Part shown: positions 1 to 64,000 of the stretch, piece by piece
Layout: the number at the start of each line of letters is the position of its first letter
Numbering within the stretch: the first letter of the stretch is position 1
Made by a program: the position numbers and the translations under genes
The notes under the pieces: model-generated
Seen by the model: the letters and a program-made list of their open reading frames with translations, nothing else
Told to the model about the DNA's origin: nothing
Databases searched by the model: none
From: Verrucomicrobiota bacterium
GTDB taxonomy: Bacteria > Verrucomicrobiota > Verrucomicrobiia > Limisphaerales > UBA1319
Assembly: GCA_022709905.1 (NCBI GenBank)
Contig: JAKLHY010000026.1
Location: 1 to 64,000, forward strand
Reading direction: 5' to 3'
Length of the DNA: 64,000 nucleotides

Positions 1-433
1 TCCCATACCGCCCCCCACGCCGGTTATACCACCGGCTATACCGCTGCTTGAGTTCCTTCATGAACACCGATACATCCCCCATCCGCCCCTCCATCCCCCG
101 CCTCACATCCTCCGGCACCCGCCCCGTCTGCCGAATCCCCTCCCGCGCCACCTTCACCCACAGCCCCCGCTTCCCATACAAGGCCTCCATCCGCCTCACC
201 AATTCCTCTTCCCCTAAAACCCCAGGCTCGCCCACCCGAACCAGAATGTGCAAGTGATTGGACAGGATACAGTAGGTAATCACCTCCATCCCGCAAAAGA
301 TCGCCAGCCGCCCCATCAACCCCACCAGCTTCTCCTTGCCCAGATCGTCCAGCAAGGCCTGCCCCCCCACAATCCGCGATATACAGTGATAAACCACCCG
401 CCGCCCCTGAACCTTGATCCTGGCTAATCTCAT
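1..433 (-). CDS. IS200-like / REP-associated tyrosine transposase (partial, runs off left edge)
   Basis: An open frame starts at an ATG (complement of 431-433) and continues without a stop to base 1, giving about 144 residues of the N-terminal part. It starts MRLARIKVQGRRVVYHC and carries ITYCILSNHLHILV at about residues 57-70. This is the His-hydrophobic-His (HUH) metal-binding motif of Y1 transposases, in the form typical of the REP-associated (RAYT) branch. The catalytic tyrosine is not clearly placed in the visible part and may lie beyond the edge. Such enzymes act on single-stranded DNA with hairpin ends. A purine-rich stretch (GGGGGG) lies about 5 nt before the ATG. It is adjacent to the IS630 remnant, so this end of the window is a mobile-element scar region. 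Confidence 0.8.
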   Translation of the reverse strand, partial: MRLARIKVQGRRVVYHCISRIVGGQALLDDLGKEKLVGLMGRLAIFCGMEVITYCILSNHLHILVRVGEPGVLGEEELVRRMEALYGKRGLWVKVAREGIRQTGRVPEDVRRGMEGRMGDVSVFMKELKQRYSRWYNRRGGRYG

Positions 434-492
434 AATACCCCCCAGCCTACCCGGAATACCGAGAGAAGGTCAATAATAATGAACCTGTCACT

Positions 493-1165
493 TTATTTAC
501 CCCTACGGGCTTCACAGCGACCGAATACTTTGGCGCGATGAACATCCAAAGCCGCCAAATAAGCCCATGCCCCCTTGCGCTCATATTCGTGTTCCATCTT
601 TATGGGCAAGCCGGCCGCGGCCGGCACCATGGCATGGAGGAGGAGGCGTGCCTGAATGCTGGTCTTTTCATCGGTAGAGATCACGAATTCATCCTGGCGC
701 AGGGCCTTGCCGCGCCATGGGCGCTGGTATCGATCCAGGATCCGGCGGGCTTTGAGCGCGAATTCTGAATCGCGCGGAAAGATCCAGCAGCGGTGCTGCC
801 AAGGACGAATGGCATCTTCATGTAACCAATGCCAGAGGGTCGTGCCACTCAATTGGGCGACCAAACCCGTGCGGCAAACGTGTTGCTTCAGTTCGTCCAG
901 ACTCCAGCAGGAAAGCGGTACGTCATACGTGGCGGGCAGTGCACACGCCAAAGCTCTAATCTGCACGATCAGTTCTGTGGGAAAAAGACCGGGGGCGACC
1001 CGGTCGGGGATGTTCTTCCAACTCCGCTAGGCGCTCCTGGAAGAACCGCTTGCGCCAAAGGCTGACGACTTCTCGTCTCGTATCCAGGCAGCGTGCAATG
1101 TCATCATTGGACAAACCCTGAGCTGCATAGAGGACCATCCTTTGCTCAGACAAAGAAAAGTGTAA
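493..1165 (-). pseudogene. IS630-family transposase remnant (frameshifted, both ends truncated)
   Basis: Two overlapping minus frames together resemble an IS630-family DDE transposase. The upstream frame (about 1153-956, TTG start, no ATG) has the helix-turn-helix region (GLSNDDIARCLDTRREVVSLW) and the arginine/proline-rich linker RPGRPRSF. The downstream frame (966-493) has the catalytic-domain start, with VISTDEKTSIQAR (first catalytic Asp) and YERKGAWAYLAALDVH. The frames join at a run of five T followed by CCC (minus strand, near 980), and the shift is +1 (or -2). The downstream frame stops at 493, soon after VFGRCE, so the second Asp and the final Glu are lost. Family members are about 340-360 residues; only about 220 remain. 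Programmed frameshifting occurs in IS families, but the missing C-terminus argues for decay. Confidence 0.8.
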
Positions 1166-1204
1166 AGACGGCTTATCAGGAGATCCTGGATCACGACCTT
1201 GGGC

Positions 1205-1765
1205 TTAAACGGTCATGATTTCCTTCTCTTTCACAGCGAGATGATTGTCGAGCTTGGCGATGTAATCATCGGTCAGTTTCTGAATCTCTTTTTCGGCGCT
1301 TTTCTCCTGGTCTTCGGTGATTTTGCCGGCTTTGGTTTCCTGTTTGAGGTGTTCGATGGCTTCACGCCGGACATGCCGGATGGCCACGCGACCGTCTTCG
1401 GCCATTTTGCGGACGACCTTGGTAAATTCCACCCGGCGCTCCTGGCTGAGTTCCGGGAGGACCAGGCGGATGAGCTTTTTGTCGATGGAAGGATTTATGC
1501 CGAGATTGCTTTTTTGGATGGCCTTTTCGATGGGATGCAGGGTGTTGAAATCCCAGGGTTGGATAAGGATAACGCGAGGCTCAGGAGTGGTGATGCCGGC
1601 CAACTCGCGAATGCGCATCTGCGATCCATAGGCTTCAACCATGATGTTTTCGACCAGGGCCGGGGATGCCTTGCCGGTGCGAACGCCGCCGAATTCGTGC
1701 CGCACAAATTCCTCGGTCTTCAGCATCTTCTCTTCCGCGGTAAGAATGATGTCATCGAGTGTCAT
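1205..1765 (-). CDS. frr: Ribosome recycling factor
   Basis: 186 residues, the normal length for RRF, which splits post-termination ribosomes together with EF-G. The sequence is diagnostic: an N-terminal helix with FGGVRTGKASPALVE, the central RVILIQPWD and IEKAIQKSNLG region, and the long C-terminal helical region rich in Lys/Glu (VRREAIEHLKQE, EKSAEKEIQKLTDDYIAKLD). It is the last gene of the conserved rpsB-tsf-pyrH-frr order and follows pyrH by about 106 bp. It ends some 40 bp before the IS630 remnant, which may have removed the natural terminator; none was seen. Confidence 0.97.
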   Translation of the reverse strand: MTLDDIILTAEEKMLKTEEFVRHEFGGVRTGKASPALVENIMVEAYGSQMRIRELAGITTPEPRVILIQPWDFNTLHPIEKAIQKSNLGINPSIDKKLIRLVLPELSQERRVEFTKVVRKMAEDGRVAIRHVRREAIEHLKQETKAGKITEDQEKSAEKEIQKLTDDYIAKLDNHLAVKEKEIMTV

Positions 1766-1871
1766 AACCAGGATTCATTGGGTTGATTTGGATGGTTTTT
1801 CGGAACATGCCGTGTAACGGATTCCGATTTGCGCGGTTGCAGCCGCACAAGGATTATCAGGGGGGCCGTCC

Positions 1872-2612
<741 letters not shown>

Positions 2613-2744
2613 TCAGAAAACAGAGCTGGCGAGAAAGCGGGCCCAAGGCGTCCCGGGCCACCGAAGCGGCAAACCTGGCGGGCAGGCGAAGGACGCCAGG
2701 TCCAAGCAGCGATCAGGATGGCGGACCCACTTCATTGGAACCTG

Positions 2745-2773
2745 TTTGTACCAATCCGGCCGCCAGCCGTCAA
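2745..2773 (-). promoter_or_regulatory. Candidate sigma70-like promoter for pyrH-frr
   Basis: On the minus strand a TTGACG -35 box (2773-2768) and a TACAAA -10 box (2750-2745) are separated by exactly 17 nt. The -35 matches consensus at five of six positions and the -10 at four of six. It lies between the tsf terminator and pyrH, where a promoter would be needed. The predicted start near 2737 gives a leader of about 125 nt. Confidence 0.5.
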
Positions 2774-2802
2774 ATCCGATCGGGAAAAGGATTTAACTGG
2801 AT

Positions 2803-2820
2803 CGGAGAGTGGACTCTCCG
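2803..2820. repeat. Perfect 7-bp inverted repeat upstream of the pyrH promoter
   Basis: CGGAGAG (2803-2809) and CTCTCCG (2814-2820) form a perfect stem around TGGA. It lies 30 bp upstream of the candidate -35 box of pyrH. It could be an operator half-site pair or a secondary terminator behind tsf; no T-run follows on either strand. The rest of the 2613-2909 gap shows no convincing gene. Confidence 0.4.
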
Positions 2821-2909
2821 GGGCAATCACCTGAGGAAAGCAGATCTCGCGGTTGCTGAATGGGGCCGGCTTGGCAAAGTCGGCGCGAGGGGCGAGAAAA
2901 CCTCGAGCC

Positions 2910-2944
2910 AAAAAAAACCGGATCCGTGAAACACGAATCCGGTG
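2910..2944 (-). terminator. Rho-independent terminator after tsf
   Basis: Reading the minus strand from 20 nt after the tsf stop, ACCGGAT-T-CGTG, a TTT loop and CACG-G-ATCCGGT form an 11-12 bp stem with one T-G pair. It is followed directly by seven to eight T residues (complement of the A-run at 2910-2917). This is the textbook form, and it splits rpsB-tsf from pyrH-frr. Confidence 0.9.
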
Positions 2945-2963
2945 ATCGGGAAAGAGGAGGGGA

Positions 2964-3806
2964 TCACTCGGGGAAGGCTTCACCCACCTGGAAACGGACA
3001 AACCGGCGTACGGAGATTTCGTCTCCGAGTGTCTTGCCGATGGCCTGAACATGCTCGCGAACCGTGATTTCGGAGTTCTGTTTCACATAGCCCTGATCGA
3101 GCAGGCAGACGGTTTGGAAATATTTTTCGAGTTTGCCCTCGATGATTTTCTGAATGGCCTGTGGCGGCTTGTTCTTGACCTGTTCGCGGGCAATTTCCTT
3201 TTCCTTTTCGATGATGGAAGGATCCAGGCGTTCGCGGGAAACGGCCGTGGGATTGGCGGCGGCGATTTGCAGAGTGATGTCGCGGACCAATTGTTTGAAG
3301 TCATCGTGGGCGACGGTGGCTTCCTGGCCTGCGCCGACCTCGACCAGCACCCCCACTTTGCCGCCGGTATGGATGTAAGCGGCGACGGAGCCGTTGCCGC
3401 TGACCTCGATGCGTTGGACGCGGGAGATTTTGCAGTTTTCACCGGTCTTGGCCACCTGGGCGACTCGCAGGGCCTCGACGTCGGTCTCGGGATTCGTGGC
3501 GAGGGCGCGCACGACTTCGTCACAGAAGGCGCGGAAGCCCTCGTTTTTGGCGACAAAATCGGTTTCGCAGTTGATCTCGGCCAGGACGCCCACGCGGGCG
3601 CCGGGCAGGATATGTTGGACAATGACACCTTCTTTGGTGTCGCGCATAGCCTTTTTAGCGGCTGTGGCGACCCCTTTTTTTCGAAGCAAGTCCACCGCTG
3701 CATCGAGGTTGCCTTGGGTTTCCACCAGGGCTTGTTTGCAGTTCATCAGGCCCGCGTTGGTCATTTCGCGCAGTTTGCTGACCAGGGCCGCAGTAATTTC
3801 AGCCAT
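2964..3806 (-). CDS. tsf: Translation elongation factor Ts
   Basis: 280 residues, the usual size of EF-Ts, the nucleotide exchange factor for EF-Tu. The N-terminal UBA-like region has LVSKLREMTNAGLMNCKQAL. The core contact motif TDFVAKNEGF (about residues 80-90) is present, followed by the two EF-Ts dimerisation-type domains. It lies 65 bp downstream of rpsB, the near-universal partner, and ends just before a strong terminator. The long plus-strand open frame opposite (3051-3875) is a shadow of this gene. Confidence 0.97.
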   Translation of the reverse strand: MAEITAALVSKLREMTNAGLMNCKQALVETQGNLDAAVDLLRKKGVATAAKKAMRDTKEGVIVQHILPGARVGVLAEINCETDFVAKNEGFRAFCDEVVRALATNPETDVEALRVAQVAKTGENCKISRVQRIEVSGNGSVAAYIHTGGKVGVLVEVGAGQEATVAHDDFKQLVRDITLQIAAANPTAVSRERLDPSIIEKEKEIAREQVKNKPPQAIQKIIEGKLEKYFQTVCLLDQGYVKQNSEITVREHVQAIGKTLGDEISVRRFVRFQVGEAFPE

Positions 3807-3871
3807 ATTTCTTACAGGTTCAGGTTTTGGAAGGCTGGAAGAGATCGGTCTTCCAGCCGTTCAAGCATTGG

Positions 3872-4720
3872 TTAAGATTGCGCCGGAGCCTCAGGATTCG
3901 GCGTTGCCAGGCTAGCCAAAGCCTCTGGAGAGGCGGGTTGGGGAGCTTCCACGGGTGCGGGAGCCGGAGCCGGGGCAGGAGCGGGCGCGGGGGCTGAGGC
4001 TTCTTGTTCGGCCTTTTGCCGTCCATATTTGGCCTCGTATTCGGCGCGGGCCTGGGTGATGGCTTGCACCACCGTGGTTAGCACCAGCCGAATGGAACGA
4101 ATCGCGTCATCGTTGCCGGCAATCGGGTAATCGACCAGATCGGGATCGCAATTGGTATCGACGATGGCCACGATGGGAATCCGCAGGCGTCGGCCTTCGG
4201 CGACCGCGTTATGTTCGCGTTTGATGTCGATGATAAACATGGCGTCCGGTTGTTGATCCATGGCCCGGATGCCATCAAGATTTTTATGAAGACGCGCGGC
4301 TTCGCGCCGAAGAGCGGACTGCTCTTGTTTGCCGTAGTTGTTGATGCTGCCATCCGTATCCATCCGTTCGATTTCCTTCAATCGTCCGATGGATCGTCGG
4401 ATGGTTTTAAGATTGGTCAGGGTACCGCCCAGCCAGCGTTCAGTGACAAAGAACTGTCCGCAGGTTTGCGCGGCTTCTTTGACACCTTCCTGGGCTTGTT
4501 TCTTGGTGCCCACAAAAAGGATGCGGCCGCCTTTTCGAACGGTTGCAGCCATGAAATCGCTGGCCGCTTCCAACTGGGATTGGGTTTTGCTGAGGTCGAG
4601 GATATGGATTCCGTTGCGGGAATCGAAGATAAAGCGTTTCATCTTCGGATTCCAGCGTTTGGTTTGATGCCCGAAATGGACACCCGCCTCCAGCAATTCT
4701 TTGATGCCGATGCTAATCAC
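3872..4720 (-). CDS. rpsB: 30S ribosomal protein S2 with Ala-Pro-rich C-terminal tail
   Basis: 282 residues starting at GTG (complement of 4718-4720), preceded by an AAAGGAA ribosome-binding site four to five nt upstream. S2 hallmarks are [24 protein letters not shown] at the N-terminus, [29 protein letters not shown] and [24 protein letters not shown]. After the S2 fold (about residue 238) there is an acidic-to-neutral tail of about 45 residues dominated by alternating Ala-Pro, which most S2 proteins lack. It is the first gene of the translation-factor locus and has a candidate promoter and a structured leader. Confidence 0.97.
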
Positions 4721-4738
4721 AAGTTCCTTTGGTTATCA

Positions 4739-4877
4739 GCCTGCCATTTTCGGACAGGCCATCCCGCGGAATCACGGGATTGGTTTCAGTGTTGTTCTGG
4801 CCCCCTGGCTCACTAGAGCCCGGGATGTTTGAGGCCGTAATCTTTTCGCCCCGGAGCCAAAGCTCCCCACGAAAAGA
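4739..4877 (-). promoter_or_regulatory. Structured 5' leader of rpsB (candidate S2 autoregulatory RNA)
   Basis: Three hairpins lie in the inferred rpsB leader. The strongest is 4841-4877: an 8-bp stem (TCTTTTCG with CGAAAAGA), a small internal loop, then a 5-bp stem (GGAGC with GCTCC) around a four-base loop. The others are ATCCCG with CGGGAT (4761-4780) and GCCTG with CAGGC (4739-4759). The strong one would sit at the very 5' end of the transcript if the promoter at 4883-4911 is right. S2 is known to bind and repress its own leader in several bacteria; whether this leader belongs to such a class is inference. Confidence 0.45.
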
Positions 4878-4882
4878 GAGTC

Positions 4883-4911
4883 AATCTAAAGGTTGCGAAG
4901 ACGGCGCGCAA
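4883..4911 (-). promoter_or_regulatory. Candidate sigma70-like promoter for rpsB-tsf
   Basis: On the minus strand TTGCGC (4911-4906), a 17-nt spacer, then TAGATT (4888-4883). Both boxes match the consensus at four of six positions. The inferred start is near 4876, giving a leader of about 155 nt before the GTG of rpsB. The remaining part of the 4721-5096 gap, toward the divergent kinase gene, shows a TTGACC hexamer at 4954-4959 but no convincing -10 box at normal spacing. Confidence 0.45.
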
Positions 4912-5096
4912 TCTTTTTGTTTTGGTTTTCGGCCGGTTTTAGGACACCGCGTTTTGACCCGCCTGAGATCATCCTGAATACTCACGTTCAAGCCGTAGCG
5001 CAACCGACTCCGATTGCGTTCCTGGGGCGGCGACCGGCGCAAGGTATTGCAAAACCGTGACAAAACCGGATTAAGCTTGCAGGATGCTGAAGTTCC

Positions 5097-7334
5097 ATGA
5101 CGCGGCCAAAATCCTCGAACGACTTTTTTGGCAAACCGCCCGCTTTCGCGTGGCGCGCAGCCCTGATTCTGCTTCCGGTCGTCGTTCTCGCTATGACAGG
5201 CGTCCTCTTTCTTCAACGGGATGCGGCGTTCGGGTTGGCCGAGGCTCGCCGTCAGTCGGAGGAACTCCTGAACGAACTCAAGTCGCTGGTGCGCATTCCC
5301 TTGGAACTCCATGTCCAAACCAATCCGGTCCCGAGTTTTCTTCTGTTGATCGCGACCAATTCTGTCCCATTCGAACTCGATTCGGAGGCAAAATCCGGGC
5401 CATCGGATGACTGGATGTTCAAGTTCGAACAACAACATGGTCTGTCCTTGCGGGTGCATCTTCGTCACGGCGCCCTGCGATATCCCCCTTTCTACGATCC
5501 GGTTCCGCACCCCAGAGCTCTGCCATGGCAAGTCCTTTCCGGAGACCAACGACAACAATGGCTTTCGATGGAAGCTGTCGATCAGGAGACCGCGGATACC
5601 GATGCCCGGATCGATGCGTGCCGCCGATTCCTGGCCCAGGATCCGCCCCAGCCTTTTGCCGCGCTTGCTCAAGAGCGGCTTGCTCAGCTCCTGCTCAGTA
5701 GCCCGGACAGCCGGATCGAGGCCTGTTCATTACTCGATACCTTGGCAGCTTCAACGAACAAAGTGCGAACCGAAAGCGGTCTGCCCCTCGAGACTCTGGC
5801 GAGGTTCAGGCTCTTGCATCTGGGACTAAACTCCCCGGGCTCGCCTGTTCAGGACCGGGTCCCGCTGGATTTTTTGGCGCAGGTCATTGCGGAGCCATCC
5901 GCCTTGACTCCAGTCATCATCGAGGAAATTTCGCGCGCCATTTCCAATAACAGTCAAGGGCCATCGGAACTTAAGCTCTTGGAGGACTGGCACCGAGTGT
6001 GGAGAGGCCACGAGCAAGCCCGCTGGCTGAACGACGCCCTGGGAACGCGCTCCATGGCCTGGCTGAAGCGGGAGCAGGAGTGGTTGGCCTATCGCCTGCG
6101 GCGCGGGGCCGGAGAACTCGTGGTTGGCGTGCCGACGGACACCCTTCAAAAGACAGCTCATACTCTGAGCCAGCAACTGGGGTCCCGCGCCAATGTGTGG
6201 GAAGCCGATCTTGCTTTTGCGGGACGATCGTTTCTCATTCCAACCCAAGCGGCCCCTTCATCGGTCACTGCGAGCCCAATCCGTCAAAGCTGGAGTGTTG
6301 ATCTGGACGATGCAACGTCCTCATCGCCCTTGGTGAGTTTGGGGGTGAGGCTCGCGCATCCCGAGGCCTATTTTGCGCAATACCGCCAGCGCCGACTTTG
6401 GTTTGCCTGGCTGATTGGAATCTCGGCCATTGGCGCCATCGTGGGGCTGTGGTCGACCTGGCAGGCCTTCCAACGCCAAGTCCGTCTTGCGGCCATGAAA
6501 AGCGACTTCGTCTCGAGCGTATCGCACGAGCTCCGTGCCCCGCTGGCCGCCATTCAACTGCTCGTCGATAGCCTCGAACGCGGTGTCATTCAGGACGAAT
6601 CCCGTCGCAAGCAATACCATGGCCTGATCGGACGCGAGTGCCGGCGTTTGGCGACTTTGATCGGGAACGTGTTGGATTTTTCCCGGATCGAACGTCATCG
6701 CCTGAACTTTGAATTCGAGCCGACGGACGTGTTGCTGCTGGTCAAAGACACCGTGGCGGTGCTCACTCCCCACGCTGAGGAACTTCAAATCCAATTGAAC
6801 CTCAAAACCGGCGAATCCGCGATATCCGATCGGCGCGTGGAAGCGATCTGCGATGGCAAGGCCATCCAGCAAGCGTTGGTTAACCTGATCGACAACGCCC
6901 TCAAACACTCGCCGGCCCAAGGAACCGTCACGGTTGGAATGGGGATTGGAGATGTTGCCATTGGGCCGATGGCCGAGGCAGGGGGATGTATGCGCACCGA
7001 GGCGAACCAGGAGGCATCAAGCGGTCCGGCTCGGCTCGCTGAGGCCAGCTCGCCCTACCCGACGAACAAGGCGGATCATTGGCTTCGACTCTGGGTGGAT
7101 GACGAAGGGCCGGGAATTCCCGCCGAAGATCACGATCGAATCTTCGAGCCGTTCTTCCGGCGCGGATCCGAGTTGCGGCGGGAGACCCAAGGCATCGGGA
7201 TTGGTCTCAGCATCGTCAAACATATCGTAGAAGCGCACCACGGCAGAATCCAAGTGCAAAGCCGGCCCGGCCCGGGCGCCCGCTTCGTCATTGAACTGCC
7301 CGTCCAACCGCCCCGCGAACCCAACCGAAACTGA
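5097..7334 (+). CDS. Membrane sensor histidine kinase
   Basis: 745 residues. A membrane segment at about 19-39 and a second at about 431-455 enclose a large extracytoplasmic sensor region of about 390 residues with no recognised domain. The cytoplasmic part begins MKSDFVSSVSHELRAPLAAIQ with the phospho-acceptor His at 477. The HATPase domain follows: N-box NLIDNALKHSP, DDEGPGIP, and the glycine box GIGLSIVKHIVEAHHG. About 45 unusual residues (VTVGMGIGDVAIGP... to NKADHWLRL) are inserted between the N-box and the D-box. The response regulator follows after 9 bp, so the pair forms a two-component system. The signal is unknown; the downstream ankyrin protein is a plausible target. Confidence 0.93.
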   Translation: MTRPKSSNDFFGKPPAFAWRAALILLPVVVLAMTGVLFLQRDAAFGLAEARRQSEELLNELKSLVRIPLELHVQTNPVPSFLLLIATNSVPFELDSEAKSGPSDDWMFKFEQQHGLSLRVHLRHGALRYPPFYDPVPHPRALPWQVLSGDQRQQWLSMEAVDQETADTDARIDACRRFLAQDPPQPFAALAQERLAQLLLSSPDSRIEACSLLDTLAASTNKVRTESGLPLETLARFRLLHLGLNSPGSPVQDRVPLDFLAQVIAEPSALTPVIIEEISRAISNNSQGPSELKLLEDWHRVWRGHEQARWLNDALGTRSMAWLKREQEWLAYRLRRGAGELVVGVPTDTLQKTAHTLSQQLGSRANVWEADLAFAGRSFLIPTQAAPSSVTASPIRQSWSVDLDDATSSSPLVSLGVRLAHPEAYFAQYRQRRLWFAWLIGISAIGAIVGLWSTWQAFQRQVRLAAMKSDFVSSVSHELRAPLAAIQLLVDSLERGVIQDESRRKQYHGLIGRECRRLATLIGNVLDFSRIERHRLNFEFEPTDVLLLVKDTVAVLTPHAEELQIQLNLKTGESAISDRRVEAICDGKAIQQALVNLIDNALKHSPAQGTVTVGMGIGDVAIGPMAEAGGCMRTEANQEASSGPARLAEASSPYPTNKADHWLRLWVDDEGPGIPAEDHDRIFEPFFRRGSELRRETQGIGIGLSIVKHIVEAHHGRIQVQSRPGPGARFVIELPVQPPREPNRN

Positions 7335-7343
7335 AGATATCTC

Positions 7344-8120
7344 ATGTTACCCGATCATCACTCCCACCCGTCGGATCCTCCGTCTGATCAGAACCAATCG
7401 GTCATCCGATCCCAACCCGCCGCGCGCCTATTGGTCATCGAGGATGAACTGGCGATGCGGATCGGCCTCCAGGATCGTCTCGAGGCCGAGGGTTATCGTG
7501 TGTTGATGGCGGTGAACGGTGAAGAAGGCCTGGAACGGGCCCTCGACGAGAAACCGGATCTGATTTTGTTGGACATCATGCTGCCGCGTCTGGATGGCTT
7601 TGCGGTATGCGCCGAGCTGCGCCGGCTCGCGTTCTCGACTCCCATCCTGATGCTCACGGCCAAGGGTCAAGTCGATGATCGCGTGCACGGGTTGGATTGC
7701 GGGGCCGACGACTACCTGGTCAAGCCCTTTAACGCGCGCGAACTCCTGGCCCGCATCCGCGCCCTGCTCCGTCGCCAGCAATCCGGCCAGTCGGCAATCA
7801 CCGTTTTGCAGTTGGGCGAGGTCACGCTGGATTTTCCCCGGCAACAGGCCTGGCGGGGCAAGGGCGAGATCCATCTTTCCGCGCGCGAATTCAGCATGCT
7901 TCGTCTCTTGGCGGAAGCCCGGGGCGAACCGGTCACCCGCGAGCGTTTCCTCGATATCGTCTGGGGTTACACCGCGTTTCCCACCACACGCACGGTGGAT
8001 AACCACATCGGCTATCTGCGGGCCAAACTCGAGCCCGATCCCGAGACACCGCGTTTTATTCAGACGGTTCATGGCGTGGGCTACCGCCTCGTCGTTCCCG
8101 ATCAACCGTCCCGCAAATAA
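7344..8120 (+). CDS. OmpR/PhoB-family response regulator
   Basis: 258 residues. After a polar N-terminal tail of about 26 residues, the receiver domain (about 27-145) has the acidic pair in LLVIEDE, the phospho-acceptor Asp77 in LILLDIMLPRLDG, the conserved Thr in LMLTAKG and Lys in DDYLVKPF. The C-terminal winged-helix domain (about 155-255) shows the family pattern LSAREFSMLRLLAEARGEPVTRE, then RTVDNHIGYLRAKLE and the terminal hairpin IQTVHGVGYRLV. It is directly downstream of the sensor kinase and upstream of the ankyrin-repeat gene, which it may regulate. Confidence 0.95.
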   Translation: MLPDHHSHPSDPPSDQNQSVIRSQPAARLLVIEDELAMRIGLQDRLEAEGYRVLMAVNGEEGLERALDEKPDLILLDIMLPRLDGFAVCAELRRLAFSTPILMLTAKGQVDDRVHGLDCGADDYLVKPFNARELLARIRALLRRQQSGQSAITVLQLGEVTLDFPRQQAWRGKGEIHLSAREFSMLRLLAEARGEPVTRERFLDIVWGYTAFPTTRTVDNHIGYLRAKLEPDPETPRFIQTVHGVGYRLVVPDQPSRK

Positions 8121-8230
8121 CACCCCGCTTTTGCAGAAGTGTGACAAATGCAATGACAACCATGGGCAGAGTCATCCGCATGAAACTGCTAATATCAAAT
8201 CCGCAACATCGGCGCTCAATCTTCAGTCCC

Positions 8231-10984
8231 ATGAAGAATCGATTAATGTTCACGATGGTTTTCATCGTCATCACCGGCACGTTTCTCGCCGCTGAAGAGC
8301 TCACGGACCGGCTCCAGCGCGGGTTGCTCGAGGAGGAGGCCAATCTGAATTATCCGGCGGCCATCACCAACTACCAGGAGGTGGTTCGCCAGTCTGATGC
8401 TCAACGTCGAGTCGTGGCTACCGCCATTTTTCGTTTGGCAGAATGCTATCGCAAGCTCGGTCAGACCCATGAGGCCCGGGCTTATTACGAACGGGTGCTT
8501 CGCGATTTTTCGGACCAGCCGAATCTCGTGGCCCTCAGCCAACAGCATGTCGGACCCGCATCTTTGGCGAGCCGGGAGCCATCCACGCATCAACCATCGG
8601 GCGAAGACGCCGAACTGCTGCGCCTGCAGAAACTCCTCGAGACCAGCCCGGATCTGATTAACGCCCCAGACGACGATGGCCTCAGCTTGCTGAGCAAAGC
8701 AGCCGCTCAGGGACAGGTCCGAGTGGCCGAGTTTCTCTTGAGCAAGGGCGCTGAAATCAACCGCAAGGGTCGATCAGGTAAAACCCCGTTGATGGACGCC
8801 GTGGGAGCCGGCCACAAAGCCCTGGTCGAACGATTGTTGGAACGCGGCGCGGATATCCATGCGCGGAGCGCCAATCACATAACGGCCCTCCACATTGCTG
8901 CATCCAGCGGCTTTACTCTCCTGATCAAAACACTTCTGGATCATCAGGCTGGCATCGATGCTCAGGATGACACCGGCCGAACACCGCTCATCGATGCCAT
9001 CTCGAAGAAAGAACAGGCGGCAGCTGTTACGCTCCTGGAGGCCAAGGCCAATCCGCGCCTCCTCGTTAAGAACGGGCATTCGGCGCTCTCCTACGCCGCC
9101 ATGAATGGCCTGACCCATCTGGTGTCTCGGCTGGTTGAAGCCGGCGCCGAGGTGAATCCGGCTGCTCCTGCCCTCAATCCCTTGCGGCAGGCCATCATGG
9201 CCAATCAAATGGAGTCAGTGCTTTGGTTGCTGGATCACGGCGCCTCGGTTTCTCAAGCCGACATCCCCAATGATTCCATCGTCGTCCTGGCCTTGGAAAA
9301 AGGCAGCGTCGATGCGGCCATGGCTCTCATTCGAAAAGGCGCCAATGTCAATAATCCAGGGCCCAGTTTCCTGCGTGAAAAAGTACGAATAGGTGGTCAG
9401 TCGCCCAAAACGGCACACGCTTTGCATTATGCGGCTGCGGATGGACGGATGGACTTGCTCCAACTGCTGTTGGATCACCAGGCCAACGTCAATGCGCCTG
9501 ACTCGATCAGCCAGGCGAAGCCTCTTCACTATGCCGTATGGAATAACCAAACCAATGTCATTCCGGTGCTGATTCAGAAAGGAGCATCGACAGAGGACAC
9601 AGGCGGTTGGAACATCCTCCCGGTTCCCAACACTCCCGGTTCTCCCGGTCGGCGCCTCGCCCCGGGTTCCTACACTCCCATAGGCATGGCGATCGCCCAA
9701 GAGAACGCGGCCTTGGTGGACCTGCTCTTGTCTCACGGAGTTGATCCCAAAGGCATGGCTACAGAATCTACTTCCATCCTGTTCTGGGCAGCCAATCTGG
9801 AAAACGCGGAAGTCCTCAAAGCGGTCCTGGCCCATAAACCCTCACTGGTTCAAACCAATCTTCAAGGTTATCCAGTATTGTGGTATTCCGTGGACTGCGG
9901 ATTAAACAAAACCCTCCGCCTGTTGCTTGAGACCGGTGCTGATCCCAACGCCAGTTTTCGTGGGGTGCCTTCCTTGTCGCAGGCGGTTTACAGGGACAAT
10001 TTCAAGGCGGCGCAGATGTTATTAACGCATGGCGCAAATCCAAACATCATGGGATTCGTGGACAACTGGGCCACCCATTCGCCCTTGTCCTTGGTTCAAC
10101 TCAAAATGCAGAATCTCAATAAATCGCCTTCTGCCTTTTCTGGCAACAGGCCCTCCCTTTCCGAGTATCAGGAGATGGAGGCCTTATTGCTCAAGCACGG
10201 CGCCAGCGAGTTCCTGGCCCGGCGTCAAGGCATCCACTTGGACCGTCCCGATTGGGACAGCGCCCAGCTAATTCTCAGGCAAAGCACAAATGACTGGAAT
10301 CGCTTCACTTTGCTTGAACTCCTGGCCGTTATTTATTCCGGGACAAACACAATGACTTCCACTGGCCCAGGCAACCCGAGTCGATCATTCTACGCCTTTC
10401 CTGATTTCAAGCGGATCACCATCAATCGCATTTTACCGGGTGACAAAGCGACGACCAACTTGGTCTTCGATGCCGAAGCCCGACTCCGGAAAGGCTTGCT
10501 CGCCGGAGATCTCCTTTTGGAGTGGGGCGATAAAGTTCGACTTCCCGAGGCCGATCACCTTGTCCAAGAACAATGGGAAGGACTAACAGAAGAAGCGCTC
10601 AAGGCGTTTCAGAACCATCTGAAACGCCAGGTCAAGGTCAGCATCAAAGACCAAGTCCATGAGCTCATCCTCGTGCCCACGATGCAACTCAAGCAGTTTC
10701 CCAGCAGAACCGCAAGGGAAAGAGGCCCTGTCGATCTGCTCGACATCTCGGTTGGCCCCTCGAAGCCGACCAATCAGGTCGAAGTGGCGGACTTCTGGAT
10801 TGGCACGGGGGTGCAACAGGCAAAAATCCTGCGGGCTTCTTCCGATCAAAGCCGAATCAAGGTCAAACGGTGCGATCCCGAGACCGGTCAGGATCGCGAG
10901 TTCATCATGGATCTGACCCAGGCTGATCCAAAGGATACCATCTGGTTGCGCGACGGCGACGTGATCGAAGTCCCCGAGCGATGA
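8231..10984 (+). CDS. Secreted protein with TPR-like N-terminus and about 14 ankyrin repeats
   Basis: The ATG at 8231 is preferred over one at 8141 because it puts a signal peptide (MKNRLMFTMVFIVITGTFLAAEE) at the N-terminus, giving 917 residues. Next comes a TPR-like helical segment (NYPAAITNYQEVVRQ, FRLAECYRKLGQTHEARAYYERVLRDF). Then about fourteen ankyrin units run from near residue 145 to 660, for example GKTPLMDAVGAGHKALVERLLERGADIHA, with LLxxGAxxN repeat ends. The last 250 residues are not ankyrin. They have a beta-rich stretch (FKRITINRILPG) and end LRDGDVIEVPER, a phrase like that at the end of SLBB/polysaccharide-export-type domains. It follows the two-component pair in the same direction, 110 bp after the regulator. 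Function is unknown; a protein-interaction or envelope scaffold role is inferred. Confidence 0.85.
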   Translation: MKNRLMFTMVFIVITGTFLAAEELTDRLQRGLLEEEANLNYPAAITNYQEVVRQSDAQRRVVATAIFRLAECYRKLGQTHEARAYYERVLRDFSDQPNLVALSQQHVGPASLASREPSTHQPSGEDAELLRLQKLLETSPDLINAPDDDGLSLLSKAAAQGQVRVAEFLLSKGAEINRKGRSGKTPLMDAVGAGHKALVERLLERGADIHARSANHITALHIAASSGFTLLIKTLLDHQAGIDAQDDTGRTPLIDAISKKEQAAAVTLLEAKANPRLLVKNGHSALSYAAMNGLTHLVSRLVEAGAEVNPAAPALNPLRQAIMANQMESVLWLLDHGASVSQADIPNDSIVVLALEKGSVDAAMALIRKGANVNNPGPSFLREKVRIGGQSPKTAHALHYAAADGRMDLLQLLLDHQANVNAPDSISQAKPLHYAVWNNQTNVIPVLIQKGASTEDTGGWNILPVPNTPGSPGRRLAPGSYTPIGMAIAQENAALVDLLLSHGVDPKGMATESTSILFWAANLENAEVLKAVLAHKPSLVQTNLQGYPVLWYSVDCGLNKTLRLLLETGADPNASFRGVPSLSQAVYRDNFKAAQMLLTHGANPNIMGFVDNWATHSPLSLVQLKMQNLNKSPSAFSGNRPSLSEYQEMEALLLKHGASEFLARRQGIHLDRPDWDSAQLILRQSTNDWNRFTLLELLAVIYSGTNTMTSTGPGNPSRSFYAFPDFKRITINRILPGDKATTNLVFDAEARLRKGLLAGDLLLEWGDKVRLPEADHLVQEQWEGLTEEALKAFQNHLKRQVKVSIKDQVHELILVPTMQLKQFPSRTARERGPVDLLDISVGPSKPTNQVEVADFWIGTGVQQAKILRASSDQSRIKVKRCDPETGQDREFIMDLTQADPKDTIWLRDGDVIEVPER

Positions 10985-11028
10985 GCCGGCGTTCGGCTCG
11001 GTCCGATCCGTCCGATCTGTCGGATCGG
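10983..11028. terminator. Paired hairpins between convergent genes
   Basis: Two stem-loops lie in the 54-bp gap between the ankyrin gene and the helicase gene. GAGCCG with CGGCTC (10983-10999) overlaps the ankyrin stop codon, and CCGATC with GATCGG (11012-11028) follows. Neither has a T-run, so this is not a canonical intrinsic terminator. The position between two converging genes suggests a bidirectional transcription stop. Confidence 0.4.
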
Positions 11029-11038
11029 GCCCATGGGC

Positions 11039-13273
11039 TTAAGGGGAAGCCAGAGTCTGGAGTCTCGAGAGGAGGCCACCGTAGCGGTGTTCGCTATGGT
11101 CGTTGCGCACGGCCATGGCAAACGCCCGCCGCTGACCGATCAGGACCACCAGCCGTTTGCCGCGGGTAATGCCGGTGTAGATCAGGTTGCGCTGGAGCAG
11201 GAGATAATGCTGGGTCGCCAAGGGAATCACCACGGCCGGGAATTCGGATCCCTGGGACTTATGGATTGTCATGGCGTAGGCGAGGCTGACCTCGTCGAGC
11301 TCGCCGAAATCGTAGGTCACAGGCCGGCCGTCGAAGTCGACGGTGGCTTCCTGCTCGATGGGATCGATGGCCGTCAGAATCCCAATGTCCCCGTTAAAGA
11401 CCTCTTTGTCGTAGTTGTTTTCGGTCTGAATCACCTTATCCCCGACTCGAAACTGCCAGCCAAACCGTTGGATGGTGGTTTTGGTGTCCGATGCCGGATT
11501 CAATTGTTCCTGGAGGATTCGGTTGAGTTCAACCACGCCCAGGGCGCCGCGGTTCATGGGGCTGAGGACCTGGATGTCGCGGATCGGATCCAGATTGAAC
11601 TTCCGAGGAATGCGAGTGGTGACGAGTTCGAGGAGCGACCGATGGATGGCGGCGGGATCCTCGCGTTCGATGAAGTAGAAATCGGATAACTCGTCCCCGG
11701 TGGGTTGTTCAGGCAGGCATCCGTTGCGGATGGCATGAGCGGTAGTGATGATCCGGCTTCCGGCGGCTTGACGAAAGACCTCGGTCAATCGCATGACGGG
11801 CGCTACCCTCGATTCGATCAAATCGCGCAGCACAGTGCCAGGTCCGACCGAGGGCAGTTGGTCGACGTCACCCACCAGCAGCAGATGGGCCCCATTCGGA
11901 ACGGCCTGGAGCAATCGGCTCATCAGAGGGACATCCACCATTGAGGTTTCATCGACGACGATCAGGTCGCCTTGCAGCGCGGGCCGGTCTGAGGACGAGG
12001 AATCGGATTGACCGGGGCGCTGTTTAAGCAGGCGATGGATCGTGCTGGCGGGGAGGCCGGTGGTTTCGGTGAGGCGTTTGGCGGCGCGTCCGGTGGGAGC
12101 GCAGAGCAGGCATCGGACTTTCTTGGCTTGGAGAATACGAAGGAGGGCGTCCACGAGAGTGGTTTTGCCGACGCCGGGCCCGCCCGTCATGATCACAATG
12201 GGGTGGCCAAATACGCGGATTAAAGCTTCGCGCTGGCTGGGAGCGAGGGACTTGCCCGTCTTGGTTTCGCACCAGGAAATGGCTTTGGCCAAATCGATAT
12301 CGGGCAGCCGCGACGGCTGGCGTGCCAGAATATGGATAATTTCCGCGATGATCGTTTCGGCCCTCTGCAGCACGGGATGGAAAACCAAGGGGATGTCGCC
12401 GATCGTTTCAAGAGTGAGTTCACGCCGGGCCAGCAGCTGTTCAAGAGCCGCTTGGACTTGGGATTGGGCAAGGACCGGTTGGGGGTTTGAAGAACGGGGT
12501 TCGTTTAAAAGCCGCAGACTCCTCGAGATCAGGTCTTCAATAGGAAGGGCGCAATGCCCCTCGTTGGTGGCTTCGAGGAGAAGATGGTTGAGGGCCGCGC
12601 AAATACGGAGGAAGGAATCAGCCGCGATCCCGAGGCGATCCGCCATTCGATCGGCTGTCTTGAAGCCGATCCCCGTGATGTCAGCCGCCAGGCAGTAGGG
12701 ATTGGCCCGCAGTTTTTCGATGGCTTGTTCGCCGTATTTTTTGTAGATGCGCAGGGCGCGGCTGGTGCCGGCGCCGTAAGTATGGAGAAAAACCATGATC
12801 TCCCGAACGACTTTCTGCTCGGTCCAGGCGGCTTTGATACGGCGTCGCCGCATGGGACCAATGCCGTCGACCTCCTCGAGACGGGCGGAGTATTGATCGA
12901 TCACATCGAAGACCGTGTCTCCGAAGTAGGCGACGAGTTTTTTGGCATAGACGGGGCCGATGCCTTTGATCATGCCGCTGGCGAGGTATTTTTCGATGCC
13001 TTCCCGGGTGGAAGGCGGCACGCACCGGAGTTGGACAGCCTTGAATTGCAGGCCGTGTTCGCGGTCGCGCACCCAGTTGCCTTCCGCGGAGAGCCATTCG
13101 CCTGCCGTAACGGCCGGAAGGCATCCCACGACGGTCACCAGATCGCGATGGCCTTTGGCCTTGACCCGAAGAACCGAAAATCCGTTCTCCTCGTTATGGA
13201 ACGTGACGCGTTCGATCAAGCCATCCACGCACTCGCCGGGACCGCTGTTGGTAGCCGCAAGTCGTGGTCTCAT
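11039..13273 (-). CDS. recD2: RecD2-type ATP-dependent DNA helicase
   Basis: About 744 residues from the ATG at 13273; the frame opens further upstream, but the extra N-terminal residues are unlike the family. RecD2 is a superfamily 1B 5'-3' helicase found in bacteria without RecBC. Visible parts are the N-terminal OB-like region (FHNEENGFSVLRVKAKGH), tandem helix-hairpin-helix segments (GIGPVYAKKLVAYFG, VDGIGPMRRRRI, ITGIGFKTADRMA), Walker A TGGPGVGKTTLV, Walker B LIVVDETSMVD, LLLVGDVDQLPSVGPG and the C-terminal motifs DKVIQTENNYDKEVFNGD and AYAMTIHKSQGSEFPAVVIP. It is divergent from the SET-domain gene and convergent with the ankyrin gene. Confidence 0.93.
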   Translation of the reverse strand: MRPRLAATNSGPGECVDGLIERVTFHNEENGFSVLRVKAKGHRDLVTVVGCLPAVTAGEWLSAEGNWVRDREHGLQFKAVQLRCVPPSTREGIEKYLASGMIKGIGPVYAKKLVAYFGDTVFDVIDQYSARLEEVDGIGPMRRRRIKAAWTEQKVVREIMVFLHTYGAGTSRALRIYKKYGEQAIEKLRANPYCLAADITGIGFKTADRMADRLGIAADSFLRICAALNHLLLEATNEGHCALPIEDLISRSLRLLNEPRSSNPQPVLAQSQVQAALEQLLARRELTLETIGDIPLVFHPVLQRAETIIAEIIHILARQPSRLPDIDLAKAISWCETKTGKSLAPSQREALIRVFGHPIVIMTGGPGVGKTTLVDALLRILQAKKVRCLLCAPTGRAAKRLTETTGLPASTIHRLLKQRPGQSDSSSSDRPALQGDLIVVDETSMVDVPLMSRLLQAVPNGAHLLLVGDVDQLPSVGPGTVLRDLIESRVAPVMRLTEVFRQAAGSRIITTAHAIRNGCLPEQPTGDELSDFYFIEREDPAAIHRSLLELVTTRIPRKFNLDPIRDIQVLSPMNRGALGVVELNRILQEQLNPASDTKTTIQRFGWQFRVGDKVIQTENNYDKEVFNGDIGILTAIDPIEQEATVDFDGRPVTYDFGELDEVSLAYAMTIHKSQGSEFPAVVIPLATQHYLLLQRNLIYTGITRGKRLVVLIGQRRAFAMAVRNDHSEHRYGGLLSRLQTLASP

Positions 13274-13407
13274 GGTGGGGTCTTGGAGATGTTCGCAGGA
13301 TTGCCGGCCCAGCTCAAAGCCCGTCGCAGGGCGACGTGTCTCGTCGAAACCGTAACGCTTTGGGAACAAGCTTGACGCGGGACGCGGCTTTTGGATTTTT
13401 GAGACAG

Positions 13408-13839
13408 ATGATGGCGATTCGGGCATCGCGGATACACGGGCGTGGCGGTTTTGCGGAGCGGGATATTCCGGCTGGCACCCGCATTGTGGCATACACGGGC
13501 GAGCTCATCGACAAATCCGAGTCGATCGAGCGCTGCCGCCGGGGCAACGTGTGCATTTTTTATTTCGATGCCGAGCGCGACCTGGACGGCGACGTTGAGG
13601 AGAATGAGGCGCGGTTTCTGAATCACAGTTGCGACCCCAACTGTGAGGCCCGGTTGATCGAGGGCCATATCTGGATTGTCGCGATGCGGGACATCCGGGC
13701 CGGGGATGAACTGACGTTCGACTACGGATACGATCTCGAGGACTACCGCAATTATCCGTGTCATTGCGGAGCTCCCGACTGCCGCGGATTCATTGTGTCC
13801 AAGGAATTCTCCTCTCCTGCAAATGGCTGTCAGGCGTGA
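13408..13839 (+). CDS. SET-domain protein (putative protein-lysine methyltransferase)
   Basis: From the ATG at 13408, 143 residues make up almost nothing but a SET domain. The N-terminal SET motif is RIHGRGGFAERDIPAGTRI, with YTGELID next. The core RFLNHSCDPNCEA (cofactor and pseudoknot motif) is complete, followed by MRDIRAGDELTFDYGYD. A short post-SET cysteine cluster follows (CHCGAPDCRGFI), which binds zinc with the SET Cys in the eukaryotic enzymes. This suggests S-adenosylmethionine-dependent lysine methylation of an unknown target. The frame opens earlier, at 13264, but the added residues do not resemble the family and would overlap the helicase start. It ends inside the 3' end of the convergent ogt-type gene (50 bp overlap). 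Confidence 0.88.
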   Translation: MMAIRASRIHGRGGFAERDIPAGTRIVAYTGELIDKSESIERCRRGNVCIFYFDAERDLDGDVEENEARFLNHSCDPNCEARLIEGHIWIVAMRDIRAGDELTFDYGYDLEDYRNYPCHCGAPDCRGFIVSKEFSSPANGCQA

Positions 13840-14329
13840 GGACGTTCACCGATACGCCCTCTCGTTCGAGCAGCAAGCGTTTCCAGCGAAGGCCGGCTGA
13901 AAAGCCCCCGAGACTTCCTCGAGCCCCTAACACTCGATGACAGGGGATCAGCACAGGAATGGGGTTCGCGCCGCACGCTTGGCCTACGGCCCGGGCCGTG
14001 CCGGGGCGATCCAGGGCCTCGGCCACTTCCCCGTAGGTGCGCGTTTCGCCGGCCGGGATGGTGAGGAGGAACTGCCAGACTTCCTGCTGAAAAGGACTGC
14101 CGGCCGACAGGTCCAAGGGGGGCAATCGGTCCGGCTGCCGTCCCCGCAGGGCGTGGCGGACCGCTTCCCGAGTCTGGCGCAGCCAAAGATCGGGTGCATG
14201 GCATGACCCGCGATTCGCTGAAATCGGAGGGACGAGATGGCCTCGCGGAAAGACCAGGCGGCTGAGACCGTGTTCTGTAAACTGGGCGCGGAAGACGCCT
14301 TCGTCGGTATGAATATCGATCGTGCTCAT
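13790..14329 (-). CDS. ogt: Methylated-DNA--protein-cysteine methyltransferase
   Basis: 179 residues. Suicide repair enzyme that removes the methyl group from O6-methylguanine. The C-terminal DNA-binding domain is clear: FQQEVWQFLLTIPAGETRTYGEVAEALDRPGTARAVGQACGANPIPVLIPCHRV, with the acceptor Cys at residue 130 inside PCHRV, then GSLGGFSAGLRWKRLLLEREG. The N-terminal domain is weakly conserved, as is usual. Its 3' end overlaps the convergent SET-domain gene by about 50 bp. Confidence 0.95.
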   Translation of the reverse strand: MSTIDIHTDEGVFRAQFTEHGLSRLVFPRGHLVPPISANRGSCHAPDLWLRQTREAVRHALRGRQPDRLPPLDLSAGSPFQQEVWQFLLTIPAGETRTYGEVAEALDRPGTARAVGQACGANPIPVLIPCHRVLGARGSLGGFSAGLRWKRLLLEREGVSVNVLTPDSHLQERRIPWTQ

Positions 14330-14395
14330 GTTTGGAAGTCCATCAGCTGATGCCTGAATCCAACAACCACGATGCCGCTTCGTCTTTGCCTCGAA

Positions 14396-14911
14396 TCACC
14401 GAAAGAATAAACCAGCCAGCCCCCACAATAAAACCAGGAGCACCGCGACCAGCAGGAGAAAACGTCGGCGCGCAATCCGCTTTTCCACTCGCAGAGGACG
14501 CAGTCCTTGGACAGTTCCAGCGGCCATCAGATGCACCAGTTTTGGATTCGCAGGTGACGGGCCCTGGAAGTGCTCGCGAAACCGTCGCCATAATGCTGGC
14601 AAATCGAATTTGCGCACGCCCAGTTGATTAAAACGCCCGGCCGTAGATTGATCTGTCGCATTTTTGTGGATCCGCTCGTGGTCCACTTTTTCGAAGAAAA
14701 TGGCGGAGGGCTCGCTCTGGCCGGGACGTTGTCGGGTATCGTCGGGGGACGCAGTGTGCGGGTAGATGCTGGACCGCACCCGCGGAGCGGCAGGCGCCTT
14801 GTTGAGCGTTTGGGACAGTTGCTTGATCTCTCCCTCGAGCTCGGCGATCCGGCTGTTCAGGCTCTTCGCCTTGTCGGAGATCGGATCCGGTTTTTTCTTA
14901 AGGAAAGACAC
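14396..14911 (-). CDS. Coiled-coil, tail-anchored membrane protein of unknown function
   Basis: 171 residues, not recognised. It has a short predicted coiled coil at about residues 14-40 (ISDKAKSLNSRIAELEGEIKQLSQTL), a disordered polar middle, and a single membrane segment at the extreme C-terminus (RRRFLLLVAVLLVLLWGLAGLFFR), suggesting tail anchoring with the bulk in the cytoplasm. It lies 12 bp downstream of another protein of the same layout (14924-15610), so the two probably act together. Confidence 0.7.
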   Translation of the reverse strand: MSFLKKKPDPISDKAKSLNSRIAELEGEIKQLSQTLNKAPAAPRVRSSIYPHTASPDDTRQRPGQSEPSAIFFEKVDHERIHKNATDQSTAGRFNQLGVRKFDLPALWRRFREHFQGPSPANPKLVHLMAAGTVQGLRPLRVEKRIARRRFLLLVAVLLVLLWGLAGLFFR

Positions 14912-14923
14912 AGGTCAAATCTT

Positions 14924-15610
14924 CTAGCGCCGCAGCAACAACACCACGAAAACGATCAAGGCCACCAAAGTGACCGTGGCCAGGGGCCAGCTGAGTCCCA
15001 GACCCAGTTTGCAGAGTTCCAGCCAGCTGAGATCTTTCAAAGCCTGCCAGCCCCCGCCGCCCGCCGAACCGGCTGCGTCGGTTGCCTCTGCCTCCGAGCC
15101 CGAAAGCCGGGGCCACTTGAGCCGGGCCGAGTTCCATTCCATGCGCGCATTCTCGATGGTGGTCAGCGCCCGGGTCAGCTCGGCCGGATAAGTGTCGCGG
15201 GTCCAGGTTTCCTCGCGGATGCCTTCCACTTTGGTCAGGGATTCGCGCAAGCCCTGAAGGGTTTTGGACATTTGCTCGGCATCGCGCCGGGCCACGAATT
15301 CGGCCTCCTGAAGGAGGCCGATGCCCCGGGTGAGATGCTGCTGGATTTCGGTTCGTCCCGTTTGAAATTCGGTCAGCCGCCGCCGGGCCTCTTCCAATGC
15401 GGCGCGCTCGCGTTCCAACTCTTCCTGCTGGCGCTTCAGCTCGACCAGCTTCTGCTGGGCTTCCGTGACTTTGCTATCCAATTCTTCACGGGAGGGTGGC
15501 TGGGCAAGGTTCGATAACAAACCCGTCGAAGGGCCGCTCGTCAGGGCTCTCCGTTGGGCCGCCTGGAACTCCCTATCCACAAACTCCGTATCGTCAAATT
15601 CAGTGCCCAT
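14924..15610 (-). CDS. Coiled-coil, tail-anchored membrane protein of unknown function
   Basis: 228 residues from ATG at 15610, not recognised as a named family. A long coiled coil covers about residues 40-130 (SREELDSKVTEAQQKLVELK, ERERAALEEARRRLTEFQ), followed by a Gly-rich spacer and one C-terminal membrane segment (WPLATVTLVALIVFVVLLLRR). The start codon lies within the last codons of the upstream S9 peptidase gene (overlap 15600-15610), which implies translational coupling, although the peptidase is secreted and this protein appears cytoplasm-facing. It is followed at 12 bp by a smaller protein of the same layout. Confidence 0.75.
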   Translation of the reverse strand: MGTEFDDTEFVDREFQAAQRRALTSGPSTGLLSNLAQPPSREELDSKVTEAQQKLVELKRQQEELERERAALEEARRRLTEFQTGRTEIQQHLTRGIGLLQEAEFVARRDAEQMSKTLQGLRESLTKVEGIREETWTRDTYPAELTRALTTIENARMEWNSARLKWPRLSGSEAEATDAAGSAGGGGWQALKDLSWLELCKLGLGLSWPLATVTLVALIVFVVLLLRR

Positions 15611-18248
15611 GGGGCCGCATTTTAGGCAACTCGGAGTCAAAGTAAAGCAAATGGCGGACAAAGAAATCTCTCATCCGCCTTTGGTAATATTCACCGCCCG
15701 AACCATGCCCGCCGTTGGGCACAACCAACAGGTCGAAATCCTTGTTGGCCCGGATCAACGCGTCCACGAAACGCAGGGTGGATTCCGGGGGAACATTCTT
15801 GTCCACTTCCCCGACAACCAGGAAGAGGTGGCCCTGCAATTTGGCGGCGTTCTCGATGTTCGAGGATTCCGCATATTGCGGGCCGACGGGATATCCCATC
15901 CATTGCTCGTTCCAGGAGGCCTTGTCCATCCGGTTGTCGTGGCAGCCGCAATTGGCAACCGCCGCCTTGTAGAACTCGGGATGGAACAGCACGGCGCCCG
16001 CGGCATTCTGTCCGCCGGCGGACGTCCCATAAATTCCAACGCGGCTGATGTCGTAGTAGGGATATTTTGCGGCGATGACCTGATGCCACAAAATGCGGTC
16101 GGGGAATCCGGCGTCTTTGAGGTTCTTCCAACAAACATCATGAAAGCGCTTCGAGCGATTGGCCGTTCCCATGCCGTCCACTTGCACCACGATAAAGCCC
16201 GCCTCGGTCAAGGAAGCGAATCGGGGCGCTGCGGAAAAGCTCTTCGGCACGTAGGAACTCTGGGGGCCGGCATAGATCTGTTCGATCACGGGGTATTTCC
16301 TGTTCGGATCCAAGGCGCGGGGCCTGCAGATGATCCCCCAAATGTCGGTTTTACCGTCGCGGCCTTTGACCACAAACACCTCGGGCGCCTCCCAGCCGCC
16401 GGCTTTCAATTCCGAGATGTCCGCCTCCTCGAGGTCGCAGACTTTCCGGCCGTCTGAAGCGCGTCGCAACTCGTTGACAGGCGGATGATCCACCCGGCTC
16501 CAGGTGTCGATGTAGAATCTGCGGTCGGGCGAAAACTCGATCGAGTGCGTGCCATTGCCCTCGGTCAACGCCACGAGATCGGTGCCGTCAAAGTTTACGC
16601 GGTAGTAATGAATAAAATAAGGATCCTGCCCGGGATTCCTGCCACTCGCCCGGAACCAAACCTGCCGTGCCTGTTCATCGATCCGATCGATGCCGCGCAC
16701 CACCCACTCGCCTTGCGTGATCGGATTTTTGACACGTCTTTCGGCGGCATCGATAAGATACAAATGCCGCCATCCACTGCGCTCAGACGCGTAGATGATT
16801 TCCTCGGAGTTCTCGAGCCAGTTGACATAAGTGAGATTCAGATTCTCGGTGTGCGCCGTCCAGATGAACGAATCGCTGGCCTCGTCAATGATGTTCCGGA
16901 TTTGACCGGTCGCGCAATTGGCCTCCATCAGCCGAAATCGCTGATGGCCGCGGTCGACCTGTTGCCACGAAAAGGTCTTTCCCCCGCGACGCCATCGCAG
17001 CTGGGGAGTCTCCCACTCATGTTCGAAGAGATCGACTTCCGGCTTGAGTTGTCTGCGCGAGGCCACGTCAAAAATGTTGAGTTCACGTTTGGGGAATGGA
17101 TCCCCGGGCAGCGCATAGGGCTGCGACTCGAGTTGGGCGCGACCGCCGCCCCGTGGCGAGGAACGAATCAGGTAGACTTCCTTGCGCTCGCCGGGCTGAA
17201 TTCGCCAGGCGACCAGCGTCTTCGAATCGGGCGACCACTCGAGGCCTCCGTAGGCATGGCCCTCACGGCCGTCCTCGCTCAATCGAGTTTCATCCCCGGT
17301 TTCGGTTCGAAGAAAAACATTTGAGTCTTTGACGAAAGCCCTCCATTTGCCATCAGGGGAGGGATTGGATTGGTCGGGGCGTTTACGATCGGACTCGCGT
17401 TCACGCCGGGGCGGTCGTTCGCGGGGTTTAGGCTGAGTGCCGTCAATCACGGCGTTATCGGGACGATCGGCGGCCTCGAATGCGGCGAGAGCCTCGCCTT
17501 TTTCGTCGGCGACCAGCCAGACATGGCCGCTGAAGGTGTGCTGTGCCTTGCGGGTGTGAGGCGGGATTCGGCCGTAACTTTGGCGGCTGCCCTGATCGTC
17601 CAGCCAGAACAGCTGGACCTCCCGGTCAAGGCGATTGTCAAAAGTGACCTCTGTCTCGGCGCCGGTGCGGGTCGAAGGCCGAATCCGGCTTTCGGGCGGC
17701 AATCCATCGGTCGTTGTTTCAGGGCTTTCGGCTGTTGCCGGCTGCAACTTTCCGGACTTCAAATCGAGCAGCCAACTGTTGGATCGCCCCAATAAGGTCA
17801 CCGTCAAACCGTCCGGGCTGAACTGGAGTTCCTCGACTGGCAAACCCGGCGCCTCACCCTCCCGGCCCATCTGCCGCGCCACCGCCTCATGATTGAAGGC
17901 TCGGTCGCGCGTGCCTTTTTGGGCGTCCACAACGATGAACTCCGGCTCGCCGCCGCTCAGATCATTTCGATACCAGAACCGGGTGTTATCGGCGAACCAA
18001 TGGGGAACGACCTGCGATCGGTAAACACCCTCGGAGCGTCTGCCTCCTCGAGGTCGGCGTTGCTGCTGTTGCTGAGGACTCGTCATCTGACGGCCGTTGG
18101 GGGAATCCGAAAAGGCCGGTTGCGACGCGGTGGAACTTGTCTGGGCGAGGTCAACGACCGGACTGCATGCCAGGAACGTGAAGAGGGTGAAACAAAGCGC
18201 GTATTGGGGAGGCATTCGAGTCCCGTGGCTAGGGTTCAGATTGGTCAT
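15600..18248 (-). CDS. Secreted S9-family (prolyl oligopeptidase / DPP-IV-like) peptidase
   Basis: 882 residues from ATG at 18248; the ATG at 18215 would give a tidier signal peptide (MPPQYALCFTLFTFLACSPVVDLAQ). The N-terminal half is a beta-propeller of the DPP-IV type (ELQFSPDGLTVTLLGR, GLEWSPDSKTLVAWR, HSIEFSPDRRFYIDTWSR). The C-terminal alpha/beta-hydrolase domain has nucleophile Ser743 in YGTSAGGQ, an Asp in VGEVDKNVPP and the His in PNGGHGSGG, so the triad is complete. A Gln/Arg/Gly-rich low-complexity segment follows the signal peptide. Expected role: extracellular or periplasmic peptide hydrolysis. It is divergent from the esterase gene; the 284-bp gap shows no convincing promoter. 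Confidence 0.93.
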   Translation of the reverse strand: MTNLNPSHGTRMPPQYALCFTLFTFLACSPVVDLAQTSSTASQPAFSDSPNGRQMTSPQQQQQRRPRGGRRSEGVYRSQVVPHWFADNTRFWYRNDLSGGEPEFIVVDAQKGTRDRAFNHEAVARQMGREGEAPGLPVEELQFSPDGLTVTLLGRSNSWLLDLKSGKLQPATAESPETTTDGLPPESRIRPSTRTGAETEVTFDNRLDREVQLFWLDDQGSRQSYGRIPPHTRKAQHTFSGHVWLVADEKGEALAAFEAADRPDNAVIDGTQPKPRERPPRRERESDRKRPDQSNPSPDGKWRAFVKDSNVFLRTETGDETRLSEDGREGHAYGGLEWSPDSKTLVAWRIQPGERKEVYLIRSSPRGGGRAQLESQPYALPGDPFPKRELNIFDVASRRQLKPEVDLFEHEWETPQLRWRRGGKTFSWQQVDRGHQRFRLMEANCATGQIRNIIDEASDSFIWTAHTENLNLTYVNWLENSEEIIYASERSGWRHLYLIDAAERRVKNPITQGEWVVRGIDRIDEQARQVWFRASGRNPGQDPYFIHYYRVNFDGTDLVALTEGNGTHSIEFSPDRRFYIDTWSRVDHPPVNELRRASDGRKVCDLEEADISELKAGGWEAPEVFVVKGRDGKTDIWGIICRPRALDPNRKYPVIEQIYAGPQSSYVPKSFSAAPRFASLTEAGFIVVQVDGMGTANRSKRFHDVCWKNLKDAGFPDRILWHQVIAAKYPYYDISRVGIYGTSAGGQNAAGAVLFHPEFYKAAVANCGCHDNRMDKASWNEQWMGYPVGPQYAESSNIENAAKLQGHLFLVVGEVDKNVPPESTLRFVDALIRANKDFDLLVVPNGGHGSGGEYYQRRMRDFFVRHLLYFDSELPKMRPHGH

Positions 18249-18472
18249 ATGGTTTTGTTATACGGATTCGGCATCGGGCATCACGCCAATAATTTTGCAT
18301 TACCGGAACAGTTTGACGGGCGAGTCCCGGACCGATACGATTCTCCTCACTCCAGTCCAACGCTTAACGCAAGTCAATTGTCATATCAAAACCAAACGTC
18401 ATTCGGATCGCCATGCAAGGGCGCGGGGCCTGCAAATTCCTGCAAGCCGCGTTTCCTGAACTGGCGTCCTGA

Positions 18473-19726
<1,254 letters not shown>

Positions 19727-19735
19727 GGCCCTGGC

Positions 19736-20128
19736 ATGCTGCCAACCGGACTACAGACTGCGATCAATCAGCGAGTGCTCGAGCATCTCGACGGTTTGTC
19801 AGCGCACTCCGACCTTGCGGACGCCCTCAGGACGGCGCTCAAACCCTTGGGCGATGTCCAGTTGTACTGTCCGGATTGGCGCCAATACCGTTACGTCGCT
19901 GCCTCAACTTGCGGCGTGATCTTTGCGATTGCCGTCGGAATGAACAAGATTGGTCTCCGGTTGGATCAACGCATGAAGTCACGCGCATTGACGACCGGAG
20001 CTGAGTCCCTTGATGAGCTTGGCAACGAGTGGGTTTCGTTTCTGCTCTTCCGAGATGATTGGCCGCGAACCGACTTGGAGTTCTGGGCGCGTAAAGCATA
20101 CGTGGCAGCCCGCGAGTATGGAGCCTGA
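19736..20128 (+). CDS. Hypothetical protein
   Basis: 130 residues, not recognised. It begins nine bases after the esterase stop. It looks like a soluble alpha/beta protein (LQTAINQRVLEHLDGL, YVAASTCGVIFAIAVGMNKIGLRLD, WVSFLLFRDDWPRTDLEFWARKAYVAAREYG) without signal peptide or clear membrane segment. First of three short proteins that separate the esterase from the glycosidase-like gene. Confidence 0.6.
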   Translation: MLPTGLQTAINQRVLEHLDGLSAHSDLADALRTALKPLGDVQLYCPDWRQYRYVAASTCGVIFAIAVGMNKIGLRLDQRMKSRALTTGAESLDELGNEWVSFLLFRDDWPRTDLEFWARKAYVAAREYGA

Positions 20129-20271
20129 GTCGGTTCTTTCATCCTGACGGGCGGTGCCCAAGAAGAAGGGCCGTGAGCGACCGGCATCACGCGCGTTATA
20201 CTCTTCCAACCGAGCCGGCGGTTTGTAGTGGCTTACCGAAAGAAATCGGGGAAGATTCAGCCGTGACAACC

Positions 20272-20454
20272 ATGAGAATTCGAATCCGCGAAGACTTTGT
20301 CGCAGCGCCGATTTGTCCGCATTGCGGCAAGGATATTGAAGAAATCGCTGCACGCCGCGTGGAATCCACTTTGGGTGTGCGGTTTCTTTATTATTGCTGT
20401 GATTGCCGCAAGGTGTTGGGAGTATCCCATCGGAAGGGATTCTGGATGGGGTAA
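20272..20454 (+). CDS. Small zinc-ribbon protein
   Basis: 60 residues from ATG at 20272 (a GTG three codons earlier is possible). Two CxxC knuckles, CPHCGK at about residue 17 and CCDCRK at about 43, flank a short beta-rich segment (GVRFLYYCC), the pattern of a zinc ribbon. The partner and role are unknown; many such proteins bind nucleic acid or act as subunits. The frame extends upstream to 20173, but that part is unlike a folded protein. Confidence 0.6.
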   Translation: MRIRIREDFVAAPICPHCGKDIEEIAARRVESTLGVRFLYYCCDCRKVLGVSHRKGFWMG

Positions 20455-20494
20455 CCCGCAACTCCGATGATCGTCGCCTTTACGGTGGGGAAGA

Positions 20495-20695
20495 ATGACT
20501 ATGATAGCGCTGATCCAAGCTGGTAGTGTCCAGACGCAGTATGCGGTCGGCTGGTTTACGCTGGCCCTGATCAACGCCGGGCTTGCGCAAGGCAAGGGCC
20601 GGAGTGGCTTGGCGTGGTGGGCGGTGTCGCTGTTGCTGGGCCCGATCGCAACGCTGTTCGTCGTGCTGCTCGACCCCGTCAAACCAAAACAGTAA
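20495..20695 (+). CDS. Small membrane protein with two hydrophobic segments
   Basis: 66 residues. Hydrophobic stretches VGWFTLALINAGLA (about 18-31) and GLAWWAVSLLLGPIATLFVVLL (about 38-59) are joined by a charged GKGRS turn. The GRSGLAWW...LLGPIA pattern recurs in many small uncharacterised bacterial membrane proteins. A purine-rich GGTGGGGAAGA lies directly before the ATG. Function unknown. Confidence 0.65.
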   Translation: MTMIALIQAGSVQTQYAVGWFTLALINAGLAQGKGRSGLAWWAVSLLLGPIATLFVVLLDPVKPKQ

Positions 20696-20718
20696 AGCGC
20701 ACCCAGATCGCTGGCGTG

Positions 20719-21930
20719 TTATTCCGGTTTCAGGAGCACGCCTTGACCCGGAGCCAGCCATTGTTGTTCACCGCTGAAATCCGTCAGGCGTCCGTTGTAG
20801 GGCGAGACCATGCGGATCCGTTGTGGGGCAATGCGGAACTGGAGCGCGCCGAAACGCGACTTAACGAAATCCTTGTTCACGACCAACGCGTATCGAGAGC
20901 CATCTTCATGGGTGAAATCTCCGACCAAAAACGGGGCGTCTCCCACGCTTTTGATCAGGCTCGTTTCACCCGGGCCATGTGCGCCTTCGGGCACACCGCC
21001 GAAGTGATAGACATCGTCCGAGTTTAGCTTGAGAAGCGTGCCCGCCAGCTGGCCCACCTGCAGGTTGACGTTCTGGAGCGCGGACCACGATGCGGTGGGA
21101 TTGCCAAACTGATCGATCGGCGCCATGCGATAGTTGCCCACTGACGGAGCGAAATAGGTGAAATAGGCAATGCCCCGGCCACCGTAAGCCAGCGTGGTAT
21201 AGACCTGGAATTTCAGGTCGGCGGCCGTGGGCTCGCGATAATTGAAATGAGCCACCGTCAGAACAATGTTCCAAAACGGCAGCCGGCTTGCCCGGGCTGC
21301 GGACCGCATCTGCTGCAAATTTTGCCAGTAACCATGGCGCAACGAGCCGTCGTCCATTAACGCATAATGATCGTAACTCAGCTCCGTGGGTTTGCACAAC
21401 GACACGAACTGCTCCAGATAATCCGAGTAGGTCTCTGTGCCAAGCTGCTGCGCATTCGCATAGTTGGGAAATAAATTGATGTAAGGCCATTTCCCGGGTG
21501 CCAACTCGCGCACAAGCGCCGCCACCTTCCCCAAACCGGGAAACAGGCGTCGGCCCGGCTCGTCGATCAAATAGTAACCATAAACCGCCGGGTGTTTGCC
21601 GACTTCCGCCACAAGACTAGTGATGTTCTGCCGCGCAACCGCCTCGTCGACATTCATCCAGTCGTAGCCCGAGACGCGCCGATCCGAGATAATCGCCCTC
21701 AAACCGGCGGCATGGCAAAGATCCAGGTCCTTGGGCGAGACGAACCCGGCGACTGTCAAACCGCACTCGCGCATCTTGCGGAAAGTCGCCTCATCGGAGG
21801 GCGCGTGGTTCCATGCCATCAGAGGAAAGAACGCGTTGGTGGGCTCGGCCTGGAGCACGAGGGAGGCGCTGCCCACCAGGAAGGCCAGCATTAGGGACTT
21901 GGGAGATACCGAACTTGGCGAAAAGGTCAT
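20719..21930 (-). CDS. Secreted TIM-barrel glycoside-hydrolase-like protein
   Basis: 403 residues with a signal peptide (SLMLAFLVGSASLVLQAEP). The body resembles clan-A TIM-barrel glycosidases of the GH42/beta-galactosidase-like type. It opens with FFPLMAWNHAPSDEATFRKMRECGLTVAGFV, and YGYYLIDEPGRR has a Glu after Asp in the position of the acid/base. Later, GGRGIAYFTYFAP is the barrel strand before the C-terminal beta domain (APQRIRMVSPYNGRL). The substrate cannot be read. It is transcribed divergently from the 1021-residue six-hairpin protein, with 145 bp between, so the two may share regulation. Confidence 0.75.
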   Translation of the reverse strand: MTFSPSSVSPKSLMLAFLVGSASLVLQAEPTNAFFPLMAWNHAPSDEATFRKMRECGLTVAGFVSPKDLDLCHAAGLRAIISDRRVSGYDWMNVDEAVARQNITSLVAEVGKHPAVYGYYLIDEPGRRLFPGLGKVAALVRELAPGKWPYINLFPNYANAQQLGTETYSDYLEQFVSLCKPTELSYDHYALMDDGSLRHGYWQNLQQMRSAARASRLPFWNIVLTVAHFNYREPTAADLKFQVYTTLAYGGRGIAYFTYFAPSVGNYRMAPIDQFGNPTASWSALQNVNLQVGQLAGTLLKLNSDDVYHFGGVPEGAHGPGETSLIKSVGDAPFLVGDFTHEDGSRYALVVNKDFVKSRFGALQFRIAPQRIRMVSPYNGRLTDFSGEQQWLAPGQGVLLKPE

Positions 21931-22075
21931 GATCAGAGGCTAACTCCGTGGAAACCATCCCGTAAAGCCAATTAAAATCCGGTGGAACGAGTGTGAAAAC
22001 ACCTGTGAATTGTTCGGCTTTGATTTTCTCAGTTGTCCTTTCGATTAGGGGGCGGCAGAATGCGGGCCAAACCGT

Positions 22076-25000
22076 ATGTTTTCCAACCGACTTTTACTGA
22101 TTGGCCTGCTTTTCATGAGTCAGAATTTGCGGGGCGCATTGCCCTTCGACGCGGTGCCATTTGGCATTCCGTTGCCTGAGGGCAATGGGGTGATCTGGGA
22201 AGATCCCCGGGAAATCCATCGTGTCACAGTGCATTTTGAGGGATCGCCTCCCCCATTGAACCTGGTTCGACTCGAATACTGGGGCAGTTGGTGGCCGGAT
22301 CGCCACTTGCCTAAAGATCGCGAACCTGGCGGGGGCGACGTGGGTTGGATGGAACTCGGGAATTGGTGGAAGTACGATTGGCGGACGGCCGATACGGAGG
22401 CGGTGGCCGGCGGCGACGCGATCACCTTTTCTTTTCGTCCGGTCAACGCCAAGGAATATCCCAAGCTCAAGGACTACCCTGCGGATTTCCGTTACACGTT
22501 GAAGCTCCGAATCGTATCGGATTCATCCTTGCCCAGGATCCGAAGGATGGAGGCCTGGACTGATTCACAGCTTGAACAACGGGCTTTTCGCTTGGTGTGG
22601 ACCCAAGGATCGGCCCCTCGAATCGGAGAGGTTTTCAATGGGCGATGGGTTCGAACGGAAGCGGAATCCGGCCGTCGCAGCCGGTTCTTGATGAATGCCG
22701 TGGTGAATCCGGATCCGAACACATTCGATCGCACGTTGGTCACGGTGCATCGAGGTCCGAAGACCTTTACGTTTAAATACGATGACCTCGTCGAAGGCCC
22801 GCTTTTCCTGCCGGACTTTGGCGTGGCCGTGTTGGCTGACGGCGATATGCGGGACTATGCGGCATTGGCCAACGAGCAGAAGACGCGCAATGCCAGCACG
22901 CTCTATGATCGCGTTGCGGAACTCCCCGAGCAGACCTGGAAAGCCGCCTGGGAAGGCATGCCGCCGAAGAAATCGCACATTTACTTTCCGATGGGTCTCG
23001 ACGGTGGACGCCAACGTTTCCGGCTCAATGCGGATGGCAGCCTGAATTGGCGCTCGAACGATCATTACCTCAAGAATCGCCCTGGCAGGGACACTCCAAG
23101 ACTGGATCTCGAGAATGGGGATGGATCTCTGGAATTCGGTCTTCCTTCCGCTCCAACGCATCGCACCCTCCAGGAGGAGACGCTCCCCATTTGCATTACG
23201 ACTTGGAACAAGGACGGTGTCGAAATCGAACAAACGGCCTTGGTGACGCAACTGAAAGGAACTCGAGCCGGCGATCCGACACCTCCCGCCGATGCCTTTG
23301 CAGTCATGCTCATGCGATTCAATCTCACCAACACCACGTCACAAACGAAAACCTTGAACTGGCCTTTGACATGGAAAACCGGAGGGCGAGCCCTCGATTT
23401 TCGCGCCGAATCCGGCTGGATTTACAGCAAAGACAGGGTTCGGGGACAGTGGACGGGCAACGCTTCGTTTTTTGGCGGGCTGGACTCCAGCACAGGCGCG
23501 AAAACACTCGGGCCGGGGGAATCACGATCCATTGTCCTGAAGATTCCCTATCTTGTCCTGACCCAGGATTCGGAAAGGGAACAGCTTGGGAAACTGGACT
23601 TCGAGACCGAGCGAAAGGCGGTCGCTGACTATTGGCGGCGACGTTTGAATGAAAGCGCCGTGCTCGTCACGCCCGAACCCATGCTGAATGACTTCTATCG
23701 GTCGCATGCCATGCATCTTCTGGTGAACTGCGAGCGGGAACCGGACAGCGACCGTCGTTTTGCCCGGGTGGGTTCTTTCAGCTATGGGGCCTATGGCAAC
23801 GAGTCCTGCATGATGGTTACCGACCTGGAACGTCGCGGTTACCACAAAGAAGCTCAGGACTGTCTGGATGCCTGGCTGCATTACCAGGGCACCGTCGCAT
23901 TGCCCGGTTCCTTTGCGGGCAAGGAGGGTGTTCTTTACGGGGCGGGCGGTTATGAAGCCGGAGGCTACAACCAGCATCACGGCTGGATCCTGTGGATGCT
24001 CGCCGAGCATTTCCGATTCACGCGCGACGAAGCCTGGCTGCGCCGCGCCGCGCCGGGCATCCTCAAGGGCGCCGAGTGGATCATCAACGAAACCGCCCGC
24101 ACCACCGGCCGTCATGAGCTTGAACGCGGCCTGCTTCCGGCCGGCAGCCTCGAAGATATTGGAGATTGGTGGACCTGGCTTTCGACGAGTTGTTACACTT
24201 GGCGCGGCCTGGACAACGCGGCCTGGGCACTGGCCCAAATCAGGCATCCCGAAGCGGTCGCCGTCCGACGGGCAGCCGATGATTATCACCGAGCGTTAAT
24301 AGCCCACTTCACGAAGGCGATGGAACGTTCGCCTGTCGTGCGCCTGAGAAATGGGACTGCCGTGCCCAAAGTCCCCTCGCACGTGCATCGACGCGGACGC
24401 AGCTTCGGCTGGATCTGCGAAACGCTCGAGGGATCGATCCATCTTCTCATCACGAAGGCGATTGATCCCGACTCACAATTGGGCACATGGATCCTTCAGG
24501 ATTACGAAGACAACCTCTATCTCTCGAATCAATACGGCTATACGCTCGATGATTTCGAGCGGTTCTGGTTCAGCCGCGGGGGGATGTCGATGCAGGCCTG
24601 CCTGCTGTTGGATGTTGAGCCTTACCTCTACCGGGACGATGTCAAACACGCCTTGCGCGCCCTCTTTAACGGCCAAGCCGTCAGTTACTTTCCCGATGTC
24701 CGGCTGAACACCGAACACGCCCTGCCCGAGATGGGCGATTGGCGCGGCGACCACTTCAAGAGCAGTGACGAGTCCAATTGCGCCGGCTGGCTCCGATATC
24801 TCTTTGTCCGCGAAGACAACGAGCAGACCCTCCTGATTGGCCAGGCGATCCCGCGCGAATGGCTCGCCACAGGCCGCCGTTGTGGGATTGAAAAGACCGC
24901 AACCTGGTTTGGACCGGTGAGTGTTGTTTACACCGGCGGAACCGACGAAATCACCTGCCAGCTTGGCGGGCCGCGCCGAAATCCACCGAAGGAAATCCGA

Positions 25001-25141
25001 TTGCGCTTCCGCGATCCCCAGGGCCGCCTGCCCGTCAGAATTACCGTCGATGGCCGCCCATGGAAAAAGTCCCGGGAAGAATGGGTGAACTTGCCTGGAA
25101 ACGTGGGAGACGCAACCGTTCGGGCGCACTATTCCCGATAA
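22076..25141 (+). CDS. Secreted large glycosidase-like protein ((alpha/alpha)6 barrel)
   Basis: 1021 residues with an N-terminal signal peptide (SNRLLLIGLLFMSQNLRGALP). The first half is beta-sandwich in character. The second half (from about 520) looks like a six-hairpin barrel: FYRSHAMHLLVNCERE, RVGSFSYGAYGNESCMMVTDLERRGY, HHGWILWMLAEHFRFTRDEAWLRRAAPGILKGAEWI, NLYLSNQYGYTLDDFERFWFSRGG. The C-terminal end is beta again. This organisation is that of alpha-L-rhamnosidase and related inverting glycosidases. Candidate acids are present (the Glu in GNES, Asp/Glu later), but I cannot assign the general acid with certainty. Likely acts on plant or algal polysaccharide outside the cytoplasm. Confidence 0.75.
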   Translation: MFSNRLLLIGLLFMSQNLRGALPFDAVPFGIPLPEGNGVIWEDPREIHRVTVHFEGSPPPLNLVRLEYWGSWWPDRHLPKDREPGGGDVGWMELGNWWKYDWRTADTEAVAGGDAITFSFRPVNAKEYPKLKDYPADFRYTLKLRIVSDSSLPRIRRMEAWTDSQLEQRAFRLVWTQGSAPRIGEVFNGRWVRTEAESGRRSRFLMNAVVNPDPNTFDRTLVTVHRGPKTFTFKYDDLVEGPLFLPDFGVAVLADGDMRDYAALANEQKTRNASTLYDRVAELPEQTWKAAWEGMPPKKSHIYFPMGLDGGRQRFRLNADGSLNWRSNDHYLKNRPGRDTPRLDLENGDGSLEFGLPSAPTHRTLQEETLPICITTWNKDGVEIEQTALVTQLKGTRAGDPTPPADAFAVMLMRFNLTNTTSQTKTLNWPLTWKTGGRALDFRAESGWIYSKDRVRGQWTGNASFFGGLDSSTGAKTLGPGESRSIVLKIPYLVLTQDSEREQLGKLDFETERKAVADYWRRRLNESAVLVTPEPMLNDFYRSHAMHLLVNCEREPDSDRRFARVGSFSYGAYGNESCMMVTDLERRGYHKEAQDCLDAWLHYQGTVALPGSFAGKEGVLYGAGGYEAGGYNQHHGWILWMLAEHFRFTRDEAWLRRAAPGILKGAEWIINETARTTGRHELERGLLPAGSLEDIGDWWTWLSTSCYTWRGLDNAAWALAQIRHPEAVAVRRAADDYHRALIAHFTKAMERSPVVRLRNGTAVPKVPSHVHRRGRSFGWICETLEGSIHLLITKAIDPDSQLGTWILQDYEDNLYLSNQYGYTLDDFERFWFSRGGMSMQACLLLDVEPYLYRDDVKHALRALFNGQAVSYFPDVRLNTEHALPEMGDWRGDHFKSSDESNCAGWLRYLFVREDNEQTLLIGQAIPREWLATGRRCGIEKTATWFGPVSVVYTGGTDEITCQLGGPRRNPPKEIRLRFRDPQGRLPVRITVDGRPWKKSREEWVNLPGNVGDATVRAHYSR

Positions 25142-25185
25142 AGCTCTTGTCAAGAATCGTCCAGCAATCGCTGCGATAACCAATC

Positions 25186-25860
25186 TCACTCCGGCTCCGG
25201 ATCGGAGTCGTGATCTGACTGCTGGCCGTAGACGGGCAAGGTCAACTTCCAGCGCAGCGACGCCAGACGCAAAAGCAGGGTGAGGCCGATCCCAATCACC
25301 CGGTTCTCCTGCGAATGATCCGGACGCCAAACCATAAGCAGGACAAACACTGTGGCGCCGCAAAACGCGGCTGTGGCATACAGGTAGATCTGTTTCCGGA
25401 AAACGAGAGGGATTTCACCGAGCAGCACGTCCCGAAGCATGCCCCCAGCCACGCCTGTGATGATGCCAAAGACAACCGCATTGACCGGACCGACCTTGAA
25501 CGTGAGGGCCTTGGCCGCCCCCACAATCGTGAACAGCGCCAGACCAAAAGCGTCCGCGATCAGCAAAAATCGAACAGGAACCGCGCACCAGCGCGTGATA
25601 AAAAAGACAATAAAGGCAGTCCCTGATGCGTTCACAACCAGCGACGGATTCTCCACCCAGACAATCGGCGTCGCGTCCAGCAGCACGTCGCGCAACGTTC
25701 CTCCCCCCAGCGCCGTCACCAATGCCAGCACAATCACGCCAAAGAGGTCCACGCGTTTTCCGCCGGCTGCGAGCACGCCCGAAATCGCGCTCACCGTTAC
25801 CGCCGCCTGTTCAAGAACATTTAGCATCACCCAAATCCCTCGCCGCAGCATCCCTCGCAA
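25186..25860 (-). CDS. TRIC/UPF0126-family membrane protein (YadS-like)
   Basis: 224 residues with seven predicted membrane segments in two repeated halves, each with the family's kinked glycine motif: ALGGGTLRDVLLDATPIVWV in the first half and GVAGGMLRDVLLGEIPLVFR in the second. These GGxxRDxL motifs define the prokaryotic trimeric intracellular cation (TRIC) channel family. Expected role: K+-selective cation permeation across the inner membrane. The C-terminus carries about 20 polar residues. Convergent with the upstream glycosidase-like gene, 44 bp apart. Confidence 0.92.
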   Translation of the reverse strand: MRGMLRRGIWVMLNVLEQAAVTVSAISGVLAAGGKRVDLFGVIVLALVTALGGGTLRDVLLDATPIVWVENPSLVVNASGTAFIVFFITRWCAVPVRFLLIADAFGLALFTIVGAAKALTFKVGPVNAVVFGIITGVAGGMLRDVLLGEIPLVFRKQIYLYATAAFCGATVFVLLMVWRPDHSQENRVIGIGLTLLLRLASLRWKLTLPVYGQQSDHDSDPEPE

Positions 25861-25909
25861 TTTTTAAACGGGCTCTGAGACCGATCCATGCGCCAGTTTT
25901 TCTCCCGTT

Positions 25910-25944
25910 CAATCCGCAATCCGCAATCCACAATCCGCAATCAA
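25910..25944. repeat. Tandem heptamer repeat
   Basis: Five consecutive 7-nt units (CAATCCG, CAATCCG, CAATCCA, CAATCCG, CAATCAA) lie in the 114-bp gap between the TRIC-like gene and the Rrf2 gene. The units differ at the last base or two. No gene or RNA is evident in this gap otherwise. Confidence 0.7.
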
Positions 25945-25974
25945 GTGCACCGTTCCAGTTCATGGTAAGAAGGG

Positions 25975-26439
25975 TTAAATGCCCTCTCCCCCCATCAACT
26001 CGGGTTCCAGGACTTCCTGGCCGGTTACAGGCGCGCCCTTGGCGACTTCGGCCAGACTAGCATGGTCCATCAAGTGGGTCATGTAGTTTCGAGCATTCAG
26101 GAAAACCCGGCGAAACCGGCACAACGGCTCCTGTGTGCAACGCTCATACCCGCTGGTGGAAACGCAGCCAATCGGGGCCAGGATCCCATCAAAGTGTCGC
26201 ACGACTTCGCCCATCGTGATTTTGTCCGGTGATTTGGCCAGACGATAACCCCCGCGCATTCCAGGAAGGCTCTCGACCCATCCTTGTTCTTTGAGCGCAA
26301 GCATGATTTGTTCGAGGAACTTCTTGGGCACATCGTTTCGGCGGGCCAGTTCACGAATCGGAATCGGCGCTCCGCCATAATGCTCGGCTAAAGTAAACAA
26401 GGCCCGCAGCGCGTAGTCTGTTTTCCTGGAAACACGCAT
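25975..26439 (-). CDS. Rrf2-family transcriptional regulator
   Basis: 154 residues from ATG at 26439 (MRVSRKTDYALRALFTLAEHYGG), the characteristic Rrf2/IscR N-terminus; the frame opens 19 codons earlier but those residues are atypical. The winged helix has PIRELARRNDVPKKFLEQIMLALKEQGWVES and RGGYRLAKSPDKITMGEVVRHFDG. Three cysteines in GCVSTSGYERCTQEPLC (spacing C-x8-C-x5-C) are where Fe-S-sensing members coordinate a cluster, so redox, NO or Fe-S sensing is plausible. Its regulon cannot be named; the only adjacent gene in the same direction is the broken glycosidase upstream. Confidence 0.9.
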   Translation of the reverse strand: MRVSRKTDYALRALFTLAEHYGGAPIPIRELARRNDVPKKFLEQIMLALKEQGWVESLPGMRGGYRLAKSPDKITMGEVVRHFDGILAPIGCVSTSGYERCTQEPLCRFRRVFLNARNYMTHLMDHASLAEVAKGAPVTGQEVLEPELMGGEGI

Positions 26440-26550
26440 CGATAAATCGCTATAGGTTAAGTCGTCTTTCTCGTCAATGCTAACGAGGCTCCCCAAAACC
26501 GGAGAGATCAGAATCCTGTCATCCAGGCGGTGGACGGAAGGTGTTCTGCC

Positions 26551-28345
26551 TCACGGTATCGGGCGGAAACAGATTTCAGCATCCCATCCCACGAAACCGG
26601 CGGCATTCGTCGTCCCTGTGGGAGGCGCTCGAAAGACGAGCCGCGAACGGCCTTTGCGTTGTTCGAGGAGCTCGCCGGTGGTGGAAGCGACCACAGGGCG
26701 ATCGGTGAAGAAATCGATCGGATACTGCCGTCCGGGCAATCCTTCCAGACGGAATCGCCAGCAGGGCTCTTCCCAACGAGCGCGAACGACGCGCAGGTTC
26801 CGACTTGTTGCGGCGCGGACTAATGGCTCATCGACGGGGAGCCAATCGACGCCATCGGCATGCCGGAGGCGCAAGATATGCCGGCCGGAACACTCTTGAA
26901 TGTTGAGCCGCAGGCGAGTGGCGGCGGGCAATTCGTCGCGCTCACACGCCACGATCTTACCGTTAAGAAAGACCGAGCGCACTTGCGCACCGGCAGGCAG
27001 TTCGGGCGCCAGGTTGACGCAGGCGCCGCCCGGCCAATTCAGATCAAAGGCGAGCTTGTAGTTGTCGCGGTCCCGCTCGATTCTTACACTCAAGGATCCG
27101 GGGCCACACGGGATTCGATCGACCCTCAGGGTCCCCCACGTGGGCGGCAAATGGGGAGAGAGATCGATACGGCGGGATGGCACATCGATGCGCAAACCCA
27201 ACAAACCGTCGAAGAAACCATTGACGACCGCCAGCTCGGAGAACATCTGGTGCGGCACGCCTTCTGTCAGGCGTTCAAAACGATGGCCGCTCAGGACTTC
27301 GGGCATGGGGCCCAGGCCGCCGAGGGTGCGGGCGCGGACCATGGCCTGCCAGGTGCGAAACGCCTCCGCGCTGCGATGATGCCGATAATCACTGACGATG
27401 ACGCCCGCATTCCAGACCGGCCAGACGGATCCAGCCTGGTAGTTTTGCGGATCATATTTTGGATCCGACCATGCGAGGCTGCGCACCCCCCAATCGGTGC
27501 GAAAATCGGCGGAGGCCATCCGTTCAAGAGATGGTTCAATCCGCGGGGTGGGGAGGGATCCCAGCCAGAAACTCACAGCGTGATGGGGCACCAGGGACTT
27601 GAGCGGACGTCCTTGACGATCCAATCCCCACAGATAGGCGCCCGCCTCGGAGTCCCACAGCTGGCTGTCGATTGAGGCCTCGGCTTGCCGGGCTCTTTGT
27701 TGACAACGTTCGGCCACCAGGAGTTCACCCATGTCCCGGGCAATCCTTTCCAGATCGTGCAAGATCCTCACCCACATGCCTTGCAGCTGCGTGTCCTTCC
27801 ATACATCACGCGAACTTTCGGATGATCCCCAATCCCCGGGCTCGATCCACATCAGACCGTCGGCCGGGTCCATGGCCGAGAAACACCAATCCAAGGTTCG
27901 CCGAATCCGCGGCCATTCGGCGCGAATAAAATCGAGATCGCCTGTGGCGCGATAGTAGTCTCCGTACGCGAAGAGATAATACACCGGCCCATCGCTGTGA
28001 AGATAGGCATAGAGGAACTCCTGAAAATAGTTTTTCCAGTAAGGAAGGCTTTGGACGATTTCATGGACGGTCTTGCCGTCGTCCCTCTGAAACCCAACCT
28101 TCGAAACCCTCGGCCAGGCTTCCCCAGACACCGGCTTGTTCGCCCAGGGCTTCGACGTGATGATCGGGACGAGCCGGGCCTTCGAGAACCCACGGGCCGC
28201 GAGGCAGTGGACCCCGAATAACGGTCGACTCAAACCGATTGCTTGCCGCTGTCAAAAACTGCGGGATCAAACTGATCATGGCCAACGCCAGCATAAAGAC
28301 GATGGCACATCGGGCGCGTGGATGACACGGGCGTCTCGTTTTCAT
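26551..28345 (-). pseudogene. Broken secreted six-hairpin glycosidase (internal deletion and frame change)
   Basis: A signal peptide starts at 28345 (MKTRRPCHPRARCAIVFMLA, ending near FLTAA). It is followed in the same frame by about 50 sensible residues (RGPLPRGPWVLEGPARPDHH, EALGEQAGVWGSLAEGFEGW), then nonsense and a stop at 28061. The rest of the protein is in another frame and open from 28233 to 26551 (TTG only). Its recognisable part starts near 28080: YWKNYFQEFLYAYLHSDGP, YYLFAYGDYYRATGDLDFIRAEWPRIRRTLDW, SVWPVWNAGVIVSDYRHH, a barrel of the amylo-alpha-1,6-glucosidase/rhamnosidase kind, with a C-terminal beta domain. Relatives normally have 200-300 residues between these two parts. The simplest reading is a deletion near 28060-28110 that also shifted the frame. 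A sequencing or assembly deletion is the alternative. Confidence 0.7.
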
Positions 28346-28364
28346 CCTCCTGTCTCGATCCAAA

Positions 28365-29417
28365 TCACCCATGGAGAGAGCCGGGGGCTGGATTAGTTTG
28401 GGGAGGTTCATCTGGCCTGAGGCTGCTTTCGAGAGGCAGATGGCAGGCGCACCAATGGTTCGGATCGAGTTCGCGCAGGAGCGGAGTCTCGGTGCGGCAG
28501 CGATCTTCGGCCCGAGGACAGCGGGGGTGAAAAGGACAACCGGTGGGTGGATGAATGGGGGAGGGAATCTCGCCGGGCAAAAGGATGCGCTGACGGCGCG
28601 AGGCCGGATCGAGGGTGGGCAAGGCGGAGATCAGGGCTTGCGTATAAGGATGCCGGGGAGCATGGAGGATTTTGCGGGCATCCGACAACTCCATGATGCG
28701 TCCGAGATACATGACGGCGATGCGGCGGCTGAGATGTTCGACGACCGCCAGATCGTGAGCGATGAACAGGTAGGCGATGCCGTGTTCGGTCTGAAGATCG
28801 GCCAGCAGGTTGATGATCTGGGCCTGGACCGAGACATCGAGGGCGCTGATCGGTTCATCGCAGATCAGCAATTTGGGATGGACAGCCAGCGCTCGGGCGA
28901 TGCCGATGCGCTGTCGCTGGCCGCCGCTGAACTCGTGGGGATATCGGTTTTGGCAGTCGGCATCCAGACCCACCGCGAGGAGCAATTCCCGAATCCGCCG
29001 CTGGCGCGCAGCCGATTGCCTCGCCAGCCGGTGGATATCCAGGGCCTCCCCAATGATTTGGGCCACCGTCATGCGCGGATTTAAGGATCCATAGGGATCC
29101 TGAAAGATCATTTGGAGATGCCGTCGATAGGGCCGCATTCCGGACGCGCCGAGCGAGGTGATGTCATCCCCGGAAAACCGGATGACGCCGGAGGTGGCGT
29201 CCACCAGTCGCGCGATCGCGCGTCCCAGGGTGGATTTTCCGCAGCCGCTTTCGCCGACCAAACCGAGGGTCTCACCCGCCTGAAGGGACAAGCTCACGCC
29301 ATCGACGGCATGGACATAGGCTTGATGTTTGGTGAAGAGGCCCTTTCGGACGGGAAAGTGGACCTTCAGGTCCTGGACTTCGAGCAAGGGCGAAGGAATG
29401 GAAGGCGCTGTTTTCAT
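28365..29417 (-). CDS. Oligopeptide/dipeptide-type ABC transporter ATPase (OppF/DppF-like)
   Basis: 350 residues from ATG at 29417, which overlaps the stop of the upstream ATPase (ATGA), indicating translational coupling. Walker [18 protein letters not shown]-loop [14 protein letters not shown], signature [32 protein letters not shown] with Walker B, and the H-loop [14 protein letters not shown] are intact. The C-terminal extension [17 protein letters not shown] is the cysteine-bearing Opp/Dpp peptide-type domain, which holds a 4Fe-4S cluster in characterised members. No permease or binding-protein genes accompany it here. Confidence 0.92.
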
Positions 29418-30379
29418 CCCGCAGTTTTCCAGAAGGGACAACGCACCCAGCGACCGGGCTGGACCTCGACGAGATCCGGGCAGGCTTGGGAACAGGAAAG
29501 CTGGATCCGGGCGCATCGGGGATGGAATCTGCAACCGGAAGGCAGCGCGGAGAGGCGAGGGACATGACCGGGGATGGCTCGCAATCGGCCCCCGGTTTTT
29601 CCGGGCTGCGGAATGGAGTGGATCAACGACTGGGTGTAAGGATGCAGCGGTTGCCGCAGCAAGTCCGCGGCGGGCGCGGTCTCGACAATTTGGCCGGCAT
29701 ACATCACCGCGACGCGGTCAGCCAGATCCTGAACGATCCCCAGGTTATGGGTGATCAGCAGGACGCTCATGTTGAGCTCGCGTTTCAGCCGGCTTAAGAG
29801 ATCCAGGATTTGCGCCTGGATGGTGACATCCAGGGCCGTGGTGGGCTCATCGGCCACCAGGAGCCGCGGTTGCGCCGCCAGGGCCATGGCGATCATGATC
29901 CTCTGTTGCATGCCGCCGGACAGCTCATGGGGAAAATCGCGTTGTCGATCTTCCGGGGCCGGGATACCCACTTGTCGAACCAAATGAATCACTTCCTCCG
30001 TCGTGGCGGACTGGGGACGATGCAGGCGCAGCGCTTCCAGGATCTGATGGCCGACTCGCATGACGGGATTGAGCGCCGCGCCAGGTTCCTGAAAGACGTA
30101 AGCCACCACTGCGCCTCGGATGCGCCGCAGATCAGCGGCGTCCATGGCCAATACATTGCGTCCGTCGATCCGGATTTCGCCATCGGCAATCCTTGAGGGA
30201 GGCGATGGCAGGAGGCGCGCGATCGAAAGGGCGGTGACGCTCTTGCCACAACCGCTTTCTCCCACCAGCGCAAGCCCTTCTCCGGATTCGATGGACAGGG
30301 AGACACCGGAAACCGCCCGAACCGGCCCCTGGTCCGTATCAAACTCAACGCTCAGGTTTTGGATTTCGAGAAGAGACAC
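29414..30379 (-). CDS. Oligopeptide/dipeptide-type ABC transporter ATPase (OppD/DppD-like)
   Basis: 321 residues from a GTG at 30379 (VSLLEIQNLSVEFDTDQGPV), chosen because the preceding in-frame residues are Pro/Trp-rich and unlike the family. Walker [22 protein letters not shown]-loop YVFQEPGAALNPVM, signature ELSGGMQQRIMIAMALA, Walker B LLVADEPTTALD and H-loop LLITHNLGIVQDLADR are intact, and the C-terminal peptide-type cysteine region (HPRCARIQLSCSQACPD) is present. It overlaps the next ATPase by 4 nt, so the pair is co-translated as the usual heterodimer. Translocating permeases are not in the window. Confidence 0.92.
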   Translation of the reverse strand: MSLLEIQNLSVEFDTDQGPVRAVSGVSLSIESGEGLALVGESGCGKSVTALSIARLLPSPPSRIADGEIRIDGRNVLAMDAADLRRIRGAVVAYVFQEPGAALNPVMRVGHQILEALRLHRPQSATTEEVIHLVRQVGIPAPEDRQRDFPHELSGGMQQRIMIAMALAAQPRLLVADEPTTALDVTIQAQILDLLSRLKRELNMSVLLITHNLGIVQDLADRVAVMYAGQIVETAPAADLLRQPLHPYTQSLIHSIPQPGKTGGRLRAIPGHVPRLSALPSGCRFHPRCARIQLSCSQACPDLVEVQPGRWVRCPFWKTAG

Positions 30380-30407
30380 GGCGGGGTGGATCCCGGCTGG
30401 GCGGGGC

Positions 30408-30992
30408 TCACGGTGTGGAACCGGAGCGACGCGACAGCTCAAAAAAATAAAGCGCCACCACCACCAGGGAATGCTTGATGCGCCCGGCGGCAACGAGGCG
30501 CGGGATATCGGCGACCGGGACGAGCCGGGTCACAAGATCTTCGCCCTGGTCCCATTCCACGGCGTGCGCGACCTGGCAGTCCTCGACCTGCACCGTATAA
30601 CACGTGTTGCTCATGATGGCCGGGTTGGGGTAAATATCGCCGAGGATCCTGGGACGAAGCCCCACATACCCCGTCTCTTCGCGCAGTTCGCGCAAACCGG
30701 CCTCCACCGGTGAAGCATCGTGGGGATCCATCATGCCGCCGGGGATTTCCAATTCCACAGTGTTGGTCCCATGGCGATACTGCTCGATCATCACCAACTG
30801 CCGATCCGTCGTCAGGGCGATGACATTGACCCAGTTGACACCCTCGAGCACCAGAAAATCATGCGGTTGGCCGGTGCGCGGCGACAGCTTCTGATCCGAG
30901 CGCAGCCGGAAAATCCGGTGGTCAGCCACGAAGCGCGAGCTGAGGACAGGCCAGGGTTTGATCATGATGGCGGGCCGTTCCCCACGAGGCAT
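30408..30992 (-). CDS. Nudix hydrolase (ADP-ribose pyrophosphatase-like)
   Basis: 194 residues; ATG at 30965 is an equally possible start. The family layout of ADP-ribose/nucleoside-diphosphate-sugar pyrophosphatases is visible: HDFLVLEGVNWVNVIALT, VMIEQYRHGTNTVELEIPGGMMD, and the Nudix box ending ASPVEAGLRELREETGY. The first box position, normally Glu, is Asp here (DPHDASPVE), while the catalytic REEXEEXG core is intact. The following LRPRILGDIYPNPAIMSNTCYT is also ADPRase-like. It sits 28 bp upstream of the two ABC ATPase genes in the same direction. Confidence 0.9.
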   Translation of the reverse strand: MPRGERPAIMIKPWPVLSSRFVADHRIFRLRSDQKLSPRTGQPHDFLVLEGVNWVNVIALTTDRQLVMIEQYRHGTNTVELEIPGGMMDPHDASPVEAGLRELREETGYVGLRPRILGDIYPNPAIMSNTCYTVQVEDCQVAHAVEWDQGEDLVTRLVPVADIPRLVAAGRIKHSLVVVALYFFELSRRSGSTP

Positions 30993-31049
30993 CGCAAAAC
31001 ACGCCGCGATGCCCCGTGTAAAAACGGATCAGTCGCAGGGAATCCCGGA

Positions 31050-31706
31050 CTAATTGACCGAACTGGCTGGGACAATCTTGATCGATTCCACCCCGACGCG
31101 GGTAGTGGGTTTGGTGACTTCGTCTCGATTCATCGGATTTATCGTGGTGGGTGTTTCGCCAATTTTGCCCAGGACGTCGTCGCCCTTGATCAATCGCCCG
31201 AAGGCGGTGTAGCTGTTATCCAGGAACTTGGCGTCGGCGAGGCAGATGAAGAACTGGCTGCCGGCGGAGTTGGGATCGGAGGAACGCGCCATGGAGATGA
31301 CCCCGCGGACATGGGGGCGTTTGTTGAACTCGGCGTCAATGGTATAGCCCGGTCCGCCGGTGCCGTATTGATCTTCAGCGGCGGGATCTTTGGTCAGCGG
31401 ATCGCCGCCCTGGATCATGAATCCCTTGAAGATGCGGTGAAAGGCGGTGCCATCGTAGAATCCCTTTCGGGCCAGCTTTTTAAAGTTATCCACCGTCTTG
31501 GGGGCCACGTCCGGCCAGAATTCAATCACCATCTCACCGGCGGACGTTTTGATGACGGCGACTTCGTTGATGTTAGTGGCAACGGTCGTTGCGGGAACAG
31601 TATTCGAGCTCACAGGCGCACTTTCTTCAGTCGTTGGTTTTTTGTTGCAGGCCGTCCCGATTCCGACCAGGAGGCCCAGACCACAGGCAAACAGGAACAT
31701 TTTCAT
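31050..31706 (-). CDS. Cyclophilin-type peptidyl-prolyl isomerase, lipoprotein
   Basis: 218 residues from ATG at 31706 (MKMFLFACGLGLLVGIGTAC), which gives a lipoprotein signal with lipobox GTAC and Cys20 as the lipidated residue. A Ser/Thr-rich linker follows, then a cyclophilin domain: TVDNFKKLARKGFYDGTAFHRIFKGFMIQGGDP, GYTIDAEFNKRPHVRGVISMARSSDPNSAGSQFFI and AFGRLIKGDDVLGKI. The catalytic Arg in FHRI and the QGGD, MAR and SQFFI motifs are present. Expected role: folding of exported proteins at the membrane. Divergent from glnS. Confidence 0.95.
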   Translation of the reverse strand: MKMFLFACGLGLLVGIGTACNKKPTTEESAPVSSNTVPATTVATNINEVAVIKTSAGEMVIEFWPDVAPKTVDNFKKLARKGFYDGTAFHRIFKGFMIQGGDPLTKDPAAEDQYGTGGPGYTIDAEFNKRPHVRGVISMARSSDPNSAGSQFFICLADAKFLDNSYTAFGRLIKGDDVLGKIGETPTTINPMNRDEVTKPTTRVGVESIKIVPASSVN

Positions 31707-31970
31707 CTTGCAACGATTACCGTAGTTGGGCGGATCGCGCAAGGGAAGGTTACTGAACCGCCCATTGGGACCGTGAACCTCGGAGGGACGAGTTCTGCGA
31801 GTTCTCCTGGTTCGACATGAGGGCTTCGTATAACTCGGCCCTCCGAAAGGAGCGTCTCATAGAAGGTATCTGCCGTGCCGATTTGGGGCGGCTGGCTGCA
31901 ATTTAACGTTTGACAGTCAAGGCCGGCATCGAAAAGTTAGGGGACATTTTTTGAGGGAAAGCGAACCAGC
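31707..31970. other. Intergenic region between the cyclophilin gene and glnS
   Basis: 264 bp between divergent genes. A TTGACA hexamer at 31910-31915 on the plus strand could be a glnS -35 box, but the hexamer 17 nt later (AAAGTT) is a poor -10. No tRNA-like structure, T-box-like element or small gene is evident. Confidence 0.4.
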
Positions 31971-33779
31971 ATGGAACCAAGCCATCATATTGAACCGGAC
32001 GCGGAAGCGCCATTGGATTTCATCCGTCAGATTGTCGCCGAAGACGTGCAGTCTCAGAAACATGGAGGGCGGGTGATCACCCGGTTTCCACCCGAGCCCA
32101 ACGGCTATCTCCACATTGGGCATGCCAAATCGATCTGCCTGAACTTCGGGATTGCCCGGGATTTCAACGGCGTGTGCAATTTGCGGATGGACGACACCAA
32201 TCCCACCAAGGAAGACGTGGAATACGTCGACTCGATTACGGCGGACGTCCAGTGGTTGATTCAGGGATGGGCGGATCAGGTTCTGGCGTTCAAAAGGGCC
32301 GGGGACCCGACGGGCACCGGGGTTTTACTGAACCAGGCCGACGGGCAAAAGCTGGAGCCGTTCTATGCCTCGGATTACTTTCCCCAGATCTATGAATTTG
32401 CGCTGGAGCTGATCCGCAAAGGCAGGGCCTACGTATGCGATTTGTCTCCGGAGGACACCGACGCTTACCGCGGATCGCCGGATCGTCCCGGTCGGGAGAG
32501 TCCCTTCAGGAATCGGTCGATCGAGGAAAACCTCGATTTATTTCAACGGATGAAGGCCGGAGAGTTTCCGGATGGCGCCCGCACGTTGCGGGCCAAGATC
32601 GAGATGGGCTCGCCAAACATTTGGTTGCGGGACCCGGTGCTTTACCGGATCCGGCATGCCGATCATCACCATACCGGCAGCCAATGGTGCATCTATCCAA
32701 TGTATGATTTTGCCCATTGCCTGAGTGACTACCTGGAAGGCGTCACCCATTCCATTTGCACCCTGGAATTCGAGGTGCATCGTCCGCTATACGACTGGAT
32801 ATTAGAGGCTTTGGAACTGCCACGGGCGCTGCCGCACCAACATGAATTTGCCCGTTTGAACCTTGCCTACACCGTCATGAGCAAGCGCAAGCTGCTTCAG
32901 CTCGTGAATGAAGGACGAGTGGTAGGATGGAACGATCCGCGCATGCCCACCCTCTCGGGTATGCGCAGGCGGGGATATCCTGCGGCGGCCATTCGCGCCT
33001 TTTGCGAAAAAGTCGGCGTGGCCAAGCGCGAAAACATTATTGATATGGCCCTGCTCGAGTTTTGTGTGCGGGAAGAACTGAATCGGACTTCAAGGCGAAT
33101 GATGGGTGTGCTCAAGCCCTTGAAAGTCATCCTTTTAAACTATCCTGAGGACCAAGTCGAGCCCCTCGAGGCCGTCAATAATCCGGAAGATCCCGCAGCC
33201 GGCATCCGCCAGGTGCCTTTCTCGAGGGAGATTTTCATCGAGCAGGACGATTTTCGGGAGATTCCGCCCCCGAAGTATTTCCGGCTGACCCCAGGCGGCG
33301 AGGTTCGTCTGCGATACGCATACATCATCAAATGCGTCGAGGTCATCAAGAACGCGCAGGGCGAAGTCACCGAGCTCCATTGCACAGCCGATCTGGATTC
33401 CAAGAGCGGAGGGGCCACATCGAATCGCAAAGTCAAGGGCACGATCCACTGGGTGTCGGCGCCGCATGCCGTTCGGGCCGAAGTCAGGCTTTATGACCGG
33501 CTCTTTACTGTTGAACAGCCCGATGCGGATGCCGAAGGACGTGATTTTAAGTCCTTCCTCAATCCTCAATCGCTGGAAACCTTGCGGGACTGCCGACTCG
33601 AACCCGCACTGGAAAAGGCGGCTCCAGGGGAGGGTTACCAATTCGAGCGACTAGGTTATTTCCATGTCGATCCAATCGACTCCCAGCCTGGGCGGCCGGT
33701 CTTCAATCGCACCGTTACCCTTCGAGATTCCTGGGCAAAAATCGATCAGCCCTCAAGTCGCGGGCCCTCTCGCCGATAA
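31971..33779 (+). CDS. glnS: Glutamine--tRNA ligase
   Basis: 602 residues. Class I synthetase of the GlnRS type. [22 protein letters not shown] has the HIGH motif at 48-51. The family insert [23 protein letters not shown] binds the amino acid and the tRNA acceptor end. The signature [14 protein letters not shown], at about 302-315, is the KMSKS-loop variant of GlnRS. The C-terminal beta-barrel anticodon-binding domain is complete. Its presence suggests direct glutaminylation rather than reliance on the GatCAB route for Gln-tRNA. ATG at 31971 is the natural start. Confidence 0.97.
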
Positions 33780-33871
33780 ACAAGTAACTGGGCCGATCTC
33801 CGCCTCGATGAGACGGAGTCAGGATTGCATTTTGTCATCGGGCCTGAGTCGGCCTGGCAGGGAATGGAAGG

Positions 33872-36763
33872 ATGAGAGACCGTGTCATGTCTCTCCACAA
33901 CAAGACGTTATCCGTGAGCTTGGTCATTTTTTATCGGACGACAAGCGCCAGTCGTGTGGATGAGGTTCGTGCGGCATTAGCTGAACGAAGCTCCGAGACC
34001 ATTCGACCTTTGCTGACCTCGACCGATCTTAAGAACCTGCCGGGAATCGGAGAGGTGGATCTCGTCCTGTTGGATATCGAGATAGGAGAAGAGGAGATAG
34101 GCCGATTGCTGTCCGAGATTCGATCATTGGCTGCGGATCCTCTGATCTTGGCTCTGGCAAACCCACTCTCCGCAGGGATACCGCCGGGACTTCTGGAATC
34201 GGGGATAGGAGACTTTATGAGTCGGGACCAGCTCTGGCGGCTGGGGCCGCTCATGAGGCGATTGGAACGTCTGAAGCGCAGTAAAGAGGAGCACATGGCG
34301 GTTGCGGCTCGGGTGCGCCGGGGAGAGGCGCTTTATCGAAACCTGATCCAAACAACGCCGCACTTGATCTTTATGATGGATCCGCAAGGCCGGTACCAAT
34401 ACGTGAATGAGACGGCTGCGCGGATTTTTGGCCTGCCTCAGGAGGATCTGATCGGAAAAAGCCAGGAGGAGTTGTTTGCGCCGGAACGCGCGCGGCGCAA
34501 CCGGGAGGCCCTTGCCCTGGTTTTTCAGGGTCAACTCGTGCCCGAGATGGATGAGTGGTACGAGTTTCCGACAGGCCGGCGGTGCTTGGCCACCCGTCTG
34601 ATCCCGTTGCAGGATGAAAAAGGCGCGATCCGGTCGGTCTTGGGTATCGGCCAGGACATGACCGAGCGGATGCAGGCCTTGGATCGCCTTCAACTCGATC
34701 AACAACGCCTGGAGGTCATGCTGCAACTGACCCAGATGGAGGCCGGTTCTTTGCGGGAAATCACCGATTTTGCCCTGAATGCCGCCGTGCGCCTGACCCG
34801 CAGCCGCATTGGGTATCTGGCCTTTCTGAACGAGGACGAAACTGTTCTCACGATGCATGCCTGGTCAAAGGAAGCCATGGCCGAGTGCCAGGTTGCCAAT
34901 GTTCCGTTTCAGTACCCTGTGGAAAAGACCGGTCTCTGGGGGGAAGCCGTGCGCCAGCGGCGTCCTGTCATTACCAATGATTACTCGGAAGCCAATCCCT
35001 TGAAGAAGGGGCTTCCCCTCGGCCATGTTGCCCTCCATCGGCATATGAATGTGCCGGTATTTGAACGGGACCGGCTGGTGGCTGTGGCCGGAGTGGGTAA
35101 CAAGGCGGAACCCTATGACGACACCGATGTTCAACAAATTACGTTGCTTATGTCGGGGATGTGGCAGCTTCTTCGACACCGCCGCGTGGCCGACGAACGG
35201 AGAAAAGCCGTTGACGCCCTGCTTGAAAGCGAGGAGCGATTTAGACTCCTGATCCAGCATTCCCAGGACATGATCACCGTCCTCGACGAGGAAGGCCGGC
35301 TGAAATACCAGAGTCCCACGATCGCACAATCCCTCGGATACGAGGCCAGTGCGATCACGGGGAAATACGTTTTTTCAGTTATCCACCCGGACGATCGAAG
35401 GCATGTCGAGGCGATGTTCACCGCGATCAAACAGGGCAAACACATTGGCACACCCGTGGAATATCGGGGGCGACACGCCAATGGCTCCTGGGTATGGCTG
35501 GAATCCATCGCTTCCAACCAGATCGCGCACACCCGGATGGGCGGTATCATTGTCAACACCCGGGATTGTTCGGAACGTCGAAAGGCCCAGGAAACCAAGA
35601 TCCAACTCGAAGCCCAGTTGCGCCAAGCGCAGAAACTCGAGGCTATTGGCACCTTGGCCGGGGGCATCGCCCATGATTTCAACAACATCCTCGGGGCGGT
35701 GATGGGCTATGCCAGCCTCGCACGGGAAGACCTTTCCATCGAGACTGAAGGCCACCAATGCCTCAGCGAAATCCTCAAGGCCGGTCAGCGGGCCAAGGAC
35801 TTGATTCAACAAATCCTCACCTTCAGCCGCCAACAGGAGCAGAGCTTCAGTCCATTCAAGATTCAGCCGGTCATTCAGGAAGCCGCCAAATTGCTTCGGG
35901 CCTCGATCCCCAGCACGATCGAGATGCGACTCGATCTTCAGGCGGACAAGGCTCTTGTTTTTGGCGATCCTTCCCAAATACACCAAGTCCTGCTCAACCT
36001 GGCCACCAATGCCGCTCAGGCCATGAGAGACCAGGCCGGAATCCTGTCTGTGTCTCTGACCACCGAATTTATCGATGCAGACACCGCCCGTCGGTTTCCA
36101 GATCTCAAAGAAGGCCCCTATTTGCGGCTGGCGGTCAGCGATACCGGCATCGGCATGGAACCCGCCGTTCAGGAAAGAATCTTTGATCCCTTCTTCACCA
36201 CCAAACCCAAGGGCGAAGGCACCGGCCTCGGGCTGGCCTTGGTGCACGGGATTGTCAAGAGCCATCAGGGCGCCATCCAATTGTCAAGTGTCGTCGGCGT
36301 CGGCACCACGTTTACGCTCTTCTTTCCCGTCTATCGCAAAAATACCATCCTCGAGCCCCCCGATTCCCCCCAGATTGTTCGCGGCTCCGGCCAGCACGTG
36401 CTCGTCATCGACGATGAGGCTTCCCTGGTTTTGATGGGACGCAAAATGCTCCTGCGGCTTGGATACCGCGTCACGTCATGCACCAGCAGCATCGAGGCCC
36501 TGGACTTGTTTCGTACTCGGCCCCAATCCTTTGACCTGATCATTACCGACCAAACCATGCCCCGGTTGACCGGGTGCGAGCTCATCGGAAAAATCCGGGA
36601 AATCGAGCCTCATACACCCGTGGTGTTGATGACAGGATTTCATGCGGGTGTGACTTCCGAGAAACTCGCCGCATTGGGGATCCATCATCTGATGATGAAG
36701 CCGTACACCATGGAAACCCTGGCCCGCATGACACACCAGGCATTGGAATCCATCCAGAAGTGA
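33872..36763 (+). CDS. Hybrid histidine kinase (degenerate receiver-PAS-GAF-PAS-kinase-receiver)
   Basis: 963 residues, no membrane segment, so cytoplasmic. In order: a degenerate receiver-like domain (about 10-125; LVLLDIEIGEEEIG); PAS (about 150-265; HLIFMMDPQGRYQYVNETAARIFG); GAF of the subtype with NPLKKGLPLGHVALHRHMNVPVFE (about 285-440); PAS/PAC (about 455-570); HisKA with His601 in GGIAHDFNN; HATPase (NLATNAAQAMRDQAG, DTGIGM, GTGLGLALVHGIVKSHQG); and a C-terminal receiver with Asp893 in LIITDQTMP and Lys in MMKPYT. Phosphorelay to a separate partner is expected; none lies nearby. It begins 92 bp after glnS. Confidence 0.92.
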   Translation: MRDRVMSLHNKTLSVSLVIFYRTTSASRVDEVRAALAERSSETIRPLLTSTDLKNLPGIGEVDLVLLDIEIGEEEIGRLLSEIRSLAADPLILALANPLSAGIPPGLLESGIGDFMSRDQLWRLGPLMRRLERLKRSKEEHMAVAARVRRGEALYRNLIQTTPHLIFMMDPQGRYQYVNETAARIFGLPQEDLIGKSQEELFAPERARRNREALALVFQGQLVPEMDEWYEFPTGRRCLATRLIPLQDEKGAIRSVLGIGQDMTERMQALDRLQLDQQRLEVMLQLTQMEAGSLREITDFALNAAVRLTRSRIGYLAFLNEDETVLTMHAWSKEAMAECQVANVPFQYPVEKTGLWGEAVRQRRPVITNDYSEANPLKKGLPLGHVALHRHMNVPVFERDRLVAVAGVGNKAEPYDDTDVQQITLLMSGMWQLLRHRRVADERRKAVDALLESEERFRLLIQHSQDMITVLDEEGRLKYQSPTIAQSLGYEASAITGKYVFSVIHPDDRRHVEAMFTAIKQGKHIGTPVEYRGRHANGSWVWLESIASNQIAHTRMGGIIVNTRDCSERRKAQETKIQLEAQLRQAQKLEAIGTLAGGIAHDFNNILGAVMGYASLAREDLSIETEGHQCLSEILKAGQRAKDLIQQILTFSRQQEQSFSPFKIQPVIQEAAKLLRASIPSTIEMRLDLQADKALVFGDPSQIHQVLLNLATNAAQAMRDQAGILSVSLTTEFIDADTARRFPDLKEGPYLRLAVSDTGIGMEPAVQERIFDPFFTTKPKGEGTGLGLALVHGIVKSHQGAIQLSSVVGVGTTFTLFFPVYRKNTILEPPDSPQIVRGSGQHVLVIDDEASLVLMGRKMLLRLGYRVTSCTSSIEALDLFRTRPQSFDLIITDQTMPRLTGCELIGKIREIEPHTPVVLMTGFHAGVTSEKLAALGIHHLMMKPYTMETLARMTHQALESIQK

Positions 36764-36920
36764 CGCGGGTTTTTGACCGGAGCGCCCTCTCCGAAAATGC
36801 CCCCCTGCCTTGAACCGCGAATAGACGCCAGTCCACGCGAATCATAGCAAACTAAACATGGAGGCCCTGAAGTGTTGGGAACATCGATGGAATGTCTGAG
36901 ATCCTGCGTCAACCGGCACG

Positions 36921-36936
36921 GCGGGATAAATCCCGC
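36921..36936. repeat. Perfect palindrome, 7-2-7
   Basis: GCGGGAT, AA, ATCCCGC: a perfect 7-bp inverted repeat with a two-base centre, followed by AG. It lies inside the MITE-like element. Confidence 0.75.
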
Positions 36937-36986
36937 AGTCCAACCTTTTGAGTCACTCTCGCTCTGGAGCCGGCAACGATCGGCGC

Positions 36987-37002
36987 GCGGAATTCATTCC
37001 GC
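36987..37002. repeat. Perfect palindrome, 7-2-7
   Basis: GCGGAAT, TC, ATTCCGC: the same layout as the palindrome 66 bp upstream, also followed by AG. The stem sequence is related (GCGGxAT), so the two look like members of one repeat family or paired protein-binding sites. Confidence 0.75.
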
Positions 37003-37202
37003 AGAGCGTTTCTGCCAGCAGGAAAGCTCCGGTTTTATTCGCGTCAATTGGCGTTCATTCGCGGTTCTGTTTTTTCGGAGCATCTTATGTGCGGTTTTGG
37101 GCCCGTTTCCTCAGTTGCCAGAATGCGCCGCTTCATGGAGTATACCCGGCAGGGAAGACAAGCGTATGGGACCGAGAATCACAATTTTCCCTGATTCCGC
37201 CA

Positions 37203-37230
37203 TTGACACGACGGGCGGAATCATTAGCTT
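37203..37230 (+). promoter_or_regulatory. Candidate promoter for pckG
   Basis: A perfect TTGACA (37203-37208) is followed after 16 nt by TAGCTT (37225-37230), a weak -10 that keeps T, A and the final T. The inferred transcript would start about 80 nt before the pckG ATG and outside the MITE-like element. Confidence 0.35.
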
Positions 37231-37319
37231 ATGCGCAATTTTATACCGGCTTTGGCTGGGCGGCGAGATTCAAACGGACCACACCACAACCAGGAAACCG
37301 GAAAGAAAGGGATAGATTC

Positions 37320-39125
37320 ATGTCAACGTCTCTAACGAAGAATCAGAAACTCCTCCAATGGATTGAGGAGATCACCAAACTATGCAAACCGGCCTCCGTG
37401 CATTGGTGTGACGGCTCACAGGCTGAATACGACCGTTTGTGCGAGGAAATGGTCAAGCACGGGACCTTCACCCGGCTCAATCCGAAGACTCGCCCTGGCA
37501 GTTTCCTGGCCCGATCCCATGCCAGCGATGTGGCCCGCGTCGAGGACCGCACCTATATCTGCGCTGAAAATAAACAGGACGCCGGATTGACCAACAATTG
37601 GTCCGATCCAGCCGCCATGCGCCAGACGCTGAACAAGCTTTTTGATGGGTGCATGGCCGGGCGCACCCTGTATGTCATCCCATTTTCCATGGGACCGATT
37701 GGATCTCCTATTGCCAAAGTGGGGATTGAAATCACCGACTCCGCCTACGTCGTCGCCAACATGCGAATCATGACCCGCATGGGCAAGGCCGCCTTGGACG
37801 CCCTCGGGGACGGCGATTTTATTCCATGCGTTCATTCCGTGGGAGCGCCGCTGAAACCAGGCCAGGCGGATGTCCCATGGCCTTGCGAACCGGACCCCGC
37901 AAAAAAATACATTGTGCATTTCCCGCAGGATCCCGCCATTTGGTCCTATGGATCGGGCTACGGTGGAAACGCCTTGTTGGGCAAGAAATGCTTGGCCCTG
38001 CGCATCGCGTCAGTGCTCGCTCGCAAAGAAGGCTGGATGGCCGAGCACATGCTGATCCTGGCCCTGACGTCGCCCGCCGGCAAAAAGTATTATGTCGCCG
38101 CCGCCTTTCCAAGCGCTTGCGGCAAGACCAACCTGGCCATGATGCAGCCGTCCATACCCGGATGGACCGTGCGGTGCCTGGGCGATGATATCGCCTGGAT
38201 CCGCCTGGGAGCCGACGGGCGCCTCTATGCCATGAATCCCGAATACGGTTTCTTCGGAGTGGCGCCTGGCACCTCACAGAGCTCGAATCCGAATGCCATG
38301 GCCACGATTACCAAGAACTCCATCTTCACCAATGTGGTTCTGACTCCGGACGGCGACGTGTGGTGGGAAGACATGGGAGTTGCGGCCCCGGCCAAAGGCA
38401 TCGATTGGGAAGGCCAAGAGTGGACGCAAGCCAGCGGACGCAAGGGCGCTCATCCCAATGCCCGATTCACCGCGCCTGCAAGCCAGTGCCCCGTCATCGA
38501 TCCCGACTGGGAAAACCCCGAAGGCGTTCCCATCTCAGCTTTCCTGTTTGGCGGACGTCGTCCCTCGACCATCCCGTTGGTCAACGAGGCCTTTGATTGG
38601 GAACACGGTGTGTTCATGGGCTCTTCCACCGGATCGGAAACAACCGCAGCAGCCCTGGGCCAAGCCGGCGTGCTGCGCCGGGATCCCTTCGCCATGCTGC
38701 CGTTCTGCGGCTATAACATGGCCGATTACTTTGCGCATTGGTTGTCCTTTGGCCAGAAAACCGACCGCAATAAACTGCCCAAAGTTTTCTTCGTGAATTG
38801 GTTCCGCAAAAACGCCCACGGGAAATGGCTTTGGCCTGGTTACGGTGAAAACAGCCGGATTCTTAAGTGGATCTGTGAACGCGTGGATGGCACGGGCAAG
38901 GCTGTTCGAACCCCCATCGGTTGGTTGCCTACTCCTGAGGGTCTGGATCTTTCAGGAATTAACATCCCCACGGCGGATCTCCAGGAATTGCTCGCTGTTG
39001 ATCGCGAAGGCTGGAATAAGGAAGCCGATAATATCGCCGAATATTACGCAAAATTCGGTGAGCGGCTGCCAGCTGCGCTCAGGCAGCAACTGACCAGTCT
39101 GAAGGAACGACTGGCGGTCGGCTGA
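37320..39125 (+). CDS. pckG: Phosphoenolpyruvate carboxykinase (GTP)
   Basis: 601 residues from ATG at 37320, preceded by a GAAAGAAAGGG ribosome-binding site. GTP-type PEPCK converts oxaloacetate and GTP to PEP, CO2 and GDP in gluconeogenesis. Motifs: the substrate loop [12 protein letters not shown], the P-loop [14 protein letters not shown] with the reactive Cys of the GTP class, the kinase-2 motif [23 protein letters not shown] and [14 protein letters not shown]. Length and motif order match the GTP, not the ATP, family. The in-frame extension upstream to 36948 reads through the intergenic repeat and is not coding. Confidence 0.97.
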
Positions 39126-39132
39126 TACCCCA

Positions 39133-39966
39133 CTAATTACGTCGTTCGCTGGAACGTTGGCGCAGCCATTCGTAATCGGTGGGTGGAACAGCGGGGAATG
39201 AACCGCCGACACCGCCTTGGCGGGCGGGCCGGATGGTATCCGGGAGGATCCATCGATGGCTTTCAAGATGGCCATCGGCGAAGGAGAGGTTGGCCCCACC
39301 GCGATGGTAGGAGCCGGGCAGATTCCCCCAGGTGGGTTCATCCCAGCGGTTCATGAAGAAACCGTCATTGATGGTATCCGGGTGCTCGTCCAGGAAGACG
39401 TAAACCTGGGAAGGATGGGAAAAGTCTGATTCTTTGAAGAACTGGACGTAAGCGGGATTGAACTGGTTGGTGAGGACACCGGGATTCCCCACGAGCGAGT
39501 TCATGGACACGCTTCGAGTCCGGGGTCCATTGGCGGCCCGGGAACGATCCGAAGGGCACTTGAAGACGGCGGTGCCGTGGTTGAGATAGGAGGAGAGCAG
39601 GCCGGAGGTGAGATAGATCCGGTTGGTATTATCGTCGCTCGCGTTCCAGTCGAGCACGTGGTTGACCCAGTTCTGGCGTTTCTCACGGGTTTCATCCACG
39701 CCGTGGTTGTTGACCAACGCATCGGAGTGGTCATCGGCGTAGAGGCGCAAAGCCAGGCTCAGTTGTTTGATGTTGCTGACGCACTGAATCGAGTGGGCCT
39801 TCGCCTTGGCGACGGAGAGCGCGGGCAACAACATTCCCGCCAGCACAGCGATGATCGCGATTACGACCAGCAATTCAATGAGCGTGAAGCCGCCCGGGGT
39901 CGGCGATATCGCTTCACGAAAAGTGCTCGTTCCGGTTTCATCGAGAGAGGGATGTTGATGGGCCAT
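39133..39966 (-). CDS. Secreted prepilin-type protein (type II pseudopilin-like leader)
   Basis: 277 residues from ATG at 39966. The class III leader [36 protein letters not shown] at about 25-60 is typical: prepilin peptidase cleaves after Gly before Phe, and Glu5 of the mature protein is present. The following [22 protein letters not shown] and the C-terminal [20 protein letters not shown] are signatures of the large pseudopilin-like families expanded in Verrucomicrobiota and Planctomycetes. It starts 10 bp after the giant CotH/LTD gene ends, suggesting co-transcription. No purine-rich ribosome-binding site precedes the ATG; the preceding bases are pyrimidine-rich. Confidence 0.92.
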
Positions 39967-39976
39967 AGGAGGAAGT

Positions 39977-42900
39977 TTACGGGATTGAGACCCGATAGAA
40001 TTGATTGGGGGCATGATCGGGGATATCCAGCTGGACTTGGACCGTGGTGTTCTCGGGGACAGGGTGGGTTTTGCGCCAGACCGTCCAGTCGCCTGTCGCC
40101 AGTGTGTCGCGGGTGTAGATCGTATAGCCGGAACCCGCGGGGACATCGAACTGGAAACGCAATTGCGCATCCTCAAGCGTCACTTGCCGGATCAGGACCG
40201 GCGGAGGATTGGGTCGTCCCGGCGAACCGCCCCAGGCGGCGCTGGCCTTCCATTGTTCGGCGGAGTTCAAGTCACCGTCCGGGCTGTTTGTTTCCAGGGA
40301 GAATCCGTCGCCGTCGGCCGAGGACGGCCATGGCGAGCGGGTGGCATAAGTAAAATCGAGAACAACCTCGTTCTCGGCGTTCAGAGCGGTGACCCGTTCG
40401 CCGGCGTTATCGAGGCGTCCCGAGTATTCGCCGGCGACGGGCAGTCCTATGCCGTAACGAAACTCGAAGGCGCGGTGGTTTCTGACGATGACCACGTATT
40501 GGCCTGGCGCGAGACGGGTGAAGGCCGAACCCGAGAAATCAAACTCAATGCCGGTGACAAACCGCAGGCCATCGAGGTCGCAGGTGACCTCGCCCGCGTT
40601 CACCAATTCGACGAACTCGAATTCATCGGCGTCGCCAAAGCCCGCGGCCGTTTCAGCCGGGGTGGGATCCGCGGGATGATAATGGAGTTCGCTGAGCTTG
40701 AGCATCGGGTCGCCCACAACAAACCTGACCTCCTGAAGGGCGCTCCACTCCGTGCCGTTAAGCACTCGCGCCTTGAGGGTGGTGAGGTCCCGGAGCACGA
40801 TGGGACCGGTGTAAGTCATGGCCGTGGTGGGGGCGCTCACCAGCCGCCGCTCGCCCGCCAGGAGTTCGACCCCAATCAGAAAGTCCGAGCTCGAGACGGA
40901 GTTATTCAGGCCATGGATAGCGAGGATGTTGTTGCCTTTTCTCAGGGCCGATAGAAAGGCGTCGGCCTTGAAATCCTCGAAATTGATGGCGGCGGTGTCG
41001 GAATTTTGGGCGCTGGCGACGGCATTCCAGCTGAGGCTGGAAGGGGCATTGGCGGCGGCAATTTGGATGCCGTTTAAAAAGACCGCGAATCCGTCGTCGT
41101 ACCGCACGCGCAAGGTCAGGTAGTTCAGTTGCGATTGGTGGGTGCCATCGTATTGGAAGGGAATACGAATGAAGGCGGATCCGTTCTTACCGTCCATGGC
41201 CGTGCGGAGATTAATCCCGAAGTAACTCGAATAAGTGGTCTCACGGTCATAACCGACACCGCCGGTGCCGGCGGTCCAACTGGAATCATCGAACGGCTCG
41301 TTGCCGCCCCTCCAGGTGGCACCCAGATTGTTACCGTTGTTGTCAGGGGAGGGAACCAGGGCTTTCTTGGGCGCATTGTAGTTTACCAGGGTGATACCGA
41401 ACAGATCCTCGGTCGTCACGGGTGTGCGCGGATCGCTGCCATTGGTGGTGTAATAGATGGTGGCGCCCGGCAGCGACGTCAGGGTCAGGGGGAATCCAAC
41501 GGGGACGCGGCCGCCCTGCTGGTTGAGGGCCGGAGGATCGGTCCGCGGATACAATCCCACGCGACGGAGTTGTTCGAGGACAATGGCGGATCGTCGGGGG
41601 AAGTAATTGCTGAGGAGATTGGTCTTTTCCTTGGCCCAGTGTTCATCCCGGGTGTAGGGATTGCTGGCGTGTTGATCGCCCCAACGGGCGGATTCGGCGA
41701 CCATGGCTTTTTCCACCTGGTTTGCCAGGGCGACGAAGAGCGCGGCCGGTCGGTTACGTTCCGGATGGGCGGGATCCCAGGCGGGACGGTTCGTGTCCAC
41801 ATGGAAAATACCGTCGTTGAAAAAGTGCCGGTAAACGTGGTCGGCGAATCTGATGCGGAATTCCGGATTAGCCCGGGCGGCGGCATAAGGGGTGGCCACG
41901 GCGCTGTTGACACTGGTGCGGTCCGAGTTGAGGGTCGCCCAGAGACCCAGGGCGGCTTCGGTATCCCAGGGGAAAAACTTGAAGCCGTCTCCATTGACAC
42001 GGTTTCGTCCGGCGTACCAGTTGCGGTGCGGCCAGTCTTCGTTGCCACCGTAGAGATTGACGATCATGTAATCGATCAGGTTATCCACGTCCAGGAGATC
42101 CTCGTATTCTGGATTGCGCGATCCGTCGGGATTATTGCCTTGGATGCGCTCGTAATTGGCGTTATTGGCGAGGCCGGCTCGCGCCTGGGCCAGCATCCGG
42201 TTCCATGCCTGGTAATTGCCATCGGGGGCGGAATCGTAATTGATGGCGTCCCAATCCTCGCGATTCCCGCCAAAGTAAGTCGAGGTGAAGGCGGCGTCGG
42301 GGCGTTCCACAGGATTATAGAGGCCCCAATAAAAACCGTTGATGTAGAGATGCACGAAACTAGTGCGAGGAACGATCATCCCCATGTGGCGGGCCGATTC
42401 GAGGGCAAAGGCGTCGCGAATGTAGAGGGCGGTGCCGCCCGCCGAGTTCCATTGGTATCCATCGTTGTTGTTGGCGCGAAGCGTCAGGCTGTTGAACTCG
42501 TCGGCGGCATCAGGGCCGAAGAACGGATAGCGTAACTTGGCGGCGCCATAGATGGACTTGAACAAAAGCCGAAATGATTTTTTCTTGGTCAGATTGAATC
42601 CTCGGAAGGCGCCTCCTTGAATGCTCAGACCCGCGTTTTCCTGGAATCCCTCTCGGCCATCGGGATGAATGAGCTCGGCCGAAACCGCGCGTTCCCACAA
42701 CGGACCGCGGTTCTGAGGATTGGCATAAATGCCGTTGTTACCGAACAGATCCGGCAGAGGCATAACGAGGGAAAGCGTCGGAATGCTCTTCAGATCGTCC
42801 TGGATGCTGCGCGCATATTTTCCGCCGTATTTATCGGTGCCATTCTGCCCGATGACCCGGCGATCGAGGCCGTAATCGGGAGCGGTTCCCTTCCAACTGC

Positions 42901-44932
42901 TGGGAAACCCCGCTGCCAGGGTGGCTGCGGCGTCCTGACTGATAATATCGTCCAGGAACAGGTAGCTGTGAGTTTCGACACGGGAGGGCCGGTAACCGGT
43001 CCGAAAGCCCGCCGCGCGGATCACACGGGTGCCGCTGATCCGGATCGGGACCGAGTAAACCAAGCCGTTGGTGAGGGCGGGAACTGAACCATTGGTGGTG
43101 TAGCGAATTTCCGCGCCTTCCGTGGCACAGAAAAGAGCAAGATCGAACGTTTGCTCCTTGAATCCCCGGGAGACGCTGAACACCGGTGAATCCACAAATC
43201 CCGCAAAGGCCCCGCCATTGGGCGCGCCCGGCGTCGGGGGATCAAAAAATCCCTCGATCCTGTCGCTTGCTAGCACTTGTTCCAGGACGGCGCGAATGAG
43301 GAAATCCGGGCTGTCTTTGCGATCGTTGAGGCCGTGGATGGCGAGGATATTGGGGCCGGGCAGCAGGAATGATCCATCGATCGGGATCGTCTCAGGCTCA
43401 AGCGCGAGGCTGACCGGGCGGTTGGTCAGTGCCACAGCCTGATCAGACAAGATTTCGGGCGCATTCCGACGGGCGATTTCGTGTCCATTCAGGTAAGCCA
43501 CATAACCATCGTCATACTGCATCTTCAAAAGGAGATTAAAGGCATCCGCGGATGGGTTTGAGGCAAAGGGAAAGCGCAAGTAAGCCGCGGTCTGTTCCGA
43601 GTCCATGAGGGATTTGAGATCCGTCTTGATCAGGTTCTGCAGGTCGCCGCCCTCCCCTGACACCGCAGGCGAGTTTACCTCAAGTCCGCCCGAGGCCCCA
43701 TCGCCGATCAAGCGAAAATGCGTGGCATCCCAGGTCCCATACGATCCTTTTGCGGCAAAAAGCTCGAGCCCCGACCCGCCCCCGCGTTCGAAATAAACCA
43801 GGCGCAGATCGTATTCGCCGGCCTCCCCAAAATTAAAGGTTTGAATCGTATCCGCCGGACTTCGGGGATCGGGATAAGACATCTCGAATCGTTCCGTTCC
43901 CCGCGTGATCTCGAGGCCGAAACCGTCGTCGCTCATGACGCCAAAGGTCCAGCTTCCCGCCGATGGAATCGTGATCCGTCCGGTGGCGAGAATGACAAAA
44001 TCTTCCACATCCTCCCCGGCCTCTGTGCCGGGAAAAGGGCGATCCACGCCATAATGACCTGTATCTGTGGTGCCCAGGTAGTCGATGGAGGGCGCGTTTT
44101 CAGCCGCCACACTCTCGTGGAGGGCGGAAATCTGAATCACTTCTTCCGCGGCGCCCAAATCCTCCACCATCGCCCGGGATTTGAAATTTCGGACGACGAA
44201 ACCCGGAGTCCAGGTGATATAACCCACCCCATTAGTGCCCTTCACCCAGGCATCATCCGCAAACGGCTCCTGTCCGCCCGTCCAGCTTATCCCGAGGCTG
44301 CTATTCGATGGGACCAGGACTTTCACTGGCGCGTCTTCCGCGACCAGGGGGATTCGGCGGTCCTCGGATCGATCGCCATACGAGATATTGGGGCGTTGAG
44401 CAGGATAAGCCCTGTATTCATGGCGAATAGTTCGGCCGTCGGGCATGGTCAGAGCCAGGTAACCTCCCTCGCCCGCGAGGCGGAAGTTGGCGTGGAGGTT
44501 GCCCTGTGCCGGACGCCGGTCTTTGCCCGATGCAAACACAACCAGGAACTGCCCCGCGGCTATCTGCCGGGCTGGGAACTGCCACTTTGTCAGTCTCGAT
44601 GGTTCATCCGACAAATACCATCCGGTCAAGTCGGCCGCTTGTCCGCCGGGATTACAAATTTCAATCCAATCCATCGCCTGCCCATCTTCATCCTTCAAAC
44701 CGCCATCATTGATCGCCATGAACTCCGTGATTAGTAACTCCTGCGCCACAAGCCGAATCCCAGAAAAACAACCGAGCAACATCCCGAACGCAAGCAGACC
44801 GAACCGTAAAAACTGTGCTGCTTCTGGCAGAAACGAGTTCGATGGAGCCCGGTTCGAGACCGTTATCCCTGACCATGGAGAATTGGTAATCACAACAACA
44901 CTCACAAGAGCAGTATCCGTGCCCCTTGTCAA
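39977..44932 (-). CDS. Giant secreted LTD / PA14-like / CotH-domain protein
   Basis: 1651 residues. A hydrophobic segment at about 42-64 ([22 protein letters not shown]) acts as signal. Then in order: a lamin-tail (LTD) domain ([36 protein letters not shown]); a PA14-like beta-sandwich ([37 protein letters not shown]); a chitobiase-type repeat ([15 protein letters not shown]); the CotH-type domain ([70 protein letters not shown]); a second YYTTNGSDP repeat; and a second LTD near 1440-1550 ([12 protein letters not shown]). CotH proteins are atypical kinases that phosphorylate proteins outside the cytoplasm; whether this copy is active is not shown. It may act with the prepilin-like gene that follows. 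Confidence 0.9.
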
Positions 44933-45036
44933 TCGGGGGACTCAGTGGGGCTTCGGTCTTTCGGTCTATGCCAACCGCGAAAAGTCCACAGGCTAAGTCA
45001 GGGCACGGCTCACCCTCTGTTCGGGGTCCCACCTAC

Positions 45037-45063
45037 AGGCGGTCAGGAACGTACCGACCGCCT
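45037..45063. repeat. Perfect 8-bp inverted repeat
   Basis: AGGCGGTC (45037-45044) pairs with GACCGCCT (45056-45063) around an 11-nt loop. It lies about 105 bp upstream of the CotH gene start. Confidence 0.65.
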
Positions 45064-45155
45064 AAAGCCGGACACCAAACCGTGTAGGGGCCATAGTTTT
45101 GGGTGTTCGCTCTTGAGCGGACTCGAATGGCGTGCGGTTTAAATGCTGCTTTGGG

Positions 45156-45173
45156 CCAGAACTCCAGTTCTGG
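45156..45173. repeat. Perfect 8-bp inverted repeat
   Basis: CCAGAACT (45156-45163) pairs with AGTTCTGG (45166-45173) across CC. It lies 26 bp after the stop of the small gene at 45199-45447, in the position of a transcription stop, but without a T-run. Confidence 0.6.
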
Positions 45174-45198
45174 TCTCGTAGACCCATGACGCTCGGTA

Positions 45199-45447
45199 TC
45201 ATCGCCATTGTTTGCCGAGGTACCACTGATCGTCCTCGAGATCGTGTTTGAGGAGGTAATCATGTCCGTCGTGGCCGCGGACTTTGAAGTAGTCGGCGCG
45301 GGGCCATTCGGGTTTGGATTCGATCTGGTACCAGCGATCGATGATGTCGGCCACCTCGATGCTCTGGTCATTCCAGACGAACCTCCGAGGCATTTCGTCG
45401 GCCCTGTAACCGGCGTGACATTCGACTTGGATCGGGATGAGATACAT
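45199..45447 (-). CDS. Small conserved-type soluble protein, unknown function
   Basis: 82 residues from ATG at 45447 (MYLIPIQVECHAGYRADEMP). The visible pattern is a beta-rich fold with IEVADIIDRWYQIESKPEWPRADYFKVRGHDGHDYLLKHDLEDDQWYLG. Short proteins of this pattern occur next to unrelated genes in many bacteria; I cannot name the family with certainty. Divergent from the NTPase at 45554. Confidence 0.6.
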   Translation of the reverse strand: MYLIPIQVECHAGYRADEMPRRFVWNDQSIEVADIIDRWYQIESKPEWPRADYFKVRGHDGHDYLLKHDLEDDQWYLGKQWR

Positions 45448-45553
45448 GGGGCATCGTGTTTCAGTTTGGACAGTTTTATGTCGCACCTGCAACAAAGATT
45501 TGTCCGAAACCCATGTTTCGCTTACAGATCACTGCATGAATGGCGTTGAACCT

Positions 45554-46099
45554 ATGTTGAAGGTGGTATTGACCGGGGGCGCGTTCTCGGGGAAGACGAC
45601 AATGATCCGACATTTTGCGCGGGCGGGATTTCACACGGTTCCCGAGGCGGCGTTAGCGGTGATTGAGCGTTTGAATCGCGCCCTGGGTGTCGAGCAGCAA
45701 CGGGACTGGCGCAACGCGCATTTGCTGGAATTCCAACGGATGATTGTGGCGCTTCAGCTCGAAAGGGAGCAGGCGGTGCCGGGCGATGTTCGGGGGCCGG
45801 TTTTTTTTGACCGGGGCCTGATGGATGGCCTGGGTTACTTGGGGGAGGCGGGGATTGCGCCGCCGGCCGAGCTGGTGGAAGCCTGCAAGAAGGCGCGATA
45901 CGATCGGGTGTTCCTTTTGCAGACGCTCTCGGGATTTAATCCGCGCTCGGAGTCGGGCCGGCCGGATACGCTGGAGTACTCGTATGCGATCGCGACGGCG
46001 GTGCGCCGGGCTTACTTGGAGCATGGGCATGAGGTCATCGAAGTGCCTGAAATGCCTGTCGACCAGCGGGCGGCCCATATTCTGGAGCGGCTTCCTTAA
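45554..46099 (+). CDS. Small P-loop NTPase (AAA_28-like)
   Basis: 181 residues from ATG at 45554 (the frame opens earlier, including an ATG at 45536). Walker A is VVLTGGAFSGKTTMIRHF at the N-terminus, VPEAALAVIERLNRALG follows, and PVFFDRGLMDGLGYL is the Walker B/switch-like region with an aspartate-arginine pair. The C-terminal half (RYDRVFLLQTL, DTLEYSYAIATAVRRAYLEHGHEVIEVP) completes a kinase-like fold. Such proteins are related to the nucleotide kinase part of NadR; the substrate is unknown. It lies about 295 bp upstream of the ligase-ACP gene in the same direction. Confidence 0.75.
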   Translation: MLKVVLTGGAFSGKTTMIRHFARAGFHTVPEAALAVIERLNRALGVEQQRDWRNAHLLEFQRMIVALQLEREQAVPGDVRGPVFFDRGLMDGLGYLGEAGIAPPAELVEACKKARYDRVFLLQTLSGFNPRSESGRPDTLEYSYAIATAVRRAYLEHGHEVIEVPEMPVDQRAAHILERLP

Positions 46100-46394
46100 A
46101 CAGCCCCACAAGCCGACTCGAGGTGCAATGGTCCTCGGCCGCAGGACTTTCAGGCTGGCCCAATGCTGTGGCGTTTACTATCCTGTTTTTTCTGGCTCCA
46201 TCGCGTTGCGCCCGAGACGGACCCCCGGTTGGTTCATGGTCCCATGGCGCAGCTAAAAAGCCGTCGAGGTTTCCCATCGAGCCTGATCAGCGGCCTATGA
46301 GGAACCACCGAGGACTGTGGAGCGTCCCCGTGTGCGGCGTAGAATGAAGCTGGACGGTCTTTTCTCGTCTGAGCTAGTGTCCGGGCACCGACCT

Positions 46395-48212
46395 ATGACT
46401 GAGCGGATCAATATTGCAGATGAGCTTTTGCGTGAAAACCTCGTGAGGAGAGGGGCCCAATCCGCCATCTACCATGGCCAATCAAGGATCACCTTTCTGG
46501 AACTGGCTGCAAACACCCGTCAGTTTGGGCGTTTTTTCCTCGACCTGGGGCTGCGTCGGCGCGATCGCATCGTCATTCAACTGCCCGACCGGCCCGAGTG
46601 CATTTACGCCTTTCTTGGCGGCATCCAGGCGGGCCTATGGCCGATCCTGGTCAATCCGGAGCTGAGTCATGAGGCCCGGAATCATATTGTGAGCGATTCA
46701 GGGGCAACCGCGTTGGTGACAGACAGAGCCCAGGCGGATGCGGAGGCCTGCACGACTTCCCTGAGGCTGCGACTGAACATCGACGACGATCAATTTCGGC
46801 ATGGTGTGCGGGCCGCATCGCCAGAATTGGATCCCCATCTTGCGCATCCGGATGACATCGCATTCTTTCTTTACAGTTCGGGCAGTACGGGCCACCCGAA
46901 AGGCGTTCCGCATCGGCATAAAGACATGCTCTTCTGCGCTGATTCCTATGGGGCGAATGTTTTGAAGATCACCGAGCGGGACCGCCATTTTTCGGCCAGC
47001 AAACTTTTTTTTGCCTATGGGCTGGGAAACAGCCTGTTTCTGCCCTTCCGATTTGGCGCCTCAACGGTGCTGTTTTCTGACAAGCCAGCTCCCGGGGATA
47101 TTCTTCGGATCATCGCACGTCATCGACCCACGATCTTCTTTGGAGTGCCCGCTCTCTACAGCATGCTGGTCAAAACACTTGACGACTCCGCCGAGTTGGA
47201 TTCATTGCGGCTCTGTGTCTCAGCAGGTGAGGCGTTGCCGGCTGCGATTGTCCGCGATTGGCAACGGCTGACGGGTGTGGAGGTGCTCGATGGGATTGGA
47301 TCGACGGAAGCCTTGCACATTTTCATTTCCAATTTCCCCGGCAGGATCCGGCCTGGATCCTCGGGCAGTGTGGTTCCGCCGTACGAAGCGACCCTTGCGA
47401 GCGAAGGGGGTTCCCCCGTGGCGCCCGGTCAATTGGGGAGCCTGCTGATACGAGGCGGCAGCACCGCCGCGTATTATTGGAACCAGCCAACGAAGACTGC
47501 TCAGACAATGCTGCAAGATGGCTGGCTCAAGACCGGGGACATCTATGTCGAAGAAGACGGTTATTATGCCTATCAAGGCCGTGAGGACGATATGTTTAAA
47601 GTCGATGCTCGCTGGGTTTCTCCCCTTCAGGTGGAGGAAGTCTTGCGTCGACATCAGGCCGTGCGTGACTGCGCCGTCACCTGGCGCAAGCTCGAAGGAT
47701 TAGTCAGGCCCATGGCGTTTGTGATCGTGAATGAAGGCTTTGCCGCGGACTCAAACCTGGAAAAGGGGCTTCGACTGTTCGCGCGGGAGAAACTGCCCGA
47801 ACACATGTGCCCGGTTCAAATCCAATTCCGAGAAACGCTGCCCAGGACCGATACGGGGAAGATCCAGCGATTCCGTCTTCGCCAAACGGGTTTGGGAGAT
47901 GCTCCGAAGAATGTCATTGAACCGGGTGCCTCAACGACTACCATCCATTCGGCAACATCCAAAGGAAAGCTTATGCAAGTTACATCTGCCGATATTCTCA
48001 GCGTCATGAAAGAAGCGGGCATACAGCAGTCGTTGTTGAATCAGCTCAAGCCGGATGTCCCGTTGTTGAACCAGGGATTGGACTCGATCGATCTGCCGGC
48101 GGTCGCCGCCGCCACGGAGAGGCGATTCCACATCGATCTGTCCGATGCCGATGCGCGCGAACTGATGACCGTGAACGATTATGTGCGTTTTCTGAACCGC
48201 AAACTCGAGTAG
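46395..48212 (+). CDS. Benzoate-CoA-ligase-type adenylating enzyme fused to an acyl carrier domain
   Basis: 605 residues from ATG at 46395. Residues about 1-510 are an ANL-superfamily enzyme closest in pattern to benzoate-CoA ligases: FFLYSSGSTGHPKGVPHRHKDM (P-loop), FSASKLFFAYGLGNSLFLPFRFGASTVLF, SAGEALPAAIVRDW, GIGSTEALHIFISNFPG, and the C-terminal catalytic Lys in RTDTGKIQRF. After a Ser/Thr-rich linker, residues about 527-605 are an acyl carrier domain with LLNQGLDSIDLPAV, in which Ser564 is the expected phosphopantetheine site. So the enzyme probably adenylates an aryl or heteroaryl acid and can load its own carrier. Its stop is 24 bp from the end of the convergent five-gene operon. The GTG at 46317 would add 26 atypical residues. 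Confidence 0.88.
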   Translation: MTERINIADELLRENLVRRGAQSAIYHGQSRITFLELAANTRQFGRFFLDLGLRRRDRIVIQLPDRPECIYAFLGGIQAGLWPILVNPELSHEARNHIVSDSGATALVTDRAQADAEACTTSLRLRLNIDDDQFRHGVRAASPELDPHLAHPDDIAFFLYSSGSTGHPKGVPHRHKDMLFCADSYGANVLKITERDRHFSASKLFFAYGLGNSLFLPFRFGASTVLFSDKPAPGDILRIIARHRPTIFFGVPALYSMLVKTLDDSAELDSLRLCVSAGEALPAAIVRDWQRLTGVEVLDGIGSTEALHIFISNFPGRIRPGSSGSVVPPYEATLASEGGSPVAPGQLGSLLIRGGSTAAYYWNQPTKTAQTMLQDGWLKTGDIYVEEDGYYAYQGREDDMFKVDARWVSPLQVEEVLRRHQAVRDCAVTWRKLEGLVRPMAFVIVNEGFAADSNLEKGLRLFAREKLPEHMCPVQIQFRETLPRTDTGKIQRFRLRQTGLGDAPKNVIEPGASTTTIHSATSKGKLMQVTSADILSVMKEAGIQQSLLNQLKPDVPLLNQGLDSIDLPAVAAATERRFHIDLSDADARELMTVNDYVRFLNRKLE

Positions 48213-48236
48213 GATCGAAGGACTTCCGCCTGTCGG

Positions 48237-49262
48237 TCACAGGTGGATTAAATCCCAGTCCTGCCGAACGAATTGCATCAGGGCACGCGCCCTTTCCGAG
48301 TGCAGCATGATGGAATCGAACGCGGGGCGATGGTTGATTTTTTGCATCAAAAGTCCATCCGTTTCAAACCAGCGCGGCAAGTAACCTCCGAGGCAAAAGC
48401 CCTTGGAGCGCAGGCATTCGACGGCGGCTCCGACCCACGGTTGATCGAGATTGAGGAAGCACTGAAGCACGACAATTTGTTCCGACTTGGCTTGGGCTTC
48501 AAGGGGACTCATGACCGTGTCGAAATCCGCGCCGCATGACTCGACATTGAGGCGGCCCACCCCCGCAAAACGGAAAAAACGACTGTCAATTCGACTGCAT
48601 GAGCCTGCGGGAGGCGTCCCGTTGGCTGGCGCCAACTCGCGATCCAAAGCCATCCCCGACAAGAGGTACTCGATGGCATTGCGATAAACTCCCGGCACAA
48701 AGAAGCGCTGCGGGCGATCCCTGACCGACTGGTAATAGTTGATGCATGTGATGCGATTTTTCGTGCCAGCCTCCTTCTCGTAGGACGCCGCGGGCATGAG
48801 CTCCAGCTCAATGGCCGCCTCTTTTGCGCCGACCAGGAGACTGGTTTTTTGGGTGGCGACATGATGCGTCACGGCCTCGCCAAAGTAGCCGCAGAGCGGA
48901 ACCTTTGGGACAAGGACTTCCGCGATATACTTGTTGATTTTGAAGGCGGCGAAGGTGTGGCGATAGGACTTGAGCACGAGGTATTGGCCGACTTCGTAGA
49001 GGGCTTTGTTGGGAGGGGAACTGCGGTAAAGCGCGCCATGGCCAATAATGTCGCCTTTGGCTGTCCTGGCGACGACGGTGTAAACGTTGCCGTTGGAATT
49101 CTCCTCGATGATCTTCTCCGGGATGTAGTAGGTTTCGAAAGGATATTCGCTGCCGTAGATTGAATAGAACAAGCTTGCGACGCCCAGGGCATCCTCAGGC
49201 TTGAATGAATCCACAACAAAATTCTGTCCCGGTTCCACCAGCAGTTCATGATCAATTTTCAT
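48237..49262 (-). CDS. GNAT-like acyltransferase protein (last gene of the Mo-hydroxylase operon)
   Basis: 341 residues. The N-terminal half is GNAT-like: VDSFKPEDALGVASLFYSIYG, VYTVVARTAKGDIIGHGALY, and YEVGQYLVLKSYRHTFAAFKINKYIAE (the region of the acetyl-CoA-binding loop, but without the usual R/Q-x-x-G-x-G/A). Then come CGYFGEAVTHHVATQKTSLLVGAKEAAIEL and a second, divergent alpha/beta half (about 210-335). The pattern matches the GNAT part of HATPase-GNAT proteins, and its operon neighbour (50389-51696) is such a fusion. Its ATG overlaps the aminotransferase stop (ATGA), so the two are translationally coupled. The acyl acceptor is unknown; because the cofactor loop is atypical, catalysis is not certain. 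Confidence 0.7.
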   Translation of the reverse strand: MKIDHELLVEPGQNFVVDSFKPEDALGVASLFYSIYGSEYPFETYYIPEKIIEENSNGNVYTVVARTAKGDIIGHGALYRSSPPNKALYEVGQYLVLKSYRHTFAAFKINKYIAEVLVPKVPLCGYFGEAVTHHVATQKTSLLVGAKEAAIELELMPAASYEKEAGTKNRITCINYYQSVRDRPQRFFVPGVYRNAIEYLLSGMALDRELAPANGTPPAGSCSRIDSRFFRFAGVGRLNVESCGADFDTVMSPLEAQAKSEQIVVLQCFLNLDQPWVGAAVECLRSKGFCLGGYLPRWFETDGLLMQKINHRPAFDSIMLHSERARALMQFVRQDWDLIHL

Positions 49263-50374
49263 AGTCCAGAATAGGGTTTGAGCTCTTCCGCCAATGCGTC
49301 CACCAGTTGCTGCAGAATATCCACGCCGACCACCGTCACCCGGATCCAGTTGGGAAACCGGAAGCCGGTCATCGTTCGAATCATTAAGCCCCGCTTCATG
49401 AGTTTCCGATACAACAGAGTATCACTGAGAGGCACCTGGATCATGACATAGCTGCCCGCGTTGCACAAATAAGTCAGACCAAGCGAGTTCAGTGCCTGTT
49501 GTAGGAACGCCTTGCCCTCACGCATCAGCGCGCGGGTGGCTAGGACGTGGTCCTCGCCCTGGCGGACTGCGGCGCTGGCGGCAGCTTGGGCGATGGTATT
49601 GACCGAATAAACGACATAAGCCCGGCGGACGAGGTCGACGACTTCCCGGGAGCCCGCCAGGTAACCGATCCGCAGGCCGGCCAGTCCATACATCTTGGAA
49701 AAAGTCCGGAACACAATCAGGTTGGGATATTGATCGATCAGGGAAAGCCCGTCCGGGACGTCATTCGACTCGACATACTCAAAGTAGGCCTCGTCCAGCA
49801 CGACGATGCACCGGCCGGCGACTTGGTTTAAAAATCGGATCAATCGATCGCGGTCCCAGTAAGTTCCGGTCGGATTGTTCGGATTGCAGATGAAAATGAT
49901 TTTCGTGCGCACGTCAATCTGGCTCAGCAGGCCCTCGTCATCGAAGGCAAAGTCTTTGAGCGGCACCAGACGCCGGTCAAAGCCGGAGAACTCGGCCACC
50001 CATTCGTAGACGGCAAAGGTCTTGTCCGCGGTGACGATGTTATCGCCTCTCTCGCAGAAAGCTTTGAGGACGGAGCTGATGACCTCGCACGATCCGTTGC
50101 CGACCAGGAATTGCTCGGGGTGTTTGCCGAATTGCTCGGCCAAGGCGACGCGGAGGAAATAGGAATCGCCGCTGGGATAGATGGCGGATTTGGCCGGGGG
50201 AAACTGCCGGACGATGGCCTGGGCGGCCGGGGGGGGCCCCAGTGGATTCTCGTTGTTATTCAGCCGATGCAAAACGGGGCAGCCGTAAAGTTGCTTGAGT
50301 TCCTGGTCCGGCTTGCTGGGAACGTAGCTCTGGTAGTGCTGGATATAGTCGGGGACGAGATGTTTAAGATCCAT
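49259..50374 (-). CDS. HisC-like PLP-dependent aminotransferase
   Basis: 371 residues from ATG at 50374. Fold type I class II aminotransferase with the histidinol-phosphate aminotransferase pattern: LNNNENPLGPPPAA, AIYPSGDSYFLRVALAEQF, VGNGSCEVISSVLKAFCERGD, the Asn/Pro motif FICNPNNPTGTY, VVLDEAYFEY, the PLP Lys227 in RTFSKMYGLAGLRIGYLAG, and the C-terminal Arg in GFRFPNWIRVTVV. HisC-like enzymes also serve tyrosine, phenylalanine and secondary-metabolite steps. The setting next to a Mo-hydroxylase and acyltransferases, without other his genes, argues for a pathway-specific role. It begins 14 bp after the upstream stop and overlaps the next gene by 4 nt. Confidence 0.9.
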   Translation of the reverse strand: MDLKHLVPDYIQHYQSYVPSKPDQELKQLYGCPVLHRLNNNENPLGPPPAAQAIVRQFPPAKSAIYPSGDSYFLRVALAEQFGKHPEQFLVGNGSCEVISSVLKAFCERGDNIVTADKTFAVYEWVAEFSGFDRRLVPLKDFAFDDEGLLSQIDVRTKIIFICNPNNPTGTYWDRDRLIRFLNQVAGRCIVVLDEAYFEYVESNDVPDGLSLIDQYPNLIVFRTFSKMYGLAGLRIGYLAGSREVVDLVRRAYVVYSVNTIAQAAASAAVRQGEDHVLATRALMREGKAFLQQALNSLGLTYLCNAGSYVMIQVPLSDTLLYRKLMKRGLMIRTMTGFRFPNWIRVTVVGVDILQQLVDALAEELKPYSGL

Positions 50375-50388
50375 GGGAGGGATTCCCC

Positions 50389-51696
50389 TTACTGCTTTTG
50401 AAACATCACCATATCCGATCGTCCGGCGTATGGAATCACCATCCGTGGGACGAATCCCGTTTCGATCAAGTCCGGCACGAAGGCGGATTGCCATGAGACG
50501 CCCAGGTCCAGGCCGAAGAGGATAGTCTGCAGGTTTTGGTCGGCAAACAGCGAGACATGTTCGCGCAGGTTAATGGTGGCATCGCGTCCGTAACAGAGTC
50601 CGGTCAGCATGACCACATGGCGATCCTTTTGGATTTCGCAGGCCAACACCGAATGCTCGGGCGATCCGGATCCCGGGCAGGGAATCATTCGCAGGACACG
50701 CGGTAGCACGAGCCGGTCATATTCCTTGCGGAGGAAGGTTTCGAGGCTGGGGTGGCAACAAACCGCCGTTCCCTCGTCTTCGCGCAACAGCCGGATGGCC
50801 AATGATTGGGTGGCGGATGTTCGCCTGTGAGCATGGCAGAGGGTGTGCCCCAGCAGATCGAATCCGGCGGGGATCTCCTGATCGGCCTCTTTTCGGCAGA
50901 TAATGCCAACGGCGGCTGTTTTGGCGGAGGCTTCCACGAGGTGGTCGATCAAGGCGCCGGCCAGGGCCGGTGGCTGGGTGTTGGGAAACTGGAAGGGGCC
51001 GAAGAGCTCAATCATTTTATCACTCAGCCATGTCCAGAGGATACCTCCGCAAATTGCCCCGCTATCCGTCACCGCCATGGCGGCCTTGATATCGCCCGAG
51101 GCGACCAGGTCGGCCGCTTTACCTGGAAAGTTCAGGAATCCGGGATAGTGGACGACTGAATAATGGGCCTTCACCAAGGCTGCAAACGACTGAATCTCAC
51201 CCGCATTTGCCGGGTGGATCTGCCAGTTTGCCGCAATGGAGATCAAGTCGGGGCAAGGCTTCGTTTTCTCGCAGTAAACGCGGTCGATCGCCAACGAAAG
51301 GCAGGTGCGGCCATCGGCTTCGCTGGAGAGCTTGAGTTGATCGACCATGCGTGCGGCCACGAACAAACCCAACTCATCCAGGTCCTGCCCCTTATCCAGC
51401 GGGGCTTTGGCGGTGATGTTGAGCACCCGCAGATCCAGGGAACGGGGCTTGAAGAGAAATCGAAGGGTCAGTCGGTACACGCCGTTACGGGCGCGGATCT
51501 CGACCGGTTCGGCGGTGCCCAGCACGCGGCACAGAAACGTGAATACTTCCTCGGCGCACAATCGCAGGCTGTAGAGCTCGGTCTCGCCAAAACCATAGGC
51601 CTGCCCGGCATTTTCCGCGAAGGAAACCGCCAGAGGCAGGAAAGCCAGGTCGCCCGAGAGAGACAAAGAGATTTCTGAGGGTAGTGTTTTGTGCAT
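50389..51696 (-). CDS. HATPase-like (RsbW-type, degenerate) and GNAT fusion protein
   Basis: 435 residues. Residues about 1-140 have the layout of an anti-sigma/RsbW-type ATPase domain: LPLAVSFAENAGQAYGFGETELYSLRLCAEEVFTFL, then RFLFKPRSLDLRVLNI and DLDELGLFVAARMVDQLKL. The Asn that usually follows the EE pair is replaced, and no DxGxG box is visible, so ATP binding is doubtful. Residues about 150-300 look GNAT-like (FAALVKAHYSVVHYPGFLNFP, AAMAVTDSGAICGGILW, VGIICRKEADQEIP). It is cotranscribed between the FeS-FAD subunit gene (15 bp) and the aminotransferase (14 bp). Its role is unknown: a regulator, an acyltransferase or a non-catalytic partner are all possible. Confidence 0.65.
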   Translation of the reverse strand: MHKTLPSEISLSLSGDLAFLPLAVSFAENAGQAYGFGETELYSLRLCAEEVFTFLCRVLGTAEPVEIRARNGVYRLTLRFLFKPRSLDLRVLNITAKAPLDKGQDLDELGLFVAARMVDQLKLSSEADGRTCLSLAIDRVYCEKTKPCPDLISIAANWQIHPANAGEIQSFAALVKAHYSVVHYPGFLNFPGKAADLVASGDIKAAMAVTDSGAICGGILWTWLSDKMIELFGPFQFPNTQPPALAGALIDHLVEASAKTAAVGIICRKEADQEIPAGFDLLGHTLCHAHRRTSATQSLAIRLLREDEGTAVCCHPSLETFLRKEYDRLVLPRVLRMIPCPGSGSPEHSVLACEIQKDRHVVMLTGLCYGRDATINLREHVSLFADQNLQTILFGLDLGVSWQSAFVPDLIETGFVPRMVIPYAGRSDMVMFQKQ

Positions 51697-51711
51697 GGAA
51701 TGTCGTGAAGG

Positions 51712-53112
51712 TCAGGCCTCGAGTAACTTGAGGAGCAGGTTGCCGGAGACCAGGCGCCGGTAATGGGCGCTGGCCCGCACGTCATCGATGGGCAGGACGC
51801 GTTCCTGGACGAGTGCGGCGGCCGATTTCAGGTTCTCGACCGTCAGGGGTTTTCCGAGCAACATTTTTTCGATCTCCGGAAAAACCATCACGGTCGGCCC
51901 GACGCTTCCCCAAGCCAGATGGATATCCTGGAGTGCTCCGTCAGGCTGGCAGCTCCAGGTTGCGGCCAGGCTGACGACGGCTATGGCCAGGGCCTTGCGT
52001 CGTCCCACCTTGAAATAGCGGTGGCGCATACCGGTTTCCGGGATGGGAACGTGAACGGACCACAAGATCTCGCCGGACCGCAGATCGGTCTGTCGCGGTC
52101 CGAGGATGAATTGAGAAATGGGCACGATTCGACGACCGTCCAGCGATCGGATCTCGACTTTGGCCTGAAGCGCATAGAGCGGAGGGAGAGAATCGGCGGC
52201 GGGCGAAGCGGTGCAGAGGTTTCCGCCCAGGGTGGCCATGTGGAGGATCGGGGGCGAACCGAGGACGCGGATGGCTTGTCGCAACAGATCCAGATGCTCG
52301 CGAACCAGCGGGGCATCATCAATCTGTTGAAAGGTGGCCGCAGCACCGATGACGATATCATTTCCTTCCATCGAGATCCGTTGAAGCTCGGGAACCCGTT
52401 CGATTCCGATCAGAACGCGGGGCGCGGATCGGTTTTCACGGCGCCAGACCAGCAGGTCTGTGCCGCCGGCCATCAACCGATAGTCGGTCTGTTTGCCGGC
52501 CAATTTGAGCAGGGCATCGCCGGACTCGGGGAACAACACCTCGGTTTGATTGGTTCCGAACGTTCGTGGATCGAAAGACGGCTTGGAAAACAACGGCTTT
52601 GGATCGGCTGTGTGGTCTTCGGCTGAAACCCAGGGAGGAGGAGAGAATTCCTGGCTGTCTTCGTCGGCCGCGATGGCCACGGCATCCACGATTTTTTGAT
52701 AGCCTGTGCACCGGCAGAGATTCCCGCTGATCGCGGTGGAAATGTCCGTTCGCCGGGGATGCGGATTGCGTCGGAGCAAGTCCGCCGCCGAGACGATCAT
52801 GCCGGGCGAACAGTAACCGCATTGGGCGGCCCCGTGGCGCACGAAGGAACGCACCAGCTTGGTCTGCGCGGGATCGGCTGCGATTCCCTCAATCGTGGTC
52901 ACCGTCCGGCCATGCAACTGCGCGGCGAGCATCAGGCAGGAAAGCCTGCTTTCTCCGTCCACCAGGATGCTGCAGGCGCCGCATTCGCCGGAGCCGCAGC
53001 CTTCCTTGGATCCGGTCAGCCCGAGGTTATGGCGCACGAGATCGATCACGCGCCGGTCGGGCGGCACATCGAGTGTCTGGAGATTGCCGTTGAGGGTAAA
53101 CTCGATTTTCAT
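51712..53112 (-). CDS. Xanthine-dehydrogenase-family FeS-FAD subunit
   Basis: 466 residues. N-terminal plant-type [2Fe-2S] domain with CGSGECGAC and a later Cys (about 39-60), then the second [2Fe-2S] all-helical domain with CGYCSPGMI and CRCTGYQ (about 98-140). After a short linker comes an FAD-binding domain of the CO-dehydrogenase flavoprotein type (LMAGGTDLLVWRRE, APLVREHLDLLRQAIRVLGSPPILHMATLGGNLCTASPAAD) and its C-terminal domain. The fused FeS-FAD form is the XdhA-like small subunit and passes electrons from molybdenum to FAD. Its ATG overlaps the stop of the Mo-subunit gene (ATGA, 53109-53112). Confidence 0.94.
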   Translation of the reverse strand: MKIEFTLNGNLQTLDVPPDRRVIDLVRHNLGLTGSKEGCGSGECGACSILVDGESRLSCLMLAAQLHGRTVTTIEGIAADPAQTKLVRSFVRHGAAQCGYCSPGMIVSAADLLRRNPHPRRTDISTAISGNLCRCTGYQKIVDAVAIAADEDSQEFSPPPWVSAEDHTADPKPLFSKPSFDPRTFGTNQTEVLFPESGDALLKLAGKQTDYRLMAGGTDLLVWRRENRSAPRVLIGIERVPELQRISMEGNDIVIGAAATFQQIDDAPLVREHLDLLRQAIRVLGSPPILHMATLGGNLCTASPAADSLPPLYALQAKVEIRSLDGRRIVPISQFILGPRQTDLRSGEILWSVHVPIPETGMRHRYFKVGRRKALAIAVVSLAATWSCQPDGALQDIHLAWGSVGPTVMVFPEIEKMLLGKPLTVENLKSAAALVQERVLPIDDVRASAHYRRLVSGNLLLKLLEA

Positions 53113-55499
53113 GCGCGGTTCCGGGATGTCAGGGCCGACAGAACGCGCTCGGGAGTCAGCGGTCCTTTTGGGATTCGGGCTTGGATAGCTTCGGCGATGG
53201 CGTTTGCGACGGCGGCGCAGACCGGATCGATCACGATTTCGCCCAGGCCTTTCATGCCGAATGGCCCCTGTGTTTCCTGTTCTTCCACCGGAATGGAGAT
53301 CATGCTGGGCGAATCGAGCGACGTAGGGATGAGGTAAGTCGTGAAATTTCGGGTCAAGATCACCCCTTTTTCCTGCTTGAATTCCTCCATCAGCGCGTAA
53401 CCCAATCCCTGGACGATGCCACCCTGCACTTGTTGTTCATAGGTTTGGGGATTGAGGACGCGACCGGCATCGGTGCTGGAAAGGAAATGGCAGACCGTGG
53501 TTTCGCCGGTGAGTTCGTCCACCTCGACCAAGGCCAGTTGTGCCGCAAAGGAAAAGATGCGGTGCGGCAATCCCCATTTCCGGAGCTCTTCCGTTGAGCC
53601 TGCTTTTTGGCTGGCAGTCGGTGCGGTATAACTGAACGTGCAACAGCGCTCGGCTGGATCCATGGCCTGCGCGATCATCGCCAGAGAAAACAATCGGCCC
53701 GATGTCAAATGACAGACGCCATCCGGCAACAGCGCGAGATCGGTGGAGGCGATTTCCCTGAACAAAGTCATTTTTGCCAGCAACAGGGCCCGCTGGAGGA
53801 TTCGGTCTGCCAGCATTTGTGCCGCTGGAATCAAGGCGTTTCCAAAAGTGAAGGTCGTGCGGCTAGCCGAGGAGGAGCCGGAGGGAAGGGTGCGAGCGGT
53901 ATCGGGCAGAACCACCTGGAGGGCATCCGGTCGCTGGTTCAGAGTGGCCCCTGCGATTTGCAGAAATGTGGCGATGTTCCCTTGGCCCATGTCGGCAACG
54001 CCGACATAGACCGTGATCCGGCCGTCCGGCATTAACTCGATTTTGGCGGTGGCATGATCTGGGACTACTGGGCCGTATCCCATGCCATGTGAGGCAGAGG
54101 CCAGGCCAACCCCTCGGCGTTTGAATCTTGGCGCTTCGGCGATCCAACGTTTTCGGTCTTTCCAGAATGCGTGCCGCCGGAGGGACTCGAGGCAGGACGT
54201 GACCGCGACGGATTCCGTCAGGCGCACGCCGCAGGCATTCTGATCACCCTGGGTGAGGGCATTCCGCAGTCGAAATTCCAGCGGATCCAGACCGGTTTGG
54301 CGGGCCAATTCATCAATCAGCTGTTCGAGGGCTGCGGTGACTTGAGGCACTCCGAAACCCCGAAAGGCGCCGCCGATGGGATTATTGGTATAAACGAGAA
54401 ATCCCTCGATCAGGGCGTTGGGGATGCGGTAGATGCCACCGGCATGTTCCATGGCGAGCGCCAGAACGGCGGTTCCCAGGCAACTATAGGGACCGGTATC
54501 GAATAAGAGACGGCACGACAGACCTTGAAGAGTGCCGTCCTTCTGGCAGCCGATTTCATAATGGATCCGGACGGCGTGTCTCTTGGTCGAGGAGATAAAA
54601 CTCTCTTCGCGGCTGTTGACCAGCTTGACGGGGCGGCCTTCGGAATGCAGGGCGGCCAGGCCCAACAGCGCTTGGACAGTGATGCCGTCTTTGCCTCCGA
54701 AACCGCCGCCCAGTTGCGGGGCGATGACTCGGACTTGATCCGGCTTCAAACCCAGGCTCGAGGCGATCTCAAATCGGTCACGAAAAGGGGTTTGCGTGGA
54801 CGCGACCACGACCAAGCTTCCGCCCGCCTCAGACCAGGCTACTCCACATTCGGTCTCGAGGTATGCATGTTCCTGGCAGGGAAACTCGAATTCGCCGTCG
54901 GCAACGAAATCGCATTCCCGCAGCGCGCTCGCCCCTTGGCCATTCACGATCTGGCCGCTCAACAACACATTTCCGTGAGGCGCCTTTTCATGAACAAGAG
55001 GGGCCTCTGGGCGCATGGCCAGCTCAGGATCCTCGATCGGCGGCAACGCATCGTAGTCAGCCTGTATCAAGGCCAGGGCATTGCCGATGGCATCAGGGGA
55101 CTCGCCCAAAACGAGGGCTACCGCGTCACCGGGATGGCGGACTTTGTCATCACACAAAACTGGCATGTCAAATTCGGGGATCCCAACCCGGTTCGATCCT
55201 TTGACATCTTGGAAGGTGAGGATCTTGAAGATGCCCGGCGTTTGAGCGGCCGAGGCGATATCGATGTGTCGAATCCGGGCATGTTGTTGACCGGATCTTT
55301 TAACGCCGAGCCACAGGCAGTTGTCTGGAAAATAGTCCGAGGCATAGGTTTCTTTGCCGGTGACTTTGGCCAGGGCATCATACCGGATTTCAGGCCGACC
55401 GATGGCGGAGGCTTCGCTGCGGACACAAGGCATTGGATGGGCTTGAGCTCCAGGAAAGCAAGCCGGGGCTGGATGCAATGGGAGTTTGGCCTCTTGCAT
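53109..55499 (-). CDS. Xanthine-dehydrogenase-family molybdenum-binding subunit
   Basis: About 796 residues from ATG at 55499; ATG at 55433 (MPCVRSEASAIGRPE) gives 774 and is equally plausible, because the family region starts there with RYDALAKVTGKETYASDYF. Motifs of Mo-hydroxylases are intact: QLGGGFGGKDG, GGAFRGFGVPQ, GVGLASASHGMGYGP, ADMGQGN, and the catalytic Glu region GPFGMKGLGEIV. It is the first gene of the five-gene operon. A TATAAC box (55684-55679) lies upstream with no good -35 at normal spacing. The substrate (purine, N-heterocycle, aldehyde or aryl-CoA) cannot be told from sequence; the convergent benzoate-CoA-ligase-like gene favours an aromatic or heteroaromatic acyl compound (inference). 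Confidence 0.94.
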   Translation of the reverse strand: MQEAKLPLHPAPACFPGAQAHPMPCVRSEASAIGRPEIRYDALAKVTGKETYASDYFPDNCLWLGVKRSGQQHARIRHIDIASAAQTPGIFKILTFQDVKGSNRVGIPEFDMPVLCDDKVRHPGDAVALVLGESPDAIGNALALIQADYDALPPIEDPELAMRPEAPLVHEKAPHGNVLLSGQIVNGQGASALRECDFVADGEFEFPCQEHAYLETECGVAWSEAGGSLVVVASTQTPFRDRFEIASSLGLKPDQVRVIAPQLGGGFGGKDGITVQALLGLAALHSEGRPVKLVNSREESFISSTKRHAVRIHYEIGCQKDGTLQGLSCRLLFDTGPYSCLGTAVLALAMEHAGGIYRIPNALIEGFLVYTNNPIGGAFRGFGVPQVTAALEQLIDELARQTGLDPLEFRLRNALTQGDQNACGVRLTESVAVTSCLESLRRHAFWKDRKRWIAEAPRFKRRGVGLASASHGMGYGPVVPDHATAKIELMPDGRITVYVGVADMGQGNIATFLQIAGATLNQRPDALQVVLPDTARTLPSGSSSASRTTFTFGNALIPAAQMLADRILQRALLLAKMTLFREIASTDLALLPDGVCHLTSGRLFSLAMIAQAMDPAERCCTFSYTAPTASQKAGSTEELRKWGLPHRIFSFAAQLALVEVDELTGETTVCHFLSSTDAGRVLNPQTYEQQVQGGIVQGLGYALMEEFKQEKGVILTRNFTTYLIPTSLDSPSMISIPVEEQETQGPFGMKGLGEIVIDPVCAAVANAIAEAIQARIPKGPLTPERVLSALTSRNRA

Positions 55500-55778
55500 C
55501 ACAAACTTGTCAGGCGATTCGGCACGACCTTGACACAGGCATCCTGCGCCACAACCAGGCGGAGTGCGAGGGCAGTAAAAGGTTTTCTGGTTAGGATCGA
55601 GGTCATCATTTCCGTTTCGATGCTCGATGAGGCATGGCGCAGATGAACGACTCGAATGATTCAATTGATACCATGGGAGTTATATCGGATGGAGAGGGGC
55701 AAACTTAAGTCCATGTATGCGGACCTTGGATCGTGCAATACACGGTGAATCCAAACGGAAGTTCTGTTCGGCGGATCG

Positions 55779-57401
55779 TTAACGTTGCTTGCCAACGTCA
55801 GTTCCGCGGAATTCGGCGATCAGATCGTAATCGGTGTGTCCGATGACACGGACATCGGCAAATTGACCGGGCTCGAGCGTATGCCCGCCCCGGACATAGA
55901 CGCGTCCATCGATGTCGGGCGCATCGGCCTCTGATCGAGCCACCCACCATTGGCCTCGGCCGGGGAGATGGTGTTGATCGACATCGCGGACCAAGCCATG
56001 TTCCCAGGATCGGACTTCGGCGGCAAGCTGGGCTGAATTCCTGACCGGTGTTTCCAGCAGGACACGGAGGGATTTACCCACCATCGCGGCGCCGATTTGC
56101 CGGGCGATTTCACGCTGGAGTTGCATCGCGCAATCGCGGCGTTGTTTTTTAATCTTCTCCGGGACCTGCCCTCCCATGCGCGCCGCGCGGGTTCCTTCCT
56201 CGGCCGAGAAGGTGAAGACCCCGAGCCGCTCGAAGCGCAGGCGTTTCATGAAGTCGAGCAGGGCCTCGAAGTGCTCGTCGGTTTCTCCCGGAAAACCAAC
56301 GATAAAAGTCGTGCGGAGCGCAATCCCTGGAATGCGCTGCCGGAGGCGCAACAGGAGGTCCTCGAGGTATTCACGGGTTGTCTCCCGGCGCATACGTTCC
56401 AGCATGACAGGATGGATGTGCTGCAAGGGAATATCGATGTACCGGGCCACGTGCGGGCAGCGGGCGAGGGTGTCGATGAGGGAATCTGTCCAGTGCGCGG
56501 GGTGCGTGTAGAGGATTCGGATCCAGAACTCGCCGGGCAGGGCATTGAGTTCGCCCAACAGGCCCTCCAGGGTATCAGCGCTGGCTGGCAGGAGTTGCCG
56601 GGCCTTCTGGAACTGGGTTGGAGATGCCGCAGGACCCATCCGTTGCTGGCGCCGATCCAATCCGAAGTAGGTTGTGTCCTGCGAGATCAGATTCAGCTCG
56701 CGCACGCCTTCGGTCAGCAGACGGCGGCATTCGGCGACGACGTCGGATCGGGTGCGGCTTCGATGGGCGCCTCGGATCCGGGGGATGATGCAGAAGCTGC
56801 ACGGGTGATTGCATCCTTCGGCGACTTTGACATACGCGAAATGGGCTGGGGTCAGTCTGAACCGGGGGGTGGCGTAGTCCGGGATGAAAGTCGAGCGCGG
56901 ATGAGTAATCAGGAGTGGCGCGCGATCAGGTTTTGTGGCCAGGCGGCCGGCGGCGGGCGAGCCGGAGCGGCGGGTCTGCCGGGAGTGGGTTGGGCGTTGA
57001 TTGCGGTGATCGAAGGCTTTCCGGACGATGGCCGGGACTTGGGTCACCTGGTCAAGCCCCATGAACGCATCAATTTCAGGCATCAGCGCGGGGAGTTCCT
57101 TCTGGAACCGTTGCGGAAGACAGCCGGCGACGACGAGGGCTTGGCCGCGATGTTGCGCTTGGCGGACTTCGGAATGCTCGAGAATGGTGTCGATGCTTTC
57201 TTCCTTGGCGGCATCAATGAACGAGCAGGTGTTCACGATCAGGACATCGGCAAGGGCGGGCTCGGGCGTGATCAATATGCCCTCCCGGGCCAGAGCGCCT
57301 AGCATGATTTCGGCATCCACCAGGTTCTTGGCACAACCCAATGAAATCAACGCCACTTGAAGAGGCGGCCGGGGAGAGGAAGAATCCGGGTTTGGCGGCA
57401 T
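55779..57401 (-). CDS. rimO: Ribosomal protein S12 methylthiotransferase RimO
   Basis: 540 residues, longer than the usual 430-450. It adds a methylthio group to the conserved Asp of ribosomal protein S12. The UPF0004 domain has LGCAKNLVDAEIMLG and VNTCSFIDAAKEESIDTILE with cluster cysteines. The radical-SAM motif is CNHPCSFCIIPRIRGAHRSR. The TRAM domain is at the C-terminus (LEPGQFADVRVIGHTDYDL). The extra length is two Pro/Arg/Gln-rich inserts, near residues 130-165 and about 250-275. It is 17 bp downstream of ccsA in the same direction. Confidence 0.95.
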   Translation of the reverse strand: MPPNPDSSSPRPPLQVALISLGCAKNLVDAEIMLGALAREGILITPEPALADVLIVNTCSFIDAAKEESIDTILEHSEVRQAQHRGQALVVAGCLPQRFQKELPALMPEIDAFMGLDQVTQVPAIVRKAFDHRNQRPTHSRQTRRSGSPAAGRLATKPDRAPLLITHPRSTFIPDYATPRFRLTPAHFAYVKVAEGCNHPCSFCIIPRIRGAHRSRTRSDVVAECRRLLTEGVRELNLISQDTTYFGLDRRQQRMGPAASPTQFQKARQLLPASADTLEGLLGELNALPGEFWIRILYTHPAHWTDSLIDTLARCPHVARYIDIPLQHIHPVMLERMRRETTREYLEDLLLRLRQRIPGIALRTTFIVGFPGETDEHFEALLDFMKRLRFERLGVFTFSAEEGTRAARMGGQVPEKIKKQRRDCAMQLQREIARQIGAAMVGKSLRVLLETPVRNSAQLAAEVRSWEHGLVRDVDQHHLPGRGQWWVARSEADAPDIDGRVYVRGGHTLEPGQFADVRVIGHTDYDLIAEFRGTDVGKQR

Positions 57402-57418
57402 GAAAAAAGGCTGAAGAC

Positions 57419-59107
57419 CTAGGCGGGAGTCGCATCGCCTGACGGCGGAGCCGACGTTAGGCTTGCCTGCAATCCTTTGTAGCGCCAGACCGCTAAACCG
57501 ACCAGGACGAGTTCAGCCCCCACGTAACATGCGACGGCCCATTCGCCACCGGTGCCAAAGCCATAGCTGTGCAGGCCTTTGCCGAGGACGTAATTGACGC
57601 CGTAGGCCGCCATGACAATCGCCTGGAAACAGAGGACCGACGCCACGTTGAGCGCAAAGTCTCCCATCCAACCGGAGTAACGTCCGTGCAGCACGATCAA
57701 GTAACAGAGCAATGCGATCAGCGCCCAGGTTTCCTTGGGATCCCATCCCCAAAAGCGTCCCCAGGAATAGTTGGCCCAGACACCGCCCAGGATGGTTCCC
57801 GCAGTGAGAAAGATCACCCCAATCTGCATCGTCCGATAATTGAAGTGGGTCAGTTCCTTTGTTTTTCGGCGTTCGGCAGGTTTGAACACATAATATCCCA
57901 TGACAATATGTCCGATGCCCAGGGCCAGGAAGAAGGCGGCGTAACCCAGGGTGATGGTCAACACGTGGATCGTCAGCCAGTAATTCGAACGTAAGACCGG
58001 CACCAAGGGTTGGATGCTGGGATTCAGCACATTGGGCAAGTTATCGGCCAGAACCAGGCTGACGACGCCGACGGCTGAGGCGGCCAGGACAAGAAAGCGC
58101 GACCGATGGATCAGTTCGAAGATGAAGGCGAAAAAGACCGCCCCGAAACCTGTCCAGAGCACGACCTCGTACATGTTCGTCACCGGGGGCCGCCCACTGA
58201 TCAGGGAGCGAAGCGTAAACCCATACACCTGGAGGGCGAATCCAATTAAAAACAGGCCCATGGCGGGCCAGTAGAAACGTCTTCCGACCCCGCTCTCGCG
58301 AATGGCAAACAGCATGACCAGGAAAGAAAGGGCGTAGAAAATCCAGGCCCAGCGAAAGGGATGGGAATGGTTATAGAGCAATTCCAGGTGGAGGCTCTTT
58401 GCCGGCGGATAAAGAGACGGGGAAAGGGCGCGGATCTGGGTTTGAAATTGTTGCGCCGCTTGGGAGAGCGCGGTGTCATCACCCGCCCGATACGCGGTTC
58501 CTATAGCCTGGTAAAGGTTGGTGATGGTCTGGGCTTGATCGGGATGCGCCCGTCCGGCGTGGGAGACTGAGAACCAAGTACTGCCGGACTGGGGAGGGGG
58601 CGGAATTAGGCGGAGAGCCGTACCTTTCTCGAGAGCGGAAAAGAACTCGAGTTTGCCATAGAGCGTTTCGGCCTCATTCTCGAGGCGGTTGAGTTCGACT
58701 TTTGCCTCGGTGTGAGCGCGGCGCTGGGCGATATCATCAATGATCCGGCTCAGGGCCAGATTGTTGGTGAGTTCCTGGAAGCTGAAAAACTGGCGATCGG
58801 CCGGCAGTTGAAGCGTTTGTTTCAGCGGGAGGTAATTGCAGCGGAGCAATAACTCTTTTTGCCAGTCCTTCTGGCCCCACTGCAACGAGGCCAGCACCTC
58901 GAGGCCGGTCCAGCGTCGACCGGTGTCGTCTTTCCATGTGGCGCGTCCCGCGAGCTTCTGGAGGCTTTCCCGGGCAAAGGTGTCCAAAGGCTTCCGCCGG
59001 CCGCCATCCTGGACAGCCAGGGATTCCAACGGGCTGAGGTCCAAAGCCCATGCGGGGGTTATTCCCAGCAAGACAAAACAGAACAGCCATCTCAGGTTCA
59101 TGTTCAA
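57419..59107 (-). CDS. ccsA: Cytochrome c biogenesis protein CcsA (System II)
   Basis: 562 residues. A signal/first segment (LRWLFCFVLLGITPAWA) precedes about 225 residues of extracytoplasmic domain, then about eight membrane helices. The haem-handling WWD region WGRFWGWDPKETWALIALL is complete, with His residues flanking it in the expected segments (LTIHVLTITLGYAAF, LIVLHGRYSGW). CcsA with ResB moves haem outward and attaches it to apocytochrome c. It lies 21 bp downstream of resB. The large N-terminal domain is longer than in most CcsA proteins. Confidence 0.93.
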   Translation of the reverse strand: MNMNLRWLFCFVLLGITPAWALDLSPLESLAVQDGGRRKPLDTFARESLQKLAGRATWKDDTGRRWTGLEVLASLQWGQKDWQKELLLRCNYLPLKQTLQLPADRQFFSFQELTNNLALSRIIDDIAQRRAHTEAKVELNRLENEAETLYGKLEFFSALEKGTALRLIPPPPQSGSTWFSVSHAGRAHPDQAQTITNLYQAIGTAYRAGDDTALSQAAQQFQTQIRALSPSLYPPAKSLHLELLYNHSHPFRWAWIFYALSFLVMLFAIRESGVGRRFYWPAMGLFLIGFALQVYGFTLRSLISGRPPVTNMYEVVLWTGFGAVFFAFIFELIHRSRFLVLAASAVGVVSLVLADNLPNVLNPSIQPLVPVLRSNYWLTIHVLTITLGYAAFFLALGIGHIVMGYYVFKPAERRKTKELTHFNYRTMQIGVIFLTAGTILGGVWANYSWGRFWGWDPKETWALIALLCYLIVLHGRYSGWMGDFALNVASVLCFQAIVMAAYGVNYVLGKGLHSYGFGTGGEWAVACYVGAELVLVGLAVWRYKGLQASLTSAPPSGDATPA

Positions 59108-59128
59108 TCGTGATTGAGGTCGGTCGTG

Positions 59129-61024
59129 TTATTCCACTGGCCCGCGAGCGGACGGTCGTCCGATGCGAACGCCGGAGGATTCCAGGATCGTGTTTTTCGG
59201 TGCAGGATAGACGATTGTTTCTTCGGAGCCAGCCGGATTGGGGCGCCGCACACAGAATATGAGGATCGTTCCCAGGGTCAGCAGGATGGACCCGATGCCT
59301 TTCAAGGGATAGCCGGGATCACGCATGACTTGAAGGACGGACAGCATGCGCGTGCCATCGGCGCTTTCGTTGTAACTCGCCTGGGAGATGCGGTATCCCC
59401 CATAGGTCAGGGGGTGGTTCATCCAGATTTTCTTCTCCAAGGCATCGCCCGTTTCTGGGTCCTGCACTTTGACATAGCTTTCATAGCTGGCAGGCATGGT
59501 GGTGCCCTCGTAAGATGGAGCGGCAAATTTCTTGAGTTCAATCGAGAATCCCAGGGGCCGCATCGCAAACCCATAGAGCAACTCATAGGTTTTGCCACCG
59601 AGATCAACACGCAGCGGCTCACCCCAGCGGGCGGTGACTGCCTTAGGTCCATCTCCTTGCTGCAATTCCAGTTCGAGGGCAGGAGATGTAGCGGCCATTT
59701 CGGAGCCGGGTTGCGGAGCGGGAACATGCCGGGTGGAAATTTGAGGCTGCGGGAAGTACTCCTGGACGGTGAAAGCGGCGTTGGCCATCCAGGCCAGAGG
59801 AATGGGTTGGCCGAGTTGGACCTCGCCGGTTCGGCGGTCCGCCCGCGACGAGGTAAGCGTGTAATGCACTTGGTTGGAGGGTCCCGCCAATAGAGTCAGC
59901 AGGTTCATTTGACCCTGGTTCGCGCGTTCGAAACGATAGACCGCATCGATCTGGTTGGTTCCTTCCTCGTGTCGGAACAATGACATATCCGGAAAGTTCG
60001 CGAAGACAAAACCGATGGTCCGGCCCTGGGCAGTCGTGGCTTCAAAGAGCACGGCGGGGTTGTTCGGCTGGTCGGATACCGTCATGGGCCGGCGGTTCTG
60101 TTCGTCCATGCGGAAGTCGGCATAATAATCCCGGATTTTCACCGCAGCATCGCCCGAGGCCGTCTTGAATTCGCGGCCAATATTTTCCTCCACTGGCACA
60201 GCCAGGTTCTGGCGATTGATGGTCAGTTCCAGCAGTCCTTTGCCCGATTGCGCCGCCTCCGAGGGTGGTTCCAGCCTTTGCCTCAAGGTCTCGAGGCTGG
60301 ACACCTTCTCCAATCTCACTGCCGCCGGGCCCAGGTTCAGCGAGCGCCTTTGGGGATCTCCCGCAATCAACCATTCCTGGATCGACATCTCTGGATGATT
60401 GGTGTCGCCCATGCGGGCCGTGAATACAAACCGCAGGGCCGGATTGAATTCCTGGCCGCCATCCTTGACGACCAATTCCTCCTGGGTATGCAGGTGATGG
60501 GCTCTGACGGTAACCTCCAAGAGCAGCGGAGCGGTCGAGAGCCGATATCCAGTCGCGGGCGGTGATCCGTTGGCACGGCCCTTGAGCGGGGCTGAAACAA
60601 ACTCCTGGCCTCCCACCTCGGTGATGTTGAGCACTTCGTAGTCCTGCCTGAAGAAACGCTGTGGCGGACCTCCTTCGACCAGCGTGACGCTGCCTTCCAC
60701 TCCGAACAACAACCCGACAATGGATCCCACCAACAGGACGATGATGCCAGCGTGGGTCAAGACAAAGCCTGCCTGGTGCTTCTTCCAAGGATAGCGCGCC
60801 AAGGCGGCACAAAAGACATTCAAACCCAACAACCCCAGCAAGGTGATGAACCACCAGCTCTGGTAAACCAGGCGCTGAACCTCGGCCGTTGTGGTCTTGG
60901 ACTCGTATATTGTCGCGGCGATCAGCACCACGGAGAGCACGGACAAAACCACGACCGCAAGCTTCAGCGATCCCAGCCACCGTATCAAAGAATGGCCTGC
61001 CAAATTCTGCACTTTTTTAAGCAA
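59129..61024 (-). CDS. resB: Cytochrome c biogenesis protein ResB (System II)
   Basis: 631 residues. N-terminal membrane helices of the ResB pattern (SLKLAVVVLSVLSVVLIAATIYE, FITLLGLLGLNVFCAALARYPWKKHQAGFVLTHAGIIVLLVGSIVGLLFG) are followed by a large extracytoplasmic region with ResB-like blocks (RISQASYNES, YGFAMRPLGFSIELKKF) and a last helix near the C-terminus (GIGSILLTLGTILIFCVRR). It is the standard partner of CcsA and is the first gene of the resB-ccsA-rimO run. Divergent from the nitroreductase. Confidence 0.93.
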   Translation of the reverse strand: MLKKVQNLAGHSLIRWLGSLKLAVVVLSVLSVVLIAATIYESKTTTAEVQRLVYQSWWFITLLGLLGLNVFCAALARYPWKKHQAGFVLTHAGIIVLLVGSIVGLLFGVEGSVTLVEGGPPQRFFRQDYEVLNITEVGGQEFVSAPLKGRANGSPPATGYRLSTAPLLLEVTVRAHHLHTQEELVVKDGGQEFNPALRFVFTARMGDTNHPEMSIQEWLIAGDPQRRSLNLGPAAVRLEKVSSLETLRQRLEPPSEAAQSGKGLLELTINRQNLAVPVEENIGREFKTASGDAAVKIRDYYADFRMDEQNRRPMTVSDQPNNPAVLFEATTAQGRTIGFVFANFPDMSLFRHEEGTNQIDAVYRFERANQGQMNLLTLLAGPSNQVHYTLTSSRADRRTGEVQLGQPIPLAWMANAAFTVQEYFPQPQISTRHVPAPQPGSEMAATSPALELELQQGDGPKAVTARWGEPLRVDLGGKTYELLYGFAMRPLGFSIELKKFAAPSYEGTTMPASYESYVKVQDPETGDALEKKIWMNHPLTYGGYRISQASYNESADGTRMLSVLQVMRDPGYPLKGIGSILLTLGTILIFCVRRPNPAGSEETIVYPAPKNTILESSGVRIGRPSARGPVE

Positions 61025-61247
61025 TTCAGCCTCAGACGTTCACCGTCCGAAGTTCATCCAAATTAACCTGAAGCCGTTTTTTGGCAACTGCGAACCTGGA
61101 CGAATATTGTCCCGCTCAATACCATTTTAAGCTGCTGGACTTCCCGATACGGCCTGGCTAGGATTTCCGGCATGGAAGCTGACTGCATTTCCGCCGGTTT
61201 TCATGCATCACTTGTCTCGCGGAAAAGCATCGGATGGTTTGAAGCCT

Positions 61248-61757
61248 ATGGAAACGCTCAAAGCTATCTTCACCCGACGAAGCGTGCGCCGATATCGTCC
61301 GGATCCGATTCCGGATGAGATCATGCAGAACCTGCTTCGGGCTGCCATGAGTGCTCCTTCAGCCGGAAACGAGCAAGCCTGGCAATTTGTCGTCGTCACC
61401 CAACGCGCTCTCCTGGATCGGATTCCAGCCATCCATCCGCACGCGCAAATGCTGACAGAGGCGCAAGCCGCCCTTCTGGTCTGCGGAGACTTGCAACGGG
61501 AAGAACACCGGGGCTATTGGGTTCAAGACTGCTCGGCCGCCACAGAGAACCTGCTGCTGGCCGCGCATGACCAGGGATTGGGCGCTGTCTGGGTTGGAGT
61601 ATATCCCAGAGAGGAGCGGATCCTCCCCCTGCGCGAGCTTTTTCGGTTACCGGAAACGGTGATTCCATTTTCACTCGTTCCGATAGGATATCCGACGGAG
61701 GCCGCGATGGCGGAAGATCGTTTTAATCTCGAGCGTGTGCATTTCAACCAATGGTAG
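61248..61757 (+). CDS. Nitroreductase-family flavoprotein
   Basis: 169 residues from ATG at 61248 (METLKAIFTRRSVRRYRPDPI), the typical FMN-binding N-terminus with RRSVR. Further motifs are LLRAAMSAPSAGNEQAWQFVVV (FMN contact), CSAATENLLLAAHDQGLGAVWVGVYP and PFSLVPIGYP. An FMN-dependent NAD(P)H oxidoreductase of unknown substrate. It overlaps or abuts the pyrD start, so the two are probably co-transcribed. Confidence 0.92.
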   Translation: METLKAIFTRRSVRRYRPDPIPDEIMQNLLRAAMSAPSAGNEQAWQFVVVTQRALLDRIPAIHPHAQMLTEAQAALLVCGDLQREEHRGYWVQDCSAATENLLLAAHDQGLGAVWVGVYPREERILPLRELFRLPETVIPFSLVPIGYPTEAAMAEDRFNLERVHFNQW

Positions 61758-61773
61758 GTTTTTGTCTACTCCT

Positions 61774-62943
61774 GTGAGCTGGTTCTATCGTCAACTGATT
61801 CGTCCCTGCCTTTTCACCTGTAATCCCGAAGCCATCCATGATTTTACCTTGCGCCGGCTGCGCGAGGTCAGCAGGAGCCGGATTCTATGCCAGGCCATGG
61901 CTTCCGTCCTGCAACCCAGGGAGGTTCCGATCGAGCTCTTTGGGCTGCGATTTCCGAATCCGGTTGGCCTGGCGGCCGGCATGGACAAGAACGGACAAGC
62001 CTTGTGCGCCTGGGAGGCTATGGGATTTGGGTTCAACGAGATCGGGGCTGTGACATGGTACCCGCAAGCCGGCAATCCCGCCCCCAGAGTTTTTCGCGTG
62101 ATCCCGGACGAAGCCATTATCAATCGGATGGGATTCAACAACGCGGGTGCTGAGGCCCTCGCCCGGGAGCTTCACCGATGCCGGCAGTCCGGACGCTGGC
62201 CAACCCATCCTATCGGGATCAATCTCGGCAAATCCAAAGTCACTCCGTTGCGCGAAGCCGTGCATGATTATGTCCGCTCGTTCCAGGTCTTATGGTCTTG
62301 CGCCGATTTCTTTGTTGTCAACGTGAGCTCGCCCAATACCCCCAATTTAAGAGAGTTGCAGGACAAACAGGCCTTGAATGAAATCCTGGCGGCCTTGCAG
62401 GAGGCCAACGCCGAGCAGGCGAAGGAGTCCGCCAACTCCAAATCGGGCGGCGAGGAGATTTCGGGATCCGCGTCGAAGGTCAATGGCCAGAAGCCGATCC
62501 TCGTCAAGGTCGCCCCTGACCTTTCCTGGGAGGCGCTGGATCAGATCGTCGAGTTGATTCAACCGCGGCGGATCAGCGGTCTAGTGGCCACTAACACCAC
62601 CATTGCCCGACCCGCATCTCCCCTGCCCGCCTGCCAAAAGACTTATGCCGAAACCGGCGGACTGAGCGGCCGTCCCCTCCGCCAGCATAGCACCGAAATC
62701 ATCCGCCATCTGTATCGGCAAACTCGAGCGCAAATCCCAATTATCGGAGTAGGCGGCATCTTTTCGGCGGACGACGCCTGGGAAAAAATCACCGCGGGAG
62801 CCTCTCTGGTGCAGATCTATACCGGTTTGGTTTACGAAGGTCCCGGGCTCGCCCGATCGATTGTGAATGGTCTCCGACGGCAATTGGCCTCGGCGGGGTT
62901 GAACAAGATCAGCGAAGCTGTGGGCATCCAATCCCAATCCTGA
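61774..62943 (+). CDS. pyrD: Dihydroorotate dehydrogenase (quinone), class 2
   Basis: 389 residues from a GTG at 61774 (VSWFYRQLIRPCLFTCNPE); the frame opens at a GTG at 61735 inside the nitroreductase gene. Class 2 enzyme: membrane-associated N-terminal helices (FYRQLIRPCLFTCNPEAIHDFTLRRL), FPNPVGLAAGMDKNG, GFNEIGAVTWYPQAGNPAPRVFRV, FVVNVSSPNTPNLRELQ with the catalytic Ser, KVAPDLSW, GLVATNTT and IIGVGGIFSADDA. An insert of about 30 polar residues (EANAEQAKESANSKSGGEEI) separates the catalytic loop from the KVAPDL strand. Fourth step of pyrimidine synthesis, electrons to quinone. Confidence 0.96.
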   Translation: MSWFYRQLIRPCLFTCNPEAIHDFTLRRLREVSRSRILCQAMASVLQPREVPIELFGLRFPNPVGLAAGMDKNGQALCAWEAMGFGFNEIGAVTWYPQAGNPAPRVFRVIPDEAIINRMGFNNAGAEALARELHRCRQSGRWPTHPIGINLGKSKVTPLREAVHDYVRSFQVLWSCADFFVVNVSSPNTPNLRELQDKQALNEILAALQEANAEQAKESANSKSGGEEISGSASKVNGQKPILVKVAPDLSWEALDQIVELIQPRRISGLVATNTTIARPASPLPACQKTYAETGGLSGRPLRQHSTEIIRHLYRQTRAQIPIIGVGGIFSADDAWEKITAGASLVQIYTGLVYEGPGLARSIVNGLRRQLASAGLNKISEAVGIQSQS

Positions 62944-63068
62944 TCGTTTTTCCCTCATGAAACCGGAAACCGACTCCCGTCTATTGCGAGCGGCCTCGGT
63001 CCAGATGGAAAGCCCGCCCGGGATCAAGGATGCCAGTTTCAAAAAGCGCCCCTGAATCGATTGGCCTT

Positions 63069-64000
63069 ATGGCAAAACGTGAAACCCTGACCCCGCGCGA
63101 GCGCGTGCTCAAGGCGCTGAATCATGAAATCCCCGACCGCGTGCCGATCGATCTGGGCGGGAACCAATCCGGCATACACAGGAATGCCTATCGCAAGTTA
63201 ATCGCCTATCTCGGCATCCCGGACGAAATCACCATCATGGATCCCGTCCAACAATTGGCGGCTCCTTGTGAATCGGTGCTCGAACGACTGCGGGTCGATA
63301 CGCGCTATGTCCGGGCCGGCGCGGCATCCTCCTGGCGCGGCGCCATTGTGAAGACCGAGCGCAATGGCCGTGTTTGGCATGATCTGGTCGATGAATTCGG
63401 AGTCCGCTGGTCGATGCCCGATGACTCGCCCAACTACATGGATATCACCCTGCATCCGCTCGCCAACGCCTCTCTGTCCGACCTCCGCAATTACCCCTGG
63501 CCCAAGGGCGACGATCCCACACGCTTCAAGGGTCTCCGCGAGCGGGCACTCCAACTCAAACAGAACACCCCTTACGCCGTCGTCAGCGGCATTTCAGGGG
63601 TCGTCTACGAAACGTGCTGGTACCTGCGCGGCCTCGAACAGTGGTTCTGCGATCTCATGACCCAGCCCCAGTTCTGCGAAGCCATGCTCGATCAGACCCT
63701 GAAATTCTGGCTCGATTGGTTCCGCCTGTTCCTCGATGAAGTCGGGGATGTCGTCGACGTGATCATGATTGGCGATGACATCGCCGGCCAAAACGGGCCC
63801 CTGTTCAGACCCGAGCTCTACCAGCGCCTCGTCAAACCTCGCCATATGCGCCTCGTCCAATACATCCGCTCCCGAACCCCCGCCCGCATCTGGTACCATA
63901 CCTGCGGTTCGTGCCGCGATTTCATCCCCGATCTTATCGACAATGGCATCCATATTCTGAACCCCGTCCAAATCAGCGCCCGTAACATGGATCCGTCCGA
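63069..64000 (+). CDS. Uroporphyrinogen decarboxylase/MtaA-like protein (partial, runs off right edge)
   Basis: At least 310 residues, starting ATG at 63069 (MAKRETLTPRERVLKALNHEIPDRVPIDLGGN). The N-terminus PRERVLKALNHEIPDRVPID, the barrel strand VIMIGDDIAGQNGPLFRPELYQRLVKP and HTCGSCRDFIPDLIDNGIHILNPVQ match the URO-D superfamily branch related to corrinoid methyltransferases and uncharacterised MtaA-like proteins. A true HemE would have a different N-terminus with the arginine-rich substrate loop, which is absent here. It may be a methyltransferase or part of a catabolic pathway; the substrate is unknown. The stop lies outside the window. Confidence 0.88.
   Translation, partial: MAKRETLTPRERVLKALNHEIPDRVPIDLGGNQSGIHRNAYRKLIAYLGIPDEITIMDPVQQLAAPCESVLERLRVDTRYVRAGAASSWRGAIVKTERNGRVWHDLVDEFGVRWSMPDDSPNYMDITLHPLANASLSDLRNYPWPKGDDPTRFKGLRERALQLKQNTPYAVVSGISGVVYETCWYLRGLEQWFCDLMTQPQFCEAMLDQTLKFWLDWFRLFLDEVGDVVDVIMIGDDIAGQNGPLFRPELYQRLVKPRHMRLVQYIRSRTPARIWYHTCGSCRDFIPDLIDNGIHILNPVQISARNMDPS

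Follow-up and report, generated by a model that had tools for sequence, protein, structure and literature searches.

A candidate mobile small-molecule gene cluster of Verrucomicrobia, in which an aryl-acid ligase-carrier converges on genes for a molybdenum hydroxylase, an aminotransferase and two GNAT-type proteins

Several described protein families come close to the products of the locus reported here. Benzoate-CoA ligases (TIGR02262; 2v7b, 4eat) share with its ligase the adenylation domain, the pocket motifs and the catalytic Lys in TGKIQR, whilst the FadD22-type p-hydroxybenzoate-AMP ligase has the same architecture, in which an aryl-acid ligase bears a carrier domain of its own. The molybdenum (Mo) hydroxylase has its fold, cofactor motifs and catalytic Glu in common with the xanthine dehydrogenases PucD/XdhA, nicotinate dehydrogenase and 4-hydroxybenzoyl-CoA reductase, and its fused FeS-FAD subunit resembles the small subunit of bacterial xanthine dehydrogenase (XDH). 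The aminotransferase shares the PLP fold and both active-site Arg motifs (MIR and IRV, judged by eye) with HisC/aromatic aminotransferases (TIGR01141, 4r2n). Finally, both GNAT-type proteins align with HATPase_c_2-GNAT proteins of about 500 aa (loci L006, L007 and L008). The preliminary description of this DNA, made from the sequence alone, knew of no named pathway with such a set of genes, and a literature search likewise found no paper describing it.

The six ORFs first listed between positions 46395 and 55499 of the window (the whole stretch of 64,000 nucleotides analysed) are all present (Table 1). ATGA overlaps are exact at 53109-53112 (Mo and FeS-FAD subunits) and at 49259-49262 (aminotransferase and GNAT-type protein), and the remaining intergenic gaps on the minus strand are 14 and 15 nt. 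These junctions, and the recurrence of the genes in other genomes, uphold the earlier view of the five minus-strand genes as one operon. The coordinates and Pfam also agree with a plus-strand ligase carrying its own carrier domain, its stop lying 24 nt from the convergent GNAT-type gene. Profile searches with Pfam and NCBIfam bear out the ligase, carrier, aminotransferase, FeS-FAD and Mo assignments. Promoter and terminator scans gave no excess over shuffled sequences, and among the cluster genes there is no regulator and none of the known core enzymes of biosynthesis (KS, NRPS C domain). The genome from which the window comes has an estimated contamination of 5.27%. Elsewhere in the window (39977-44932) is the gene for an apparently secreted protein of 1651 aa, with parts that by eye resemble lamin-tail and CotH types.

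Table 1. Genes and domains of the cluster, in window coordinates.
Feature	Coordinates	Strand	Basis
Ligase-carrier, aryl-acid (benzoate-CoA-ligase-type) adenylating	46395..48212	+	ATG 46395, stop 48212
Carrier (PP-binding) domain of the ligase	48042..48194	+	PF00550 26.4 bits, cut-off 20.8
Two-domain GNAT-type protein without HATPase	48237..49262	-	Homology to HATPase-GNAT proteins L006-L014
HisC-like PLP aminotransferase	49259..50374	-	Aminotran_1_2; TIGR01141 267 bits
HATPase-GNAT protein: degenerate HATPase joined to a shortened GNAT-type region	50389..51696	-	Profile matches, alignment
HATPase_c_2-like domain, without N-box Asn and G1 motif	51292..51651	-	PF13581 22.0 bits, alignment
Fused [2Fe-2S]/FAD subunit, xanthine-dehydrogenase family	51712..53112	-	Fer2/Fer2_2/FAD_binding_5/CO_deh_flav_C
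Mo subunit, molybdopterin-binding, xanthine-dehydrogenase family, non-purine active-site signature	53109..55499	-	MoCoBD_1/2

Co-occurrence of the genes was searched for in 320 genomes of the window's order. The HATPase-GNAT gene was found in three of these, and the ligase-carrier in exactly those three genomes and no others. Ligase-carrier orthologs score above 1100 bits, the next best match in the order reaching 468. In each of the three genomes ligase and operon are adjacent and convergent. No further ortholog of the two-domain GNAT-type protein or of the ligase-carrier was found in samples of the phylum (388 genomes) and the class (384 genomes), and a scan of viral contigs returned no match. 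The first relative (record CAIMWS010000200.1, uncultured Verrucomicrobia, LaPlata_bin-2736; hereafter G002) is a metagenome-assembled genome of another genus, and has all six genes in the order and orientation of the window at 58-76% protein identity. The second (G651), from another family, has the ligase-carrier, the two-domain GNAT-type protein, a MATE gene, the aminotransferase and the HATPase-GNAT gene. Its contig ends 194 bp ahead of the HATPase-GNAT match, and no Mo subunit ortholog was found in the rest of this draft genome, although an assembly gap would look the same. Identities to the window in G002 and G651 are 64% in both for the ligase-carrier, 76% and 74% for the aminotransferase, 67% and 66% for the two-domain GNAT-type protein and 59% and 60% for the HATPase-GNAT protein; the Mo subunit of G002 is 72% identical. 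A MATE exporter gene lies inside the operon in two of the three genomes (G002, where it stands between the aminotransferase and GNAT-type genes, and G651), in agreement with Pfam. In the window these two genes are not separated by an exporter gene, and no MATE gene was found elsewhere in it. Since the same gene order recurs in two other genera amid unrelated flanks, the cluster goes beyond chance.

Flanking genes have nothing in common between the loci. Cluster proteins of G002 and G651, which belong to different families, are 80-86% identical, compared with 63-66% for other genes of these genomes (two HisC copies and XdhC, n = 3). Because the flanks are unrelated and the cluster proteins are the more similar, these comparisons argue for horizontal movement of the cluster and, on three comparison genes, for a transfer linking G002 and G651. 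Every shared gene has a dN/dS between these genomes of approximately 0.10-0.21, including both GNAT-type proteins, which would thus be under purifying selection and not decaying. As in a biosynthetic cluster, the gene set is kept as a unit in unrelated surroundings together with an exporter, the latter missing only from the window copy. We tentatively favour the reading that this is a horizontally moving small-molecule biosynthetic cluster with an exported product, probably of an aroyl-amide type, which we regard as quite possible.

A more distant copy was found on pTs417, a plasmid of the purple sulfur bacterium Candidatus Thiodictyon syntrophicum Cad16T (Gammaproteobacteria; genome paper PMC5944118). 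On one strand it carries genes for the HATPase-GNAT protein (34% identity to that of the window), the aminotransferase (63%, the next plasmid match being 35%), a transporter of the MFS type according to Pfam, the remains of the Mo subunit, FeS and FAD proteins, and the two-domain GNAT-type protein (39-40%; 39% over its full length). The gene order differs from that in Verrucomicrobia, whilst the membership is the same save for the ligase. It may be, therefore, that the HATPase-GNAT protein, aminotransferase, Mo hydroxylase, GNAT-type protein and exporter are the core, and that the Verrucomicrobia acquired the ligase-carrier later, to decorate the product or for some other purpose. We consider this doubtful, but it is in line with a plasmid that has all of the core genes and on which no ligase-carrier was found anywhere, and with the opposite strand occupied by the ligase in all three Verrucomicrobia. 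However, the search covered the plasmid alone, and its cluster has decayed, the Mo gene (L095 13984-16534) being broken by IS607-family transposase genes with the loss of its middle. Moreover, ligase and core were never found apart in the 320 genomes of the order. The earlier suggestion that the two work together is supported by all three genomes of the order but not by pTs417.

Two further features of pTs417 were recorded. Beside the cluster lies a 578-bp fragment (L095 9300-9880) of a zinc alcohol dehydrogenase gene. It was considered as a pathway member and rejected, as it duplicates, at 97.8% identity, a segment (32362-32940) of a complete gene some 23 kb distant, a sign of recent rearrangement. 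The stretch L095 32347-37020 of the plasmid encodes a zinc alcohol dehydrogenase, a 6-carboxytetrahydropterin synthase, a glycosyltransferase, a methyltransferase, a cytochrome b and a RibD-like protein, possibly a pathway of pterin type.

The ligase consists of AMP-binding, AMP-binding_C and PP-binding domains (Pfam) and belongs to the benzoate-CoA ligase family (TIGR02262, 449 bits, cut-off 375). The stretches KLFFAYGLGN and STEALHIF agree with the pocket of benzoate-CoA ligases, confirming the type originally assigned to it, and the lysine of TGKIQR is retained. The phosphopantetheine Ser of the carrier lies in GLDSIDLP and is kept in all three genomes, in each of which the carrier scores over the PF00550 cut-off and a PPTase is encoded. 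Fusion to a carrier suggests that the acyl group would be loaded onto this domain rather than released as a CoA thioester. The G651 ligase (L023 5056-6858) reads GSTGQPNGV in its P-loop, as against GSTGxPKGV, so that the loop lysine is substituted.

The Mo hydroxylase is a member of the XDH superfamily, with MoCoBD_1/2, [2Fe-2S] and FAD domains and the catalytic Glu. In a small tree of Mo subunits the placement of the window's protein has low support (0.546). A gene for XdhC, the Moco-insertion protein, is present in all three cluster-bearing genomes. The only one found in the window's genome (L071 1239-6127, G000 contig C294) adjoins another Mo-hydroxylase operon, hence the cluster's enzyme would depend on a chaperone encoded elsewhere.

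We infer all of the chemical steps, and likewise that the substrate is aromatic and the linkage an amide. The ligase-carrier would adenylate a benzoate-type acid and then load it onto its own carrier domain, and the HisC-like aminotransferase would supply a primary amine. The Mo hydroxylase (Mo and FeS-FAD subunits) may oxidise an aldehyde or hydroxylate an N-heteroaromatic ring of the intermediate. Acyl group and amine would then be joined by the two-domain GNAT-type protein with the degenerate HATPase-GNAT protein, probably as a partner or scaffold, and the MATE or MFS transporter, where present, would export the product.

The same enzymes could conceivably form a catabolic or assimilatory operon, in which an N-heteroaromatic or aromatic compound is oxidised and deaminated and the ligase activates an aromatic acid so that it can be degraded. 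Outside the ortholog group, the closest ligases of the order are indeed benzoate-CoA ligases, one of them beside genes that we read as benzoyl-CoA-reductase-like (L100), and of the plasmid-borne Mo subunits closest to that of the window several adjoin 6-hydroxynicotinate reductase. However, those plasmid Mo subunits are at most 38% identical to that of the window, ring-cleaving, ring-reducing or beta-oxidation genes are absent from the cluster, and a carrier domain and an exporter would be unusual in catabolism. We therefore regard a catabolic role as unlikely. A biosynthetic one accords better with the gene membership, with the presence of an exporter, with an aminotransferase and a Mo enzyme dedicated to the cluster, and with its spread in unrelated surroundings.

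The joining step concerns the two GNAT-type proteins. The two-domain protein has no Pfam match even at E<=10, and its original label of GNAT is sustained by remote homology instead, with an E value of 2.6e-22 to the L006 protein, which is itself over the PF00583 cut-off; the Thiodictyon ortholog matches PF00583 below the cut-off. The call of a HATPase-GNAT protein stands in so far as a HATPase-like domain can be aligned, but its PF13581 score is under the cut-off of 27.4 bits, and the alignment shows neither the N-box Asn nor the G1 motif in any of the four cluster orthologs, hence it does not qualify as a HATPase_c_2 ATPase. Nor do the window copies qualify as canonical GNAT acetyltransferases, both being without a Pfam GNAT match and having the R/QxxGxG/A CoA loop replaced: where the L006 protein has RGQGAF, the two-domain protein has RHTFAAF (YRHTFAAF) and the HATPase-GNAT protein TQPPALA. 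The same loop varies in some relatives outside the cluster too. It is likely, judging from these motifs, that CoA binding has been lost in both proteins. The acyl transfer that had been inferred for this operon is thus weaker, with the classical CoA-loop glycines gone from both and the HATPase devoid of ATP motifs.

Both proteins align with HATPase-GNAT-GNAT-like proteins of about 500 aa scattered in the phylum. The two-domain protein retains the GNAT part and has lost the HATPase, whilst the other retains the HATPase-like domain with the first GNAT part shortened; both would accordingly descend from one ancestral HATPase-GNAT gene. Direct alignment of the two with each other is not significant, and their AlphaFold models (mean pLDDT 37.7 and 42.5) are too poor for use. 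A bolder extension, which we rate as improbable, is that these duplicated descendants make up a heteromeric acyltransferase with the dead HATPase as scaffold, drawing its acyl group from the ligase carrier and not from CoA, and yielding a new class of Mo-oxidised amides. Members of the parent family were seen at L006, L007, L008, L009, L011, L012 and L014; family members adjoin a STAS-like gene once (L061 6415-6750) and a possible ATP-grasp gene once (L066 1857-4427). A different cluster, on the Salmonella enterica plasmid CP054717.1 (L096 5133-10891), encodes an acyl-protein synthase, an AMP-binding protein, a PaaK-like ligase and a GNAT whose N-terminus is 30% like the two-domain protein over approximately 100 residues.

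HATPase_c_2 is the anti-sigma-type ATPase domain, and one canonical family member is encoded beside a STAS-like gene. It could be proposed on these grounds that the two GNAT-type proteins act in regulation or signalling, in the manner of HATPase-GNAT proteins encoded close to STAS genes, and have no part in the chemistry of the Mo enzyme. We find this very unlikely, as the ATP motifs are lost from every cluster ortholog and both proteins accompany metabolic genes across phyla.

At the positions of bovine Glu802 and Arg880, which we take to be purine-binding residues and which were mapped via R. capsulatus XdhB (1jro), the Mo subunits of the window and G002 have Asp and Leu. The enzyme also scores under the NCBIfam equivalog cut-offs (pucD 521 of 784 bits, xdhA-type 477 of 780). 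Identity as a purine xanthine dehydrogenase was rejected on both counts, and the purine signature is absent, as was expected of an enzyme outside purine catabolism. Histidine-biosynthesis HisC was rejected for the aminotransferase, which falls below the hisC cut-off (276.55 bits for TIGR01141), whilst each genome has two other hisC genes over it. That ordinary genes of purine catabolism and histidine biosynthesis are here neighbours by chance is hardly credible, even with xanthine dehydrogenase subunits and hisC as the top named HMMs, given these sub-cut-off scores and altered residues, the other hisC copies and three further Mo hydroxylases in the window's genome.

The specialised metabolism of uncultured Verrucomicrobia is little known. 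A compact cluster that lacks a PKS or NRPS core, and that occurs in more than one phylum and on a plasmid, may be overlooked by rule-based finders, and the whole could be expressed from about 9-10 kb. The cluster also offers an example of a regulator-like HATPase-GNAT protein apparently converted to pathway parts. Compared with the known systems, the ligase differs from benzoate-CoA ligases in its fused C-terminal carrier and is about 40% identical to those of the same class and order. It falls far from the FadD22 equivalog (NF004716, 229 bits, cut-off 1228), and a polyketide synthase is not nearby. The Mo enzyme differs from PucD/XdhA, nicotinate dehydrogenase and 4-hydroxybenzoyl-CoA reductase in the Asp/Leu pair at Glu802/Arg880 and in scoring below all NCBIfam cut-offs. 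Unlike HisC, the aminotransferase is a dedicated cluster copy, which in none of the three genomes reaches the hisC cut-off. Lastly, compared with the L006, L007 and L008 proteins, the GNAT-type proteins of the cluster have shed the ATP motifs and the glycine loop, and are encoded by two separate genes.
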